Assembly: GCA_021775835.1 (NCBI GenBank)
Contig: JAJFHC010000147.1
Coordinates: forward strand, 15,221-79,220
DNA from: Hyphomicrobiales bacterium
Lineage (GTDB): Bacteria > Pseudomonadota > Alphaproteobacteria > Rhizobiales > JAJFHC01
Direction: 5' to 3'
Length of the DNA stretch: 64,000 nt
Below are positions 1 through 64,000 of this stretch, piece after piece. The number at the start of each line of letters is the position of its first letter. Positions within the stretch are counted from its first letter, which is position 1. The notes under the pieces are model-generated. The model was not told the DNA's origin and made no database searches. It saw only the letters and a program-made list of their open reading frames with translations. The position numbers were made by a program, and so were the translations under genes.

Positions 1-544
1 CCCATGTGAAGATGTGATTGGGATGACGGCGCGGACCGTGGGCGCCCTCGGTCTTGTCGGCAATATCCTCGCGCAAGGTCGGGGCATCGTCCGCCATCGC
101 CTTGTTGGGGTCGACGACAACCGGCAGCTCCTCGTACTCAACCTCGACCAGTTCGACCGCGTCGGCCGCGATGTAACGGTCTTCGGCGACAACGAAGGCT
201 ACTTCCTGATTTTGAAACAGCGCCTTGTCACCGGCCAGGACAGCCTGAACGTCACCGGCCAGCGTTGGCATGTAGTCGAGATTCAGCGGTTTGAGATCCG
301 CCGCCGTGAGAACAGCGATGACGCCGGGCAGCGCCAGGGCCGCCTCGGCATCGATCGACTTGATGCGGGCGTGGCCATAGGCCGACCGGACGAAATCGCC
401 GAACAGCATTCCCGGCAGCTTGATGTCGTCGACATAGTTGCCCTTGCCTTGCGTAAACCGGGCGTCCTCGACGCGCTTGCGGGCAGAACCCAGACCCTGG
501 AGTTTTTCTGCACGCTCTGTGGCGGGCGGTGTCTGCTCATTCAT
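1..544 (-). CDS. coxL: Carbon monoxide dehydrogenase-type molybdenum hydroxylase, large subunit, N-terminal part (cut by window edge)
   Basis: Only the first 181 codons lie in the window; the gene continues past the left edge. The visible part begins [20 protein letters not shown] and contains the typical N-terminal substrate-access fold of xanthine oxidase-family large subunits ([20 protein letters not shown], then a stretch on [11 protein letters not shown] and [11 protein letters not shown]). The start ATG overlaps the stop of coxS in an ATGA, implying coupled translation as the last subunit of a coxM-coxS-coxL operon. In this family the large subunit holds the Mo-molybdopterin cytosine dinucleotide site. 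The active-site loop that separates true CO dehydrogenase (AYXCSFR) from the form II group lies outside the window, so the substrate, CO or another small molecule, cannot be assigned. Confidence 0.9.
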
Positions 545-1035
545 TCTGCGGCCTCCCGGGAAGCATTGATCGTTTCAGCGGCGGCCTGCACCGCCTTGAT
601 GATGTTCTGGTAGCCGGTGCACCGGCACAGGTTGCCCGACAACCCGAAGCGGATTTCCTCTTCCGTGGGGTTGGGGTTCTCCTGAAGCAGACGATAGGCG
701 CGGGTAATCATACCCGGCGTACAGAATCCGCATTGAAGTCCGTGATATTCGCGGAAGGCTTCCTGCAGCGGATGAAGGGTGCCGGCGGCATCGGCAATGC
801 CTTCGATCGTGGTTATGTCTGCATTGTTGGCCTGGGCAGTAAAGACCGTGCAGGATTTCACCGATTGGCCGTTCATGTCGACCGTACAGGCACCGCAATG
901 ACTGGTGTCACAGCCGATATGTGCGCCCGTCAGACCCTGTTCCTCGCGCAGGAAATGAATGAGCAGGGTTCGCGGTTCCGTCAGACCTTCGATGGCCCGA
1001 CCGTTGACAGTCATCTTCACGTGCATTTTTGACAT
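541..1035 (-). CDS. coxS: Carbon monoxide dehydrogenase-type small subunit, 2x[2Fe-2S]
   Basis: A 164-residue iron-sulfur subunit that passes electrons from the molybdenum site to FAD in CoxM. The N-terminal plant-ferredoxin-type cluster ligands are Cys42, Cys47, Cys50 and Cys62 ([10 protein letters not shown]...KSC). The second, family-specific cluster uses Cys102, Cys105, Cys137 and Cys139 (QCGFC, NLCRC). Length and all eight cysteines match the family. I place the start at the internal ATG (MSKMHVKM) because AAGGGAA sits about ten bases upstream; an in-frame ATG 33 bases earlier would overlap coxM and lacks a better ribosome site. It lies 13 bases after coxM and overlaps coxL by four bases. 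Confidence 0.95.
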
Positions 1036-1048
1036 TGATGCGTTCCCT

Positions 1049-1915
1049 TTAACCCGCAGCCCGTTCAAGGGCAGACTGAAGTGCGCGGCGCACCATCACG
1101 CCTGTTAGTTTTGTTCTGAACTCCACCGAGCCGCGACCGTCACTGACCGGCTGCGCAATGGCCATTGCCGCTGTCGCCGCAGCGTCAACGGTTGCAGCAT
1201 CGGGGGCATTCCCCGCCAACGCATCAGAGGCGGCCTGGGCGTAAAGCGGGGTGTCGGCAACATTGGTCAGGGCGATTGACGCGCTGGCAATCCTGCCGGC
1301 ATCCATTGCAACGACAGCTGCCGCTGCCGCTGTCGCATAGTCGCCGATCTTGCGCTTCTGCTTGACGTAGGCGCTGCCGTGACCCTGCGCGGGTACCGGA
1401 ATGCGGACCGCCGTCAGCACCTCATCGTCCTTTCGGGCCGTGAAGTAGGCTGCCTCGTAGAATTCTCGGGCCGCCACCGACCGCATACCTGCTGTGCCTT
1501 CGAGCATGAACCGGGCGTCCAGTGCCTGCATGACGGCTGGCATGTCGTTGCCCGGATCGCCATTGGCAACGTTGCCGCCGATCGTGCCGAGATTGCGGAT
1601 CTGCGGATCGGCGATCTGATGCGACGTCTCAATCAGAATCGGACATGTGCTTGCGACTGTCTCTGACGCGATCAGATCGCTCTGGGTGGTCATGGATCCG
1701 ATCGACAGGAATCCGTCTTCGACCGAGATGTATTTCAGTTCGGAGATGCCCTGCAGGTCGACCAGATGTTCAGGCGTCGCCATGCGCAGTTTCATCATTG
1801 GAATCAGGCTGTGTCCGCCTGCAACGATCCGCGCCTCATCGCCCAGGTCGTTGAGCAGCCCGATGACCTCCGAAATCGAAGTCGGCCGGTGATAGTCAAA
1901 TGCCGCCGGTATCAT
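1049..1915 (-). CDS. coxM: Carbon monoxide dehydrogenase-type medium subunit, FAD-binding
   Basis: A 288-residue flavoprotein subunit that takes electrons from the CoxS clusters and delivers them to quinone or another acceptor. Both FAD signatures of the family are present: AGGHSLIP at residues 32-39 and [14 protein letters not shown] at 111-124. The C-terminal part has the CO-dehydrogenase flavoprotein C-terminal fold ([14 protein letters not shown]...). The start is supported by GGGAGG placed about six bases upstream. It is the first gene of the M-S-L order seen in characterised cox operons, directly downstream of a coxC-like regulator. Specificity for CO is inferred from gene order, not proven. 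Confidence 0.94.
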
Positions 1916-1997
1916 GTTTCCTCCCGATAGGCTCTCTTGGTTTTGCCGTAAACGATGACTTTAGCGGGAGTGCGTCCGACCTACCGGACATGCGCGT

Positions 1998-2057
1998 GAG
2001 ATACGGCCAAATTTCACGAGATGCGGCTGAGCTGCACGAAATGCGAACGAACTGCTG
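1998..2057 (-). promoter_or_regulatory. Three tandem 20-bp imperfect direct repeats between coxC-like gene and coxM
   Basis: On the plus strand the units are GAGATACGGCCAAATTTCAC (1998-2017), GAGATGCGGCTGAGCTGCAC (2018-2037) and GAAATGCGAACGAACTGCTG (2038-2057). Units 1 and 2 agree at 14 of 20 positions, units 2 and 3 at 13 of 20. A weaker fourth unit may precede them at 1978. The spacing is close to two helical turns, which is how LytTR-family regulators bind paired direct repeats, and the neighbouring gene encodes a LytTR protein. The array lies about 80 bases upstream of coxM. Function as an operator is inference. Confidence 0.45.
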
Positions 2058-2066
2058 CGGAGGGAG

Positions 2067-3203
2067 TCAGTCGAATCCCAGCGCTTTTCGCACATCGTGG
2101 ACCCGGGTCCGGCTCACCGGGATCCTAGAACTTGCGTCATCGCCCAGTTGACAAGTTGCCTTGTCTCCGATGCGTTGTAGTCCGGTGACATGGGCGATGT
2201 TGACGAGGTACGAACGATGCGTCCTCAGGAAGTTGGGGTCTTCCAGTTTCTCTTCGATGCTGGATATCGACCACGGACAAAAATGGTCGCCACTTTGATC
2301 GTAGAGCCGGGTGTAATGGCCATCCGCCTTGATGGCGAAGACGTCGGTCAAGGCTATGAACCGGGTCATGTTGGTGGTCTCGTAGGGCAGTCTGGTCAAT
2401 GCGCCCGGGTCGGGAATTGAGTCCATGGTGACGATTGAAGGTCCGTTCTGTTCGCCTTCTTCAGCTTCATTGCCCTGGACCACTTGTGACCCCATTGGGG
2501 TGACGGGGATGGCTGTCAGGAGAAAGAAACCACAGATCAGGAAGGACGACACCGCCACGATCAACGCCAGGATGCCGGAAGACAATAAGGGATCGGGAAC
2601 AATGACGACATCGACGGCCGGGTCGAAGCGGGTGTAAACCATTGCGGTGTAATGCATGGCCGAAATGGCCACGCCGAAAGCCACGGCGCCAAGTGCCAGG
2701 TCGCGCAGGAGACGTTTCTTGTAAGCCAGCCACAGGGCGGCGATCGAAGACAGGATTCCAACGGCGGCGGAAAGAACAATCCCCGTGAAGTTGTAGGACA
2801 CCACGCAGTTTCCGCGAATCGCCGACATACCCATGTAATGCATGGACACGATACCCAGCCCCATCGCCACGCCGGCAAGCACGATCCGTTGCTTCGTGCG
2901 TTCGCCGAAATGCAGCAGGCCAAGGCCGAAGCCGGTGATCAATATGGCAATGAGAGCGGACCCAAGGGTTGCCAGGGCGTCGTATTCGATGGCGACCGAT
3001 ATCCTGACTGCGATCATGCCGATGAAATGCATCGACCAGATGCCACCGCCCAGAGCTACCGCGGCCTTGGCCACATGGGGCTTGCGTTGTGCAGGCGACA
3101 GGGCGGCGAGCCCGCTGGTGACCCGAAACCCGGTAAATGCCGCGAGAATGGCCACCAATACCGAGGCCACCACCAGCATCCAGTCATAAGAAACAACCAA
3201 CAT
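2067..3203 (-). CDS. coxC: CoxC/CoxH-like membrane regulator, MHYT sensor plus LytTR DNA-binding domain
   Basis: A 378-residue protein with an N-terminal seven-helix MHYT domain, seen from three copies of the motif (SMHFIGM, SMHYMGM, SAMHYTAM, with histidines near residues 59, 122 and 184), and a C-terminal LytTR DNA-binding domain from about residue 280. MHYT domains have been proposed to sense oxygen, CO or NO through bound metal. In Oligotropha carboxidovorans the genes coxC and coxH encode exactly this architecture, and coxC precedes coxM as here. I therefore read it as the membrane-bound regulator of the adjacent hydroxylase operon. Start: ATG (MLVVSYDWM) preferred over an upstream TTG; no strong ribosome site decides it. 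CoxC and CoxH share this domain layout, so only position favours the name coxC. Confidence 0.8.
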   Translation of the reverse strand: MLVVSYDWMLVVASVLVAILAAFTGFRVTSGLAALSPAQRKPHVAKAAVALGGGIWSMHFIGMIAVRISVAIEYDALATLGSALIAILITGFGLGLLHFGERTKQRIVLAGVAMGLGIVSMHYMGMSAIRGNCVVSYNFTGIVLSAAVGILSSIAALWLAYKKRLLRDLALGAVAFGVAISAMHYTAMVYTRFDPAVDVVIVPDPLLSSGILALIVAVSSFLICGFFLLTAIPVTPMGSQVVQGNEAEEGEQNGPSIVTMDSIPDPGALTRLPYETTNMTRFIALTDVFAIKADGHYTRLYDQSGDHFCPWSISSIEEKLEDPNFLRTHRSYLVNIAHVTGLQRIGDKATCQLGDDASSRIPVSRTRVHDVRKALGFD

Positions 3204-3356
3204 GGTGGAATAGAACAATCATCTGAAGCTCAATGCAATATCAACACGCCGCATCCTGATCTTCGTTTCAAGCAGCGGGAACATGCTATTATCCTGGCTG
3301 ACCCCAATGCGTGCGGGGTTGGGCGAGACCGGGAACCGGCCACAGGGGATAAAGTC

Positions 3357-4220
3357 ATGAATCGCTGGAGCGAACGCAGAACCGCATTTCGCGGACTTCT
3401 CGAGTCGGGGACATGCGTTCATCCGGCATCAGTGCACGATCCGGTCTCCGTACGCATTGCCCAGGATCTGGGATTTGAGCTCGGGATGTTTGCAGGCTCG
3501 GTGGCCTCACTCACCGTACTTGGCGCACCGGACATGATCGTACTGACCCTGTCGGAGTTTGCCGGGCAGGCTTACCGGATTTCGCGGGCAGCGGATTTGC
3601 CGGTTCTGGTGGATGCCGATCACGGCTACGGCAATGCACTCAATGTCATGCGTACCGTTGAGGAACTCGAGACCGCAGGCATTGCCGGACTTTCGATCGA
3701 GGACACTGCCCTGCCGCAAGGTTTTGCGTCTGGCGGCGCGCCGAGCCTGATCACGATCGAAGAAGGTGTCGGCAAGATGCGTGCAGCGGTTGCCGCCCGC
3801 CATGACACAGGCCTCGCCATTGCAGCGCGCACAAGCGCTGCCGCCATAACCGGGGCGGAAGACGCCGCCCGGCGCGTCAGGGCCTATGCCCGGACCGGCG
3901 TCGACGCGATTTTCCTGGTCGGCGTAAAAGGCCGGGCAGACCTCGAGCTGATTGCGGCCGAAACCGATTTGCCCCTTATCGTGGGGGGCGCAGGACCCGA
4001 CCTGGCGGACAAAACCTATCTGGCATCACAAGGCGTCCGGGTCGCCCTCCAGGGACACCAGCCGTTTGCCGCAGCCACCCAGGCCCTCTACGAAACCATG
4101 AAACATCTACGGGAAGGTGGCGCACCGGCGGACCTTAAGGCCCTGGCATCGGCAGACCTGATGAAAACCGTATCCCGTCACGAAGAGTATCAGGGTTGGA
4201 TTGATGAGTTTCTGAATTAG
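3357..4220 (+). CDS. Oxaloacetate decarboxylase, isocitrate lyase/PEP mutase superfamily
   Basis: A 287-residue TIM-barrel enzyme closely resembling Pseudomonas PA4872, a metal-dependent oxaloacetate decarboxylase giving pyruvate and CO2. Recognisable blocks are ASVHDPVSVRIAQDLGFE, GSVASLTVLGAPD, LVDADHGYGNALNVMRTV (metal-binding DADHG at 86-90) and the final EEYQGWIDEFL. The cysteine loop of true isocitrate lyases is absent. The open frame extends far upstream, but that part is antisense to the coxC-like gene; the ATG at 3357 is preceded by AGGGGAT and gives the family's normal length. It is divergent from coxC and convergent with murJ. Confidence 0.85.
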   Translation: MNRWSERRTAFRGLLESGTCVHPASVHDPVSVRIAQDLGFELGMFAGSVASLTVLGAPDMIVLTLSEFAGQAYRISRAADLPVLVDADHGYGNALNVMRTVEELETAGIAGLSIEDTALPQGFASGGAPSLITIEEGVGKMRAAVAARHDTGLAIAARTSAAAITGAEDAARRVRAYARTGVDAIFLVGVKGRADLELIAAETDLPLIVGGAGPDLADKTYLASQGVRVALQGHQPFAAATQALYETMKHLREGGAPADLKALASADLMKTVSRHEEYQGWIDEFLN

Positions 4221-4238
4221 AGCAATGCCAATCCGCTG

Positions 4239-5795
4239 TCACCGTTTGCGGAAAAGCCCGGACAGTTCCGAGGCCCGGGCAGCACCGGTGATCTGGCAGC
4301 CTGCAAAGAAGACCACCGCCCCTGCTGAAACCAGTGCACCGAGCAAGACGACTTTCAGTCCGAGACCTGCGGTCCCCATCAAGGGCAGCAACCAGGCATT
4401 GCCGTACCAGACTGCAACACCCATCACAAGGCTCGAGAGAAGGATCATCGGCACCCGGCGTTTGCAGCGGGCGTCGAGGTTGAACTGCTCGCGTGCGGCC
4501 AGCGTCCGGCTCAGCAGCAATACGTTCACCCAGGCCGACACGGTTGTGGCAACGGCGATGCCCACGTGCCCCAGATAGGGAAACAGGGCGAGGCTGCCGA
4601 TTACATTCACAGCCATCGCGGTGACTGCAAACAGCATCGGCGTCTTTGTGTCTTCGCGGGCAAAGAACCCAGGAGAAAAGACCTTGATCAGCACGAAAGC
4701 AGGCAGGCCAAAGGCAAAAGCACTGAGCGCTCTCGCGGTCTGGACAGTCGCCTCGCGATCGAACGCGCCGCGCTCGAACAGCACGTGAATGATGGTCTCG
4801 GGCATGGCAACGAAGGCGGCAGCTGCCGGCACCGTCAACAACATGGCATACTCCAGTCCGCGATTCTGGCTATCGTCCGCGCCCCGCAGATCATCGGCTG
4901 CAAGTTTTCGCGAAAGGTCTGGCAGCAACACGACACCTATGGCGATTCCGACGACGCCAAGCGGAAGCTGGTAGATCCGGTCGGCGTAGTAGAGGAACGC
5001 GACGGCGCCGTCCTGGAACGTGGCGATGATGGTCCCGACCAACAGATTGACCTGGGTGATACCACCGGCAATGACACCAGGCACGCCAAGAACCACGAGC
5101 CGCTTGACGCCGGGCGTAAGCCTGGGCCTTCGGGGTATCAGCGTAAAACCGGCACGGCGTGCGGCGACGGCAAGCAGGACGAGTTGGAGCAGACCGGCGA
5201 CCGATACGCCCCAGCACAAGGCAACACCGGTCTTTTCCGGGGTGTCCCAGGCCGACAGCGCGGCAACACCCAGGACGCTGATCAGGACGATGTTGAGCAC
5301 GATCGGGGCGGCGGCCGCCGCCGCAAAGCGCCCCAGGGAATTCAGCAATCCGCTGTAAAGCGCGACCAGGGACATGAACATCAGATAGGGGAAGGCAATC
5401 GCTGTGAGTGTGATCGTCAGCGCGAGCTTGTCGGGTGTGTCGGCAAAGCCCGGGGCAATCAAGTGAATGAAGAGCGGCATGGTGGCTTCAGCCACTGCCG
5501 TGAAAATGATCAGAGCGGTGGCCAGGACGGACAATGCGTCTTCTGCGAATTTTTTTGCAGCCTCGCGTCCGTCGGCTTCCATGCTCTTGGCAAAGAGCGG
5601 CACAAAGGCCGCGTTGAAAGCCCCCTCGCCAAACAGGCGCCGGAAAAAATTGGGAAACCGGAAAGCCACAACAAAGGCATCGGCGACCGGACCGGTTCCC
5701 AAGATGGCGGCAATGAGCATGTCGCGCACAAAGCCCAGCACACGGGAGATCATGGTCATGCCGCCGACCGTGGCTGCTGATCTAAAGAGATTCAT
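4239..5795 (-). CDS. murJ: Lipid II flippase MurJ
   Basis: A 518-residue polytopic inner-membrane protein that moves lipid-linked peptidoglycan precursor to the periplasm. The N-terminus (MNLFRSAATVGGMTMISRVL, then GFVRDMLIAAILG and VAFRFPNFFRRLFGEGAFNAAFVP) is the MviN/MurJ signature, and about 14 hydrophobic segments follow, with the usual short basic tail. The arginines in the central cavity (for example RVLGFVRD) are kept. It sits 67 bases after glnD on the same strand, the common alphaproteobacterial order glnD-murJ. No clear Shine-Dalgarno sequence precedes the ATG. The downstream trpS often found next to murJ is absent here. Confidence 0.96.
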   Translation of the reverse strand: MNLFRSAATVGGMTMISRVLGFVRDMLIAAILGTGPVADAFVVAFRFPNFFRRLFGEGAFNAAFVPLFAKSMEADGREAAKKFAEDALSVLATALIIFTAVAEATMPLFIHLIAPGFADTPDKLALTITLTAIAFPYLMFMSLVALYSGLLNSLGRFAAAAAAPIVLNIVLISVLGVAALSAWDTPEKTGVALCWGVSVAGLLQLVLLAVAARRAGFTLIPRRPRLTPGVKRLVVLGVPGVIAGGITQVNLLVGTIIATFQDGAVAFLYYADRIYQLPLGVVGIAIGVVLLPDLSRKLAADDLRGADDSQNRGLEYAMLLTVPAAAAFVAMPETIIHVLFERGAFDREATVQTARALSAFAFGLPAFVLIKVFSPGFFAREDTKTPMLFAVTAMAVNVIGSLALFPYLGHVGIAVATTVSAWVNVLLLSRTLAAREQFNLDARCKRRVPMILLSSLVMGVAVWYGNAWLLPLMGTAGLGLKVVLLGALVSAGAVVFFAGCQITGAARASELSGLFRKR

Positions 5796-5862
5796 GAATT
5801 CGTTTTACGCGCAACCGGTTAAAATCAAAACACCGGTTTGTTGAAAATCCGGACACGTCGAT

Positions 5863-8676
5863 TCATTGCGCCGGTTCCAGTTTGCGCCTGGGCGTTGCCT
5901 TGTTTTTCTGGTCTTCCGACGATTTCGGACTCAAGGCTGCCAGGAGATGACGGCGAATGGCGGCCTGCCGGTTTCCGTTAACAATCTTCTGTCCTGTCAG
6001 ATCGGTTGCATAGAACACGTCGACAGCGCGTTCGCCGAAGGTCGCGATGTGGGCTGACCCAATCCTCAGGTTGAGTTTCGAAAAGGCCTCGACCAGGCTG
6101 TAGAGCAGGCCGGGACGATCGAGACCGTTGACCTCAATGACCGTGAAGACATTCGAGTTTTCATTATTGATCAGGACCTGCGGCTCAATCGAGAAGGCCT
6201 TGATGCGAGGCTTCGGGCGGACCTCGGTCGCTATGATTTCCGCAAGTTTGATTTTGCCTTCGATGGCACGGCGCATGGTCTTGACAATACGCTGGGCTCG
6301 CCGGGTTTCGTCTTCGGCACGTGAAAATTCCCGCTGGATGAAAATTGCGTTCAGGGCCATTCCGGTGGAGGTCGTGAAGACCTGAGCATCTGCGATGTTT
6401 GCGCCTGACGCTGCACAAGCCCCAGTGAGAGCTGCAAGCAGGCGTGGGTGATCGGGGGCATAGATTGTCAGCTCCGTGATCTCGGTAAACTTGTCCGTGC
6501 GCACTTCGGACGCGACTGATTTGCGGGCCTTCTCCGCTTCGCTGATAAGCTTGGCATGAGCAATCTGGCGTTCGAGATTCACATTCAACCAGTAGGGCGC
6601 GTAATGGATTTTCAGGTAAGCCTTGATGTTCCTGGCCGACCAGCCTTCCAGATTTTCGGACAGCGCAATCTGTGCCGACTCCACCCGCGCCTTGCGGCTG
6701 ACAGCCGTGTGGCCTCCGGCCAGAACCGGTTCGGCCTCGTAGTAGAGCGTGCGCAGGAGCTCTCCCTTCCAGCCGTTCCAAACCCCCGGACCGACCGCCT
6801 TGATGTCGGCAACCGTCAGGATCAGAAGCAGTTTCAGGCGTTCGGGGCTTTGGACTATTTCGCAAAAATCTAGAATCGTCTTGAAGTCGTTGAGATCGCG
6901 CATCTGCGCAAAGTTGCTCATGACCAGATGGTTTTCTACGAGCCACGCCGCGGTTTCAGTCTCTGCGGATGTCAGGCCCAACCGGGGTCCAAGTTTTCGG
7001 GCAATCCGGGCACCTGCGACGGAATGGCTTTCGGGCCTGCCTTTGGCGATGTCGTGCAGAAACACGGCTACAAAAAGTGCCCGCCTGCTTTTCAGTGTGT
7101 GGATGATCTCGTTGGCAAGCGGGTGCTCTTCCGCCAGTTCGCCGCGCTCAATCTCGGACAGGATGCCGATGGCGCGCAGCAAATGTTCGTCGACAGTGTA
7201 GTGATGATACATGTTGAATTGCATCATCGCGACGATGCGGCCGAATTCCAGCACGAACCGGCCCAGGAGGCCCGCCTCGTTCATCCGGCGCAGAATGGTT
7301 TCCGGATCGTTCCTGGAGGTCACGATCTCGAGGAACAACGCATTGGCATCCTCGTTTTCGCGTAACTTTGCGTTTATGAGTTTCGATGACCGGGTAACCA
7401 GCCGCAGGGCATGAGGGTGGATCGAGACATTGTGCTTGTCGGCGAGGTGAAACAGCCTGATCAGGTTGACTGGGTCATTTTCAAAGGCCTTGTCGGACTT
7501 CAGCGTGAGGCGGCCGGCGTCGAGCGTGAAGATCTTGGAATCTGAAATTCCTGTGCGTTTGCGGCGTTTTAGACTTGCCAGGACGCGGCTCATGACCGGT
7601 GCCTTCTTGACTTCTTCGGCTTCCAGGACGGAGCACAGAATGCGAGTCAGGTCGCCGACGTCCTTGGCCACCAGAAAATACTGTTTCATGAAGCGCTCGA
7701 CGTCGCGCAGGCCGCCACGTGCGGTGTAGCCGAGCCTTTGGGCAAGTTCGGCCTGGTGGTCAAACGTCAGGCGGTCGTCGGCGCGCCTGGTCATGAAATG
7801 CAGATGGCAGCGCACGGCCCACAGAAAGTCCTCACACTTGCGGAATTTCCGGTACTCCTGACGGGTAAAGACTTCCGCCTTCACCAGATCATTACCACTC
7901 TGAACTCGGTAATAATATTTGGCGATCCAGAACAACGTGTGCAGATCGCGCAATCCGCCCTTGCCGTCCTTCACGTTCGGCTCGACCAGATAGCGCGATT
8001 CACCGGCGCGCTGATGCCGCAGATCGCGTTCGGCCAATTTTGTCTCGATAAATTCCGACGCCGTGCCGGCGACAACTTCGCTGTCGAACCGGGTCACCAG
8101 CTCGTCGAACAGGGCCCGATCGGCCCACAAATAGCGCGCTTCCAGGACAGAGGTCCGGATCGTCGAGTCGGACTTCGAGAGCCTGATGCAGACGTCGACG
8201 CTGCGGGTCGCGTGCCCGACCTTGAAGCCCAGGTCCCATAGCAGATAGAGTATGTATTCAATGACACTTTCGCCCCAGGGGGTTTGCTTGTAGGGCAACA
8301 GAAAAAGCAGATCTATGTCGGAACCCGGCGCCAGGGTCCGCCGGCCATAGCCGCCCACGGCGACCACGCTGATGCGTTCGGCGGCCGATGGGTTTTTCGC
8401 CATATAGATGTGAGTGACCGTGAAATCGTATATCACCCGGACAAGCTCGTCCTGAAGCATCGACAACCGTTCGGCACACCGGGTGCCTCGCCCCTCGGCA
8501 CGCAATTTTTCCTCGGCGACTTCCCGTCCGTGATCGATGGCCTGTCTGAGGCGGTCGAGAACATGGCGCCGGAGCGTGGTGGTGTCGCGGCCGTGGGTCT
8601 TGAAAATGGAGGTCAGATCGGACCGCAGGCCGTGTGAATCGATCAGCTCGTCATTGCGTTTTCCGGCCCTGGGCAT
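5863..8676 (-). CDS. glnD: [Protein-PII] uridylyltransferase/uridylyl-removing enzyme
   Basis: A 937-residue nitrogen sensor that uridylylates PII proteins under nitrogen limitation and removes the group when glutamine is plentiful. Domains in order: nucleotidyltransferase with GGYGRRTLAPGSDIDLLFL at 108-126, the GlnD-specific helical domain, an HD phosphohydrolase domain with FLHDIAKGRPESHS, and two C-terminal ACT domains beginning TIYAPDHPRLLAALTG and EVNGLDRPGLLYSLVEAF. The length is normal for alphaproteobacteria. AGGATG stands seven bases before the ATG. It lies between mutS and murJ on the same strand. Confidence 0.97.
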   Translation of the reverse strand: MPRAGKRNDELIDSHGLRSDLTSIFKTHGRDTTTLRRHVLDRLRQAIDHGREVAEEKLRAEGRGTRCAERLSMLQDELVRVIYDFTVTHIYMAKNPSAAERISVVAVGGYGRRTLAPGSDIDLLFLLPYKQTPWGESVIEYILYLLWDLGFKVGHATRSVDVCIRLSKSDSTIRTSVLEARYLWADRALFDELVTRFDSEVVAGTASEFIETKLAERDLRHQRAGESRYLVEPNVKDGKGGLRDLHTLFWIAKYYYRVQSGNDLVKAEVFTRQEYRKFRKCEDFLWAVRCHLHFMTRRADDRLTFDHQAELAQRLGYTARGGLRDVERFMKQYFLVAKDVGDLTRILCSVLEAEEVKKAPVMSRVLASLKRRKRTGISDSKIFTLDAGRLTLKSDKAFENDPVNLIRLFHLADKHNVSIHPHALRLVTRSSKLINAKLRENEDANALFLEIVTSRNDPETILRRMNEAGLLGRFVLEFGRIVAMMQFNMYHHYTVDEHLLRAIGILSEIERGELAEEHPLANEIIHTLKSRRALFVAVFLHDIAKGRPESHSVAGARIARKLGPRLGLTSAETETAAWLVENHLVMSNFAQMRDLNDFKTILDFCEIVQSPERLKLLLILTVADIKAVGPGVWNGWKGELLRTLYYEAEPVLAGGHTAVSRKARVESAQIALSENLEGWSARNIKAYLKIHYAPYWLNVNLERQIAHAKLISEAEKARKSVASEVRTDKFTEITELTIYAPDHPRLLAALTGACAASGANIADAQVFTTSTGMALNAIFIQREFSRAEDETRRAQRIVKTMRRAIEGKIKLAEIIATEVRPKPRIKAFSIEPQVLINNENSNVFTVIEVNGLDRPGLLYSLVEAFSKLNLRIGSAHIATFGERAVDVFYATDLTGQKIVNGNRQAAIRRHLLAALSPKSSEDQKNKATPRRKLEPAQ

Positions 8677-8753
8677 CGATAATCATCCTGAATTGAACTC
8701 CAGCCCCGCAAGACTATCGCTTAAGTGCGTCGGTGTCTTGGAGGAAGGTGTGT

Positions 8754-11525
8754 TCAGGAGCCCTTGAGCAGCGATTTCAACGTGTACATCAGGTCAAGGG
8801 CTTCCCGCGGCGTCAGGTCATCGGCGTGGATGTCCTCAAGAGCTGTTTCGACAGCGCTTTTCGAGGCTTGCGCCGAGGTGGGACTCTGAGGCCTGCTCGC
8901 GGAAAAAAGCGGCAGGTCTTCGACCAGATCGACTTTGGAACCGGATTGTTCGTTGCGTTCCAGTGCGGCCAGCACGTCGCCTGCCCGTTCTATGACCGGG
9001 TCGGGCAGTCCGGCCAGGCGGGCCACATGGATGCCATAGGACCGGTCCGCTGCGCCGCGTCCGACCTCGTGAAGGAATATGATATCGCCCTGCCATTCCT
9101 TGACCTTCATGGTGACGTTGACCAGTCTGGACATGGTTTCGGAAAGTGCCGTCATTTCATGAAAGTGGGTGGCAAACAACGCCCGGCATCTGTTTTGTTC
9201 GTGCAGATGTTCGACACATGCCCAGGCGATGGACAGACCGTCGTAGGTCGCGGTTCCGCGTCCGATTTCGTCCAGAATAACCAGCGATCGTGGCCCGGCC
9301 TGATTGAGGATTGTCGCGGTTTCGACCATTTCAACCATGAAGGTCGACCGCCCCCGTGCCAGATCGTCGGCTGCACCTACCCGGCTGAACACACGGTCGA
9401 CCACCCCGATATGCGCCTCGTCTGCGGGGACGAAGGAGCCGATCTGCGCCAGGATGGCGATCAGGGCGTTCTGGCGCAGAAAAGTCGACTTGCCCGCCAT
9501 GTTGGGGCCGGTCAAAAGCCAGATCGCGCCGGCCCGATTTGACGGGTCGGAGGCGCCGGTTGCCTCAAGATTGCAGTCATTGGGAATGAAACCCGATTCA
9601 GCTTGTGCCGCGAGCGCAGCTTCCACAACCGGGTGACGCCCGTCTCGGATCCTGAAGGCCGTGGAGTCATCGACCACAGGGCGGATGTAGCGGGCGGCCT
9701 GGGCCAGTTCAGCGAGCGCCGAGGCCACATCGAGTTCTGCCAGGGCGTCGGCCACATCCGCAATTACGGGGGCGTTACGTTCGACCTGGTCAAGCAGCTT
9801 CTCGAAGATTCCAAGTTCTATGGCACGTGCCCTGTCGGCGGCCTGGGATATCCGTGACTGAAGACCAGAGAGCTCTGTGGTCGTGAAGCGCATGGCATTT
9901 GCCAGGGTCTGACGGTGAATAAAGGTTTCATTGTGGGGCGGGTTCATCAGCCCATCACCGTGCTGGGCAGGGACTTCGATGAAATAGCCAAGCACATTGT
10001 TGTGCTTGATCTTGAGCGACTTCAGACCCGTGAGCGTGGCGTAGTCGGTCTGCAGGCCGGCAATCACCTTGCGGCTTTCATCGCGCAGGGTCCGGCAGTC
10101 GTCCAGGTCTGAATCGTAGCCACCGGCAATGAAACCACCGTCCCTGGCCAGCAACGGCAGATCCTCTCCCAGACTTGCAGCAAGGGCCGACTCAAGGGTT
10201 CCGTCAAGCGCTTCCAGACGCGCAAGGGCGTGGCTGAGTAATGCCGGTACCGGCACCAGGCCCGATGTCCTGGTCTCGCCTGGAATGGTGCGGGCAACGC
10301 CGAGGCCGTCCCGAATGGCGCCCAGATCGCGCGGGCCACCGCGGCCGACCGTCAATCGGCCCAGGGCACGACCCAGGTCGGGGCAGGCGCGCAGTGTCAA
10401 GCGCAGCCCGTCGCGGACCTGATAGGCATCGACACAAAAAGCCACGGCATCGAGCCGGGCGTTGATCCGGTCGGGTTGAACGAGGGGAGCCGCCAGGCGT
10501 TCGGCAAGTTTGCGTGCGCCAGCGCCAGTAACCGTGCGGTCGATGACAGACAGGAGGCTGCCCTTTCGTTCACCGGACAGGGTGCGGACAATTTCCAGGT
10601 TGGTGCGGGTTGCCTGATCGATCACCATGGTCGCGCCCTGGCGTTCGCGTTCAGGGGGCCGGATGGCCGGCATGTGACCGACTTGAGTAATGGCCACGTA
10701 ATCGATCAAGGTGCCGCAGGCGGCAATCTCGGTCCGTGAAAATTCGCCGAACCCATCAAGGGCGGCAACACTGAAAAAATCCTTCAGGCGCCTTTCCGCG
10801 TTCTGGCTGTCGAACCGGCCGGCGGGCAGCGGTGTCAGGGCGGCATTCAAGTGCGGCCAGAGTTCGCCGAATTCGGGATCGTCCAGCAACGTGTCGGCGA
10901 GGATGATTTCGCTGGGATCGAGGCGGGACAAATCCGCCCCCAGGGTTGCGGCATCGGATTCGGCGACCGCCAGTTCGCCGGTCGAAATGTCCACCCAGGC
11001 GATGGCAAAAGGTTTCGCCTGTGACTTGATGCGGGCGACCGATGCCAGATAGTTGTGGCTGCGGCCGTCCAGCAAGCTGTCTTCAGTCAAGGTGCCGGGC
11101 GTGACATGGCGGACAATGTCGCGCTGCACGACGGACTTGGCACCGCGTTTTTTGGCGTCCGCCGGGGCTTCCACCTGCTCGCATACGGCAACGCGGAAAC
11201 CCTTCTTGATCAACCTTTGCAGATAGTCGTCGGCCGCGTGGACGGGAACGCCGCACATGGGGATGTCTTCGCCTAGATGTCGCCCGCGTTTGGTCAGCGT
11301 GATCGACAACGCTTCCGCGGCCTTGACCGCGTCGTCGAAAAACAGCTCATAGAAATCGCCCATCCGGTAGAACAACAGGCTGTCGGAATGACCTGACTTG
11401 ATCTCGTGATACTGGGCCATCATCGGGGTCATCTGGACAGGCTGCGTACTCGCATCCGGGCGCACGGCTACGCCGGATTCGTCCGGCGGCGGGGCGTCTT
11501 CGAGCTTCTGGACATTGGCAACCAT
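8754..11525 (-). CDS. mutS: DNA mismatch repair protein MutS
   Basis: A 923-residue mismatch-recognition ATPase. The mismatch-binding Phe-X-Glu motif is present (FYRMGDFYELFFDDAVKAA), followed by connector, lever and clamp domains and the ATPase with Walker A GPNMAGKSTFLRQ, Walker B SLVILDEIGRGT and signature FATHFHE. The frame is open for another 50 codons upstream, but AGGGTGG precedes the chosen ATG (MVANVQKLED) and the alignment to MutS begins shortly after it (TPMMAQYHEIKSGHSDSLLF). It is divergently arranged with maeB across about 230 bases and followed by glnD. The C-terminal extension is typical of alphaproteobacteria. Confidence 0.96.
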   Translation of the reverse strand: MVANVQKLEDAPPPDESGVAVRPDASTQPVQMTPMMAQYHEIKSGHSDSLLFYRMGDFYELFFDDAVKAAEALSITLTKRGRHLGEDIPMCGVPVHAADDYLQRLIKKGFRVAVCEQVEAPADAKKRGAKSVVQRDIVRHVTPGTLTEDSLLDGRSHNYLASVARIKSQAKPFAIAWVDISTGELAVAESDAATLGADLSRLDPSEIILADTLLDDPEFGELWPHLNAALTPLPAGRFDSQNAERRLKDFFSVAALDGFGEFSRTEIAACGTLIDYVAITQVGHMPAIRPPERERQGATMVIDQATRTNLEIVRTLSGERKGSLLSVIDRTVTGAGARKLAERLAAPLVQPDRINARLDAVAFCVDAYQVRDGLRLTLRACPDLGRALGRLTVGRGGPRDLGAIRDGLGVARTIPGETRTSGLVPVPALLSHALARLEALDGTLESALAASLGEDLPLLARDGGFIAGGYDSDLDDCRTLRDESRKVIAGLQTDYATLTGLKSLKIKHNNVLGYFIEVPAQHGDGLMNPPHNETFIHRQTLANAMRFTTTELSGLQSRISQAADRARAIELGIFEKLLDQVERNAPVIADVADALAELDVASALAELAQAARYIRPVVDDSTAFRIRDGRHPVVEAALAAQAESGFIPNDCNLEATGASDPSNRAGAIWLLTGPNMAGKSTFLRQNALIAILAQIGSFVPADEAHIGVVDRVFSRVGAADDLARGRSTFMVEMVETATILNQAGPRSLVILDEIGRGTATYDGLSIAWACVEHLHEQNRCRALFATHFHEMTALSETMSRLVNVTMKVKEWQGDIIFLHEVGRGAADRSYGIHVARLAGLPDPVIERAGDVLAALERNEQSGSKVDLVEDLPLFSASRPQSPTSAQASKSAVETALEDIHADDLTPREALDLMYTLKSLLKGS

Positions 11526-11752
11526 GTGCCACCCTAACATGAACACCAACGGCGACTCACGGTCGCGGTTCCCGTTTCCCACGAAAAATGGCACAAACAC
11601 AATCCCTTCGCGCCAAGGCACCGTAAAATGCCGTGGTGGCGGTTGGACTGAATCATTTCCGTGAACTGGAACCATATGTCCGGCTTGAGGCCAGACTGGA
11701 TGGATCCTAGAGTGTGTGCCGCTTTGGCCTTAGAGAAAAGAACCCGCAAGCC

Positions 11753-14032
11753 ATGACAGACGACTCCAAGACGCAGAACAAGCCTCAATTCACCGATCAG
11801 GAGGCCCTGCATTTCCATCAGATGGGCAAACCGGGCAAACTGGAGGTCAAAGCGACAAAGCCAATGGCGACACAGCGCGACCTCAGCCTTGCCTACTCGC
11901 CGGGCGTCGCCGTACCGGTGCTGAACATCGCCGAAAACCCCGACAATGCCTATGAGTACACGGCCAAGGGCAACATGGTGGCGGTGATTTCGAACGGAAC
12001 CGCTATTCTGGGACTCGGCAACCTTGGCGCGCTTGCGTCCAAACCGGTCATGGAAGGCAAGGCTGTCCTGTTCAAGAGGTTTGCGGATGTGGACGCGGTG
12101 GACCTCGAGGTCGATACCAGCGACATCGATGCTTTCATCAATTGCGTGCGCTATCTGGAGCCGGCCTTCGGCGGCATCAATCTGGAAGATATCAAGGCCC
12201 CGGACTGTTTCATCATCGAGCAAAAACTGCGCGAAGAACTGAACATCCCGGTGTTCCACGACGATCAGCACGGTACGGCGATCATCGTGGCTGCCGGTTT
12301 CCTCAACGCACTCGATCTGACGGGCCGCGACATCAAGGATGTGAAACTAGTCTGTAACGGCGCGGGCTCCGCCGGAGTCGCCTGTCTCGAACTGATCAAG
12401 GCCATGGGCCTGCCGTCACAGAACGCCATTCTTTGCGACACCAAGGGCGTTATTTATGAAGGCCGCACAGAGGGCATGAACCAGTGGAAAACTGCCCATG
12501 CCGTCGATACCCAAGCACGGACACTTGCCGATGCCATGGTCGGCGCAGACGTGTTCTTCGGGCTGTCGGCGAAGGGGGCAATTGACGCAGACATGGTCAC
12601 CAGCATGGCCGACAACCCTATCATCTTTGCGATGGCAAACCCGGATCCGGAGATCACGCCCGAAGAGGTGGCAGCCGTCCGCGACGATGCGATCATGGCC
12701 ACGGGCCGGTCGGATTACCCAAACCAGATCAACAATGTGCTTGGCTTTCCCTACATCTTCCGCGGCGCCCTCGATGTGCGGGCAAAGACCATCAACGATG
12801 CCATGAAAATAGCCGCCGCCCAGGCCCTGGCGGATCTGGCACGAGAGGATGTGGCCGACGAGGTGGTTGCTGCCTACAAGGGCAACCGGCCGCGCTATGG
12901 CCGGGACTACATCATTCCGACACCTTTCGATCCCCGGCTGATCAGCCATGTACCATCGGCCGTCGCCAAGGCTGCGATGGACTCAGGCGTTGCTCGCAAG
13001 GTGATCGTCGACATGGACGCGTATGTCTATCAACTCAGCGCCCGGCTCGATCCGATTGCCGGCTCCCTGCAGGACATCTTTGCCCATGTGCGCCGCGCGC
13101 CCAAACGCGTTGTCTTTGCCGAAGGCGAGGAGGAGCAGATCATCAGGGCTGCCAACATCTTTGCGAACAGCGGCCTGGGTAGCCCGATCCTGGTGGGCCG
13201 CGAAGAAACCATCCGCGAGACAATCAATTCGAACGGCCTCGATGTGCGCGACGACCTGATTATCCAAAACGCGGGCTTCTCGGAACGCAACCGTGAATAT
13301 GCCGAGTACCTCTACCAGCGCCTGCAACGCAAAGGGTATCTGTTCAGGGACTGCCAGCGCATGGTCAACACCGACCGCAATATCTTTGCGGCCTGCATGG
13401 TTGCCATGAACGACGCCGACGCCATGGTGACCGGTGTAACGCGAAACTATTCAATTGCCCTGGAAGACGTGCAGACCGTGCTCGACCCCCTGCCCGGCCA
13501 CCGGCCGATCGGTGTCTCGATGGCCTTATGCGGCAACCGAACCGTGTTCATCGCCGACACGACCATCCATGACATGCCAACTGCGGTGGAGCTTGCCGAT
13601 ATCGCAGAGGAGGCCGCCGGCGTTGCCCGCCGCCTGGGCTACGAACCTCGGGTGGCCATGCTAGCCTATTCCACCTTCGGGCATCCTGAAGGCGAGCGCT
13701 CGAACCGGGTTCGCGAGGCAGTAGAGATTCTCGATGGACGCAACGTCGACTTCGAATATGACGGAGAAATGGGAGCTGACATCGCCCTTAATGCGGATGC
13801 CATGGCGCTTTATCCGTTCTGCCGGCTGACAGAACCTGCAAATGTACTGGTCATGCCGGCATTCCACAGCGCCAGTATCTCGACCAAAATGCTGCAGGAA
13901 CTGGGTGGCATCACCGTCGTCGGACCGCTTATCGTCGGTCTTGAGAAGTCAGTGCAGATCTCGACCATGAATGCGACCGCTTCAGACCTGGTCAACATGG
14001 CGGCCATCGCTGCCTACAACCTCAATGGTTAG
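11753..14032 (+). CDS. maeB: NADP-dependent malic enzyme with C-terminal phosphotransacetylase-like domain
   Basis: A 759-residue MaeB-type enzyme that decarboxylates malate to pyruvate with NADP+. The N-terminal half carries malic-enzyme motifs ([11 protein letters not shown] near the start, [24 protein letters not shown] as the dinucleotide fold). The C-terminal half, from about residue 440, is a phosphate acetyl/butaryl transferase domain ([37 protein letters not shown]), which in this family is regulatory, binding acetyl-CoA, rather than catalytic. The start is the ATG giving [10 protein letters not shown]; 13 further codons are open upstream without a better ribosome site. Convergent with olsB. 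Confidence 0.95.
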
Positions 14033-14090
14033 TTGACGGCGCGTGAGACATGGGGATTGGGACACGGGATTGGGGACAATAGACGAGACG

Positions 14091-14981
14091 TTATCGCGTT
14101 TCGTCGGCGGCCCGGAAATGGCTTGAATAGCGTTCACTGATGGCCGTGACGGGCAGCACGATCAGGACATCGGTCGTGTTGAACTGATGGTCGATGACCG
14201 CACCATCGCCAAAGTACGCTCCAAGGCGCAGATAACCCTTGATGAGTGGCGGCAATGAACGCATGGCTTCCCGCACATCAATCGCGTCTTCCGGCAACCG
14301 GTTCATCTCAACGTACCTGTCAGGGAGCGCGCGGACACGCCATTCCTCCGGCGCCAGGCGGTGGTGGTGCAGAAAACTCAGCGGCAGTTCAAGGGCATCG
14401 GGATCCACCCCTTCCAGGCTGGCGCACCCGAACATGACGTCCAGTTTGTGGTGGTCTACATAGTTCCAGATTCCCTGCCACAGGAGCTCCACGGTTGGCT
14501 TGGTGCGATAGGGTTTGAGCACGCAAGACCGCCCGAGTTCGAGAAACCTGCAACTGGAACCTCGGGCTTCGATGAGAGGCGCGATATCGAATTCATCGGC
14601 GGTATAGAATCCGCCATGGGCGGCGGCGACCCGGTCGCGAAGCAGACGGTAGGTGCCGACGACACTGCCGTCGGCCAATTGAAGGTCCGGATCGTGGCTT
14701 GCTTCCAGATCCCGCTCAATCACCAACAGATGGTCGCAAATTGAGTCGAAGTCGTCCATATCACGGCCGGCACGTTTCATCTCCGCATCGGGAATTGCCG
14801 ACATTTCCTGGTAGAAGACCTTGTAGCGCAGTTTTTGCGAGGCCTCGATTTCCTCGGCCGATACCGCGAGTCTAACTTCCATCGTGCCCTTCTTGCCGAG
14901 AACTTCTCCAGCCGCATCGCCATTCGTTTCGGATACAAAACGAAATTCGTCAGGCTCGAAATTTTCTGCCTTAACCGTCAC
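14091..14981 (-). CDS. olsB: L-ornithine N-alpha-acyltransferase OlsB (GNAT family)
   Basis: A 296-residue acyltransferase of the OlsB/hemolysin-like group, which makes lyso-ornithine lipid from 3-hydroxyacyl-ACP and ornithine, the first step of phosphorus-free ornithine lipid formation. Diagnostic blocks are LRYKVFYQEM, DFDSICDHLLVIERD, VVGTYRLLR and RFLELGRSCVLKPYRTKPTVELLWQGI (first 20 given here in two parts: RFLELGRSCVL and KPYRTKPTVELLW). A GTG start (VTVKAENFE) is chosen because AGGGGA lies nine bases upstream; the longer frame starts with TTG. Convergent with maeB. Its usual partner olsA is not in the window. Confidence 0.85.
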   Translation of the reverse strand: MTVKAENFEPDEFRFVSETNGDAAGEVLGKKGTMEVRLAVSAEEIEASQKLRYKVFYQEMSAIPDAEMKRAGRDMDDFDSICDHLLVIERDLEASHDPDLQLADGSVVGTYRLLRDRVAAAHGGFYTADEFDIAPLIEARGSSCRFLELGRSCVLKPYRTKPTVELLWQGIWNYVDHHKLDVMFGCASLEGVDPDALELPLSFLHHHRLAPEEWRVRALPDRYVEMNRLPEDAIDVREAMRSLPPLIKGYLRLGAYFGDGAVIDHQFNTTDVLIVLPVTAISERYSSHFRAADETR

Positions 14982-15236
14982 GCCAGATAATCCCCTGCAT
15001 CGTCCGAAATCTGACAATCATGCCCTCACCCTTTACGCCGTTCGGCCACCGTAAACGTCGTATGAGGAGCCATATCTCCGTCAGGCGCTCCCATGACACA
15101 ATGTCATAAAGCGGGCCAATTTGAAAGTTTGATGACGGTATGTGGTTGTCACGCCTTGTTTATGAGGCAGACACGGGGCGCGGCGTGCGACATGCCAGCG
15201 GCAAATTCAGCCGCACCGGCGCCAAAACTCAGGCTT

Positions 15237-17132
15237 TCAACGGACCTGGTCGTCTTTTTGTCCGCAAAGGCGATAGAGAGTCCTGGCCAGGGATTCCGGT
15301 TCGAACGGCTTCGAAAGGTAATCGTCCATACCGGCATCGAGACACTCATCCCGATCTTCCTGGAAGGCATTGGCCGTCAACGCGGCAATCGGCACCTTTT
15401 TGCCGGATTGTTCACGAATACGTATCTGGCGGGTGGCTTCGAGTCCGTCAACATCCGGCATGTGGACATCCATGAGCACCACATCGAAGGGCTCGGTGTT
15501 AAGGGCCGAGAAATAGAATTCCACGGCTTCTCTGCCATTGACGGCGAGGCACACGGAATGGCCGGCACGCTCCAGGATAGAACGCGAAAGCATGGCATTG
15601 ACTTCGTTGTCCTCCGCCAGGAGGACGTTGAGAGGTTTTACGTGCGGGATATCGTTTTCGCCATCAAGGTCAGTCGATACCATGAGATCCTGATTGTTGC
15701 CTGTATCCGGGGCACCGAGGGCTGCAATTTGCTCGATGAGAGACGATCTGCGGAGCGGCTTGATCAGATATCCGCCGTACCCGGCGTCCTTGAGGTCACG
15801 CAGGTCCTTTCGATCCTCAGGCGCCAGGAGAATTGCAAGGCGCGGTGGGACGTCGAATTCGCAGGCTCCTGAAATTTCACCGGGAAGGGCCAGTGCCCGT
15901 TCAATGCCGATGGCCGCGTCGACGACGACCACGTCGGGAACACCGGCCGCACGAGACAGGCTGTCCAGAATGCCAGCGCAGTCCGGCGCCGTGGTCACGG
16001 TCCCGCCGAAATCACGCAGGTACAAACAGCTCGCCGAGGCGGTAACCGGGTCAGCGCCGACCAGGCTGACGGTCAGACCATTCAAGATCGCCGCAGGCCG
16101 TGGTGGCGTTCCAGCAGTTTCCGACGCCAAACTCAGGGACACCTGAAACTGAGATCCCTTGCCGGGTGCGCTGTCGACGGAAATCTCTCCGTCCATGCGT
16201 TCAACCAGCCGCCTGGTGATTGCCAATCCCAAACCGGTTCCGCCGAAACGCCGGGACGGGGAGGAGTCAACCTGGATGAACTCTTCAAAAATCGCGCCCA
16301 GTTCCTCCGGATTCATACCGATGCCGGTGTCCTTGACCCGAAACCGGATACCGCCTGCGGTGTCGTCACAGGGCTCGGCGATGATAGAAACGCCGCCGGA
16401 TTCTGTGAATTTCACAGCGTTTCCAGCCAGATTCAGGAGTATCTGACGTAGACGGGCCGCATCACCAATATAGCTCGATCTCAGTTCGGGATCGACGTAG
16501 CAGGCAACGGAGATTCCCTTGGCATGGGCACGCGGCGCGAGCAGTTCAACAACGTCCTCGACCAAGCGAAGGATTTCGAATGGCGCCAGGCGCAGGTCGA
16601 GGCGACCGGCCTCGATCTTGGAGAAATCGAGGATTTCATCGATCAGGGCAAGCAGGACCTCGCCGGACTGTCGTGCGGCCTTGGCGTAGGAGTCCTGTTC
16701 CTTGCTCAGATCGGTTTCGGTGAGCAAACGCAACATACCCAGGACACCATTCATGGGTGTGCGTATCTCATGGCTCATGGTCGCCAGAAACATGGATTTG
16801 GTGCGGTTGGCTTCTTCGGCTTCGTCGCGGGCCTTTGCCAACTCCCGTTCCGCCGAGCGCAGGTGAACGATCCTGCGCCGGGCATCCAGCCAGGCATACA
16901 ATGTGCTCGAACCGCCCAGTATTGCCAAAGTGGCAACCAGTTCGGCGTTGACTTCGATCACCCGGCTTGCAAAGGCCAGGTCGAGCAGAATGATGATCCC
17001 CGCCGTGACGCCAATCACGATGGCGGCGACAGAAGCCAGGCGGAGCGGGTTTACCGCCTCCGATGCCATTTCCGATTCTGCACGTAGGAGCACCATGGGC
17101 TTTGCGCCCATTTCAATTGGCCTGTCCGGCAT
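15237..17132 (-). CDS. Hybrid sensor histidine kinase with degenerate and intact receiver domains
   Basis: A 631-residue membrane kinase. Two hydrophobic helices lie at about 32-55 and 63-83 with almost no periplasmic loop, so no extracellular sensor is evident. A coiled linker leads to the HisKA domain with the phospho-acceptor His121 in MSHEIRTPMNGVLGM, then HATPase boxes (NLAGNAVKF, DTGIGM, GGTGLGLAI). The first receiver-like domain keeps an Asp (VVVDAAIG) and Lys (LIKPL) but lacks the usual acidic pair, so it is probably degenerate. The last domain is a full receiver (LLAEDNEVNAM, VLMDVHMPD, LSKPF). No cognate regulator is adjacent. The input signal is unknown. Confidence 0.88.
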   Translation of the reverse strand: MPDRPIEMGAKPMVLLRAESEMASEAVNPLRLASVAAIVIGVTAGIIILLDLAFASRVIEVNAELVATLAILGGSSTLYAWLDARRRIVHLRSAERELAKARDEAEEANRTKSMFLATMSHEIRTPMNGVLGMLRLLTETDLSKEQDSYAKAARQSGEVLLALIDEILDFSKIEAGRLDLRLAPFEILRLVEDVVELLAPRAHAKGISVACYVDPELRSSYIGDAARLRQILLNLAGNAVKFTESGGVSIIAEPCDDTAGGIRFRVKDTGIGMNPEELGAIFEEFIQVDSSPSRRFGGTGLGLAITRRLVERMDGEISVDSAPGKGSQFQVSLSLASETAGTPPRPAAILNGLTVSLVGADPVTASASCLYLRDFGGTVTTAPDCAGILDSLSRAAGVPDVVVVDAAIGIERALALPGEISGACEFDVPPRLAILLAPEDRKDLRDLKDAGYGGYLIKPLRRSSLIEQIAALGAPDTGNNQDLMVSTDLDGENDIPHVKPLNVLLAEDNEVNAMLSRSILERAGHSVCLAVNGREAVEFYFSALNTEPFDVVLMDVHMPDVDGLEATRQIRIREQSGKKVPIAALTANAFQEDRDECLDAGMDDYLSKPFEPESLARTLYRLCGQKDDQVR

Positions 17133-17189
17133 GCCGTCCCCGTTTTACGCAAACTAACTCTAACTGAGACAAGTCTAGGGGAAAGAAGC

Positions 17190-17573
17190 TTAGAAATGCT
17201 TACCTTGGACGGAATTCCCGAATTCTGCGCCATTCGCGGAAATTCCCCGGTCGGGCGGATACTTGGCTGCCAGGGCAAACCCGGCGACAATCATGGCGAA
17301 ATAGAAAGCCGCGCACACGATCTTCCATTGCCAGGATCCCGGAATGCTTTCGGGCTCCTTGACCGTATCCACGCCTGTGGCCTTGTCTACAGCAGCCGAC
17401 TGGAGGTCGAATTCAAGACTTTTACGGCGCGGGCGAAAACCCGTAATCTTGAAGGAGGTCAACAGTCCCAGACATCCAGCGAAGATCACGCCATAACTGC
17501 CGATACCCCACCACAGCAAAATACCCAAGGTGGCAACAACCAACATCATGATCAGGGCATTGGAACGGGTCAT
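17190..17573 (-). CDS. Small membrane protein, paralogue of the one at 19903-20238
   Basis: A 127-residue protein of unknown function with two hydrophobic segments at the N-terminus (about 7-23 and 27-41), a hydrophilic middle rich in charged residues, and a third segment at about 84-102. The first 40 residues align with the small protein on the other side of the chemoreceptor gene: both begin with M-[TS]-[RK]-[SA]-NAL and share the pattern of a VxxLGI...GxxGVxI core. No ribosome site is obvious. It lies between the chemoreceptor gene and the histidine kinase, all on one strand, with gaps of 190 and 57 bases. No known domain recognised. Confidence 0.6.
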   Translation of the reverse strand: MTRSNALIMMLVVATLGILLWWGIGSYGVIFAGCLGLLTSFKITGFRPRRKSLEFDLQSAAVDKATGVDTVKEPESIPGSWQWKIVCAAFYFAMIVAGFALAAKYPPDRGISANGAEFGNSVQGKHF

Positions 17574-17765
17574 TGTCTCGGCCGCCAGGGTTTACGGAAC
17601 GCACACATCTATATCGAATGCCCGACCAACAGGAAACAACTTGCACCAAAGGTAGTCCGAGCCACAGACGTCATGGGTCGGTCGTTCAGGAGTGTCCGGA
17701 CGTGTTTCGCCGACCGTCGGCATATCTGCAAACGGTCGGCGTCATAACTTCCAGTCCGGACGGCG

Positions 17766-19523
17766 TCACGCTGCCTTGACGTCGTCCACGAATGAATCAA
17801 TCTCGGAACGAAGATTGCCGGCCTTTGCCTTCAGATTGCGCGCCACCGACAGAACCTCACCGGCTGCTGCGCCGGTGTTTCCGGCAGCATGGGCCACGTC
17901 GGTAATATTGGACGTGACTTCCTCGGTGCCTTTTGCCGCTTCGGACACATTGCGCGCGATTTCGAGGGTCGCTGACGTTTGCTCCTCAACGGCGGCGGCA
18001 ATGGTCATCGAACGTTCGGAAATTTGCTGAACCACTGTGCCGATGCTCTGGATCGCCTGCACGGAACTATCGGTCGATGATTGTATTTCACCAATCTGTG
18101 CACTGATCTGTTCGGTTGCCTTGGCGGTTGCCTCGGCGAGTGTCTTGACCTCTGACGCGACAACAGCGAACCCCTTGCCGGATTCTCCGGCTCGCGCGGC
18201 CTCGATTGTGGCATTGAGGGCCAACAGGTTGGTTTGTTCTGCGATATCGGAAATCAACGTGACCACATCGCCGATGCTCTGGGCGGCGCGGGCCAATCCC
18301 ATGACATTTTCATTGGCCTGGCCAACTTCGGTGACGGCATTGGCTGCGGCATCCCGGGACTGACCGATCTGGCCGGCAATCTCGGCGATTGAAGCATTGA
18401 GCTGCTCGGTTGCCGCCGCCACTGTCTGCACATTCATCGACGCTTCCTCTGCGGCGGCCGAAACGGCCGCAGATTGCGCGTTGGTCTGTTCGGCGGTTGT
18501 CGACATGGACTGTGAAGACTGTTCCATCTGTTCGGCTGATTCCACCACGGAATTCAAGGTCTGGGCTATGACCTCTTCGAATGCACTTGTGCGCATCTCG
18601 ATGGCGTCGGCCCGGCGTTGCTGGCCCTCACGGGACTTTGCCTGAGATGATTCAATTTCGCGTGCCTGGATCATGTTTTCCTTGAATACCTGCACAGCCC
18701 GCGCCATCTCGCCGATTTCGTTCTGATTTTCAAGGTCTGGAATATCGGCGTCAAGATCATTATCGGCGAGCTTCGCCATGGCGCCGATCATGACATTCAT
18801 AGGACGCACCATCGAAAACGCGATAACGAACCAACATGCAACACCCGCCAAGACGGTTGCCGCAGCGCAGATGATTGCGAGCCACACTATGGCTTGCTGC
18901 TCATGGAGATCTGCTGTTTTGACACTTTCTTCCGTAAATGTTTCGAGCTCCGTCAGAAGCGCCTCGAGTTCATGATCGAATTTGAGGAGCGTTGTTTCCA
19001 GCTCCTCACCGCTCTTCAACCCATCTGTGATCTTTTTCTGCGCGAACATCTGGATAACATCGGCGGCCTTTTTGTCGAATACCGCGTGTTCTGTCTCGAT
19101 TTTCTTCAGAACGCTAAGGACGTGAGTGAATTCCTGTTTTGCTGCTTCCGTGTGGGCATGGTCGATGCCGTGTTGGGCACGTTCCTCGCCCTGTTTAATT
19201 TCCTCGGTCACATGGTGACCATACTTGTCGAAGTCCTTCACGGCTTCTTCAAATCCCTTGACCGCCTCCGGGTTGTGCTCGGATTCAACGGCGAAGCGCA
19301 TCAGTCGTTCGAAATGTATTGTCTGTTCCAGCTGATGCGTGGTGATTTTTGTCACCACTTTGGTGAGCGGAATGTCTTCCTCTGCTATGGCAGCCAACTC
19401 AACGCCTATCTTGTTCATCTGATAGAGCGCGAAAAGGCCGGTACCGAGCAGTGCGGCAATACACAAGCCGACCACGGAATAAATTTTTACCCGAATTGTC
19501 AGGTTTTCGTAGATCGATATCAT
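17766..19523 (-). CDS. Methyl-accepting chemotaxis protein
   Basis: A 585-residue chemoreceptor. A transmembrane helix near residues 12-32 is followed by a periplasmic helical domain of about 155 residues rich in His, Glu and Lys (a four-helix-bundle type, for example [18 protein letters not shown]), a second helix near 195-215, a HAMP domain ([20 protein letters not shown]) and a long cytoplasmic coiled coil with the conserved signalling hub [19 protein letters not shown]. No C-terminal CheR-tethering pentapeptide is visible. GGGGAG lies seven bases before the selected ATG (MISIYENL); ten further codons are open upstream. No che genes are nearby, so this is an orphan receptor; its ligand is unknown. 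Confidence 0.9.
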
Positions 19524-19902
19524 CGGAGGTCTCCCCATTCCTATGCCCCGCATCGCGCGATGACGCGCGCGTCAATTCGTTGAAAGGGCCTTCGAGAACA
19601 ATTGGGGAGCGGTCAGCAGCCGTTTCACAGCAGTGCCGTTGCCCCCGCAGCGCTCGACATATTGCCGGCTTCTTTCAACGGTCGAATTCCACACGTTCCT
19701 CCTCGCTGAAGCGACGCGTTATCCGTGCCAGAATAATGAGCCAGACATGATTAATACAAAGTTACCGACTCTAGGGCGCTGTTATTTTTTGAGATTTGAA
19801 ATTTGGCGTTTTGAAAACACGTGCGAAGTCTGACGCCTTGTGCGCCTTCGATTCGGGCAGCGCATATGTGTGGCCGGACAAACCATACTCATTATTCGAG
19901 TA
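19524..19902. other. Intergenic stretch upstream of the chemoreceptor gene
   Basis: About 380 bases without a supported gene. It holds a spaced inverted repeat, CGTTGAAAG at 19578-19586 and CTTTCAACG at 19672-19680, and becomes AT-rich between 19740 and 19820. It should contain the promoter of the chemoreceptor gene on the minus strand, but I could not pick -35 and -10 boxes with confidence. Confidence 0.4.
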
Positions 19903-20238
19903 TTAGATAATTAGGCGGTTAAACAGGAGTATCAGAGAAAGCCCGGTTACCAGGACCGTCCAGAACAGGTCGATCTCGGCCGATTTCTTTTTTCCCGTTT
20001 CTTTGTGGGGCGGGCCGGTGTGTTCCGATAATGGTGGCCGTGGCTGATAGGAAACGTGAGTGTTCGGAAACGGGCCGGATCCTGATGTTGCGTTGGCCCG
20101 GTCGAACAACATGCCGAATGTAATCAGAACTCCAACGAATCCTGCCGCCATGATGCCTAGTCGTCCAAGCCAAAGCGCGAGGACGATGCCGAGAACAGAC
20201 ACCAACACCAGGGACCTGAGAGCGTTAGCTTTGCTCAC
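19903..20238 (-). CDS. Small membrane protein, paralogue of the one at 17190-17573
   Basis: A 111-residue protein of unknown function. Two hydrophobic segments (about 9-25 and 28-44) are followed by a proline- and charge-rich middle (PFPNTHVSYQPRPPLSEHTG) and a last hydrophobic segment at about 91-107 ending in NRLII. The N-terminal half resembles the 127-residue protein downstream of the chemoreceptor. A GTG start is supported by AGGGGGG about eight bases upstream. The pair brackets the chemoreceptor gene on the same strand, suggesting a duplicated membrane component with a shared role, but no domain is recognised. Confidence 0.6.
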   Translation of the reverse strand: MSKANALRSLVLVSVLGIVLALWLGRLGIMAAGFVGVLITFGMLFDRANATSGSGPFPNTHVSYQPRPPLSEHTGPPHKETGKKKSAEIDLFWTVLVTGLSLILLFNRLII

Positions 20239-20488
20239 TGCCCGGACCCCCCTGTTCCAAACAACATTCGGTCAAGGCGCATAGGTTCAAACATCGCGGC
20301 TGATTTACCCGATTTTGCGGACCGGCGGCCTGCAGCATATAGCGTGCAGCGACACCGTGACGTATCGATCCATATAGTGTTGGATTTTTGGCCTTTTGCA
20401 AGCCTGCTGCCGTCCGAGCAGATCTCAGCCATAGGAAAAGTCGCCGGTATTGCCCGTCAAGAAACGCCGAGCTCCGCGCCTGTGACGA

Positions 20489-22243
20489 TCAAGAGCCTGC
20501 CTTGTCCGCCCATTTGTCCAGTTTGCCCATCACACCCCAGCCTGCGAGGGCACCGAACAGGGGTTGCAGCACCGACATCATCATCGTTCCTGCGGTGGGC
20601 GTCGCATCAGCAGAGGCGGCACCGACCGTTGTTCCCGCATCGGCAACAGCGCCGCCAACGGCTGAAACAACCGATGCGAGGGGTGCCAGCGGCGGGAAGA
20701 AAATCGGCAATAGTGTGGTGGCCAGAAGGCCCAGTGTACCAATTTGGGTCTTGCGGCCGTTGAGCAAGCGTCCGAGTCCTGGACCAAGCGCGTTATTCAC
20801 AGGCGTCAGGGGCGGTTCGGCCGGTTGTGGTGGTTCGGGGGTGGAGACGGGTGTCGGAGATACGGATCCGTTCATCTGGCCGGTAAGCTGAAGCACAGCG
20901 GCGAGTATGGTTCCAATATCTGCTGCTGGCGGGTTCGGTGCTGCAGGCTGCGCGTTTGGCATACGGGCCTGCTGGATCGTCTGAATCAGCTGGGCTACCT
21001 GGGTGAGCGTCGCGACGAGATTTGTATTGTCACCTGGCTGACCTGCAGCCGGCGCGGGATCTGGTGCTGGCATGGTGGTTTCTCCGGTTGAAGGGGCAGG
21101 TGCGCGGCCGACGAGGTTCAGCGCGCCGTTCTTGACGTCAGATAGCCGATTGAGCCAACCGCGTCCGAATGTGCCGAACGTGCGCAGGCCGCGGTAGAAG
21201 TTCTCGTGAGCTCTGGCGTAGCTTTCGACAGCGCTGCGCTCATCGACACTGTTTGCTGCAGCAATCGTCTTTGCCCCGACCGCACCGTCCACGGCCAAGT
21301 CTTGCCCATGTTCGTTCAGGGCCTGCTGCAACAGTTTGCCGCCTCGGGACGGGCCGGAATTGACGCCGGCGTTGTAGGTCATGAGGGCCAGGGAAACCGA
21401 CATCTCGTCGCAATGCAACGGCGTCCAGTACCTGGCGAAGAAAATCTGCTTCGCTTCCGCTTCGGTGAGATCCCTGACATCCTGGACCGTCACGGGTTTA
21501 CCGCGCCAGCTGGCCAGTGTGTGGTGAGTGATGCCCAGATTGGTGGCGCCGCCAGGGTCACTGGGGTGATCGACGAAGCCGCCCTCCCACTTGGCGATAA
21601 AGGGGTGGGCGATGTTGAAGGCGGCGCTTGGAATTGTCGTCATCGGTCTGGCCTGTGCATTGTTGACGTTGTCTTCGAAGTTGCCCGCGTTATCCGGAGT
21701 ACCGTTCACAGCGCTCCACTCGATGCCTGCCGCAAGATCGCCGGGGGAAAGGTCGATCTCAAAGTGCATCGCGTCCTTGGCCTTCCCCCAGGACCCACCC
21801 CATTCGAAAACCGGGTCGCCAGCCGTTGTTCTGATTGCCAGCACGTCATCGATCATGGCCGGCGTCATGTCGGTATCCGCGAGGTGCCGTTTGACATCCT
21901 GCGCGCGTTCTTCCTGGGTCGCCTTGTCGGAGAACCGAACTTTTCTTCTGTCAGGCGTCTTGATGTAAGGATTCGTCGTCCAGTTGATATCCAGGGCTAT
22001 GCCGTACGAGTGCAGGCTCTTGCCTGTGCCGCCGGTTATGGTCCTGCAATTGTAACTGTCAGTGTCTGCCGTCCTGATTTGGTAACCGTGATGGTTCATA
22101 ACCGCGGACAACGCCCGCCACGCCGCTTGCGTCGGTGGAGCGACACGAATTTCATCCGGGCCGAACGATACGATGACCATGTCGTCTTTGGCACATTCGT
22201 ATTCCTTCCAGGCAACACGCAACTTCGAAGTGCTCAAGCCCAT
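20489..22243 (-). CDS. Endolysin-like fusion: M15 peptidase domain plus GH108 muramidase domain plus hydrophobic tail
   Basis: A 584-residue peptidoglycan-cleaving protein. Residues about 20-170 form an M15-type D-Ala-D-Ala carboxypeptidase/endopeptidase domain with the zinc motif SLHSYGIALD (His78, Asp85) and a distal His160 (HFEID). Residues about 205-370 form a GH108 N-acetylmuramidase with the signature KWEGGFVDHPSDPGGATNLG, catalytic Glu220, followed by the PG_binding_3 type region. After a Pro/Ala/Gln-rich linker comes a hydrophobic C-terminus (ATTLLPIFFPPLAPLASVV) resembling holin-like or membrane tails of phage lysozymes. No signal peptide is seen. GGGGAA precedes the ATG. There are no other phage genes nearby; it may be a captured lysis gene. 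See the fusion finding. Confidence 0.82.
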   Translation of the reverse strand: MGLSTSKLRVAWKEYECAKDDMVIVSFGPDEIRVAPPTQAAWRALSAVMNHHGYQIRTADTDSYNCRTITGGTGKSLHSYGIALDINWTTNPYIKTPDRRKVRFSDKATQEERAQDVKRHLADTDMTPAMIDDVLAIRTTAGDPVFEWGGSWGKAKDAMHFEIDLSPGDLAAGIEWSAVNGTPDNAGNFEDNVNNAQARPMTTIPSAAFNIAHPFIAKWEGGFVDHPSDPGGATNLGITHHTLASWRGKPVTVQDVRDLTEAEAKQIFFARYWTPLHCDEMSVSLALMTYNAGVNSGPSRGGKLLQQALNEHGQDLAVDGAVGAKTIAAANSVDERSAVESYARAHENFYRGLRTFGTFGRGWLNRLSDVKNGALNLVGRAPAPSTGETTMPAPDPAPAAGQPGDNTNLVATLTQVAQLIQTIQQARMPNAQPAAPNPPAADIGTILAAVLQLTGQMNGSVSPTPVSTPEPPQPAEPPLTPVNNALGPGLGRLLNGRKTQIGTLGLLATTLLPIFFPPLAPLASVVSAVGGAVADAGTTVGAASADATPTAGTMMMSVLQPLFGALAGWGVMGKLDKWADKAGS

Positions 22244-22639
22244 GACACTTTCCCCGCGTCAGTCGTTTGAGGTCAACAGGCCATAAAACCGGCGCCTCAA
22301 TTCACAATATTCCAAACACACAGAGTCGATTTTCGCACTGGGTGTTCCAGTCATTGATCGACTCCAAATTCATATTGTCACCGTATTGTGGCCATTTTGG
22401 ATACATGTTTTCGTTTTCATACGAAGGCTTTCGATGAGTTTCATTATACAAATACGCAATATACTCAAATATGTTACAACTCTGATTGTTTTCGGATCGT
22501 TTATTGATTTTGTATTGAACTAATTTTTAGATTTTTTTTGGTAGATTATTTTTTTATTTTAACTTGAGTTTGTGACTGTATGTTCATTTCATTATTAACG
22601 TTACAACGAGAAATAGACCGGTAATATTCGTGGGTGTTT
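22244..22639. other. AT-rich intergenic gap with possible gene relic
   Basis: About 400 bases of composition clearly lower in GC than the flanks, with A and T runs near 22520-22560. On the minus strand a frame is open from 22527 to a TGA at 22302-22304; its only ATG (22406) would give a 34-residue product rich in Asn, Tyr and Trp. No ribosome site supports it. The base composition suggests imported or decaying DNA beside the endolysin-like gene. A promoter for that gene probably lies here. Confidence 0.4.
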
Positions 22640-24163
22640 TCAAACAAGGCTTTGCGGTCGGCCGCGGTAGGCCAGGGCTTCGGCAATGTGAATACGGCCG
22701 ATGGTGTCGGCACCCTCGAGATCGGCAACAGTTCGCGCGACCTTGAGCACACGGTGGAAGCCGCGGGCACTCAGAGACATGGCATCGGCTGCGTCGCGCA
22801 GCAAAGACAGGCCCGCCTGATCGGGGCGGGCGACCTGTTCAAGCAATTCGCCGTCGACCTCGGCATTGGTGCGAATGTCTGTCCGTCCGTGTTCCTCATA
22901 ACGGGTGTGTTGACGCAGGCGGGCATCGTGCACGCGCAGGGCCACGTCCGCACTTGCCTCACGGGGTGGCGGTAGCACGAGGTCGATCACGTGTGCCGGC
23001 GCTACCTCCACATGCAGATCTATCCGGTCAAGCAACGGGCCGGAAATCCGCGCCTGATAGTCGGCTGCACAACGCAGACCGCGTCTGCACACATGGCCGG
23101 GCTGGCCGGCATAGCCGCAACGGCAGGGGTTCATGGCGGCGATAAGCTGGACACGGGACGGATAGGTGACATGATGATTGGCTCGCGCGATCGTGGTCTC
23201 TCCGGTTTCCAGGGGCTGGCGAAGCGCGTCGAGAACCCGGGGCGAGAATTCCGGCAATTCATCCAGAAACAGAACGCCCATGTGGGCCAGGGAAACTTCT
23301 CCGGGCCTTGCCTTGTGACCTCCGCCTACGAGAGCCGCCTGGCTTGCAGAGTGATGGGGGCTGCGGAAAGGACGGCGACGGCTCATCCGGCCGTTTGCAA
23401 GTTCCCCGGCCAGGCTGGCGATCATGGAGACCTGCAACATTTCAGCAGAATCGAGCGGCGGCAGGATGGAGGGCAGTCTTTGCGCGAGCATCGATTTGCC
23501 TGCACCCGGTGGCCCGCACATAAGCAGGTTGTGGCCGCCCGACGCCGCCACTTCGAGGATGCGCTTGGCGTTGTCCTGCCCCTTGACGTCCTTGAGATCC
23601 GGCAGGCTGCCGCCGTCTTCGGATTGGCCGGGACTGGGCCGGACAAGAAATTCGGTACCCTTGAAATGATTGACGATCTGGATCAGATCGGCAGGCGCCA
23701 GGATTTCGAGACCGTCGCCGGCCCAGGCGGCCTCGCTGCCCTGGTCCTGCGGGCAGATCAACCCAAGATCGCTTGCGTTGGCGGCAATCGCTGCGGGCAG
23801 GACGCCCATCACGGCCGTCACGGAGCCGTCAAGCGACAGTTCCCCCAGAACCACATACTGCGCCAGGCGGGCAGGATCAACGACGCCCATGACGGCCATC
23901 AGACCAAGCGCCACCGCCAGATCGAAATGACTGCCCTCCTTCGGCAGGTCGGCGGGTGCCATGTTGACCGTAATGCGTTTTGGCGGCAGACCCAATCCGA
24001 TTGCGGTTAGCGCCGCCCTGACCCGTTCGCGGCTTTCCGCCACCGCTTTGTCCGGCAAACCGACAATCGCGAAGGCGGGAAGCCCCGACGACATCTGGAC
24101 CTGGACGTCGACGGGCACGGCCTCGACGCCCTGAAAGGCGACTGTTCTGATATGTGCGACCAT
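22640..24163 (-). CDS. comM: YifB/ComM family Mg-chelatase-like AAA+ ATPase
   Basis: A 507-residue ATPase. The N-terminal ChlI-type Lon-protease-like fold (GVEAVPVDVQVQMSSGLPAF, SRERVRAAL, GSHFDLAVALG) is followed by the AAA+ core with Walker A MCGPPGAGKSMLAQRLPSIL, sensor region (HMGVLFLDELPEF) and a cysteine group typical of the family (NPCRCGY, CRRGLRC). ComM homologues drive branch migration during natural transformation in Vibrio; in most bacteria the role is unproven. The start ATG (MVAHIRTVAF) has AGGGAG upstream; 68 further open codons are not part of the family. Confidence 0.93.
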   Translation of the reverse strand: MVAHIRTVAFQGVEAVPVDVQVQMSSGLPAFAIVGLPDKAVAESRERVRAALTAIGLGLPPKRITVNMAPADLPKEGSHFDLAVALGLMAVMGVVDPARLAQYVVLGELSLDGSVTAVMGVLPAAIAANASDLGLICPQDQGSEAAWAGDGLEILAPADLIQIVNHFKGTEFLVRPSPGQSEDGGSLPDLKDVKGQDNAKRILEVAASGGHNLLMCGPPGAGKSMLAQRLPSILPPLDSAEMLQVSMIASLAGELANGRMSRRRPFRSPHHSASQAALVGGGHKARPGEVSLAHMGVLFLDELPEFSPRVLDALRQPLETGETTIARANHHVTYPSRVQLIAAMNPCRCGYAGQPGHVCRRGLRCAADYQARISGPLLDRIDLHVEVAPAHVIDLVLPPPREASADVALRVHDARLRQHTRYEEHGRTDIRTNAEVDGELLEQVARPDQAGLSLLRDAADAMSLSARGFHRVLKVARTVADLEGADTIGRIHIAEALAYRGRPQSLV

Positions 24164-24404
24164 GGCCTTGCTCCCTGAGATAATACGCAAGGGTGCAAAG
24201 GTTTCTGTCGGCCTCTGTTTGCCTAATCTTAACAGCGGCCAGATAGAGTTGCCGGAAATCGAAGACCGACACAGATGGTCGGCACAGATGACCGGCACGG
24301 GGGCAAACTGATGATTGGATTGGTCAAACGAACGTCGCGGATTCGGCCGCAACAGCCGTTGATACACCGCTTGACGGACCTGTCAGATATCCGGGCACTT
24401 CTAG

Positions 24405-25751
24405 ATGGATAAACAGAAGAACACCGATGACCTGAAAGTCACTTTGGATCGTCGGCATCTTGACCGGTTGTGCCCGTTTTTCCTGCTGATCGATAGCGAT
24501 CTTGCGGTGGTCGATGCAGGCCATTGCATGCGTTATGTTCTGCCGGAAATCGATTCCGGGTCATCTCTCGATTTGATGTTTGAACGCCGGGATTACACAT
24601 CCGCGATAACCTTTGACTCACTCGTGAATACCGCGGACGGTTCGATCACCCTGGCGTCGCGGAAATTGCCGCATTTCAGGTTTACCGGGTCGACACTCGA
24701 ACTTCCTGGCGGCGAACTGGCCCTTTTGCTTTTGGAACCTGTTGCCACGTCCACAGCCTTGTCCGGGATCGCCAAGCAGGAGCAGGCAGCCGGTGCAGTC
24801 GGCACGGCTTCGACGTCTGTAGGGCCCGAAACTACATCGCCGTGCTCTGAGCCGGATCTCGAAACACTGAGCATTCTGGTTATCGACGACAACGAGATCA
24901 GCCGGGCAGTTCTCGCGGCCCAACTGAGGGGTGCCAACATGCTGTGTGATACGTCGCATAGCGGTGCCTATGGCCTGACTCGCATGCGCGACAGGCTGGA
25001 TACGGGCAAGCCATATGATTGCATCTTCGTGGACATGAATATGCCCGACCTTGACGGTCTGGAAGTGGCGCGTTTTATCCGCGCTGATGACCGGTTCAAC
25101 CCGACATCACTGGTCCTCCTGACGACATTTGCAGATCAGTGGACATCGGCGGATCTTACCCATGCGGGGTTTTGCGACCAGATCATCAAGCCAATCCCAA
25201 CGAACCAACTCCTGGCGCAGCTCCAGCGACTTTCAGGTTTCGTGACGCAAAAACGCGGTTCGGCGACCGGGGAAAGTTACAAACCGGCCCTCCGTACGTC
25301 GATCAAGGGCACTCCTGAGCCTGGCACGCAACTACCGGATGACGGTTCGATCGACGTACTGGCGGTTGAAGACAATGCCGTGAACCAGCTCGTGCTTGAG
25401 CAGGTTTTCAGCCGCACGCCCTATTCGTACCTTATCGTCTCCAGCAGCGAAGAAGCGGTCGCCGCATTCCAGAAGTACAAGCCGCGGCTGGTCTTCATGG
25501 ATACGTCCCTTCCCGGTGGGAACGGCATCGAGGCAACAAAGTCGATCCGTGAACTGGAAGCCCGGTCGGAGCAGGGAACACCCGTGGTCGGCCTGCTTGC
25601 CGATTTCCTGAATGAAGACCGGCAGGTCTGGATCGACGCGGGAATGGACGATTGCCTCACCAAACCGGTGTCACCGGACAGGTTGATGGGGCTGCTGGAG
25701 AAATGGCTTGGCGACGACAATCAGAAACGGGTCACGCAAGCGGCTTCGTAA
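24405..25751 (+). CDS. Double-receiver response regulator with HNOBA-like N-terminal domain
   Basis: A 448-residue protein without a recognisable DNA-binding or enzymatic output domain. Residues 20-113 resemble the heme-NO-binding-associated (HNOBA) PAS-like fold: CPFFLLIDSDLAVVDAGHCM, a middle RRDYTSAITFDSLV and a final TGSTLELPGGELALLLLEP. Two receivers follow: the first has DDN at 161-163, phospho-Asp210 in FVDMNMPD and Lys262; the second has ED at 322-323, Asp366 in VFMDTSLPG and a LTKPV lysine. Such proteins usually act by protein contact in a phosphorelay. The nearest kinase is the hybrid kinase at 15-17 kb. The HNOBA call rests on pattern similarity and is inference. Confidence 0.75.
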   Translation: MDKQKNTDDLKVTLDRRHLDRLCPFFLLIDSDLAVVDAGHCMRYVLPEIDSGSSLDLMFERRDYTSAITFDSLVNTADGSITLASRKLPHFRFTGSTLELPGGELALLLLEPVATSTALSGIAKQEQAAGAVGTASTSVGPETTSPCSEPDLETLSILVIDDNEISRAVLAAQLRGANMLCDTSHSGAYGLTRMRDRLDTGKPYDCIFVDMNMPDLDGLEVARFIRADDRFNPTSLVLLTTFADQWTSADLTHAGFCDQIIKPIPTNQLLAQLQRLSGFVTQKRGSATGESYKPALRTSIKGTPEPGTQLPDDGSIDVLAVEDNAVNQLVLEQVFSRTPYSYLIVSSSEEAVAAFQKYKPRLVFMDTSLPGGNGIEATKSIRELEARSEQGTPVVGLLADFLNEDRQVWIDAGMDDCLTKPVSPDRLMGLLEKWLGDDNQKRVTQAAS

Positions 25752-25808
25752 ACACCACGTTTCCCGGACTCGCTGGACGGGGTGGGCACGCTCCGATCAG
25801 ACTAAGCA

Positions 25809-27062
25809 TCACTTGCTGAGCTTCAACCCGACGAGAATTTTGTTCTGTGTAAAATTGTCTTCGGGAAAATCGCTGTTCAGGCGCTCATGTTCGTAGAGCG
25901 CCTTGATCATCACTTCCTTGTTTACCGCATAGTCAACGCCTACGCGTCCAATGTAGGTCTCATCCCGGTCAGCGGTGCTTTGAAAGTCTTCCTGAAGATA
26001 CGTTGCCTCGCCGTAGATGTTCACATTCTCGACCGGCTGATGATCGAGCCTCAGCGTGACCTCACGGGACAGAATCGCGGACGTTTCGGATATCGTGCTT
26101 TCTTCAAAGTCCGTACCTGCCGACAGGGTAAAAGCCGTCGATCCGGTTACGTCCCACTTGATCCAGGCGTCCATGGTTACATAGCTGAGATCGGCAAAGG
26201 ACGCCTCGTCAAACTCCTGGCGCCGGTACCCCAGAGCGGCCTGGGCCTCGACAGTCTTGCTCAATTTTGCCGTAAAGCCACCAAATGCGCCGTAGCCGTG
26301 AGATCCGCGTCTGAGGTCGTCGCCATCGATTTTCTGTTCGTAGCTCCAGTTGTTATAGGCGCCTTCAGCAAACACGGACAGTTTCTTGGAAATCTTATAC
26401 GTGCCCCTCAACCGGGCGTCATATCGCGTGTAGTCCCGGTTCTCCACATCGATCGTCGTGCCGGTGTCGAAAGGATCCTTCTCCTTGACCCGGTCGTCGA
26501 TCGTGCCTTTGAGAGACACCTCGAACTTTCCGAAACTGTGACGCAACTGGGCAGATGAGATAATTTTCTGCTCGAACGGCCTGTCTTCAGTGCCGTCTGG
26601 CGTCTCCGGATCGTCACGGGCCTCCTGGTCGAATACGTATTGGGCATCCAGATCAAGAGTGGTTTCGTCGCTGATGTCCAGGGTGACCGCCGCGTAGGCA
26701 TCATAGGACGTCTCGTTTTCCCGACCGTGATCGGGATAGATGATTTTTGAACCACGCAGGTCGACAAACAGCTCGTTGCGTTCCCAATCCGATTCGATCT
26801 TCAACCGTGGGACAATCTCGGTAAAGACATCGTCGATGGGCGTATCACCGTCCTTGCGAATATCGTCATTGTACCCGGCGGAGGTTTCGATCGAGGGCTT
26901 GTATATGAAATTTTCCGTACTGAGGCCATCAGGACGAAACTCATCGGGGAAACTGAAGCCTGGACTTGAAGGTAGATCGATTTCCTCGGATACCGCTGCG
27001 GTCGCGGTTAAGCCCAGCATGGTGATTGCCGCCATGGCAACTCGAAGATACGCAGTACACAT
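25809..27062 (-). CDS. Outer-membrane beta-barrel protein
   Basis: A 417-residue protein with an N-terminal signal peptide (hydrophobic core about 8-22, likely cut after TATAAVS or nearby) and then repeated amphipathic strands typical of a 14-18-strand barrel: alternating patterns such as DLDAQYVFD, YDARLRGTYKI, KLSVFAEGAYNNW, EAQAALGYRR, ANIYGEATYL-like strands and a last strand NKILVGLKLSK. It resembles the BBP2-type barrels found next to exopolysaccharide or exosortase loci, but no such genes are here. It is the last gene on the strand that carries the RS-rich protein, the HPr-kinase-like protein and the PqqD-like protein, 91 bases after the latter, so it may be co-transcribed. Ribosome site weak. 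Confidence 0.75.
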   Translation of the reverse strand: MCTAYLRVAMAAITMLGLTATAAVSEEIDLPSSPGFSFPDEFRPDGLSTENFIYKPSIETSAGYNDDIRKDGDTPIDDVFTEIVPRLKIESDWERNELFVDLRGSKIIYPDHGRENETSYDAYAAVTLDISDETTLDLDAQYVFDQEARDDPETPDGTEDRPFEQKIISSAQLRHSFGKFEVSLKGTIDDRVKEKDPFDTGTTIDVENRDYTRYDARLRGTYKISKKLSVFAEGAYNNWSYEQKIDGDDLRRGSHGYGAFGGFTAKLSKTVEAQAALGYRRQEFDEASFADLSYVTMDAWIKWDVTGSTAFTLSAGTDFEESTISETSAILSREVTLRLDHQPVENVNIYGEATYLQEDFQSTADRDETYIGRVGVDYAVNKEVMIKALYEHERLNSDFPEDNFTQNKILVGLKLSK

Positions 27063-27153
27063 AATTCAAGACCGAATTCAAATTCCACCCACACTCCAGG
27101 AGTCATTGAACAGCCGGCAGATTAAAATTAAGTCAATGGGATCGGACAGGCAC

Positions 27154-27459
27154 TCAGGACACGCCTTTAAGCGGGTTGTCAGGGTCCAGTTCCTCGATCA
27201 ATTCTTCGTCAAGGAAGTCTTCAAGCAGGGCCTTGACGTCTTTCTTGATGGTTTTCTTCGATTTGTCCGGAAAGGCTGTGTGAAGAATATCCAGGATCTC
27301 GGAAAGCTTGCGGGGTTCTTCCAGCATTTCCCAGATTGCCGCGCCGACGGCGTTCAACTGATGAATTGCCGTGGTTTCCTCATCGACCAGAAAGACATCC
27401 TGATCGACCCTGCGGCTGACCACGTGTCTGCACCTCACAAACGGATGATTCATGATCAT
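27154..27459 (-). CDS. PqqD-family peptide-binding protein
   Basis: A 101-residue winged-helix protein of the PqqD fold, which in PQQ and RiPP pathways acts as a recognition element that binds leader peptides and presents them to a modifying enzyme. The family pattern is clear: DVFLVDEETTAIHQLNAVGA followed by AIWEMLEEPRKLSEILDIL and a C-terminal helical part LLEDFLDEELIEEL. The start ATG overlaps the stop of the HPr-kinase-like gene in an ATGA, so the two are translationally coupled. No radical SAM enzyme (PqqE type) is near. In NCBIfam, as I recall, a similar pairing is labelled the HPr-rel-A system, with unknown function. Confidence 0.82.
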   Translation of the reverse strand: MIMNHPFVRCRHVVSRRVDQDVFLVDEETTAIHQLNAVGAAIWEMLEEPRKLSEILDILHTAFPDKSKKTIKKDVKALLEDFLDEELIEELDPDNPLKGVS

Positions 27460-28358
27460 CGGTCAAATCTCTCCTCAAGAAGGTTGATCGCCTCCAGACC
27501 GTTGGAGTACCGCAACCGGACACAATCGGCCTGGCTGACAAGCTGATGGGTACGATCAAAGACCTCCATGGGAAAATCCTTGCGTCTGGAGTTCTGCATG
27601 ATCACTTCGGCCAGCATATTGCTGGCAGATTCCGCGACGATCTCGGCGGCAACGTCCGTTTCGCGCTCAAGCAGGACAAAGCCCTTGACCGGTGCGGTTT
27701 CGCCATAGGGTGCTATTTCGTCGCCTGACAGGTTCAAATAGACGTAGCGTTTGTTTGTTGGTCCGCTGCGTGCTTCCACGAATGCTCGGGACTCATCAGG
27801 AAAATTCTCCGGCAGGGGCCGCCTCAGGCGCGGCTGGAGGCCGGTCGCCACACCATTGTTGACGCCCGGTTCGATCGGCATGATGTCGTCGGAAAACACC
27901 CGGTGGCCACGCGAGACCATTTGGGCGGTCAACGTACTCTTGCCGGCCTTGGCGACACAGGGAAAGACCACAAGCCCGTCGCCAAACTCCACTGCAGCGC
28001 AATGCAGGCACAAGATGTCCGGCTGTTCGTAGAGATACCAACCGACGAAGTCATAGTGAAAGTCGCACAAGGCCTCGACGGTGGTGCGTGGCGGATAATC
28101 ACGCCGGCGATGCAACGAGTGGCTGCCCCACGGCGTCGACCACTGGTAGACGTCGTCAGCTTTCCAGAAGCGAATTGTCTTTTCCGAATCAGTGGTTTCA
28201 CCGGTCAGTTCACGCAGAGACCAGCCGTGGAGGACAGCGACAAAGGCTTCGAGGAGATCGCTACATCCGGCAAATTCCAGGGGCGTGGAAAACTCGTTCA
28301 GTACCACGCGCCGTATCGTGTCACCGGTCATGCTCGTGCTCGCAGTTGATAGATCCAC
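27456..28358 (-). CDS. HPr-kinase-like (HprK-related) protein kinase
   Basis: A 300-residue protein related to the catalytic domain of HPr kinase/phosphorylase, which phosphorylates serine on HPr; relatives also phosphorylate serine on lasso peptides. Seen here are LHCAAVEF (118-125), a variant P-loop PCVAKAGKST (133-142), SDDI (156-159) and a basic/acidic stretch GFVLLERETD. The N-terminal 115 residues are not the HPr-kinase N-terminal domain. A GTG start is preferred: AGAGGGGG lies seven bases upstream, whereas the longer ATG frame has no such site. It follows the RS-rich gene across a terminator-like hairpin and overlaps the PqqD-like gene by four bases. No HPr or PTS gene is in the window. 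Substrate unknown; the RS-rich protein is the proposed one. Confidence 0.8.
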   Translation of the reverse strand: MDLSTASTSMTGDTIRRVVLNEFSTPLEFAGCSDLLEAFVAVLHGWSLRELTGETTDSEKTIRFWKADDVYQWSTPWGSHSLHRRRDYPPRTTVEALCDFHYDFVGWYLYEQPDILCLHCAAVEFGDGLVVFPCVAKAGKSTLTAQMVSRGHRVFSDDIMPIEPGVNNGVATGLQPRLRRPLPENFPDESRAFVEARSGPTNKRYVYLNLSGDEIAPYGETAPVKGFVLLERETDVAAEIVAESASNMLAEVIMQNSRRKDFPMEVFDRTHQLVSQADCVRLRYSNGLEAINLLEERFDR

Positions 28359-28393
28359 ACCCGTACCCCCTCTGACCAGCATGCTGAGGGTCA

Positions 28394-28436
28394 TAAAAGA
28401 CAAAAGCCGCTGCCTGGACTTTATCAGGCAGCGGCT
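28394..28436 (-). terminator. Strong hairpin with T-run between RS-rich gene and kinase gene
   Basis: A perfect 12-bp stem, AGCCGCTGCCTG (28405-28416) and CAGGCAGCGGCT (28425-28436), with an 8-base loop. Read on the minus strand it is followed by TTTTGTCTTTT, the form of an intrinsic terminator. It lies 120 bases after the RS-rich gene and 36 bases before the kinase start codon. If leaky, it would give many transcripts of the small gene and few of the kinase and PqqD genes. Confidence 0.85.
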
Positions 28437-28555
28437 CTTAAATTTTCGTCAATCCGTCACCGGATTGCTGAAAACAGTACCCTTAGAGAGATCAGGTTTC
28501 TTGACTTCGGGTTGACTCAACCAAAGATCATCCTGACCTCAAGACAGCACGCTTG

Positions 28556-28888
28556 TTACGAGCTGCGTGACCGCGACTTCGATTTCGAACGGCTACGTGA
28601 CTTCGACTTTGAACGGCTGCGCGACCGAGACTTCGAACGGCTCCGCGACCTTGACTTCGAACGCGACTTAGATGACCGCGACTTCGAAGACCTGTTCTTG
28701 TGCTTCCGCTTCTTGCGGCGCTTCTTGCGCCTCTTGCCAGCTTCCGCTTCGCTCAGTGTTGCCAGTGTAGGGACGGCATAGGCGGCAAGACCTGCCAGGC
28801 CAAGCTTGACGAGCAGAGCCCGCCTCGATACGTCCACTTCGCCTTCCTGTTCCGTCAACTTTGCGTCGACGTCTTTTTTATCAGTCAT
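28556..28888 (-). CDS. Small exported protein with Tat-like signal and Arg/Lys-Ser repeat tail
   Basis: A 110-residue protein of unknown function. Residues 1-20 are charged; SRRALLVKLGLAGLAAYAVP (21-40) is a twin-arginine-like signal with a likely cleavage site after SEAEA (about residue 50). Residues 52-66 are almost all Lys, Arg, His or Asn. Residues 67-110 contain only Ser, Arg and Lys: 24 serines alternating with 20 basic residues, like SR-protein tails. Serine is encoded by both TCG/TCA and AGC codons and arginine by several codons, so the pattern is kept at protein level. GGAG lies six bases before the ATG. A hairpin, an HPr-kinase-like gene and a PqqD-like gene follow. I infer a phosphorylated exported peptide; a nucleic-acid-binding protein is the alternative. 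Confidence 0.75.
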   Translation of the reverse strand: MTDKKDVDAKLTEQEGEVDVSRRALLVKLGLAGLAAYAVPTLATLSEAEAGKRRKKRRKKRKHKNRSSKSRSSKSRSKSRSRSRSKSRSRSRSKSKSRSRSKSKSRSRSS

Positions 28889-29145
28889 TATATACTCCGA
28901 CTTGTCTGTGTACCCGCCTCTGAAAAGTCATTCCATTTATACAGAAAAACGGAACTTGGAGAGACCAACAAATATTACCAAACAATTAATCCGGAGCAAC
29001 GCTTTCGTAAATTAATAGTAAATTTCCAGATCTGAAATCAGCGCGAATTTTTTATTAACCAAAACAACATTTAGACTGTTTTGTTGTTAACCAATACCAG
29101 TATACGCGATTAACGAAGTCCACTTATCTTCCTTGGACGCTAGGC

Positions 29146-30084
29146 CTACCGCCGCTCTTCGATGGCATCCCAGATCAGGGTTGCAATGTCCTCGCCGCCG
29201 AACCGTTTGACTTCACGGATGCCGGTCGGCGAGGTGACGTTGATCTCCGTCAGCACATCGCCAATCACGTCGATACCGACAAAAATCAGCCCGCGCGCCT
29301 TCAGTTCCGGGCCCAGGGCTTCGCAAATCTCGTGATCCCGCGTGGTCAGGCCCACGGGTTCAGGCCGCCCTCCCACATGCATGTTCGACCGGCTTTCGCC
29401 TTCGGCGGGCACGCGGTTGATGGCGCCGGCGATCTTCCCGTCGACCAGGATGATGCGTTTGTCGCCGTCACGCACCGCCGGCACATATTGCTGGATGATG
29501 AAAGGTTCAGGAAAAGCCTGTTCAAAAATTTCCAGGAGGGACGCCAGATTCTGGTCCTGCGACGTCAGCCGGAACACACCGGCGCCGCCATTGCCGTATA
29601 GCGGTTTGATGATGATATCCCCGAATTCCTTGCGGAAAGCCACGATATCGGCCTGGTTGCGGGTGATCAGGGTCGGTGGCATGAACTGGGGGTAATCCAG
29701 CACAAAAACTTTTTCCGGGGCATTGCGTACCTGGGCGGGGTCATTGACGACGAGTGTCTTGGGATGAATCCGCTCCAGAAGATGGGTCGTGGTGATATAG
29801 CCCATGTCGAAGGGCGGATCCTGGCGCAGAAGGACCACGTCCATGCCTGAGATGTCCTCTCGACGCTCGTCGAAAGAGGTGAAATGGTTGCCCTCCTCGT
29901 CGCGGACATCGAGGCTTGATCCGGTTGCCCAAAGCGTATTGTCGCGGAAACTGAGCGCCTGGGGGACGTAGTAGAAGACCTCGTGACCCCGCCTTCGGGC
30001 CTCGAGAATGAGGGCAAATGACGAGTCGCCAACAATATCGATGGAGTCGATCGGATCCATCTGAACGGCAATGTTGAGTGTCAT
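29146..30084 (-). CDS. gshB: Glutathione synthetase
   Basis: A 312-residue ATP-grasp enzyme joining gamma-glutamylcysteine and glycine. The N-terminal fold ([20 protein letters not shown]), the ATP-binding region ([16 protein letters not shown]), the loop [20 protein letters not shown] and the metal-binding end ([20 protein letters not shown]) all match bacterial GshB. Full length. It follows yraN and rsmI on the same strand, a common proteobacterial neighbourhood. Downstream lies 257 bases of AT-rich sequence before the RS-rich gene, which contains an imperfect hairpin (CAAAACA...TGTTTTG) near 29070 that could end this transcript, though the stem is weak. Confidence 0.96.
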
Positions 30085-30150
30085 GGCGGAAAGCGCTCCG
30101 GAGGGAATAGCGGGAATAGCATCAAAGGTGAGTTCAGAACATTTGGTGCC

Positions 30151-30558
30151 CTAAAAATCGTCCGCCGTAAAGGCTCCCGCAAGATGGGCCGGCACGGCAT
30201 GTGGCGTCACGGCAACCACGTCAAAGCGCAGATCCAGACCGTCGAGCCCGCTCTGGCCCGCCAGCCACAGAGAGGCGGTGTTGACGATTCGCCGACGTTG
30301 CCGGCCAGAAACCGAAAGAAGGGCCAGTTCAAGGGATGGGCGCACCTTGACTTCGACAAAGGCAATGGTGTCACCGCGGCGCGCGATAAGATCGATTTCG
30401 CCATGGCGCGTGCGGAATCGCCGTTCAATGATCCGGTAGCCCTTTACAATAAGAAATGTTGCCGCGACCCATTCCCCGAACAGGCCCCGCCGCCGGGTGG
30501 CACGGTCATGCCGGGCCTTTCGGGTCCGGGGGACGTCCCTCGCCGCTTTCCGGGTCAT
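30151..30558 (-). CDS. yraN: YraN/UPF0102 family endonuclease-like protein
   Basis: A 135-residue protein of the UPF0102 family, with the predicted restriction-endonuclease-like core: GEWVAATFLIVKGYRIIERR, then RTRHGEIDLIARRGDTIAFVEVKVR carrying the E-x-D...E-V-K catalytic pattern. Its biological role is not established. The ATG (MTRKAARDV) is preceded by AGGAAAAG; it overlaps the 3' end of rsmI by 53 bases, as the frame is open further upstream this start is preferred by the ribosome site and family length. The rsmI-yraN-gshB order is conserved. Confidence 0.88.
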   Translation of the reverse strand: MTRKAARDVPRTRKARHDRATRRRGLFGEWVAATFLIVKGYRIIERRFRTRHGEIDLIARRGDTIAFVEVKVRPSLELALLSVSGRQRRRIVNTASLWLAGQSGLDGLDLRFDVVAVTPHAVPAHLAGAFTADDF

Positions 30559-31471
30559 CGTCTTTTCCTCCGTTTCGCAGTGAAACGGCGCGGGTATAAA
30601 GTGTCCGTCGCGGAATACCCGTCTGTGCAGCCACGGTTTCCGCCGCATCCTTGACCGATCCCGCCTTCAGGGCTTCGACCAGGAGCGCGTCTATGGCCCC
30701 GGACTCAAGGGGTGCCGACGCCAGCGGTGGCGCCACGAGAATGACGATCTCTCCGCGCAAGGGACTTCTGTCCGCGAGTAAATCGCGCAAATCCGACAGC
30801 TCGCCCCGGATCACTTCTTCGTGCATTTTTGTCAACTCGCGCGCAATGACCGCCGGCCGGTTACCCAGGCTGTCGAGCATGGCGTCGATCGTCGCAGCTA
30901 TCCGCCTTGCCGATTCAAAAAACACCAGCGTCGCCGGGATCGATTGCAGCGTTTCAAGCTCCCGGGTCCGCTGGCCGGCCTTGACCGGCAGAAACCCGAC
31001 AAAATGAAACCGATCGCTAGGCAAACCCGCCGCCATCAATGCCGCGAGTGGCGCCGATGCTCCGGGTATCGGTGTAACGGGCAGTTGCAATGCGGAGGCC
31101 TCGGACACGAGCTTGAATCCCGGATCAGACACAAGCGGTGTTCCCGCATCGCTGACCAGGGCGACCGAGGCGCCCTTTTCCAGATCGCGCAGGATGCCAG
31201 GGCGAACCCTGGACGCGTTGTGCTCGTGATAAGCCTTGAGTGTCGTCTTGATTCCGAAATGATTCAGGAGCTTGATAGTCGTGCGGGTGTCTTCGCACAG
31301 GACCACGTCGGCGGCCGCCAGAGTCCGCAGACCCCGTATGGTCATGTCGCCTAGATTTCCGATCGGAGTTGCAACCACATAGAGACCAGGCGCCAGCGCC
31401 GGGGCATGGTGAGTGTGACCTTCGATCAGGTAGGGAAAACGACTTTCTTGGAGAGATATCGGACGCGCCAT
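30506..31471 (-). CDS. rsmI: 16S rRNA (cytidine(1402)-2'-O)-methyltransferase RsmI
   Basis: A 321-residue tetrapyrrole-methylase-fold enzyme that 2'-O-methylates C1402 of 16S rRNA using S-adenosylmethionine. Motifs: LYVVATPIGNLGDMTIRGLR, VLCEDTRTTIKLLNHFGI, YHEHNASR, VALVSDAGTPLVSDPGFKLV, TPIPGASAPLAALMAAGL and FVGFLPVKAGQR. The C-terminal tail after residue 280 is long and rich in Lys, Arg and Pro. It is divergent from the LpoA-like gene and overlaps yraN at its 3' end. Confidence 0.96.
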   Translation of the reverse strand: MARPISLQESRFPYLIEGHTHHAPALAPGLYVVATPIGNLGDMTIRGLRTLAAADVVLCEDTRTTIKLLNHFGIKTTLKAYHEHNASRVRPGILRDLEKGASVALVSDAGTPLVSDPGFKLVSEASALQLPVTPIPGASAPLAALMAAGLPSDRFHFVGFLPVKAGQRTRELETLQSIPATLVFFESARRIAATIDAMLDSLGNRPAVIARELTKMHEEVIRGELSDLRDLLADRSPLRGEIVILVAPPLASAPLESGAIDALLVEALKAGSVKDAAETVAAQTGIPRRTLYTRAVSLRNGGKDDDPESGEGRPPDPKGPA

Positions 31472-31657
31472 AGAACAATGTCTTCATTCCGCCTTATCAA
31501 CACGGTATGCCGTTTACCATAAAACCGCGTCCAATTTTACTTAACAGTAATATTCCTTTAGCCTTAACAAACGCAATTGCTCGATGGACAAAACCTGTAC
31601 GGTGGTACTATGTACGCGTCCAAAGCGGTCCAAAATACTGGCGGAGGCCACGCTGGA

Positions 31658-32929
31658 ATGAAATTCGGGACTCACAGTTCTCTGTTGTCGAAGACCGAGC
31701 CACACGGCTCCGGCTTACGGCTTCGACCTGTCCTGCATGCCTTCTGGTTGACTTCAGCCGTAATGCTCGCCGGTTGCGGCGGATTGAATCTCGGCGGCGG
31801 GAAGTCCGTGTTTGGCAACAGCCCCACGCCCGACACCCAGGCCGTTACCGAAAACACCGTCAGTCAGATCAAGGATGGCGGCGGCGGGGCCAAGGTAGCC
31901 CTGCTTCTGCCGCTTAGCGCTGCCGGCCGGGCCGGTGAAATCGCCCGCGGCATCAAGGAAGCCGGCGAGTTGGCGCTGTTCGACACCAACGATCCCTCGA
32001 TCGTTCTCATCCCTAAGGACACCCGCGGAACACCGGGTGGTGCGCAAGCGGCCGCAAAGGAAGCGGTCGCGGAAGGCGCACAACTGATACTTGGGCCACT
32101 TTTCGCAGGCTCAGTGAAGGCCGTTGCCCCGATCGCCAAGGCCGCCAGCATTCCTGTCATTGCTTATTCAACGGACAAGACGGTCGCCGGTAATGGCGTG
32201 TTCCTGTTGAGTTTCCTGCCCGAGCAGGAGGTTTCCAGAGTCGTCTCCTATGCTTCAAGCCGGGGCAAAAAGAAATTTGGAGCCCTTTTGCCCGGATCGC
32301 CTTATGGCGCGCTCATAGAACAGGCCATGGTTGCCTCCGTGCCGCGTAGTGGCGGTAAACTCGCTGCGGTGGAGCGGTTCAACCGGTCTGCATCGGGCAT
32401 TGATGAACCGGTCAAGAAGATGGCCGAAGCGACCAAGAGTACCGGAAAAGGCGTTCAGGCGGTGATGGTTGCGGAAGGCGGGGATCTGCTGCGTTCTATC
32501 AGTGCGTCCCTGCAGAAAGAAGGCGTCAGAACCGGACAGGTTCAGCTTTTGGGCACGGGTTTGTGGGATCAGCCCGGGATCGAAGCGGTGCCTGGTCTGT
32601 CGGGCGGCTGGTTTGCCGGCCCGCCACCGTCTTCCAAAGGTGCCTTCATACGGCGGTTCAAAAGCGCATACGGACGCGAGCCGCCACGGATTGCCAGCCT
32701 CTCTTATGATAGCGTCAGTCTCGCTGTCGCCCTGGCGCGGTCGCAGCCTCAGAACAGTTTTGCGCCATCGCGCCTTACAAATCCGGAAGGTTTCTCCGGC
32801 ATCGACGGCCTGTTCCGGTTCCTGCCAAACGGGCTGAACCAGCGTGGCCTTGCAGTGATGGAAGTTACACCGACGGGATACCGGGTGATCAGCCAGCCGC
32901 CTGCAAAATTTTCGGGCGCCGGTTTCTAA
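31658..32929 (+). CDS. LpoA-like lipoprotein, penicillin-binding protein activator family
   Basis: A 423-residue lipoprotein with a type II signal peptide: hydrophobic PVLHAFWLTSAVM followed by lipobox LAGC. The mature part is a periplasmic type-1 binding-protein fold (VALLLPLSAAGRAGEIARGI, LILGPLFAGSVKAVAPIA, IPVIAYSTDKTVAGNGVFLL, FIRRFKSAYGREPPRIASLS). In gammaproteobacteria the homologous C-terminal domain of LpoA activates PBP1A; in alphaproteobacteria this family sits, as here, divergent from rsmI. No N-terminal TPR part of LpoA is present. The ATG giving MKFGTHSS is chosen for the GGAGG ten bases upstream; an earlier ATG is possible. Confidence 0.82.
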   Translation: MKFGTHSSLLSKTEPHGSGLRLRPVLHAFWLTSAVMLAGCGGLNLGGGKSVFGNSPTPDTQAVTENTVSQIKDGGGGAKVALLLPLSAAGRAGEIARGIKEAGELALFDTNDPSIVLIPKDTRGTPGGAQAAAKEAVAEGAQLILGPLFAGSVKAVAPIAKAASIPVIAYSTDKTVAGNGVFLLSFLPEQEVSRVVSYASSRGKKKFGALLPGSPYGALIEQAMVASVPRSGGKLAAVERFNRSASGIDEPVKKMAEATKSTGKGVQAVMVAEGGDLLRSISASLQKEGVRTGQVQLLGTGLWDQPGIEAVPGLSGGWFAGPPPSSKGAFIRRFKSAYGREPPRIASLSYDSVSLAVALARSQPQNSFAPSRLTNPEGFSGIDGLFRFLPNGLNQRGLAVMEVTPTGYRVISQPPAKFSGAGF

Positions 32930-32944
32930 AGAAACTACACCCCT

Positions 32945-34108
32945 TCAGACAGCGAGTTCCGCAATGATGCGGTTAAGGACGGGTCGGCCTCGGGCCGTCA
33001 CGCCTATGCGTGTGTTGGACAGCCGGGCCACATATCCATCTCCGACGAGCGTGTCGATGGTTTCAGAATCCGGCATTTTCCCTGCCAATGACTCGTAGCG
33101 GACCAGATCGATGCCTTCGTGAAGCCGGAGACCCATGAGTAGCATTTCGTCCGCCTGTTCTTGCCGTCCGAGCACTTCCTGGTTGGTTATTCCGTGGCCG
33201 GTCTCCTGCACTTTGGCCGACCAGGTTTCGGGATGGCGTTCAGTCATTGTTGCGACGCGATTATCGCCGGAATCGTAACGGGCGTGGGCGCCTGGTCCCG
33301 CGGCGGCATACTCGCCGTAGCGCCAGTAAACGAGGTTGTGGCGGCACTGGGCGCCTGGCCGGGCGTGATTGGATATCTCGTACGCACCGAGACCCGCCTT
33401 TTCACAGACCTCCTGGGTTGCATCATAGTGATCGCGCGCCGCATCGTCGTCCGGAACCTGGAGCAGACCACGGCGATGAAGATCATGGAATCGCGTCCCC
33501 GGCTCTATCGTCAATTGATAAAGGGAGAGGTGATCCACCGCCAGTTCAAGAGCACGCGCAAGTTCCACTGTCCATTCGGCTGTGGTCTGACCGGACCTGG
33601 AATAGATCAGATCAAAGGAAACCCGGTCGAAACTTGCCCGGGCGATTTCAAAAGCCGCAATCGCTTCGGCGGTCGTATGCAGCCTGCCCAGTGACTTCAA
33701 CGCAGTATCGTCGAGCGCCTGGACGCCCAGCGACACGCGGTTGACGCCGACCGTCCGGTATCCCTGAAAGCGGGAGGCCTCGACACTCGTCGGGTTGGCC
33801 TCGAGCGTGATCTCGGCATCCTTGGCGACCGACCAGAGGTCGTGGATGGTTCGGAGGATGAACTCCACGGTTGATGGCTCCATCAACGACGGCGTCCCGC
33901 CGCCGAAGAATATGCTGCGGACGATCCGGCCCGGCGTTCGCTGTGCAAAATGCCCGAGTTCGCGGACAATCGCACCGGCGAACTTCATTTGATCGATAGG
34001 TGCATGTCGGACGTGGGAATTGAAGTCGCAATAGGGACACTTGGCCTGGCAAAAGGGCCAATGAACATAAACGCCAAAATCCGTATGTCCTTGACCGGAC
34101 TCGGTCAT
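32945..34108 (-). CDS. hemW: HemW-type radical SAM heme chaperone (coproporphyrinogen III oxidase-like)
   Basis: A 387-residue radical SAM protein. The N-terminal YVHWPFCQAKCPYCDFNSH contains the CxxxCxxC cluster ligands; GGGTPSL and EANPT are S-adenosylmethionine-binding elements, and the HemW C-terminal domain follows. The sequence around the fourth cysteine (CPYCDF) is that of HemW, which inserts heme rather than oxidising coproporphyrinogen. It starts one base after the stop of rdgB and convergently meets the LpoA-like gene across 15 bases. The rph-rdgB-hemW order is typical of alphaproteobacteria. Confidence 0.94.
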   Translation of the reverse strand: MTESGQGHTDFGVYVHWPFCQAKCPYCDFNSHVRHAPIDQMKFAGAIVRELGHFAQRTPGRIVRSIFFGGGTPSLMEPSTVEFILRTIHDLWSVAKDAEITLEANPTSVEASRFQGYRTVGVNRVSLGVQALDDTALKSLGRLHTTAEAIAAFEIARASFDRVSFDLIYSRSGQTTAEWTVELARALELAVDHLSLYQLTIEPGTRFHDLHRRGLLQVPDDDAARDHYDATQEVCEKAGLGAYEISNHARPGAQCRHNLVYWRYGEYAAAGPGAHARYDSGDNRVATMTERHPETWSAKVQETGHGITNQEVLGRQEQADEMLLMGLRLHEGIDLVRYESLAGKMPDSETIDTLVGDGYVARLSNTRIGVTARGRPVLNRIIAELAV

Positions 34109-34109
34109 C

Positions 34110-34748
34110 TCACCGTGCCGCTTGCGCGTCGGTGTTTAGGCACTGGTCCATCAGCAGGCGAAAGGCTTCGGCGCGATGCGACATGTCGTGCTTGCGGGCT
34201 GGATCCATCTGGCCAAAGGTTTCCTCGAACCCTGTGGGCACGAACATGGGATCGTACCCAAATCCCTTGCTGCCACGAGGAGGCCAGGTCAACGTTCCCG
34301 CAACCTCGCCGTAAAAGGTTTCCGTGTGGCCGTCCGGCCAGGCAAGGCAAAGAACGCAGACAAATTTCGCTGAGCGCAATCGCGACCCTTGCGTCGCTCC
34401 AGCTTGCTGAAGTTTGTCCTCCACCAATTGCATGGCAGCCGAAAAATCCTTGGTCACGCCGGCCCAACGGGCTGAGTAGATTCCAGGTTCACCGGCAAGG
34501 GCATCGACTGCCAGACCTGAATCATCGGCAAGAGCCGTGAGTCCCGAACCTTTGGCGGAGGCCAGCGCCTTGAGCCGGGCATTGCCCTCGAATGTGGTTT
34601 CGGTTTCTTCAGGCTCGGCAAGATCGAGGTCGGAGGCCGACACGGTTTCAATGCCATAGGATTCAAGAAGCTCGCGGATTTCACGCACCTTGCCCGGATT
34701 GTGACTGGCAACCACCAGCTTGCTGCAGCCCACGAGGCTTCTGGCCAT
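34110..34748 (-). CDS. rdgB: RdgB/HAM1 family dITP/XTP pyrophosphatase
   Basis: A 212-residue house-cleaning enzyme that hydrolyses non-canonical purine triphosphates to the monophosphate. Motifs: [55 protein letters not shown] and the SHRAEAF end near the C-terminus. The ATG overlaps the rph stop (TGATG), and a TTG one codon earlier is not needed. Middle gene of the rph-rdgB-hemW string. Confidence 0.95.
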
Positions 34749-35461
34749 CAACCAACCGCCGTTTTCTGGAGAGACACCAGTTCACCGATACCCTGTTTGG
34801 CCAGGCGCATGAGTTCAGAGAAACTGTCTTCGGAGAAAGGCACCCCTTCGGCCGTCCCCTGTATTTCCACAATGCCGCCATTGCCGGTCATGACAAAATT
34901 GGCATCCGTGTCGGCAGTCGAATCCTCGTCGTAGTCAAGATCGCAAACCGGTGTTCCCTTCCAGATGCCACAGGAAATGGCCGCGACGTGATCAATCAGG
35001 GGATCGGCCTTGAACATATCGCGGGCCTTCATCCAGGCAATGCAGTCGTGAAGTGCGACCCAGGACCCGGTGATTGCTGCCGTCCGAGTTCCCCCATCGG
35101 CCTGAATCACGTCGCAGTCGACCGAAATCTGGCGTTCGCCGAGTTTCTCCATATCGACGACCGACCGAAGACTGCGTCCGATCAGGCGTTGAATTTCCTG
35201 TGTTCGACCCGACTGCTTGCCCGCCGTCGCCTCACGGCGCATCCGTCCGCCAGTGGACCGCGGCAACATGCCGTATTCGGCCGTCACCCAACCTTTGCCT
35301 GCACCGCGCAGCCATGGTGGCACACGCTCCTCAAGACTCGCCGTGCACAGCACATGGGTATCGCCACATTTGATCAGGCAGGAGCCCTCAGCGTGCTTGG
35401 AAAAACCCCGCTCCAGTGTAATAGGGCGGATTTCGTCTGGCTGACGGTTCGATGGACGCAT
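34748..35461 (-). CDS. rph: Ribonuclease PH
   Basis: A 237-residue phosphorolytic 3'-5' exoribonuclease that trims tRNA 3' ends. Family blocks: [34 protein letters not shown] (with the R-rich GGRMRRE region), [38 protein letters not shown] and [20 protein letters not shown]. Full length. AAGGAATT lies upstream of the ATG. It is divergent from hrcA across about 240 bases; this rph|hrcA divergence is widely conserved in alphaproteobacteria. Confidence 0.97.
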
Positions 35462-35613
35462 ATCAATTCCTTTTTATCCGTGCTGACCCGCAATGTTGCG
35501 ATGATGCGGGAGCTTGCGGGCATTTTCTTTGTGCGCTTGATAACCCGGACCCAGACAGCCGTAAAGCAGAGGATTGCCTGCGGCGGCGATTGTTGTGTGT
35601 CGGACCGGGGTAA

Positions 35614-35642
35614 TTGACGGGCAAGATAAGCCTGCCTAGGTT
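35614..35642 (+). promoter_or_regulatory. Possible sigma-70 type promoter of hrcA
   Basis: TTGACG at 35614-35619, a 17-base spacer and TAGGTT at 35637-35642. The -35 box matches well, the -10 box only at TA---T. A stray TATGAT at 35656 lacks a matching -35. No CIRCE inverted repeat was found upstream of hrcA. Confidence 0.3.
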
Positions 35643-35703
35643 TCGTTGTGTCTGGTATGATGACCGCCGGTCCAAAAATTATTCGGAAGATCTGTCTGAG
35701 ACG

Positions 35704-36768
35704 ATGGACGAAAGACTTTCAACTCTGAGCCAGCTTGACCAGCGGTCGCGCAACGTCTTTCAGCGCCTGGTAGAAACCTATATTGAATCCGGCGACCCGG
35801 TAGGATCGCGGTCAATCAGCAGAATTCTGCCGACCAGCCTTTCCCCGGCCTCGATCCGCAACGTGATGTCGGACCTGGAAGCGCTCGGCTTGATCTATGC
35901 GCCGCACACCAGCGCCGGGCGGATGCCGACGGAGGCGGGTTTGCGCCTGTTCGTCGATGGCATGCTGGAAGTCGGTGATCTCACGGATGCCGAGCAAGCC
36001 CATATCGAAGCCCAGATTGCCGCAGAACAAAAACACCGCAACATTGAAGAGGTGCTGACGGAAGCGACCAACATGCTTTCAGGTCTGAGCCAGTGTGCCG
36101 GCGTGGTCCTGACGCCAAAGGCCAACATGCGCCTGAAACACATAGAATTTGTCGCGCTGGAACCGACCAAGGCGATGGTCATCCTCGTTGGTGAAGACGG
36201 CAGCGTCGAAAACAGGGTTCTCGATTTGCCGCCGGGGCTACCACCGTCGACGCTCGTGGAGGCTTCCAACTACATCAATTCCAAGATGGCAGGACGTACC
36301 ATTGTGGAATTGCAGAGCCTGATTCGCAGTGAAATCGATCTGAAGAGCGTAGAACTCGATACGTTGACTCAGAAAGTCGTTGAAGCCGGTCTTGCCACCT
36401 GGTCGGCCGATGAAGGCAACGCCGAAAAATCCCTGATCGTCCGGGGCCGTTCAAATCTGCTGGAGGATTTGACCGAACTGGAAGACCTGGAACGCATTCG
36501 ACACCTGTTTGATGACCTTGAGAACAAGCGCGAACTGATCCGCCTGCTTGGCCTGGCGGAATCTGCAGAAGGCGTGCGGATTTTCATTGGTTCGGAAAAC
36601 AAGCTGTTTTCCATGTCCGGTTCATCGCTGATCATTTCGCCTTACAAGGATTCCGAGCAAAAGATCGTCGGTGTGCTGGGCGTAATCGGGCCAACCAGGC
36701 TGAATTATGCCAGGATCATTCCCATGGTGGACTATACAGCGCGGGTCATCGGACGTTTCCTGACTTGA
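35704..36768 (+). CDS. hrcA: Heat-inducible transcription repressor HrcA
   Basis: A 354-residue repressor that, with GroEL help, binds CIRCE operators. The N-terminal winged helix ([24 protein letters not shown] start, then [20 protein letters not shown] and [20 protein letters not shown]) and the GAF-like dimer domain are intact. The ATG at [11 protein letters not shown] is chosen by family alignment; 30 open codons upstream are not conserved. No CIRCE element was found before hrcA, grpE or dnaK, so its target here is presumably groESL elsewhere. Followed after 63 bases by grpE. Confidence 0.95.
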
Positions 36769-36831
36769 TTTTTTGGCGCTGAAGGCTGATATCGGTGCAC
36801 AAACGCAACGTACCAGGCTGTCATAAAGACC

Positions 36832-37632
36832 ATGAACGACATATCCGACACAGAAAAAGATTCACCGTGGGTTGATCCGGACTTGCCGGAAGCTGACGGT
36901 CACACTGAAATCGATGGCGCAGAGTCTGCCCAGGCATCCGGCACTTCCGAGGCTAATCAGGATCTGGTTGACGCGGCAGTCGCGGAACTAGCCAGTCTCA
37001 GAACTGAAAATGCCGATCTGCGAGAAAAGCTCCTGCTCACGATCGCCGACATGGAAAATCTGAGGCGGCGCACGGAACGCGAGAAGCAGGATGCCGGCAA
37101 GTATGCCATTACCCGGTTTGCACAGGACGTGCTTTCTGTGGGTGACAATCTGACGCGTGCCATTGCCAGCATGGACGACGAGACGCGCAACTCGGCTGCA
37201 GAAGGCATCAGCAACCTGATCGCCGGCGTCGAGATGACCGAGCGTGAACTGCAGAACGCGCTGTCCCGTCACGGCATCACCCAGCTCACCCCGAAAGGTG
37301 AAAAGTTCGACCCGAACTTTCATCAGGCGGTTTTCGAAATGGAGAACCCGGATGTCCCGTCGGGGACGGTAATCGAGCTCATTCAAGCCGGCTACGTTAT
37401 CAATGACAGAGTCCTCAGGCCTGCAATGGTCGGGGTCTCGAAAGGCGGTCCAAAAGCGGCTCCCGCTCCGGTTGCCGATACGGCAGCGGAAACCCTTCAA
37501 CCGGAAGACACACCGGATTCAAGCCCTGAAGCGGCCGGTCAGGCTTCGGCTTACACCGACCCGCTGGAACAAGCGGCAGCTGGCGATCCAGGCGACGACC
37601 CCGCCGGTCACAGCGTTGACAAGAGCGCTTGA
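36832..37632 (+). CDS. grpE: GrpE nucleotide exchange factor for DnaK
   Basis: A 266-residue cochaperone that releases ADP from DnaK. An acidic N-terminal tail leads to the long coiled coil (LRTENADLREKLLLTIADME, NLRRRTEREKQDAGKYAITR) and the beta-wing domain (GITQLTPKGEKFDPNFHQAV, ending GYVINDRVLRPAMVGVSKGG). It has an unusually long acidic, Ala/Pro-rich C-terminal tail of about 55 residues beyond the usual end at VSKGG. Hence the protein is longer than the typical 190-210 residues. Placed after hrcA and convergent with alkB. Confidence 0.95.
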   Translation: MNDISDTEKDSPWVDPDLPEADGHTEIDGAESAQASGTSEANQDLVDAAVAELASLRTENADLREKLLLTIADMENLRRRTEREKQDAGKYAITRFAQDVLSVGDNLTRAIASMDDETRNSAAEGISNLIAGVEMTERELQNALSRHGITQLTPKGEKFDPNFHQAVFEMENPDVPSGTVIELIQAGYVINDRVLRPAMVGVSKGGPKAAPAPVADTAAETLQPEDTPDSSPEAAGQASAYTDPLEQAAAGDPGDDPAGHSVDKSA

Positions 37633-37667
37633 TACCAAGAGAAGCAAGTACGTCCCCTGGTATGAAT

Positions 37668-38276
37668 TCAGGCTGGTGTCACCCGCCGGAATGTCAGGTT
37701 GATGCGGCCGCCATCGCGTAGCAATGACGATGAGCCCCATAGTACCCGGTCGATGCCGTGATAGGCATGCCTCGCCTCGTGCTCAAGGATAACGGCGTCG
37801 CCGGAAGTGAGTTTGACTGATTGCGTGGGACCGCGCCGCTCCAGACCGCCCATCCGAAAAACCGCCGTGTCTCCCAGTGAAATCGACAGGACAGGCGCGT
37901 GCTTGTCTTCCTCGTCTTCATCGCGGTGAAGCCCCATGCGGGCTTTTTCGTCCCGGTAGAAATTTACAAGACAGCATTCCGGCGGCACAGGCCAGGCGGT
38001 GAGATCGTTCCACATTGCCAGAAACTCATCGGGCAAGGCCGGCCATGGTTTTCCCGTTTCCGGGTGATGGGCCTGGTAGCGATAACCCGATTTGTCCGAC
38101 ACCCAGCCCAGGGGCCCCAGATTAGTCATCAGAACCGAAAACGGCCGCCCTGTTCGGGGCATGACCGGGCGGTAGAAAGGTGCGGTGGCAACACAAGCGC
38201 GCAGGATTTCGAGCACGCGATTCTGCGCCGCGAGATCAAGATAGTCCGGTGCCAGTCTAAAGCCTTTGTTAATCAA
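37668..38276 (-). CDS. alkB: AlkB-type 2-oxoglutarate/Fe(II)-dependent DNA dealkylase
   Basis: A 202-residue oxidative demethylase repairing N1-methyladenine and N3-methylcytosine. The iron ligands are visible as the HxD in MGLHRDEDE and the distal His in ARHAYHGIDR; the 2-oxoglutarate arginines are in GRINLTFRRV. CLVNFYRDEKARMGLHRDED is the family's most conserved stretch. No ATG is available: the frame begins with TTG, preceded by AGGAACC, giving a length close to E. coli AlkB (216). Convergent with grpE; not linked to the Ada-like gene at 44.8 kb. Confidence 0.9.
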   Translation of the reverse strand: MINKGFRLAPDYLDLAAQNRVLEILRACVATAPFYRPVMPRTGRPFSVLMTNLGPLGWVSDKSGYRYQAHHPETGKPWPALPDEFLAMWNDLTAWPVPPECCLVNFYRDEKARMGLHRDEDEEDKHAPVLSISLGDTAVFRMGGLERRGPTQSVKLTSGDAVILEHEARHAYHGIDRVLWGSSSLLRDGGRINLTFRRVTPA

Positions 38277-38353
38277 TTTGCCGGTTCCTGATTACGGAAT
38301 GCGGTCCAGCGATCATAATTCGCTTCGATTTGCCAATTTTATCACCTGATTCG

Positions 38354-38385
38354 CTTGCAGCATACGTTTCGCGGACCTATATAAG
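38354..38385 (+). promoter_or_regulatory. Alphaproteobacterial sigma-32 (heat-shock) promoter of dnaK
   Basis: CTTG at 38354-38357, an 18-base spacer and CCTATATAAG at 38376-38385. This fits the published alphaproteobacterial heat-shock consensus CTTG-N17/18-CYTATNTNNG at every defined position. It lies about 125 bases before the dnaK start. No CIRCE element accompanies it. Confidence 0.82.
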
Positions 38386-38508
38386 CGACGAACCAAACAT
38401 TGATGTTCATACTCAGGAAACCGAAACCCGTCTCTCGTTTCGGCGGGAAATAAAGGGTGCTCCCCCGGGAGGCCTGGAACGGTTTGCCGAACAAAGAGGT
38501 AGTTAGAC

Positions 38509-40434
38509 ATGTCGAAAGTCATTGGCATTGACCTTGGCACGACCAATTCATGCGTCGCAGTCATGGATGGCGCCACGCCAAAAGTCATTGAAAATTCCGA
38601 AGGGGTTCGTACAACACCTTCAATGGTCGCGTTTACCGAAGATGGTGAGCGTCTTGTGGGCCAGCCCGCCAAACGGCAGGCGGTCACCAACCCCGAGAAT
38701 ACATTTTTTGCAATCAAGCGCCTGATTGGCCGGTCATTCGATGACCCGACCACCCAGAAAGACCGGGACATGGTCCCCTACACCATCGCCAAGGCAGACA
38801 ACGGCGATGCGTGGGTTGAATCGCGCAGCGAGAAATACTCGCCTTCACAGATTTCTGCCTTCATCCTGCAGAAGATGAAGGAAACGGCAGAATCCTTCCT
38901 TGGGTCCGAAGTCACCCAGGCCGTGATCACCGTGCCAGCCTACTTCAACGACGCCCAGCGCCAGGCAACTAAGGACGCCGGCAAGATCGCCGGCCTTGAA
39001 GTGCTCCGGATCATCAACGAGCCGACCGCTGCGGCACTGGCCTATGGTCTTGACAAGAACGATGGCAAAACAATCGCCGTTTACGATCTTGGCGGTGGTA
39101 CATTCGATGTCTCGATCCTTGAGATCGGCGACGGTGTGTTCGAAGTGAAATCGACCAACGGGGACACATTCCTCGGCGGCGAAGACTTCGACCTGCGTCT
39201 GGTCGATTATCTGGCGGACGAATTCAATAAAGACAACGGCATTAACCTGCGCAACGACAAGCTCGCCCTGCAGCGCCTCAAAGAAGCTGCGGAAAAGGCC
39301 AAGATTGAGCTTTCTTCAGCGCAGCAGACGGAAGTCAATCTGCCATTCATCACCGCGGACCAGTCCGGACCGAAACACTTGACCATGAAGCTCACCCGCT
39401 CCAAGCTTGAAAGCCTGGTTGAGGATCTGGTTCAGCGGACCGTCGGTCCTTGTCAGGCCGCTCTCAAAGATGCCGGTCTCAAGGCCGCGGAAATTGATGA
39501 AGTGGTCATCGTCGGTGGCATGACCCGTATGCCGAAGATCCGCGAAACGGTTCAGAACTTCTTCGGCAGAGAGCCGAATATGAGCGTCAATCCGGACGAA
39601 GTGGTCGCCATGGGTGCCGCCATCCAGGCCGGCGTTCTGCAAGGCGACGTCAAGGATGTCCTGCTGCTCGACGTGACGCCGCTTTCGCTCGGCATTGAAA
39701 CACTGGGCGGTGTGTTTACCCGTCTGATCGACCGCAACACGACGATCCCGACCAAGAAGGGCCAGGTGTTCTCGACAGCGGAAGACAGCCAGAATGCCGT
39801 GACCATCCGGGTGTTCCAGGGTGAACGTGAAATGGCGTCCGACAACAAGCTGCTCGGACAATTCGACCTGGTCGGTATTCCGCCGGCACCGCGCGGTGTA
39901 CCGCAGATCGAAGTGGCCTTCGACATTGATGCCAACGGTATCGTCAATGTTGCGGCGACCGACAAGGCAACCGGCAAGGAACAGAACATCCGCATCCAGG
40001 CGTCAGGCGGCCTGTCCGACGACGACATCGATCAGATGGTCAAGGATGCGGAGGCCCATGCTGATGAAGACAAGCTGCGCAAGGATCTTGTGGAAGCCAA
40101 GAATCAGGGCGAAGCACTGATCCACTCGACCGAGAAGACCCTGACCGACCTCGGCGACAAGGTGGCTGAGGCCGACAAGAGTGTCATCGAGGCGGCCGTT
40201 ACCGACCTCAGGGGCGTCCTAGAAGGTGATGACGCCGACGACATCAAGGCGAAGTCCGAGGCCCTTGCACAAGCCAGCATGAAACTAGGCGAAGCCATGT
40301 ATCAGAACGACGGCGAAGGCGAAGGCGAAAGCAGCGGAGACGATGCCGCCGCCGATACCAGCGCATCTGATAACGACGATGTGGTCGATGCGGATTTCGA
40401 AGAAGTCGACGACGACAGCAAAAAATCCGCCTGA
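38509..40434 (+). CDS. dnaK: Molecular chaperone DnaK (Hsp70)
   Basis: A 641-residue Hsp70. The ATPase domain begins [20 protein letters not shown] and contains [40 protein letters not shown] and [15 protein letters not shown]; the linker ([18 protein letters not shown]) and the substrate-binding domain follow, with an acidic lid ending in a variable tail and DDSKKSA rather than the EEVD of eukaryotes. AGAGGTAG precedes the ATG. Expression is probably heat-induced from the sigma-32 promoter upstream; a hairpin separates it from dnaJ. Confidence 0.98.
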
Positions 40435-40503
40435 CCTCTTTCCTCCTTTTCGAACACCAAGGAAAGAGCGTTGCATCACTCGCTATTCACATCCAACACC
40501 GGC

Positions 40504-40530
40504 AACCCGGGATCCTTGATCCCGGGTTTT
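40504..40530 (+). terminator. Hairpin between dnaK and dnaJ
   Basis: AACCCGGGAT (40504-40513), loop CCTTG, and ATCCCGGGTT (40519-40528), a perfect 10-bp stem ending in TTTT. It ends 26 bases before the dnaJ start codon. It probably gives partial termination, lowering dnaJ relative to dnaK. Confidence 0.8.
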
Positions 40531-40555
40531 GCTGCGTTCGCGGGGGCGGATAAAA

Positions 40556-41686
40556 ATGGACAAGCGTGACTTTTACGACGTGCTCGGGGTCGACCGCAGT
40601 GCCAACGAAAAAGACCTCAAGAGCGCCTTCCGCAAACTGGCCATGCAATATCACCCCGACCGAAATCAGGGCGATGCCGAGGCCGAAACGAAGTTCCGCG
40701 AAGCCACCGAAGCCTACGAGGTTCTGAAAAATCCTCAATCGCGTTCGGCCTATGACCAGTACGGTCACGCAGCCTTTGAGCAGGGCGGGCGCGGCGGCCC
40801 TGGTTTCGGTCAGGATTTTTCCAGTTCAATGTCGGACATTTTCGACGACCTGTTCGGCGATTTCATGGGCCGACGCGGTGGCGGCGGCGGTGGCCGGGAA
40901 CGTGGCGCGGACCTGCGCTACAATATGGAAATTTCCCTCGACGACGCGTTCAATGGCAAAACCGCACAGATCAGGGTGCCGACCAGCGTCACGTGCGAAT
41001 CCTGCACCGGTTCAGGCGCCAAGCCGGGAACTGTGCCGGAAACCTGCAATACTTGTGGCGGCGTCGGCAAAGTGCGGGCAAGCCAGGGTTTCTTTACGAT
41101 CGAACGTACCTGCCCGACCTGCCAGGGCCGTGGCGAATCCATCACCGACCCGTGCGGCGAGTGCGGCGGTCTGGGCCGAACCACCAAGGAACGGAATCTG
41201 TCCGTAAACATTCCCCAAGGGGTTGAGGAAGGCACTCGGATCAGGCTGGCCGGAGAAGGCGAGGCCGGAACCAGAGGCGGCCCCACCGGCGACCTCTACA
41301 TCTTCCTGTCGATCGAACCTCACGAGTTCTTTCAACGCGACGGTGCGGACCTGTTCTGCCTTGTGCCGCTGTCCATGACAACAGCGGCTCTTGGTGGCGA
41401 AATAGAGGTGCCGACTGTGGACGGCGGACGGGCGCGCGTGAAGGTCCCTGACGGCACTCAGTCGGGCAAGCAGTTTCGTTTGCGCGGCAAGGGCATGCCG
41501 GTTCTTCGATCGAAGCAATCCGGTGATCTGTTTATCCAGGTAACCGTGGAAACACCGGTAAGCCTGTCGCGCAAACAAAAGCAGTTGCTCAAGGAATTCG
41601 AGTCGGCATCGCAAGACAGCAACAACCCGGAGTCGTCGAGTTTCTTTTCGCGTGTAAAAGAATTCTGGGATGGGTTAAGCGACTAG
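40556..41686 (+). CDS. dnaJ: Chaperone protein DnaJ (Hsp40)
   Basis: A 376-residue type I Hsp40. The J domain starts [20 protein letters not shown] and holds the HPD tripeptide (YHPDRNQ); a Gly/Phe-rich linker ([23 protein letters not shown]) follows, then four zinc-binding repeats ([32 protein letters not shown]) and the C-terminal client-binding domains. The ATG is chosen because the J domain starts directly there and GGCGGA lies upstream; nine open codons before it fall in the terminator region. Confidence 0.97.
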
Positions 41687-41755
41687 ACGCAGAATGCGGA
41701 GAGTTTATCGCGCAGCGCAACGATCCCGGCAGCCCATCACACGGGGAGTATTCAC

Positions 41756-41845
41756 ATGGCGGGACATGCAAAGATTCTGGCCCGTGATCCCACTGCACCA
41801 TCACCCGCGCTGTTGCGTACCGCCGCACCGTCGTCCATCAATTGA
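41756..41845 (+). CDS. Possible 29-residue small protein
   Basis: A short frame, MAGHAKILARDPTAPSPALL then nine more residues, with GGGGAG placed seven bases before its ATG. It lies alone in the 240-base gap between dnaJ and the DUF1330 gene. No homology is recognised; it could be chance. Confidence 0.25.
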   Translation: MAGHAKILARDPTAPSPALLRTAAPSSIN

Positions 41846-41928
41846 CCCGCAAATCTGATTCAATGTGGTCGGATGATGTTCTAGTATAATCGACAATTGT
41901 TCAATCCCACCCTCAGGAGACATTCCTC

Positions 41929-42213
41929 ATGAAAGGTTACTGGATCGCCCACGTTACGGTGACGGACCCGGATCAATACAAGAACTATGCGGACAGCGCC
42001 CCGGAGGCGTTCAAGAAGTACAACGCGACCATCTGTGCACGCGGCGGGCGGTATACACAATTGGAGGGCGAGGGTCACGCGCGCAATGTGGTACTCGAGT
42101 TTCCATCCTACGAAGACGCCCTCGCGTGTTACAATTCTCCAGAGTATCAGTCTGCCCGGAAACATCGCGAAGGTGCCGGCATCATCTCGCTTGTGATTGT
42201 TGAAGGGGTCTGA
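41929..42213 (+). CDS. DUF1330 family protein
   Basis: A 94-residue single-domain protein of the dimeric alpha/beta-barrel (ferredoxin-like) fold. The family pattern is present: MKGYWIAHVTVTDPDQYKNY, a Gly-rich turn RGGRYTQLEGEG, the conserved VVLEFPSYEDALACYNSPEY and QSARKHREGAG. Its reaction, if any, is unknown. CAGGAGA lies ten bases before the ATG, and TATAAT at 41885 may be a -10 box, though no good -35 matches it. Followed by map after 42 bases. Confidence 0.88.
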   Translation: MKGYWIAHVTVTDPDQYKNYADSAPEAFKKYNATICARGGRYTQLEGEGHARNVVLEFPSYEDALACYNSPEYQSARKHREGAGIISLVIVEGV

Positions 42214-42255
42214 ATCTTCGCAGGACCTGACATATTTCGATGGGTGTAATCGGGC

Positions 42256-43005
42256 ATGACCATTTCAGATACAGCAGAGCTTGAGAAACTGCGCGGCATC
42301 GGGCGCATTGTCGCCCAGGTGCTCGAGGCCATGGGTCGGGCGCTCGAGCCCGGTATGACCACATTGGAGCTCGATGCGCTCGGAGAGAAATTGCTGGAGG
42401 ACGCCGGCGCCCGATCGGCACCGCGCGTGATGTACGACTTTCCTGGCGGCACCTGCATCAGCATCAACGAGGAGGTCGCCCACGGGATACCGGGGTCCAG
42501 GGTGATCAAGGCCGGCGATCTCGTGAACATCGATGTGTCGGCGGAAATGGATGGCTTCTTTTCCGACACCGGATCGAGCTTTGCCGTGCCGCCTGTGACG
42601 AAGCAGGTCGAGACCTTATGCCGGGATGGCAAGCGCGCCCTGTGGGAAGGTATCCGTGCGGTGAAACCCGGTGGACCGCTCAATGAAATCGGCCGGCGGA
42701 TCGAGGCTTTTGCGATCAAGAACAACTATCAGCTGATCCGGAACCTTGCGAGCCATGGGGTAGGGCGCTCGCTGCACGAGGAGCCCAAGGAAATCGCGAC
42801 CTGGCACGAACCTCGCGACAAGCGGATCATCAAGGAAGGATCGGTATTTACTGTCGAGCCGTTCCTGTCGACCGCGTCGGACTGGGTTGAACAGGCCGAT
42901 GACGGCTGGACCCTGTTTGCCGATCCTGGCAACCTGACTGTTCAATATGAACACACACTGGTGGCGACCAAGCGGGGACCTCTGGTCTTGACGACCGTGC
43001 ATTGA
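42256..43005 (+). CDS. map: Methionine aminopeptidase, type I
   Basis: A 249-residue metalloenzyme that removes N-terminal methionine from new proteins. Metal ligands appear in NIDVSAEMDGFFSDTGSSFA (two Asp), SHGVGRSLHEEPKE (His), FTVEPFL (Glu) and TVQYEHTLV (Glu). The conserved His of the substrate pocket is in NEEVAHGIPG. Length and motifs are those of type Ia without the N-terminal zinc extension. Between a DUF1330 gene and dapB. Confidence 0.95.
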   Translation: MTISDTAELEKLRGIGRIVAQVLEAMGRALEPGMTTLELDALGEKLLEDAGARSAPRVMYDFPGGTCISINEEVAHGIPGSRVIKAGDLVNIDVSAEMDGFFSDTGSSFAVPPVTKQVETLCRDGKRALWEGIRAVKPGGPLNEIGRRIEAFAIKNNYQLIRNLASHGVGRSLHEEPKEIATWHEPRDKRIIKEGSVFTVEPFLSTASDWVEQADDGWTLFADPGNLTVQYEHTLVATKRGPLVLTTVH

Positions 43006-43100
43006 AACCCGGACAATACTTGATGGGTATTGCCTGCCTTTCATTCCTGCTTTCGCCCTGTTATAGGGATGCCCTTGATGGTCGGGTGTCTCAGCGACGT

Positions 43101-43190
43101 TCGTCACCCCGGTGAAAGCCGGGGTCCAGGAACGGAACCTGTGATGCCCTGCGCTGTGACACTGGATTCCGGCGTGCGCCGGAACGACGA
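43101..43190. repeat. REP-like palindromic element pair between map and dapB
   Basis: Two palindromes: CCCCGGTGAAAGCCGGGG (43107-43124) and TTCCGGCGTGCGCCGGAA (43167-43184). The flanks, CGTC and GTCCAG on one and CTGGAT and CGACG on the other, show they are inverted copies of one unit, separated by about 40 bases. The form is that of the dispersed extragenic palindromes common in proteobacteria (GTCATTCCGG...CCGGAATCC type). They lie in a 205-base gap just before dapB. Confidence 0.75.
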
Positions 43191-43210
43191 TAGATGGATC
43201 GGTCAGACAA

Positions 43211-44026
43211 ATGTCGGATATGGGATTGGTGATCGTTGGTGCTGGCGGCCGCATGGGGCGAACGCTGACGCAGGTGGTTCACGAAACGCCCGGCTGTTTT
43301 ATCTCGGGCGGACTTGAGGCCGAAGGGTCTGTGTTTCTTGGTCAGGACGTGGGAACGCTTGCCGGTGTTGGCGAACTGGGTGTGACAGTGTCGGACGATC
43401 CGCTCGAACTGTTCGTCAAAGCGCAAGGGGTGCTCGATTTCACGGTGCCCGCTGCAACCGTCAGTCTTGCAGGTCTCGCCGCTCAGGCGCGGATCGTGCA
43501 TGTGATCGGCACGACGGGATGCAGCGCGGAAGACGATGAAAAGATCAAGGCGGCCAGCCGGCATGCCACCATCATCAAGTCGGGCAACATGAGCCTGGGC
43601 GTCAATCTGCTGGCAGCCCTGACGCGGAAAGTTGCAGCAAGCCTCGGGGAAGAGTTCGATATCGAAGTGGTGGAGATGCATCACCGCCACAAGGTCGATG
43701 CCCCCTCGGGCACGGCCCTTCTGCTTGGAGAGGCTGCAGCCCAGGGTCGCAACGTTGATCTTGAGGGCAAGGCCGTGCGGTCACGCGACGGTCATACCGG
43801 TGCGCGCCGGCCGGGAGATATCGGTTTCGCAACCCTGCGGGGGGGAAGCGTGGTCGGCGAACATTCAGTGGTGTTTGCCGGGGACGCAGAGCGGATCGAG
43901 CTTGTCCACAAGGCGGAAAGCCGTGAAATTTTCGCGCGCGGTGCGGTGCGCGCAGCACTGTGGGGCCAGGGCCGGGGCCCGGGCCTGTTTTCCATGGCGG
44001 ATGTGCTCGACATCGCGGATATCTGA
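43211..44026 (+). CDS. dapB: 4-hydroxy-tetrahydrodipicolinate reductase
   Basis: A 271-residue NAD(P)H-dependent enzyme of lysine and diaminopimelate synthesis. The dinucleotide fold is [15 protein letters not shown]; the catalytic loop is [20 protein letters not shown] with the His and Lys residues; [11 protein letters not shown] and [20 protein letters not shown] are family blocks. Full length. The ATG has no strong ribosome site. It is followed by gpmA after 51 bases. Confidence 0.96.
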
Positions 44027-44077
44027 AGTGTACGCATAAAACGAAGAATCCCTAACCTCGAAGGATACCACCCTCAC

Positions 44078-44701
44078 ATGACACGGCATCTTGTTCTCGT
44101 CCGTCACGGACAGAGCGAATGGAACCTGAAAAACCTGTTCACAGGCTGGAAGGACGTGGACCTGACCGATACCGGCATCGCGGAGGCCCATGCAGCGGGC
44201 AAGGCGCTCAAGGCACGCGGCCTGGTTTTCGATCTGGCATTCACCAGCAAGCTCATCCGTGCCCAGCGCACACTCGACATCATGCTGGACGAACTCGACC
44301 AGACAAAGTTGGAGACCCGCGAGGACGAGGCGCTCAATGAGCGCGACTACGGTGACCTCACTGGGCTCAACAAGGACGATGCGCGCAAACGCTGGGGTGA
44401 CGAGCAAGTGCATATCTGGCGCCGGTCGTTCGACATCAATCCACCCGGCGGCGAAAGCCTAAAGGATACCGCGGCTCGGGTCCTGCCCTATTACCGCGCG
44501 GAAATTGTGCCTGAAATCAAAGCCGGCAAAACTATTCTGATTTCCGCCCACGGCAACTCCCTGCGGGCGCTGGTGATGGAACTCGAAGCCATGGCTCCAG
44601 ACGAAATCATCAAACTCAATATCGCCACCGGCGCGCCGATCATCTATACCCTCGATGAAGACGGCAAGGTTCTGGACAAGGTCGACCTGGAAGAAGCCTG
44701 A
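44078..44701 (+). CDS. gpmA: 2,3-bisphosphoglycerate-dependent phosphoglycerate mutase
   Basis: A 207-residue histidine phosphatase-superfamily enzyme interconverting 3- and 2-phosphoglycerate. The catalytic His is in [33 protein letters not shown] holds the catalytic Glu and [10 protein letters not shown] the second His. It is shorter than the E. coli enzyme (250), as usual in alphaproteobacteria. A ribosome site AAGGAT lies about 12 bases upstream, somewhat far. Confidence 0.94.
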
Positions 44702-44836
44702 CCTCTACATGCTGTAGGTTTGCGAGCGGGCGCCGGCTCAAGGCCGGTGACCGAGAGAGTCACATATCCGAGGGGGAATCGTTTCCCGGTCAAGCGTAGC
44801 GCGTACCGGGGTCCACTCGCTTTCGGTGGCACTGTT

Positions 44837-45751
44837 CTAGGTAATCGTCGCGGTTCCCTGGTCCAGCAACGCAGACTCCCAGCCGATGATTGCCTGCTTG
44901 CGGGTCAGGCCCCAATGGTAACCGCCCAGCTCTCCCGATTTGCGGAAGACACGGTGGCAGGGCACGACAAACGGGATCGGGTTACGGCCGACCGCGCTGC
45001 CGACGGCGCGCACGGCGCGAGGGTTGCCGATATGTTCAGCGACGTCGCTGTAGGAAGAGGCCGCACCGTTTGGGATCTTCAACAGCGTGCGCCAGACGGA
45101 CACATCGAACTCGGATCCTATGAGCACGATCTTGAGCGGCCGGTCGGCAGACCACTGATCAGGACTGAAGATGCTTTCCATATAAGGTGCTGTTCGATTC
45201 GGATCCTCAACGAATGTTGCCCGGGGCCAACGACCCATCATTTCAAACAGGGTGTCGCTGCGGGCCTGACCATCTGAATCGGCAAACCCGATGCCCGCGA
45301 GGCCTCGGTCGGTGGCCATGGCAACCGTTATGCCGAAAGGCGAGGCATGAAAGCCGTAGGCAATTTCCAGGCCTTCGCCGCCAACCTTATAGTCACCGGG
45401 GGTCATGGCCTCGTAGCTCACGAACAGGTCGTGCAGCCGGCCCGGGCCTGAAAGTCCCACTTCATAGGTGGCATCCAGAACACTGGCGGACTGGCGCAGC
45501 ATGGCGCGGGCATTGTCGAGGGCGATGGCCTGTACGAACTGTTTTGGGCTGATCCCGGCCCAACGGCTGAACAGTTTATGGAAATGCGCCGGGCTTAGGC
45601 CAATGTGGTCGGCGACGGCATCGAGGGAGGGATGCTCGCGCCAGTTTTCACTCAGGAACTCGACGGCGGCTGCAATCGTGTCATAGTCGCCGGTACGGCT
45701 CTTGGCATTTTGTGCGTGCATCTCGACACTGGGTTCCATCATCATCGACAT
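44837..45751 (-). CDS. Ada-like AraC-type regulator fused to methylated-DNA-protein cysteine methyltransferase
   Basis: A 304-residue protein. The N-terminal part is an AraC-type helix-turn-helix (LDAVADHIGLSPAHFHKLFS, GISPKQFVQAIALDNARAML), and the C-terminal part the O6-methylguanine transferase with PFVVPCHRVF (acceptor Cys in PCHRV), YSDVAEHIGNPRAVRAVGSA and GLTRKQAIIGWESALL. The zinc-binding N-terminal domain of E. coli Ada, which senses methylphosphotriesters through Cys38, is missing. So alkyl transfer at the C-terminal Cys or a different signal must drive any regulation. The ATG MSMMMEPS is preferred over an upstream TTG because AGGGA precedes it. Confidence 0.88.
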   Translation of the reverse strand: MSMMMEPSVEMHAQNAKSRTGDYDTIAAAVEFLSENWREHPSLDAVADHIGLSPAHFHKLFSRWAGISPKQFVQAIALDNARAMLRQSASVLDATYEVGLSGPGRLHDLFVSYEAMTPGDYKVGGEGLEIAYGFHASPFGITVAMATDRGLAGIGFADSDGQARSDTLFEMMGRWPRATFVEDPNRTAPYMESIFSPDQWSADRPLKIVLIGSEFDVSVWRTLLKIPNGAASSYSDVAEHIGNPRAVRAVGSAVGRNPIPFVVPCHRVFRKSGELGGYHWGLTRKQAIIGWESALLDQGTATIT

Positions 45752-45808
45752 GGTTTCTTGTCCCTGACTGGTGTTGTTCAATCTGGACTTAAGATAGGGT
45801 GGCGCCTG

Positions 45809-46318
45809 CTAGCCAACCACCCGATTCTTGTGACTTGAAGCCGATCCCAGGACGGACCGCAGTTCAGCGGCAAAGTCCTTGCGCTCGTCGGCCGACAAGA
45901 ACGTTCCGACAGCCAGACGACGGCCATGAGAACTCAGAAAAAGCGGCCCGCAAGTGTCTTCGTCTTCGGTCATTTCAATCTTGAGCCAATAGGGCTGAAA
46001 GGTCCATTCGCGCATACGTCCGGCCTGGTCGAAACGCCGGACGATGACCGTCTCATCAGTAACATCCACCGTCTCACGGATCAGAGCCGACCGGTAATTC
46101 GCCTGAAAAGCCCAGTAGACCAGAAGCACATCGAGCCCAAGAAAGCCGATGACCGGCCAGGCCCCTACGATCAGGAAGACCACGCCGGCAATGAAACTGA
46201 CCGACCCCAGCAATCCCATGACAACCAGAAATCCGGTCGGACTCAGGGACCGGTGCGGCGTCAGAACGACGGAGAGCCTGGAGGCCTCATCTTTTGCTGG
46301 TGTTGTCGTTTCAGTCAT
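45809..46318 (-). CDS. DUF2244 family membrane protein
   Basis: A 169-residue protein of the DUF2244 family, common in alphaproteobacteria and divergent from nth as here. Two transmembrane segments lie at about residues 30-70 (FLVVMGLLGSVSFIAGVVFL, AWPVIGFLGLDVLLVYWAF), followed by a cytoplasmic domain (RSALIRETVDVTDETVIVRR, WTFQPYWLKIEM). Function unknown. The ATG giving MTETTTPAKDE is chosen by family length; the frame is open 61 codons further upstream. Confidence 0.82.
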   Translation of the reverse strand: MTETTTPAKDEASRLSVVLTPHRSLSPTGFLVVMGLLGSVSFIAGVVFLIVGAWPVIGFLGLDVLLVYWAFQANYRSALIRETVDVTDETVIVRRFDQAGRMREWTFQPYWLKIEMTEDEDTCGPLFLSSHGRRLAVGTFLSADERKDFAAELRSVLGSASSHKNRVVG

Positions 46319-46480
46319 GGAGCATACGGCCGGTTTTTGGACACCTTTCCGATAAGACGCCAAGTCTATCACCAGAAGCCACACCGGTTGCGGAAATTTT
46401 GACGGCGCCACCTTCAGGTGCGCATTGCGTGGCGGGTGCCCTCGCCTTACCCTGTTCGCCAACACAGGGAGCGACGGATT

Positions 46481-47113
46481 GTGAAAAAAGACAATATCCA
46501 TGAAATGTTTCGACGACTGGAAGCAGCCGACCCCGATCCCAAGGGCGAGCTCGACTACGTCAACGCCTTTACACTACTGGTCGCCGTTGTCCTGTCCGCC
46601 CAGGCCACCGATGTCGGTGTGAACCGGGCAACCAAGGCCTTGTTCGAAGTGGCGGACACACCGGAAAAAATGGTTGCGCTAGGGGAGGCGAAAGTCCGCG
46701 ACTATGTCAAGACGATCGGGCTTTACCGTAACAAGGCTAAGAATGTCATCGGGTTATCTGAGCGGCTGATTGCCGAACACGACAGCGCGGTGCCCGAGGA
46801 CCGGGAGGCGCTCGAGGCCTTGCCGGGGGTGGGGCGCAAGACCGCCAATGTGGTGCTCAACATCGCCTTTGGCATTCCCACGATCGCGGTCGACACCCAC
46901 CTTTTCCGGATCGGCAACAGGTTGAAGCTGGCACCCGGCAAGACGCCGCTTGAAGTCGAAAAGAAACTTGAGAAAAAAGTGCCGCCGGAATTCCGACTCC
47001 ACGCCCATCACTGGCTGATCCTGCACGGGCGTTATGTGTGCAAGGCCCGCAAACCGGATTGTCCGGCCTGCATCATCTCCGACCTGTGTTCGTTCAAGGG
47101 TAAGACGATCTAG
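46481..47113 (+). CDS. nth: Endonuclease III
   Basis: A 210-residue base-excision glycosylase/AP lyase for oxidised pyrimidines. The helix-hairpin-helix LPGVGRKTANVVLNIAFG carries the catalytic Lys; the catalytic Asp is in AVDTHLFRIGNRL; the [4Fe-4S] ligands are the four Cys in YVCKARKPDCPACIISDLC. A GTG start (VKKDNIHEMF) has AGGGAG about nine bases upstream; an ATG further up would add 21 unconserved residues. Confidence 0.95.
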   Translation: MKKDNIHEMFRRLEAADPDPKGELDYVNAFTLLVAVVLSAQATDVGVNRATKALFEVADTPEKMVALGEAKVRDYVKTIGLYRNKAKNVIGLSERLIAEHDSAVPEDREALEALPGVGRKTANVVLNIAFGIPTIAVDTHLFRIGNRLKLAPGKTPLEVEKKLEKKVPPEFRLHAHHWLILHGRYVCKARKPDCPACIISDLCSFKGKTI

Positions 47114-47159
47114 ATCGCATAACTGATGGAACTGAACATTTGCTGAGAGGGAAGAACAC

Positions 47160-48704
47160 GTGCTGACTGGACAAATGCTGCAGCGGTCCGCAAAACGGTT
47201 TCCGGAAAAGACAGCAATCATATGCGGTGAAACAAAGCTCAGTTACCGGGAACTGGATCGCAAATCCAATCAGCTGGCAAATGCACTCCTGGACCTGGGC
47301 CTCGAGAAGGGCGCCAAGGTCGCCATGCTGAGCCGCAATCTTGCCGAGTACGGTGTGGTCTTTTTCGGCGTGGCGCGGACCGGATATGTGCTGACCAACA
47401 TCTCAGTGCTTTATGCGCCTGAGGAACTGGCCTATGTGCTCGCCAAGGCTGATGTCGAGGTATTGATTTTCGACGACGTGTTCGCCGAGAAAGTTGCGGC
47501 GGTGCGTGCCCTTCTGCCACGGCTTAGATTGTTGATCGGATTTGGCAGTAACGAGGCCCTGCCTGATACCCACACGTTCGACGATTTCATATCGACTCAT
47601 TCGACCGAAGCTCCAGCGGTTGAGCTGTCCGAGTTGGATCCATTCTGCATGACCTATACGGGCGGCACGACAGGGCGCCCCAAGGGCGTCCTTTGCGACC
47701 ATCGGGCACGCGCGATCACAGCACACACGGTGATGATCGAAGAAGCCATCGACGAACGAGACCGCGTTGGCATTGTCACACCGCTGTTTCATGTGGCGGC
47801 GCTCAACATAATGTTTCAACCAGCCATACTCGCGGGCGCCACCACCTTGTTCCTGACAAAGTGGGACCCTGCGGACTTCGTCGCGATGGTGAAACGACAC
47901 AAAATGACAGCAAACTTCATGGTGCCGACCCAGGCTGCCATGCTGCTCAATGACGAAAGCTTTGACCCTGAATCGCTGAAAAGCTGGCGCAAGGCAAGTT
48001 TTGCAGGCGCGCCCATGCCGGACTGGGTCCAGTCTGAATTGCGGCGGCGTTTGCCGGAGCTTGCGCTGACGCAGATCTACGGGCAATCGGAAATGGGCGT
48101 GATTGCCGTCCTTCGCAACTGGTATCTTCCGGCTAAGCTGGGGAGTGTTGGCCGACAGGCATACAATGTCGATACGCGTGTCGTGGATACCGATGGCCAA
48201 GACGTGACTCCAGGCGAGATCGGCGAGGTGGTCTCTCGCGGCGAAAACGTGATGATGGAATATTACAACGAGCCGGAACAGACGCAGGAGTTCTTCAAGC
48301 TTGGCGATGGCTGGGGATGGTCGGGTGACCTGGCGACAATCGACGGGGACGGCTTCATCACGCTGATTGACCGGTCAAAGGATCTGATCATTTCAGGTGG
48401 CGAAAACATCTATCCCAAGGAAATAGAAACCGTCCTGTACCAGCTTCCACAAGTGGCGGAGTGCGCTGTGTTTGGTATCCCCGACGACAAGTGGGGTGAG
48501 GTCCCGGCGGCTTATCTGCAGCTCAAGCCCGGTGCGGAATTGACTGAAGAACTGGTCACGCAACACTGTGCCGAAAAACTGGCCCGCTTCAAGCGTCCGC
48601 GCACGATACGTTTCGTGGACGACTTTCCAAAAACACCCATCGGCAAGATCCAGAAGAACGTATTGAAAGACTCCTTCTGGAGCGGGCGGAACAAGAAAAT
48701 CTGA
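47160..48704 (+). CDS. Acyl-CoA synthetase (class I adenylate-forming, AMP-binding)
   Basis: A 514-residue ligase that activates a carboxylic acid to its adenylate and then the CoA thioester. The P-loop-like motif MTYTGGTTGRPKGV, the ANL-fold core motifs IYGQSEMG, WGWSGDLATIDGDGF and LIDRSKDLIISGGENIYPKE and the catalytic Lys in KTPIGKIQKNVLKD are all present. Substrate is unassigned; fatty or aromatic acids are possible. A GTG start with GAGGGAA upstream. It follows nth by 46 bases and ends convergently with the LysR gene. Confidence 0.9.
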   Translation: MLTGQMLQRSAKRFPEKTAIICGETKLSYRELDRKSNQLANALLDLGLEKGAKVAMLSRNLAEYGVVFFGVARTGYVLTNISVLYAPEELAYVLAKADVEVLIFDDVFAEKVAAVRALLPRLRLLIGFGSNEALPDTHTFDDFISTHSTEAPAVELSELDPFCMTYTGGTTGRPKGVLCDHRARAITAHTVMIEEAIDERDRVGIVTPLFHVAALNIMFQPAILAGATTLFLTKWDPADFVAMVKRHKMTANFMVPTQAAMLLNDESFDPESLKSWRKASFAGAPMPDWVQSELRRRLPELALTQIYGQSEMGVIAVLRNWYLPAKLGSVGRQAYNVDTRVVDTDGQDVTPGEIGEVVSRGENVMMEYYNEPEQTQEFFKLGDGWGWSGDLATIDGDGFITLIDRSKDLIISGGENIYPKEIETVLYQLPQVAECAVFGIPDDKWGEVPAAYLQLKPGAELTEELVTQHCAEKLARFKRPRTIRFVDDFPKTPIGKIQKNVLKDSFWSGRNKKI

Positions 48705-48778
48705 ACGGGACGCCTTGAAGACGTGGATCAAGGAGGCGATAGTAAAAAGGAACTCGGTCGATGTTGACTTTTTCTTCG

Positions 48779-49714
48779 TTACTTGTTCACCGAGGGCCGG
48801 CCACCACAGGCTGCGGTTATCAAGTCGTTCAGTAATTTTACGCTGCGATTCTGCTCGCGAGACAGATGTGCCAGGAAGAACCGGTCGCTGTAAGAAGCGA
48901 TCGAATCTCCGAGGTTGCGCATCTCACCGGCCGCTGTCCAGGACTCACAAAAATGTTCGGGCAGATACCCTATGTAGGCACCCGAGAGTATCAGCAGGGC
49001 CAAGCTTTCCATGTGCGATGTGATCGCTGTCGGCGTGAACTCCAGACCCCGCGGTGGCCGCTGGCCCTGCATGTAGCTTCTGGCGGCGAATGACTGCTGA
49101 AGAAGAACATGCTGGTCAATTGCGCTATCCGGCTTCGTGAAAAGTGGATGTTTGTTGCCACATACTAGGATTTGCTTCTCCGTGAACATTTGCATAGAAG
49201 CGATGGAAGGATGAGTGTCTTCAATCGGTGTAAGGATGAGTTGATAGCGACCATCGAGCAGTCGCTGGCGTAGATCCTGCGGTGACGCCACTTCGATATG
49301 TAGCAGCACCTTGGGCGCGGCCTCGGCGAATTCGCCCAGCGCCTGCGCCAGCTTCAATGCTGGATTGGTGTACATCGCATCGACCGTTGCGAAATGAACC
49401 GTTCCAGCCGGCTCACCACGAACCGAACCCGCAATCGATGAGAAATTTTCGACGGACCGGAACAGATTGAGCGATGCATCATGAATACGCGCACCTTCTT
49501 CAGTCAGCGCAAATCCACCTCGACCGCGTGTGCAAAGCCTCATGCTGAGGCGGGATTCCAGATGCGCGATGTGATTACTGATCGTCGCCGGCGAAAGGCC
49601 AAGTTCGAATTGCGCACGGGCAAACCCCTGATGGCGAACCACTGCCTGAAACACCCGCAGGAGCCGTAGATCAATGTCTGCGAGCTGATCGTGGGGTTGT
49701 TGCCGAAAGCTCAT
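48779..49714 (-). CDS. LysR-family transcriptional regulator
   Basis: A 311-residue regulator. The N-terminal winged helix is seen in DIDLRLLRVFQAVVRHQGFA, RAQFELGLSPATISNHIAHL and ESRLSMRLCTRGRGGFALTE; a type-2 periplasmic-binding-like effector domain follows (RYQLILTPIEDTHPSIASMQ, LVCGNKHPLF). It is divergent from the ABC importer operon across 135 bases and very likely controls it. The intergenic region holds AT-rich sequence near 49730-49770, but I could not fix a T-N11-A site. Effector unknown. Confidence 0.92.
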   Translation of the reverse strand: MSFRQQPHDQLADIDLRLLRVFQAVVRHQGFARAQFELGLSPATISNHIAHLESRLSMRLCTRGRGGFALTEEGARIHDASLNLFRSVENFSSIAGSVRGEPAGTVHFATVDAMYTNPALKLAQALGEFAEAAPKVLLHIEVASPQDLRQRLLDGRYQLILTPIEDTHPSIASMQMFTEKQILVCGNKHPLFTKPDSAIDQHVLLQQSFAARSYMQGQRPPRGLEFTPTAITSHMESLALLILSGAYIGYLPEHFCESWTAAGEMRNLGDSIASYSDRFFLAHLSREQNRSVKLLNDLITAACGGRPSVNK

Positions 49715-49849
49715 ACGTTTGAGTTTATCAAAGTAAGCAATGACACAATAGTATTTTTCAGCGTGAGTTACCGTCCTATCGTGTATTCCAATGCGGCGGC
49801 TCTGTTGATGTCTTGGTCCGCTGCTGAAAAAAGTTGGGAGGAATAATTT

Positions 49850-50818
49850 ATGACCACACTAACCAAATGGTTTCTGGCTATGGCGCTCATCCTCGTGGCG
49901 GCGCCTCTTGAGGCCAAGACATTGAAGCTTGCCCATTCGACATGGGTCGGTTACGGACCGTTTTACATCGCCCGCGATAAGGGCTTCTTCAAAGAAGAGG
50001 GGGTCGATGTCGAACTGACGATAATGGAGGATACGCCGCTCAAAATGGGTGCCTTCATGGCGGGCCAAATTGACATGGTTGCCTCAACTGCCGATGAATT
50101 TCCGATCTACGTGAAACCCGGCAAAGGTGTTCGTTACATTCTGGCGGTCGACAACTCAAAAGGCGGAGACGGTGTTGTCGCTACCAAAGACATCAAGACT
50201 GTTGCGGACCTCAAGGGCAAACGGGTCGCTTTTGAGGAGGGTTCAGTCTCTCAGTTCTTTTTCAACGCCCTGTTGAAGGAAGCGGGCCTCAAACAATCCG
50301 ATGTCGAGATTGTCAATATGACTGCAACTGACGCAGGAACAGCCTTCGCGGCAAAGCAGATTGATGCCGCCGTGACATGGGAGCCTGCCCTGAGCCAGGG
50401 AGCCAATTCCAAGCACGGACATTTGCTCGTGTCCAGTGCCGAGAAGCCCGGGCTCATTTCAGATGTCGTCGCGGTCACTCCAGAAACGGCGGCGGCGCAT
50501 AAGGATGAGTTGAAGGCGTTTGTGCGAGCCTGGTATCGGGCTCTGGCTTTCCTGAAGGACAATCCCGATGAGTCCTACAAGATCATGTCGAAGGGCGTTG
50601 GCGGCTGGCTTGAGGATCCAAACGAGTTCAAGGCAACCGTGACGGGTATCGAGTATCTCGATAAGCCTATGAACAAGGCATTTTTCGGCACGCCCGAAGC
50701 GCCGGGTCAGGTTTACAAGACCCTGGGTGACGCGTTGGACATCTGGAAGGGCTTCGACCGGATCCAGGTTGAAATGTCGCCGGCCGATATTATCGATCAT
50801 TCCTTCATCGGCGGTTGA
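49850..50818 (+). CDS. ABC transporter substrate-binding protein, SsuA/NMT1/THI5-like
   Basis: A 322-residue periplasmic binding protein with a signal peptide (MTTLTKWFLAMALILVAAPL, cut after LEA). The mature part is the NMT1/SsuA fold: AHSTWVGYGPFYIARDKGFF, KEEGVDVELTIMEDTPLKMG, QIDMVASTADEFPIYV and ATDAGTAFAAKQIDAAVTWE. Such proteins carry alkanesulfonates, taurine, nitrate, pyrimidine precursors or aromatic compounds; the ligand cannot be told from the sequence. A strong ribosome site, GGGAGGA, precedes the ATG. First gene of a four-gene operon. Confidence 0.92.
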   Translation: MTTLTKWFLAMALILVAAPLEAKTLKLAHSTWVGYGPFYIARDKGFFKEEGVDVELTIMEDTPLKMGAFMAGQIDMVASTADEFPIYVKPGKGVRYILAVDNSKGGDGVVATKDIKTVADLKGKRVAFEEGSVSQFFFNALLKEAGLKQSDVEIVNMTATDAGTAFAAKQIDAAVTWEPALSQGANSKHGHLLVSSAEKPGLISDVVAVTPETAAAHKDELKAFVRAWYRALAFLKDNPDESYKIMSKGVGGWLEDPNEFKATVTGIEYLDKPMNKAFFGTPEAPGQVYKTLGDALDIWKGFDRIQVEMSPADIIDHSFIGG

Positions 50819-50825
50819 TAGAGAC

Positions 50826-51635
50826 ATGCGTGGGCTCGCGGCTGGACTAAAAGACATTCTCACGCCACGCCGCGAACTGCCCGCCGGTCTCGGCATAACG
50901 ACGAGTCTGCTGTTTGCCGGTGGAATCCTTGCTTTCTGGGCAATCGCTACCTATGGCGGGTTCGTGGATACATTGTTCTTCCCGGAACCGCATACGGTCG
51001 TGACTGCATTCTGGAAGACGCTGCTTGACGGGACATTGCTCAAGCACACCTGGTCGAGTTTGGTTGTGATCAATATCGGCTTTGCCCTGTCATCCGTTCT
51101 TGCAATTCCCCTGGGAATTCTAATGGGAAGTTTCCGCATCGTGCAGGCAGCGATCGAGCCGGTCGTGAATTTCACGCGCTATCTGCCCGTAACCTCAATG
51201 ATTCCCCTGCTGATTCTGTGGATCGGCATCGGTCTGGAGGAGAAAGTTGCCGTCATATTCATCGGCACATTCTTCCAGCAAATCGTCATGATTGCAGACA
51301 CTGCAAGACAGGTTCCCAACGAGATGTTCAGTGCCGCTTATACCTTGGGTGCAGGACGTGGCCAGGTTGTTTCCCGGGTTCTGGTTCCGGCAACGTTGCC
51401 CGGCGTGATCGACACGCTGCGGGTTACTATGGGGTGGGCATGGACTTATCTGGTTGTCGCAGAACTCGTCGCTTCGAATTCCGGGCTTGGCTACATGAGC
51501 ATGCAGGCCATGCGAGGATTGCATGCAGAACGAATTTTCCTCGCAATTCTGGTGATCGGTGTTCTGGGCATGATCACCGACCAGCTGTTCAAATTGGCCA
51601 AGCGACACCTGTTGCCTTGGGCAGAGCAACGTTGA
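50826..51635 (+). CDS. ABC transporter permease, SsuC/TauC-like
   Basis: A 269-residue inner-membrane permease with about six transmembrane segments. The cytoplasmic EAA loop is visible as [20 protein letters not shown], followed by [40 protein letters not shown] and [12 protein letters not shown] are typical of the nitrate/sulfonate/taurine group. The ATG is seven bases after the binding-protein stop; 33 open codons upstream overlap that gene and are not part of the permease. Confidence 0.92.
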
Positions 51636-51645
51636 GATTGCGAAC

Positions 51646-52443
51646 ATGGGTGTAGTTTCCGTCGAACATGTCAGCCTGGAATTCAAGTCACCTCATGGCG
51701 AGGCCGTGGTAGCGCTTGAGGACCTGTCACTGGAAGTACCAAACAAGCAGTTTGCTGTAATTGTGGGCCCCTCCGGATGTGGCAAATCCAGCTTACTGAA
51801 TTTGATCGCGGGATTGTCGCGTACGACCCGCGGCACGTGCAGCGTGGACGGACGTGAGGTCCGCGATCCCGGTGCCGACCGCGGAATGGTGTTCCAGAAC
51901 TATTCATTGTTTCCGTGGCTGACGGTACTCGGCAATGTAGAATTCGGTCTTGCCTTGAAAGGCATGCCCGTCGCTGAACGCATTGAGCGCGCAGAGAGCT
52001 ATGTGGCTGCCGTTGGGCTTTCAGGTTTCGAGAAAGCCTATCCCAACCAGCTGTCTGGCGGCATGAAACAACGCGTTGCCATTGCCAGGGCGCTGGCCAA
52101 CGATCCCGAAGTCTTGCTCATGGACGAGCCGTTTGGGGCCCTTGACAGTCAGACACGTTCGGTCATGCAGGAGCTGTTACTCGACATCTGGGAACGTGAG
52201 CACAAAACGGTTTTGTTCGTGACACATGATATTGATGAAGCATTGTTCCTGGGAGATACTGTTTATGTAATGTCGGCGCGGCCGGGCCGGTTTATTGACA
52301 CCATCACCGTCGATCTGCCACGGCCACGTAAATACGATCTCATCACCTCCGAACCGTTTATCGCGTTGAAACGGCGCATCCAGAAGAATTTGCACGCCGA
52401 AGTGCAAAAGGCGCTTGCCGTAGCCCATGCCGAGCGTGGCTGA
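51646..52443 (+). CDS. ABC transporter ATPase, SsuB/TauB-like
   Basis: A 265-residue ATPase powering the importer. Walker A is [16 protein letters not shown], the signature is [17 protein letters not shown], Walker [12 protein letters not shown] and the switch His is in [12 protein letters not shown]. It starts eight bases after the permease, and its stop overlaps the next start codon by one base (TGATG), so the oxidoreductase that follows is translationally coupled. Confidence 0.95.
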
Positions 52444-54056
52444 TGCAGACCTTTGACCGCAAATTCGATTTCGTCGTCATTGGCGCCGGCTCTGCCGGTT
52501 CCGTCATGGCTCGGCGGCTGTCTGATCGGGCGGATCTAAACGTGCTGTTGATCGAAGCTGGGCCTTCGGACTGGCATCCTCTCATACATCTGCCGACTGG
52601 TGAGATCTACACGATTGGCAGTCAGGTAGACTGGAAATTTGAAACAGAGCCGGAACCGCATTTGAATGGCCTCAGGATTGACCAACCGCGCGGCCGGGTG
52701 CTTGGCGGTTCGTCATCCATCAACGGGCAGCTCTACGTCCGTGGACATAAACGCGACTACGATGAATGGAGACAACTCGGTAACGCCGGTTGGGACTGGG
52801 AAAGCGTTCTGCCGTACTTCAAACGTTCAGAGGCCTGGAAGGGCGATGCTGGAGAACTGCGGGGGCGTGACGGGCCGCTCCAGACCGCACATGGCCGCTA
52901 TCGCATGGAGTTGTACGACGCGTTTATCGAGGCAGGTCGACAGGCTGGCTATCCATACAATCGCGACTACAATGGCGCTGAATTTGAAGGCTTCGTGTGG
53001 AGTCAGTATACCCACATTCACAAGTTTCCGCTGCGCTGTTCGGCGTCACGTGCGTATCTGTGGCCGGTTCGCCGGCGCAAAAACCTGACTGTGTGGACAA
53101 ATGCGCAGGCCGGTCGTCTTTTGCGCGACGGCGACCGTGTTACCGGTGTTGAGGTCTTGCATAAGGGGTCCAAACAGATCGTTGCCGCCGACCGCTCGGT
53201 AATTCTTTCAGCCGGTGCGTATCATTCTCCGCAGATGTTGATGTTGTCGGGTATCGGAGATCCGTCTCAGATCGAACGACACAGTATCGATGTGACTCAT
53301 TCATTGCCAGGTGTCGGGAAAAACCTGCAAGACCATTTTGGCTCTCTTGTTCAACATCGATGCTTGAAGCCGATAACGTATTACAACATGCGTAATCCGC
53401 TCAAGGCTGTGGCGGCCGGGTTACGTTTTGCCCTGACCGCCAGTGGGCCTTTGTCTGTGTTTCCAATGAATGTCATGGCTTTCCTGCGCTCGGACACCTC
53501 ACTTGAACGACCCGATTTGCAATTCTACCTCGTACCATCGGCCATGAACCCAAATCATGAGAAGGATCCGTGGCCAAAGTTTCACGGTTACAGTATTCAC
53601 TGGTGCGATTTGCATCCGGAATCGCGTGGTGAGGTCGAGCTGCGTTCCTCAAATCCGGAGGACGCGCCACGCATTTTTCATAATTATCTTGCCGCAGAGC
53701 GCGACCGGATCATCAATCGGCGTGCCTTTGAGATTGCCCGTGACCTTCACAGTCAACCGGCCTTTGATGGAGTTCGTGGAGAAGAATTGGTGCCCGGGCC
53801 AGACATCAAGAGTGACTCCGAGCTAGACACAGCTACAGCGGCCTATTGCTCTTCGCATTATCATCCGGTCGGAACCTGCAAAATGGGTCAGGACGAATTG
53901 GCAGTAGTCGACGAACGTTTGAAAGTGCGGGGTCTGGAGGGGCTTCGTGTCGTTGATGCCTCGATCATGCCCCGTCTGGTTGGTGCCAACACCAATGCCC
54001 CAACAATCATGATTGCGGAAAAAGGAGCCGATATGGCTCTCGAAGACGTCGGTTGA
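52443..54056 (+). CDS. GMC-family FAD-dependent alcohol/choline-type oxidoreductase
   Basis: A 537-residue flavoenzyme that oxidises an alcohol. The FAD fold begins VVIGAGSAGSVMARRLSDR; GMC motif 1 is RGRVLGGSSSINGQLYVRGH, GMC motif 2 is VILSAGAYHSPQMLMLSGIG, and the catalytic pair lies in SSHYHPVGTCKMG (His) and NTNAPTIMIAEK (Asn). Coupled to the ABC importer ATPase, so it probably acts on the imported compound or its derivative. The substrate is unknown; choline itself is not normally taken up by an SsuA-type importer. Confidence 0.9.
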   Translation: MQTFDRKFDFVVIGAGSAGSVMARRLSDRADLNVLLIEAGPSDWHPLIHLPTGEIYTIGSQVDWKFETEPEPHLNGLRIDQPRGRVLGGSSSINGQLYVRGHKRDYDEWRQLGNAGWDWESVLPYFKRSEAWKGDAGELRGRDGPLQTAHGRYRMELYDAFIEAGRQAGYPYNRDYNGAEFEGFVWSQYTHIHKFPLRCSASRAYLWPVRRRKNLTVWTNAQAGRLLRDGDRVTGVEVLHKGSKQIVAADRSVILSAGAYHSPQMLMLSGIGDPSQIERHSIDVTHSLPGVGKNLQDHFGSLVQHRCLKPITYYNMRNPLKAVAAGLRFALTASGPLSVFPMNVMAFLRSDTSLERPDLQFYLVPSAMNPNHEKDPWPKFHGYSIHWCDLHPESRGEVELRSSNPEDAPRIFHNYLAAERDRIINRRAFEIARDLHSQPAFDGVRGEELVPGPDIKSDSELDTATAAYCSSHYHPVGTCKMGQDELAVVDERLKVRGLEGLRVVDASIMPRLVGANTNAPTIMIAEKGADMALEDVG

Positions 54057-54102
54057 TGGACCGGTGCCACGGCCCCCGGGTGAACGTCCAGCCAAAACCG
54101 AA

Positions 54103-54789
54103 TCAGTGGGCTTCAATCATGCGGCGGGTGTTGGCGGCGTAGGTCGACTTGAAGACGTGAACCATGAAGGCGGTGGCGAACAGCGGCAGCAGCAGGTTGG
54201 CGAAGGGGATCATGGCGAGACCTGCCAGCATGAGGCCGGCCATCAGCACTTTCGACGAGTTCTCGCGGCGCAAGGCTTTGGCGTCGTCGGGGGGCATGTG
54301 GCGCATGCCGACCATCTCGAAATATTCACGGCCAAGCAAATAGCCATTACCGAACAGGAAGGCGATGATATTCAAGCCGGGGACCCAGGCTACAAGCAGG
54401 ACAAGAATGTTCACGAGGATAAGAATGGCTGTGAACTTCAGGGCAACCCCCATCGACTGGGTGATCGGCAATTCGGTGCCCGGTGTGTCGTCGGGATAAT
54501 GCCGCTCTTCGACGGCTTCGGCGACCTGGTCGAGGAAAATGCCGGCAAACAGGCCCGTGATCGGGCTGATCAGGAATACCAGGCCGATAATGACGCCAAG
54601 ACCGGCAAGGACGGCAATGATAGTGTCAACATAAGGCAGGTCCGAGATCGTGAAGTGTGCCAGGATCGCCTGAAGTCCGACACCGACGGCGACAAACAGA
54701 CCCAATGTCAGGCCCAGGGCCTTCAGAAGCACTATTCGGAAGGGCGGTGAAAACATCTGGTCGATGGCCTTGAACGCACTCGTGATCAT
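54103..54789 (-). CDS. CysZ/EI24-family membrane protein
   Basis: A 228-residue polytopic protein of the EI24 domain family. Hydrophobic segments alternate with the conserved stretch LISPITGLFAGIFLDQVAEAVE (first 20 shown as two parts LISPITGLFAG and IFLDQVAEAVE) and GNGYLLGREYFEMVGMRHMP. In E. coli CysZ imports sulfate, but most alphaproteobacterial members are uncharacterised, so the substrate is inferred only loosely. AGGTTCG lies before the ATG. Convergent with the GMC gene and divergent from the adenosine kinase-like gene. Confidence 0.85.
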   Translation of the reverse strand: MITSAFKAIDQMFSPPFRIVLLKALGLTLGLFVAVGVGLQAILAHFTISDLPYVDTIIAVLAGLGVIIGLVFLISPITGLFAGIFLDQVAEAVEERHYPDDTPGTELPITQSMGVALKFTAILILVNILVLLVAWVPGLNIIAFLFGNGYLLGREYFEMVGMRHMPPDDAKALRRENSSKVLMAGLMLAGLAMIPFANLLLPLFATAFMVHVFKSTYAANTRRMIEAH

Positions 54790-54952
54790 TTACGAACCTG
54801 TCCTGAACTTCGGGTTGATACGCACTCGGGTGGGACGTAATGCGTCTTTTGGGAATAAACAAGGCTGTGTTTGAATTTCGGATTGCCAGACGGATGCGGG
54901 TCCCTATACTCCGCCGCAATCTTTTTCCCATTTCGGCTGGAGTTTTCCCTAG

Positions 54953-55945
54953 ATGACCCATAAACCTGTAGACGTTGTCGGCATCGGCAACGCCATCGTC
55001 GACGTGCTTGCACGTATTGACGATGACTTTCTGGAAACCCACGGTATCGCTAAAGGCGCCATGCACCTGGTCGACGAAGACCAGGCCCGCACACTCTATA
55101 GTGCGATGGGCCCGGGTATCGAGATTTCCGGAGGATCGGCGGCCAATACGATTGCCGGCGTCGCGTCGTTCGGAAGCCACGGTGCCTATATCGGCAAGGT
55201 CCGCGACGATCAGCTGGGCGAAGTCTTTTCCCACGACATCCGTGCCGCGGGCGTGGATTTTTCGGTCGCTCCGGCAACATCAGGCCCGGCAACGGCGCGC
55301 AGCATGATCCTGGTGTCACCGGACGGCGAACGCACGATGAACACGTTCCTCGGTGCCTGTGTGGGGCTTGGACCGGACGATGTCGAACCGTCACGCATTC
55401 AGTCGGCAAAGGTGACGTACCTGGAAGGCTACCTTTGGGATCCGGCGGACGCCAAGAAAGCCTTTCTGAAAGCCGCCAAACTGGCCCACGACGCCGACCG
55501 CAAGGTTTCCCTCACCCTGTCGGATGCATTTTGCGTTGATCGGTACCGCGACGAGTTCATGGGCCTGCTCCGTGAGGACGTCGATATTCTGTTTGCAAAC
55601 GAAGCCGAGATCTGCTCGCTCTATAGAATGGAGAGTTTCGATACTGCCCTGCAGGCGGTTCGGGGAGACTGCAAACTGGCGGTGCTGACGCGCAGCGAAA
55701 AAGGCTGCGTCATTGCCAGCGCCGACGAGGTTCATGTGGTCGATGCGGAGCCGATCGAAAAGCTGGTCGATGCCACCGGGGCCGGTGATCTTTTTGCCGC
55801 CGGTTTCCTTCACGGGTTCACGAGCGGCAAGGGTCTTGCGGACTGTGGCCGTTTGGGAGCGATCGCTGCTGCCGAAGTCATCAGCCATATGGGGGCGAGA
55901 CCCGAAGTGTCCCTTAAGGATCTTGCCGAAAAAGCCGGCCTGTGA
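54953..55945 (+). CDS. PfkB-family adenosine kinase-like sugar kinase
   Basis: A 330-residue ribokinase-fold enzyme. PfkB motif 1 is visible (GSAANTIAGVASFGSHGAYI, GKVRDDQLGEVF), and PfkB motif 2 with the catalytic Asp is DATGAGDLFAAGFLHGF. The N-terminal VDVVGIGNAIVDVLARIDDD and the NEAEICSLY block match the alphaproteobacterial group annotated as adenosine kinase, but substrate is not proven. GGAG lies ten bases upstream of the ATG. Convergent with the DUF1971 gene. Confidence 0.88.
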   Translation: MTHKPVDVVGIGNAIVDVLARIDDDFLETHGIAKGAMHLVDEDQARTLYSAMGPGIEISGGSAANTIAGVASFGSHGAYIGKVRDDQLGEVFSHDIRAAGVDFSVAPATSGPATARSMILVSPDGERTMNTFLGACVGLGPDDVEPSRIQSAKVTYLEGYLWDPADAKKAFLKAAKLAHDADRKVSLTLSDAFCVDRYRDEFMGLLREDVDILFANEAEICSLYRMESFDTALQAVRGDCKLAVLTRSEKGCVIASADEVHVVDAEPIEKLVDATGAGDLFAAGFLHGFTSGKGLADCGRLGAIAAAEVISHMGARPEVSLKDLAEKAGL

Positions 55946-55958
55946 CTTACACTGCACG

Positions 55959-56231
55959 TCAGCGATAAAACTCGACATAGAAGACAACGCTGCCGAGCGG
56001 CGTCACATGGTGGAGCACGTCGGGTTCGACGATGCCGCACTGGTCCGGGCTCAAGACAACTTCCTCCTGTCGTGACGGAATGGTGTAGCGCAGCGTGCCG
56101 GAAAGTACCCGGATGACGCCCCATACGCCGGACTTTGTGCTGTGATCGCGCAACAGTTTCGACGGCACGGTTTTCTCGGTGAACTCCGGCGTCCTGCTGT
56201 AGCTTGCAACGCCTTCAGGTAGCGTTTTCAT
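55959..56231 (-). CDS. DUF1971 (TehB N-terminal-like cupin) protein
   Basis: A 90-residue single-domain protein of the DUF1971 family, which is related to the N-terminal region of some TehB tellurite-resistance proteins and predicted to be a small cupin. The pattern MKTLPEGVASYSRTPEFTEK followed by LLRDHSTKSGVWGVIRVLSG and EPDVLHHVTPLG is diagnostic. GGGAGA lies upstream. It begins 24 bases after the decayed alternative oxidase gene on the same strand, suggesting they once shared a transcript. Function unknown. Confidence 0.88.
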   Translation of the reverse strand: MKTLPEGVASYSRTPEFTEKTVPSKLLRDHSTKSGVWGVIRVLSGTLRYTIPSRQEEVVLSPDQCGIVEPDVLHHVTPLGSVVFYVEFYR

Positions 56232-56254
56232 AAATTGTGTCTCCCTTCAGGGGC

Positions 56255-56694
56255 TTAGCAAAAATCATTACATGGATCACGAGCAGGAGTGGTACCGGCG
56301 CCGACCGGGCTATCTCCGCGCTTGAGCGCGTCAGCGAAGCCGTGGTTGCGATCCCGGTGCCCGGTTTCATCCGCGTGGACGACAATGACCACGTCGCGCA
56401 GGGTGGCATCGGGCGCAAGGTTCCAGTAATCGATGGCAATCTGCGGCGCCGGTACGTTCTTCTGAACACCGGAATCAATCGCTCGAGGAAATGAGTATAG
56501 CTGGTAACCGCTTCTTCCTCGAAATAACCGACGACACGGTGATCATAGCGTTCGGCAAAAAATCGATCGGCGATGAAATGCAACGGTTTCACGGACGCGA
56601 AGGCGATCCGATCGCTCATGTCCTCGGGCACGCGGTGAAGTTCCTTGCCGTCTGTGGTGGGATTTGTGTTCAGGTTTTTCAGGATTCCATCTTT
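56255..56694 (-). pseudogene. Alternative oxidase (AOX), internally deleted and frameshifted
   Basis: Read on the minus strand, the start resembles the N-terminus of bacterial alternative oxidase (SDRIAFASVKPLHFIADRFF then AERYDHR). It then jumps directly to the third iron-ligand region VVGYFEEEAVTSYTHFLE. About 75 residues normally between RYxHR and the HRxVGYxEEEA motif are missing, taking two iron-ligand motifs (the first Glu and NERMH). Just after THFLE one G is lost (GAGCG instead of GAGGCG), shifting frame; in the other frame the end reads AIDSGVQKNVPAPQIAIDYW, NLAPDATLRDVVIVVHADET and GHRDRNH before TAA. The full four-ligand diiron site cannot be formed, so this is a relic. No start codon is well placed. 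Confidence 0.88.
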
Positions 56695-57716
56695 TCAGGT
56701 TGCAGGGTTTTGAAACGGCCATCGTGGACCGCGTTTTCGTGCGGTGACGATGGGAGGTGCGGCGCATCCGGAGCGCCGGTGGATGGTGTGCGAGCTCTTT
56801 GCAGAACCACCGTGGCGGCCAGAATGATGAGGAGCCCCGGATAGGTTTCAGGCGGCGGCGCGGGCTTGCCAAGGATCACACCAAAGCCAAGAACAATTGC
56901 TGGATTGAGGAACGCGTACGACATGACCTTGGTCGGGCCGATGATGCCGGTGCTCCACTGGAAGACAAAGAAGGTGACAAGGGTGGTGAACACCGCGAGG
57001 TAAGCGATACCGGCATAGACACTCACCGGGATGGTGTTCCAGGCCACTTCGGACAGACGCGGCGCCGACAGGATGAAGAGCCAGACAGCACCGGTCGTTA
57101 ACGTCCAGAATGTCATTTGCGCCATGGGCTCGCCACGATGAAACACCTTGATGAGCGGGCTGTAGAAGCCAAGCGCGATCGTGCCGGCCAGAAAAATGCC
57201 GTCGCCAAGCCCAATTTCGAGAGCCAGCAGGGCCGCCGGATCGCCGCGGAAAATGACCCAGACAGCGCCGATCACACCGACCGGCAGTGCCACCCGAGCC
57301 GCAGCGCTGAGGCGTTCTGCCAGCAGCAGTCTGGACGCAAACGCCGTGATGACCGGCGTCAGGGAAAAGAGTGTCGCCGTGTTGAGGGTCGAGGTATGGC
57401 GGAGCGCCTCAAACATGCCCCAGAAGAAGGCCACGAGACAGGCGCTCAGGATACTGTAGCGAACCATTTCCATCAGATTCGGGAGCTTCAGTCCGTAACG
57501 CCAGTGGACAATGGGCGCAAACAGCACCGCAGCAAGGCTAAAGCGCAGGAGGGTCAGAACGAGACTGTCCAGTTGCCCGGTTATTGCTGCTCCAACCGGG
57601 AACGATGTGGCCACGAGCACGGTTGCCATCAACATCAGGAGATGCCCCCGTTTCTCGGGGCCAAATGTGATGTCCAGCATTCCTCCGGATTGTTTGGCAA
57701 TTTGAGACTTGATCAT
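56679..57716 (-). CDS. EamA/DMT-superfamily transporter
   Basis: A 345-residue inner-membrane protein with about ten transmembrane segments in two EamA repeats (LLRFSLAAVLFAPIVHWRYG, TPVITAFASRLLLAERLS in the first; STGIIGPTKVMSYAFLNPAI and VILGKPAPPPETYPGLLIIL in the second). The family exports or imports varied metabolites. A hydrophilic tail ends in PEKMES. The ATG MIKSQIAK with AGGAACC nearby is preferred to the earlier start. Its end touches the alternative oxidase relic. Substrate unknown. Confidence 0.86.
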   Translation of the reverse strand: MIKSQIAKQSGGMLDITFGPEKRGHLLMLMATVLVATSFPVGAAITGQLDSLVLTLLRFSLAAVLFAPIVHWRYGLKLPNLMEMVRYSILSACLVAFFWGMFEALRHTSTLNTATLFSLTPVITAFASRLLLAERLSAAARVALPVGVIGAVWVIFRGDPAALLALEIGLGDGIFLAGTIALGFYSPLIKVFHRGEPMAQMTFWTLTTGAVWLFILSAPRLSEVAWNTIPVSVYAGIAYLAVFTTLVTFFVFQWSTGIIGPTKVMSYAFLNPAIVLGFGVILGKPAPPPETYPGLLIILAATVVLQRARTPSTGAPDAPHLPSSPHENAVHDGRFKTLQPEKMES

Positions 57717-57778
57717 GGTTCCTGCTCTCTTGATGAGGACACGCGTGGAAGTGGGCACGCACCGTTCCTGGGCGTTCG

Positions 57779-58420
57779 CTAGTAAGCGACAGTGACCCGA
57801 CTGTCAGGTGCGTTGGGCGTTTCCGCCACATCCATCATGGCCACGGCAAAGTCTTCCATGGAAATTCTGGACTCGCCTGTTTCATCAATCAGAAGGGTGT
57901 CCGACCCACGGCGATATTTGCCGGTGCGTGTCCCTGGCTCCAGGATTGCCGGTGGACTGAAGTAGGTCCAGGCCACGTTTTCCTGAGCGAGACAATTCTC
58001 GTACTGGCGCTGACAGGCCGTGGCGATCGGTTTCCAGGCGTCGGGCAGGAAGTCGGGAGCGGTCAGAACCGTTTGACCGTTTCGGTCGGGGAGCAACAGG
58101 TTGGCCGCGCCGCCGACAACCAGCAGACGTGTTTGGGTTTTCGCCGCGGCATCGAGAACGGATTTGGTCATTGCCGGTAAATCTGATTCCCGGCCTTCGG
58201 GCGGGCGCAGCGCTGTCACCGCCAGATCGTGCCCGGCCATGGCTGTGATAACTTCATGGCTGTCGTTCACGTCGATGGTACGGACGGATGCGGCGGCCGG
58301 TAGACGGTCCAGTTTTTTCGTGTTTCTGACGACGGCCGTCACATCGTGACCGCGCGTCACAGCTTCTCTAACAACACGGTTGCCGACGTCGCCTGTTGCT
58401 CCAAATACGATGACTTTCAT
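57779..58420 (-). CDS. NAD(P)-binding NmrA-like oxidoreductase
   Basis: A 213-residue atypical short-chain dehydrogenase-fold protein. The dinucleotide motif is VIVFGATGDVGNRVVREAVT; then TRLLVVGGAANLLLPD and the C-terminal SMEDFAVAMMDVAE, the pattern of the YwnB/NmrA-like group that binds NAD(P) and reduces quinones or flavin. GAGGAGA precedes the ATG. It is divergent from the MarR gene across a palindromic operator, so it is a likely target of that repressor, possibly in response to quinones or oxidants. Confidence 0.86.
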   Translation of the reverse strand: MKVIVFGATGDVGNRVVREAVTRGHDVTAVVRNTKKLDRLPAAASVRTIDVNDSHEVITAMAGHDLAVTALRPPEGRESDLPAMTKSVLDAAAKTQTRLLVVGGAANLLLPDRNGQTVLTAPDFLPDAWKPIATACQRQYENCLAQENVAWTYFSPPAILEPGTRTGKYRRGSDTLLIDETGESRISMEDFAVAMMDVAETPNAPDSRVTVAY

Positions 58421-58533
58421 TTCTTGATCTCCTCTGGATCTCTTGCCGGTTTAGAACCTGACTGCTGGTTCTGCTTTACAATCAAGATGCCTTGGGATAT
58501 TCCGTGCAGGACATTTTGATTGAATGTAATCTT

Positions 58534-58552
58534 ATATCAAGTAATTTGATAT
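58534..58552. promoter_or_regulatory. Palindromic operator between NmrA-like and MarR genes
   Basis: ATATCAA (58534-58540), five bases GTAAT, and TTGATAT (58546-58552): a perfect 7-bp inverted repeat. The form resembles known MarR-family operators (TATCAAG-type palindromes). It sits 26 bases before the MarR start and about 115 before the divergent gene. Confidence 0.7.
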
Positions 58553-58577
58553 CGAAATATGTAAGGTGGTACTATCG

Positions 58578-59093
58578 ATGAGTCAAGAGGGGAAATCCGT
58601 AGCGGCTGGGAGTCCGTCCGACGGCTTGAATATGGAGACCATCCTGTCGCAATGGCGTCGCGAACGCCCCGATATCGACCCGATGCCAATGGCGGTCTGC
58701 GGCGATATCTGGCGTGCCGGTGAAAAGCTTCGCCAGGCCGTTCTGGCGAACTGGGCGACGCGTGACCTGGATATAGCCGGGTCGGATGTGCTCCTGACCC
58801 TCAGGCGGCAGGGTCACGGGGAAAGCCTGTCCCCGTCGTCGCTTGCCAAGGAAATGATGCTATCAACGTCGGCGATGACCAACCGCCTCGACCGCCTGGA
58901 AAAACGCGGCCTGATCGTGCGGACCATGGACCCCAACGACCGGCGAGGTCTGAAAATCGCATTGACCGACGAAGGGTATGCGCTTGCAGAAGAGATGATC
59001 GTGTCTCACGTGGCAACGGAAGAGAACATGTTGTCGGCACTGTCGGAAAAGGAACGGATCCAGATCCGCCGTCTGCTTGCGAAGATCGCCTAG
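58578..59093 (+). CDS. MarR-family transcriptional regulator
   Basis: A 171-residue winged-helix repressor. The recognition region is visible in LSPSSLAKEMMLSTSAMTNR and LDRLEKRGLIVRTMDPNDRR, the wing being MDPNDRRGLKIALTDEGYAL. N-terminal helices (PMAVCGDIWRAGEKLRQAVL) form the dimer interface. The ATG MSQEGKSV is chosen because AAGGTGG lies eight bases upstream; the frame also offers a GTG four codons earlier. It probably binds the palindrome in front of it and controls itself and the divergent oxidoreductase. Ligand unknown. Confidence 0.9.
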   Translation: MSQEGKSVAAGSPSDGLNMETILSQWRRERPDIDPMPMAVCGDIWRAGEKLRQAVLANWATRDLDIAGSDVLLTLRRQGHGESLSPSSLAKEMMLSTSAMTNRLDRLEKRGLIVRTMDPNDRRGLKIALTDEGYALAEEMIVSHVATEENMLSALSEKERIQIRRLLAKIA

Positions 59094-59117
59094 ATCACTG
59101 CTGGCACAACGTGTCGA

Positions 59118-59555
59118 TCATTTTGTTCCGGAGACACGGTTGTTCATGAGCCTGCGTCCCGCCCGACCGCCGGCAAGAGTGGCGGGCAACGGTATGACGA
59201 AACCAGCAACCATCATCCAGAGCGGGTGTGGAGTGGTGAACAACGTTGCCGCTGTCGCGGCCAGCAAAAATACACCGACGATAATGGCCGGTACGAACGA
59301 ACGGCCGGGCGCAATGCAGGTTGCGGTATAGCCGCCCAGAAGACCGCCAGCAAGCCACGCCAGGACCACAAACAGGAGTGCTCCCAAAGGCAGGCTATAG
59401 ATGAGTTTCTCCAGGGCCGCCTCGTCGGCGCTCTCAAGATTGACAACCGGATAGATCGCATGCCCTACCGATTCCACGGCCGTAACCGCCAGCACGCTCG
59501 CCAAGACGCCCGCCAGAACCGCCAGAACATGGAGCGCCAAAGCCTTAAGGTTCAT
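59118..59555 (-). CDS. Hypothetical membrane protein
   Basis: A 145-residue protein with four hydrophobic segments, at about residues 5-27, 55-77, 88-105 and 110-127, the second rich in Gly (AWLAGGLLGGYTAT). The acidic stretch NLESADEAALEKLIYS lies between the first two. It ends in a basic tail AGRRLMNNRVSGTK. No family recognised. The ATG MNLKALALH overlaps the preceding VOC gene by 11 bases, implying one transcript with it. Confidence 0.65.
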   Translation of the reverse strand: MNLKALALHVLAVLAGVLASVLAVTAVESVGHAIYPVVNLESADEAALEKLIYSLPLGALLFVVLAWLAGGLLGGYTATCIAPGRSFVPAIIVGVFLLAATAATLFTTPHPLWMMVAGFVIPLPATLAGGRAGRRLMNNRVSGTK

Positions 59556-59955
59556 TTGACTCGCCAACCACGTTTTCACCAAAGAACAGCAGGCATCCGT
59601 CCGGGTCTTTGACGTGGAACTCGCGCATTCCGTAGGACTGGTCGAAGGGCGCCCTCACCCGGCCTGGCGGGAGTATGTCCAGCCCGGGCTTCAGTTGCTC
59701 ATACAAAACATCGACACCTTGGACCCATAGATAAATCGAAATGTGATTGGCGGTGGCGGCCAGAGACGCCTCGTCTCCGGCGTGCACAAAATGAACCGCT
59801 GCCTCGCCATGGACGACGATGCCAAAGCCCTTGTCATCGGACAGCATCCGCCGTTCGAAGCCCAGGGTGTCGACGTAAAAATCGATGGTGGCCGCGACAT
59901 CTCTTACCGGCACGATGGCAACAGCATCTTCGATAACCGGCTTTGAATCGCTCAT
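59545..59955 (-). CDS. VOC-superfamily (glyoxalase/bleomycin-resistance-like) protein
   Basis: A 136-residue protein of the vicinal oxygen chelate fold. Both beta-alpha-beta-beta-beta units are recognisable: IVPVRDVAATIDFYVDTLGF at the start and YGMREFHVKDPDGCLLFFGE at the end, with metal-type residues His and Glu in REFHVKDPDG. Reaction unknown; members include glyoxalases, dioxygenases and drug-binding proteins. GAGGACA precedes the ATG. It lies eight bases after the second VOC gene; they are tandem relatives. Confidence 0.85.
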   Translation of the reverse strand: MSDSKPVIEDAVAIVPVRDVAATIDFYVDTLGFERRMLSDDKGFGIVVHGEAAVHFVHAGDEASLAATANHISIYLWVQGVDVLYEQLKPGLDILPPGRVRAPFDQSYGMREFHVKDPDGCLLFFGENVVGESNEP

Positions 59956-59963
59956 GGTTGTCC

Positions 59964-60368
59964 TCACAATCCGGGGCCTTGCGGACCCGGGACCAGGTCC
60001 TGACCAAAACACAGAATATGACCGTCGGGATCACGAACGTCAAAATCGCGACAGCCATAGGGTGTGTCTTCGGGGCCGCGCAGAATGTCGACGCCGTTAT
60101 ATGTGATTTCCTCAAGCAACGCCTCGACATCGGTTACGTAAATGTAGGCGGCCCAATACTGGTTGATGGGGATCGGGTCGTCGTTGCGGGCCTGATCGAG
60201 AAAGATCGTGACCGTGCCGCGCCCGATGATACAGAAACACGGTGGCTCTCCCCAAAAGGCTGCTGAGGTAAAACCCAAATTTTCCCGGTAGAACGCCTCG
60301 CTCGCCACCACGTCGCGCACCTGAAGGATGGTTGAGGAACGAATCATGGATTGATGACGGTCTTCCAA
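59964..60368 (-). CDS. VOC-superfamily protein
   Basis: A 134-residue protein of the same fold as its downstream neighbour (ILQVRDVVASEAFYRENLGF at the start, YGCRDFDVRDPDGHILCFGQ at the end); the ending motif has Asp where the neighbour has His/Glu, so metal binding may differ. Pattern-wise it resembles bleomycin-resistance proteins. The frame begins with TTG preceded by GGAGG at five bases, a good fit; an ATG seven codons later has no such site and would give a 127-residue protein. Function unknown. Confidence 0.82.
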   Translation of the reverse strand: MEDRHQSMIRSSTILQVRDVVASEAFYRENLGFTSAAFWGEPPCFCIIGRGTVTIFLDQARNDDPIPINQYWAAYIYVTDVEALLEEITYNGVDILRGPEDTPYGCRDFDVRDPDGHILCFGQDLVPGPQGPGL

Positions 60369-60418
60369 AGCAGCCTCCAGTCAAACCCTTCGGTGCCGCA
60401 GCGGCGACTAATGAATTT

Positions 60419-61393
60419 TCAAAGCTTACGCAGTGCCACGGCCTGGGTAATATGATCCGAACCCTTGCGCAGGATCAAGTCTGCACGATGGCGCGTGGGC
60501 AGGACATTCTCCTGCAAGTTCTTCAGGTTGATCCGGTCCCAGATGTCATTAGCCGTTTCGAATGACTCATCGTCAGTGAGTTTCGAATAACGGTGGAAGT
60601 AGGATTTAGGGTTGCGGAAGGCGGTTTCACGCAGGCTGAAAAACCGCTCCACGTACCAGCGCCGCAGCACATCCTCGTCGGCATCGATGTAAACGGAGAA
60701 ATCAAAAAAGTCCGATACATAGGGGATGGCTTTGCCGTCCTTGGGAGGCTTGCCCGTCTGCAGGACATTCAGGCCTTCGACAATCAGGACATCAGGCTGG
60801 TCAACTTCGATTGTGCGGTTAGGCAGCACGTCATAGGCCAGATGGGAGTAGACCGGTGCCTTGACGTGGCGCTTGCCGGCCTTGATGTCCGACAGGAAAC
60901 GCAGAATCGTGGGCAGGTCGTAACTTTCCGGGAAACCCTTCTTGTCCATCAGTCCTTCGGCATTGAGCACTGCATTGGGCAACAGAAAACCGTCTGTGGG
61001 CACCAGGTCAACCTTGGGGTTTCCGGGTCCACCGGCAAGAAGGGCTCTCAGAACACGGGCGGACGTGCTTTTGCCGGCGGCGACGCTTCCCGCGAGCCCG
61101 ATGATGTAGGGCACCTTGTGTTCGCCGGCGCCCAGAAATTCCTGGGTCGCTGAAAACAGCTGCTGGGTTGCCGCCACATACAGGTTCAGCAATCTGGCAA
61201 TCGGCAGGTAGATCTGGCTGAATTCGTCCATGGAAACCGGCTCGTTGATGCCCTGCAGGTCTTCGATTTCCGATTGCGACAAAGTCAGGGGCGTGTCGGC
61301 ACGCAGACGGCCCCATTCGTTTCTGGAAAAAACCCTGTGTGGGGCCAGTTCGTCCGACGTATTTCGATCAATGGTTTCAACGGTGTCGGTCAT
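60419..61393 (-). CDS. coaA: Type I pantothenate kinase
   Basis: A 324-residue P-loop kinase that phosphorylates pantothenate, the first committed step of coenzyme A synthesis. Walker A is [72 protein letters not shown] and [24 protein letters not shown] blocks match CoaA, as does the end ([20 protein letters not shown]). It follows hisE by nine bases, the usual alphaproteobacterial hisE-coaA link. Confidence 0.97.
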
Positions 61394-61401
61394 GGGAATT
61401 T

Positions 61402-61782
61402 CTACCCGTTGTCCGGGGCGGAGCCTGCCGGCGCCGACCGGGCGGCTTTTTCATCCAGGCCGCTGACGCCCTGACGGCGCTGGAGTTCTGCAAACACATC
61501 GTTGATGTCAATTCCGAGCGCCTCGTAGACGACCAGCAGATGATAGAGCATGTCCGCGGATTCGCTGACAGTGTGTCTGCGGTCTCCTGTGACGGCGGCG
61601 ATGACAGTTTCGATGGCCTCTTCACCGAGCTTCTGGGCACATTTTTCAATACCGGCTTCAACCAGCCTGGCGGTATAGGACTCGTCTACCGGCGCGCGGC
61701 TGCGCTCTCGGACTGTCGCGGCGAGATCTGCCAATATTTCTGGTCCGACCCTCTCGGGAGTTCCACTCATGGTCCAATCCAT
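61402..61782 (-). CDS. hisE: Phosphoribosyl-ATP pyrophosphatase
   Basis: A 126-residue all-alpha MazG-like enzyme of histidine synthesis, removing pyrophosphate from phosphoribosyl-ATP. The core is [20 protein letters not shown] followed by [20 protein letters not shown], with the E-E...E-x-x-D metal pattern. The C-terminus carries an extra Ala/Pro-rich tail. The start may be four codons later (MSGTPERVG); ribosome sites do not decide. Between hisF and coaA. Confidence 0.93.
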
Positions 61783-61868
61783 CCGGTCATCTGACGATGG
61801 GCGGTGTCATACACGCCATCAGCCTACTTGAACAGCGGTGCCGTGCCGCACCTTTGCTTCCTTCAATC

Positions 61869-62651
61869 CTACTTGTCACCATCCAGCCGGACCGGAATGC
61901 CCGCCTTCTTCATATGCTGTTTCGCCTCGCCGATGGAATACTCACCGAAATGAAAAATCGAAGCGGCGAGTACTGCGCTGGCATGACCTTGCGTTATTCC
62001 ATCCACAAGATGGTCCAGGGATCCGACGCCACCGCTGGCAATGACCGGTACGGAAACCGCGTCGCTGACCGCCCGCGTCAAGGCGAGGTCGAAGCCCGCC
62101 TTGGTACCGTCCCGGTCCATTGACGTCAGGAGCAACTCGCCTGCACCGCGGCGCACCACATCCCTGGCGAAATCGATCACATCGATGCCGGTACGCTCGC
62201 GGCCGCCATGGGTGAATATTTCCCAGCGATCGGGCTCACCGGTTGCCGAAGTCCTTTTGGCATCGATCGCCACGACAATGCACTGGCTGCCATACTTCTC
62301 CGACGCCCGGTCGACGAAGTCACGGTCCCGAACGGCAGCGGTGTTGATGGACACCTTGTCGGCACCCGCCAACAGGAGTTTGCGGACATCCTCGACCGCG
62401 CGAACTCCACCACCCACGGTCAGCGGCATGAAGCATTGTTCCGCGGTGCGTGTGACCACATCGAGAATGATGCCACGGTTTTCATGGCTCGCCGTGCTGT
62501 CGAGAAAACACAACTCCTCGGCGCCGGTCGCATCGTAGGCCGTTGCGCTCTCCACCGGATCGCCGGCGTCGCGGAGACCGACAAAGTTGACACCCTTGAC
62601 GACGCGCCCGTCCTTAACGTCGAGACAGGGAATGACGCGGGCCTTAAGCAT
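61869..62651 (-). CDS. hisF: Imidazole glycerol phosphate synthase, cyclase subunit
   Basis: A 260-residue (beta-alpha)8 barrel that uses ammonia from HisH to make imidazole glycerol phosphate and AICAR. The catalytic Asp residues are in [20 protein letters not shown] and [37 protein letters not shown] is the second phosphate-binding loop. The ATG has AAGGTG six bases upstream and overlaps the hisA stop by eight bases. Confidence 0.97.
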
Positions 62652-63399
62652 GGGCGGCACCTTGCGAAGCGGCCCCTGCCCTCAGCATTGCCAGGGCCTG
62701 TACAGCGTCGATCCTGCCATCATAGAGAGCCCGACCGGAAATGGCGCCCGAGAGTCGAGCGCATTCGGATCTGAGGAGTTTCTCGATGTCATCCATCGAC
62801 GAAAGCCCGCCGCTGGCGATCACCGGAGTTGAGGTCGACCCGGCAAGGCGCACGGTCTCGTCCAGATTCAAGCCTTCCAGAACGCCGTCACGGTCAATGT
62901 CGGTGAAGATGATTGCAGCGACTCCGGAATCCTCGAACCGGGCCGCCATCTCGGTCACTGACAGTTCGGACGTTTCCGCCCAGCCTTCCACGGCGACCTT
63001 GCCCTTGCGGGCGTCGAGGCCAACAGCGATACGACCGGGATGATCGCGACAGGCCTGGCGAACCAGTTTCGGATCACGTACGGCCGCCGTCCCCAAAATG
63101 ACCCGGGCGACGCCTTTGTCGAGCCACATGTCTATGGTGGCGCGGTCGCGAATGCCGCCGCCGAGCTGAATCGGGATCGAGATCGAACTTAGAATGGAAT
63201 CAACCGCTGCACCGTTGACCGGCCGCCCTTCGAACGCACCGTTGAGATCAACCAGGTGAAGCCATTCAAAACCCAGTTGTTCAAACGACCGGGCCTGGTT
63301 GCCGGGGTTATCGTTGAACACCGTCGCCTGATCCATGTCGCCCTTGATCAGACGAACGCAATTGCCGTCCTTGAGATCGATTGCCGGAAAGAGGATCAT
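62644..63399 (-). CDS. hisA: Phosphoribosylformimino-AICAR ribotide isomerase
   Basis: A 251-residue (beta-alpha)8 barrel isomerase of histidine synthesis. The catalytic Asp at the start is [20 protein letters not shown], and the second is in [38 protein letters not shown] and [18 protein letters not shown] are the phosphate-binding loops. Full length. It overlaps hisF and follows hisH by 34 bases. Confidence 0.97.
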
Positions 63400-63433
63400 A
63401 GTCGGGCGTCCGCGATAGAGTTCGATGTTGGCA

Positions 63434-64000
63434 CTAGGGTGCCCAGCGCAGGAAATTTTCGATCAGCCGCAACCCCAGCTTCTGGCTTTTTTCGGGATGA
63501 AACTGGGTGCCGGCAATATTGCCGCGGACGATCGCAGCGGTTATCGTTCCGGCATAGTCCGTGGTTGCCAGCACATCTTGCCGGTCTGTCGGAATGAGAT
63601 GATAGCCATGAACAAAGTATGCATGGAGCCCGCTCGGACCTGTAGCAATGCCTTCAAATAACGCATGCTGTTTGGCCAGCTCCAGAGTGTTCCACCCCAT
63701 ATGCGGCACCTTGAATGCGGTGTCGGCCGGTTCGATGGCGCGGACCTCTCCGTCGATCCAGCCAAACCCGGGTGTTTCGCCAAATTCCAGGCCACGGGTC
63801 GCCAGGAGCTGCATGCCGACGCAGATCCCGAGGAACGGGCGTCCGCGGCTGCGAACCGCATCCTCGAGGGCCGGCCACAATCCATCGATAGCCATGACCC
63901 CTGACCTGCAGTCAGCAAAGGCGCCAACACCAGGCAACACGATTCGGTCTGCCCGTGAGATCGCATCGGGATCCGCGGTTACCTCAATCCTGTGGTTCAA
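63434..64000 (-). CDS. hisH: Imidazole glycerol phosphate synthase, glutaminase subunit (cut by window edge)
   Basis: The C-terminal 188 codons of a class I glutamine amidotransferase that feeds ammonia to HisF. The nucleophile Cys lies in [20 protein letters not shown], the catalytic His and Glu in [13 protein letters not shown], and the conserved LPGVGAF and NTLELAK-type blocks are seen. The N-terminal part and the start lie beyond the right edge. It precedes hisA, hisF, hisE and coaA on the same strand. Confidence 0.95.

Follow-up and report, generated by a model that had tools for sequence, protein, structure and literature searches.

What might a small protein that ends in a serine/arginine repeat be doing beside an HPr-kinase-like protein and a PqqD-like protein? 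The question arises in a 64,000-nucleotide stretch of the Hyphomicrobiales contig JAJFHC010000147.1 (the window). An earlier note had placed RS-repeat peptide, HPr-kinase-like, PqqD-like and barrel genes there on one strand; our analysis confirmed all four, together with the composition of the 44-residue RS tail (24 Ser and 20 Arg/Lys only), the P-loop AKAGKST and FSDD motif of the kinase-like protein and the overlap of its gene with the PqqD-like gene. The features are:

28556..28888, minus strand: substrate peptide of 110 aa, with a twin-arginine leader carrying a YxxPxL docking motif and a 60-residue K/R and Ser/Arg tail
28733..28846, minus strand: leader/recognition segment EGEVDVSRRALLVKLGLAGLAAYAVPTLATLSEAEAGK (RR, Y..P, AxA), from an alignment of 44 leaders
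28401..28440, minus strand: terminator-like hairpin between the substrate and kinase genes, a stem of 16 pairs followed by a T-rich run
27456..28358, minus strand: HprK/PEPCK-fold kinase (listed as an ORF at 27456-28403 with a TTG start)
27154..27459, minus strand: PqqD-type RRE of 101 aa, overlapping the kinase gene by four bases
25809..27062, minus strand: outer-membrane barrel BBP2_2, 3' of the module

The RS protein consists of SRRALLVKLGLAGLAAYAVPTLATLSEAEA followed by the 60-residue tail, which ends in the 44-residue run of Ser and Arg/Lys. Compared with the ortholog locus L003 (substrate at L003:9591-9908; kinase 85% identical to that of the window), 31 codons of the tail are unchanged, 20 differ synonymously and 2 non-synonymously, and the tail's serines are written with four different codons. 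Codon changes are thus mostly synonymous, which together with the varied Ser codons indicates that the protein is no stray ORF and rules out chance or a DNA-repeat artefact. No phage gene (PHROGs, 0.01), defence gene (PADLOC, 0.01) or structured RNA (Rfam, 20000-34000, gathering score) was matched, and a single-sequence PDB search returned TRIM39 as its sole match (E 0.21).

The window's kinase has the fold and the P-loop/DD site of the HprK/PEPCK superfamily. The TTG start of its listed ORF lies inside the hairpin, and we consider GTG 28358 or ATG 28331 the likelier start; L003 has ATG at the place of GTG 28358, and AGAGGGGG stands upstream (by eye). The hairpin is distinguished by its fold energy alone (z -7.9), since a terminator pattern scan found 2 sites against 3.8 in shuffles, no excess. 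L003 also carries a hairpin by eye, the stretch folded there ending short of it. Of 45 other loci put through a simple search, 10 showed a hairpin and T-run behind the substrate gene, so a terminator like that of the window is not the rule.

The PqqD-like protein matches Pfam PqqD (PF05402, E 9.5e-15), and its RRE fold superposes on TbiB1 (5v1v) with a TM of 0.85 by target length and an rmsd of 1.6. YxxP is the known docking motif of lasso and LPP RREs (PMC8498205; PMC13381572), and the RRE residues that bind its Tyr and Pro in those systems appear mostly kept here: N36 and D74 of the window align with N33 and D70 of LppB, and the two positions hold N in 42 and D in 46 of 47 RREs. Over 93 loci with leader and RRE, which include 3 duplicates and hence 90 distinct loci, N is found in 80 and Asp in 91, and a Tyr leader is paired with an Asp RRE in 91. 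The only Phe leader (L004) faces Ala in place of Asp, which fits loss of a Tyr-Asp bond. Covariation of the interface was nevertheless rejected as proof, because L004 is the single fitting case and L127, with a Tyr leader and an RRE Ala, is contrary.

The window's RS peptide belongs to a wide family of small proteins that share the leader RRxALxRLGLxxxxAYxxPxLxxLSxAxA (more fully, from the alignment, RRxALxRLGLxAxAAYxAPxLxTLSxAxAS) followed by a low-complexity tail. Its YxxP is near-invariant, as are R8 (44/44), R9 (42/44) and A36 (42/44). The first leader profile was seeded with 15 leaders taken from the same loci, and the genomes on which the 44-leader profile was run comprise some that had supplied seeds (e.g. 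G011, G008, G080, G084).

Of 57 loci, 51 have a leader protein close to the kinase, so the core of the earlier note's proposal passes the check on conservation in relatives that the note had set as a refuting condition. Kinase and RRE are fused in 82 of the 101 loci read and separate in 17. Co-occurrence across genomes is near-perfect in two families, in surveys that for many genomes scored only part of the first-look candidates and whose counts carry no kinship correction: among 248 genomes of one family the kinase is present at E<1e-50 in 22, all 22 with the leader, and one further genome has a leader at a contig end, while among 151 genomes of the second, kinase and leader occur in the same 20. 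Three weaker kinase-like matches among the 248 (E 1e-20 to 1e-25) come without a leader. Leaders elsewhere start 278-691 bases ahead of the kinase domain; L011 has no leader protein within about 720 bases before its kinase, possibly a real absence, and the divergent kinase-RRE pair L145 has none in the 3,001 bases read. The hosts are mostly marine and salt-loving Proteobacteria and Desulfobulbales-type bacteria, with loci in Halomonas, Vreelandella, Yoonia, Loktanella, Litoreibacter and Aquibaculum.

The barrel, which the earlier note had listed with these genes, drops out of the conserved module. It is a clear BBP2_2 protein (Pfam E 2.3e-79) 91 bases beyond the PqqD gene; among 70 neighbours scanned in relatives, chosen from 122 listed (the top 25 of 79 families), BBP2_2 was found at 1e-5 in only 2, L003 and, weakly, L023 (7.3e-6). 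Every other gene cluster (BLAST level, ORFs of at least 70 aa) was present in at most 10 of the 57 loci, and a dedicated leader peptidase was not identified. The RS, zwitterionic chemistry likewise does not hold as a general feature: it is confined to a few lineages, and tail net charge runs from -33 to +33. With barrel and RS chemistry both restricted in this way, a silaffin-like role rests on one lineage.

What the tails share is serine, present in 46 of 46 and outnumbering threonine 8:1 over their whole length (885 Ser, 109 Thr). In 3 of the 46, L002 among them probably through a misread frame, Ser stays below 10%. The leader in turn carries a twin arginine, a hydrophobic stretch (by eye) and AxA, as a predicted Tat substrate would. 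Usual Tat signals carry F and K.

We consider it probable that the kinase and RRE encoded here work together on exported peptides rich in serine. In the cytoplasm, the PqqD-type RRE (discrete in the window, mostly kinase-fused elsewhere) would dock YxxPxL within the twin-arginine signal region; the HprK/PEPCK-fold kinase would then move phosphate from ATP onto the tail serines; finally the leader, released from the RRE, would route the product through Tat, with cleavage after AxA. One leader would thus serve first for docking and then for export, both signals occupying a single stretch, with modification falling before export. The computed observations are gene linkage, co-occurrence across genomes, the folds, the retained docking residues and the Ser/Thr bias; from these we infer the chemistry, the modification sites, the Tat route and the order of the steps. 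The earlier note's reading is supported in part: its core (PqqD-like protein on the N-terminal region, kinase on the tail serines, export) stands up to the gene linkage and genome co-occurrence and is sharpened by the YxxP motif and the kept RRE residues. Counting against this explanation are LppK, the nearest tested kinase, which loads several phosphates onto a single serine (S3) and not onto many, the leaderless cases (L011, L145 and the three weaker kinase-like matches), the 3 tails under 10% Ser, the lack of the usual F and K in the leader motif, the Ser-poor linkers of the diheme-cytochrome substrates (L014, L015, L020) and a leader protein in G267 with two Ser in its tail; Ser/Gly-rich tails could also simply be flexible linkers.

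The kinase might instead (poly)phosphorylate one Ser near the leader junction, the tail being a spacer or functional body. With LppK and the lasso kinases (PMC13381572; PMC8498205), one Ser is modified, sometimes with several phosphates (by LppK on S3), and the first tail Ser here has a median position of 1 after the leader. However, that Ser stands at 17 in the window, 18 in L003, 14 in L045 and 13 in L004, hence no fixed site, and the Ser bias spans whole tails; we regard single-site chemistry as unlikely.

Distinctly unlikely, in our judgement, is that the leader is a portable modification tag rather than part of a peptide natural product, by which YxxP would bring the RRE-kinase to the Ser/Gly-rich stretches found in a variety of envelope proteins, tail-only peptides being the simplest case. 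The same leader does occur on subtilases (Pfam S8; L001, L038, L053), on the diheme cytochromes (DHC) and on PepSY proteins (L089; L025 under the cut-off), and copies placed internally, or at the C-terminus of FecR proteins (L083, L104), keep LGL or LG, YxxPxL and TLSQ with the hydrophobic core gone. Yet 11 of 16 kinase genomes have a single leader match, and decoupled copies were seen in only 3 genomes of one order. In L082 a tag copy is followed by a masked run and, in another frame, by an OmpA-looking segment; a Pfam scan of part of it gave nothing, and it is not taken as an OmpA protein.

That phosphorylation is no end product at all, the pair being an export chaperone or proofreader, a PEPCK-fold enzyme with another transfer, or one using phosphate as an intermediate, is very improbable: the fold does resemble PEPCK as well as HprK and the match to HprK sequence models is short and weak, but 43 sequences all keep a His, GK and DD, and the HprK-like enzymes known to be linked to RREs phosphorylate Ser (PMC8498205; PMC13381572).

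The kinase and serine-tail peptide set points to an undescribed decoration of cell-surface peptides or proteins, probably with phosphate. It is a speculative and rather doubtful extension that Proteobacterial envelope proteins are phospho-tagged generally, a YxxP tag (N-terminal in the Tat signal, internal or C-terminal) recruiting the RRE-kinase so that serine-rich stretches are phosphate-loaded before export into programmable polyanionic or zwitterionic segments, the window's phospho-RS peptide being chemically like silaffins or SR domains. Candidate roles are a surface or envelope polyanion or zwitterion and metal or mineral binding. If the favoured reading is true, the very recent kinase-RRE peptides gain a branch in Proteobacteria, in which the export signal doubles as docking motif, and it becomes visible how bacteria could phosphorylate many serines of exported disordered tails. 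Because substrates can be predicted from the tags, both chemistry and function lend themselves to direct tests in cultured strains.

Among known systems, HPr-rel-A (NCBIfam TIGR04352/TIGR04353) likewise joins an HprK-related kinase to a PqqD-like partner, judging by model names. Membership was rejected on scores under the cut-offs: 50.1 bits against 200 for TIGR04352 (39-52 bits in six relatives) and 20 against 35 for its PqqD model. In the open-access papers searched, we found nothing joining an HprK-related kinase with PqqD, nothing linking PqqD, twin-arginine, precursor peptide and kinase, nothing related for twin-arginine with RiPP, and under the family names only the LPP paper (Popov et al. 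2026, PMC13381572); the word 'kinase' is absent from the main text of two RRE mining papers. Paeninodin-type lasso peptides (PMC8498205) similarly use an HPr-kinase homolog on Ser and a B1-type RRE docking YxxP/WxxP, whereas macrolactam cyclase and B2 peptidase are absent from the window's 7 scanned neighbours and the family's tails are low-complexity. The closest known system is the LPP peptides (PMC13381572). Both have an HprK-like kinase with an RRE, a conserved N-terminal leader with YxxPx(hydrophobic) and highly variable C-termini, with Ser phosphorylation shown for LPP and a candidate here. The LPP leader consensus YxxPxVLxHQxIxFETxxS is shared only in YxxPx(hydrophobic), and the SipW-like peptidase, MsbA-like transporter and NTP-transferase of LPP clusters are not among the window's 7 neighbours (20.5-32.9 kb). 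LPP, described as restricted to Bacillota, has one modified Ser; the present family has serine-rich tails in Proteobacteria and Desulfobulbales-type hosts, a mostly fused RRE, and a twin-arginine leader that holds its docking motif inside the putative export signal.

Four genes follow one another on the minus strand of the window, and the peptide encoded by the first ends in 44 residues made up of 24 Ser and 20 Arg/Lys:

28888-28556, minus strand: peptide gene (110 residues), first
28403-27456, minus strand: kinase (listed ORF), second
27459-27154, minus strand: PqqD-like gene, third
27062-25809, minus strand: outer-membrane barrel, fourth

In the scheme that we propose, the PqqD-like protein (RRE) would, very probably, dock the YxxP leader; the kinase would then phosphorylate serine on the tail, a step that we consider likely, and the leader would subsequently serve Tat export, which is slightly more likely still. 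The whole scheme, whose parts are not independent, is reasonably probable.

The structure model of the window RRE (pLDDT 84) finds its best PDB matches in leader-bound TbiB1 (5v1v; TM 0.85 by target length, rmsd 1.6) and in TfuB1 with leader (6jx3). The RRE family profile also matches 9x8z, which PMC13381572 describes as LppB, the RRE of the linear polyphosphorylated peptides (LPP) of Bacillota, with its leader. In LppB the leader Tyr is bonded by D70 and the kink at Pro is held by N33; D70A weakens the complex and N33A nearly abolishes it (PMC13381572). By alignment, N33 and D70 correspond to window N36 and D74, and they are kept in 42 and 46 of 47 RREs, respectively; over 93 loci the first position is N in 80, D in 12 and S in 1. 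The sole Asp-less RRE of the 47 (locus L004) stands opposite the sole Phe-for-Tyr leader, and a second one in the 93-locus set (L127) stands opposite a normal Tyr.

An alignment of 44 leaders shows R8 and P26 in every sequence, with R9 (42), L12 (42), G16 (40), Y23 (43) and A36 (42) kept in most. The consensus, RRxALxRLGLxAxAAYxAPxLxTLSxAxAS, carries YxxPxL in its middle; its first part is a putative twin-arginine signal and its end a putative signal-peptidase AxA site. According to PMC12710340 and PMC13381572, the RREs of lasso, PQQ-type and LPP pathways dock on YxxP or [Y/W]xxPx[L/V/I/F/A].

Copies of the motif that stand apart from any signal, and so separate docking from export, are the strongest indication that it serves as a recognition tag. 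In the order of genome G003, the motif is internal in frames of 211-236 residues, with a hydrophobic segment earlier in the frame, or lies at the extreme C-terminus of FecR proteins (Pfam FecR):

L083:1492-1572 (G003) and L104 (G294): C-terminal YxxP tag of FecR-domain proteins

A Gly-rich stretch containing Ser or Asn precedes these tags, which have no signal character. The decoupled copies retain the Leu/Gly, YxxPxL and TLSQ positions; the hydrophobic core is gone, and twin arginines are missing from some. A profile built from such copies matched 6 of 61 genomes of this order. Each of the six also has a kinase match (only a divergent one in G267), whereas any kinase match is present in 13 of 61. 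Truly decoupled copies were read in three genomes (G003, G293, G294), and the remaining three of the six have ordinary leaders. Around the divergent G267 kinase with its adjoining RRE (L145), the 3,001 bases read contain no leader; about 40 kb away, however, L099 encodes a leader protein whose tail is poor in Ser.

The leader also occurs on larger proteins, namely subtilases (Pfam S8 in L001, L038 and L053; also seen in L002, L039, L048, L050 and L054), PepSY proteins (L089 above the cut-off, L025 below it, L042 by resemblance) and diheme cytochromes (DHC):

L001:8052-9389: leader-bearing subtilase
L014:1049-1738, minus strand, opposite the kinase: DHC protein with leader
L015:9215-9817, minus strand, opposite the kinase: DHC protein with leader
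L020:5219-5764, minus strand, opposite the kinase: DHC protein with leader

The twin arginine is broken up in the L014 and L020 leaders. All eight subtilases have a Ser/Arg/Gly linker. A sigma-70-family factor gene lies near those of L001, L002, L038, L039 and L054. Leader subtilases are perhaps both substrate and processing enzyme.

A protein search returned 43 kinase relatives, 21 of which (393-501 residues) list a PqqD domain, C-terminal in the aligned fused relatives. We then considered 57 loci (54 from scanning genomes for the kinase only, two plasmid loci and the window), in whose selection the small gene played no part. The leader profile detects a leader-bearing protein in 51, and a short tail-type protein lies directly upstream of the kinase in 46. 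Among leaderless loci, at most 400 bases precede the kinase match in L010, L019, L027 and L056, and in L052 the kinase itself is broken, with a frame of 125 residues. L011 has no leader in about 720 bases before the kinase; this absence is possibly real, given that in other loci the distance from leader start to kinase domain is 278-691 bases.

Co-occurrence was assessed in whole families. In the family to which G011 (the Seohaeicola locus) belongs, 248 genomes were searched; the leader occurs in 23 (E 1e-6) and a kinase match in 25 (1e-15). The 22 kinase matches below 1e-50 all fall within the 23 leader genomes; in the extra one, G212, the contig ends 476 bases beyond the leader. The other three kinase-like matches, which are weak (E 1e-20 to 1e-25), lack a leader. 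In the family of G008 (the Vreelandella locus; 151 genomes), the 20 leader genomes and 20 kinase genomes are identical sets, with the leader 151-366 bases ahead of the kinase domain. In 16 kinase genomes the leader profile matched 27 times; 21 of these matches lie at the kinase locus, and 11 of the genomes have a single match.

The tails vary greatly in composition (RS/KS, SRPSYSRPSY, GGSGG, SGASGAS, PSEPSEPS, KSNKSG and SSASSVSS types), with net charge from -33 to +33 (median 0.5) and 7 to 59 Ser (median 18). Serine is the sole ingredient prominent in nearly all 46, since it makes up at least 10% of residues in 43, compared with 29 for Gly and 18 for Arg. The three tails below 10% Ser are those of Halomonas L028, Halomonas L031 and L002, the last in a frame that looks wrong. 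Together the tails hold 885 Ser, 109 Thr and 77 Tyr, a Ser:Thr ratio of 8.1 versus 1.11 in ORFs above 250 residues of the same loci. Such rarity of Thr would be expected of a kinase resembling LppK, the LPP kinase, because LppK takes S3 and not S3T (PMC13381572). In the window a fixed modification site at the leader-tail junction is unlikely, since the first Ser does not come until 17 residues past the leader.

All four window genes are present in L003, an Alphaproteobacterial MAG locus and the closest relative found (kinase 85% identical). Between the window and L003, identical, synonymous and non-synonymous codons number 31, 20 and 2 in the tail, 37, 12 and 1 in the leader part, and 156, 104 and 31 in the kinase; the RS sequence is therefore maintained by selection at the protein level. 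A hairpin with a T-rich end (28401-28440; fold z -7.9) between the peptide and kinase genes has a counterpart in L003, seen by eye, and would permit excess peptide production. The listed TTG start of the kinase sits inside this hairpin, and translation therefore more probably begins at GTG 28358, where L003 has ATG.

Among scanned neighbours, Mg-chelatase-like and double-receiver genes flank one side of the four genes, and glutathione synthetase, UPF0102, RsmI and LppC-like genes the other. The double-receiver gene (24405-25751, plus strand; two receiver-domain stretches, no further Pfam domain at 1e-5) is convergent with the barrel, and a relative adjoins the barrel in L003. A phage-lysin-like protein (20489-22243, minus strand) combines M15 peptidase, glycosyl hydrolase 108 and peptidoglycan-binding domains (Pfam).

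In the literature library that we searched, no paper on the present kinase-RRE/leader-peptide system was found. The nearest known system is LPP, which likewise has a kinase, an RRE, a YxxP leader and variable tails, and on whose peptides phosphate has been demonstrated (PMC13381572). The LPP peptidase, transporter and NTP-transferase are not beside the window's genes, and the LPP leader motif beyond YxxP is not shared. Unlike LPP, the present system has an export-signal leader, and its hosts are Proteobacteria and Desulfobulbales-type bacteria. We class it as a distinct variant of the kinase-RRE kind rather than as LPP.
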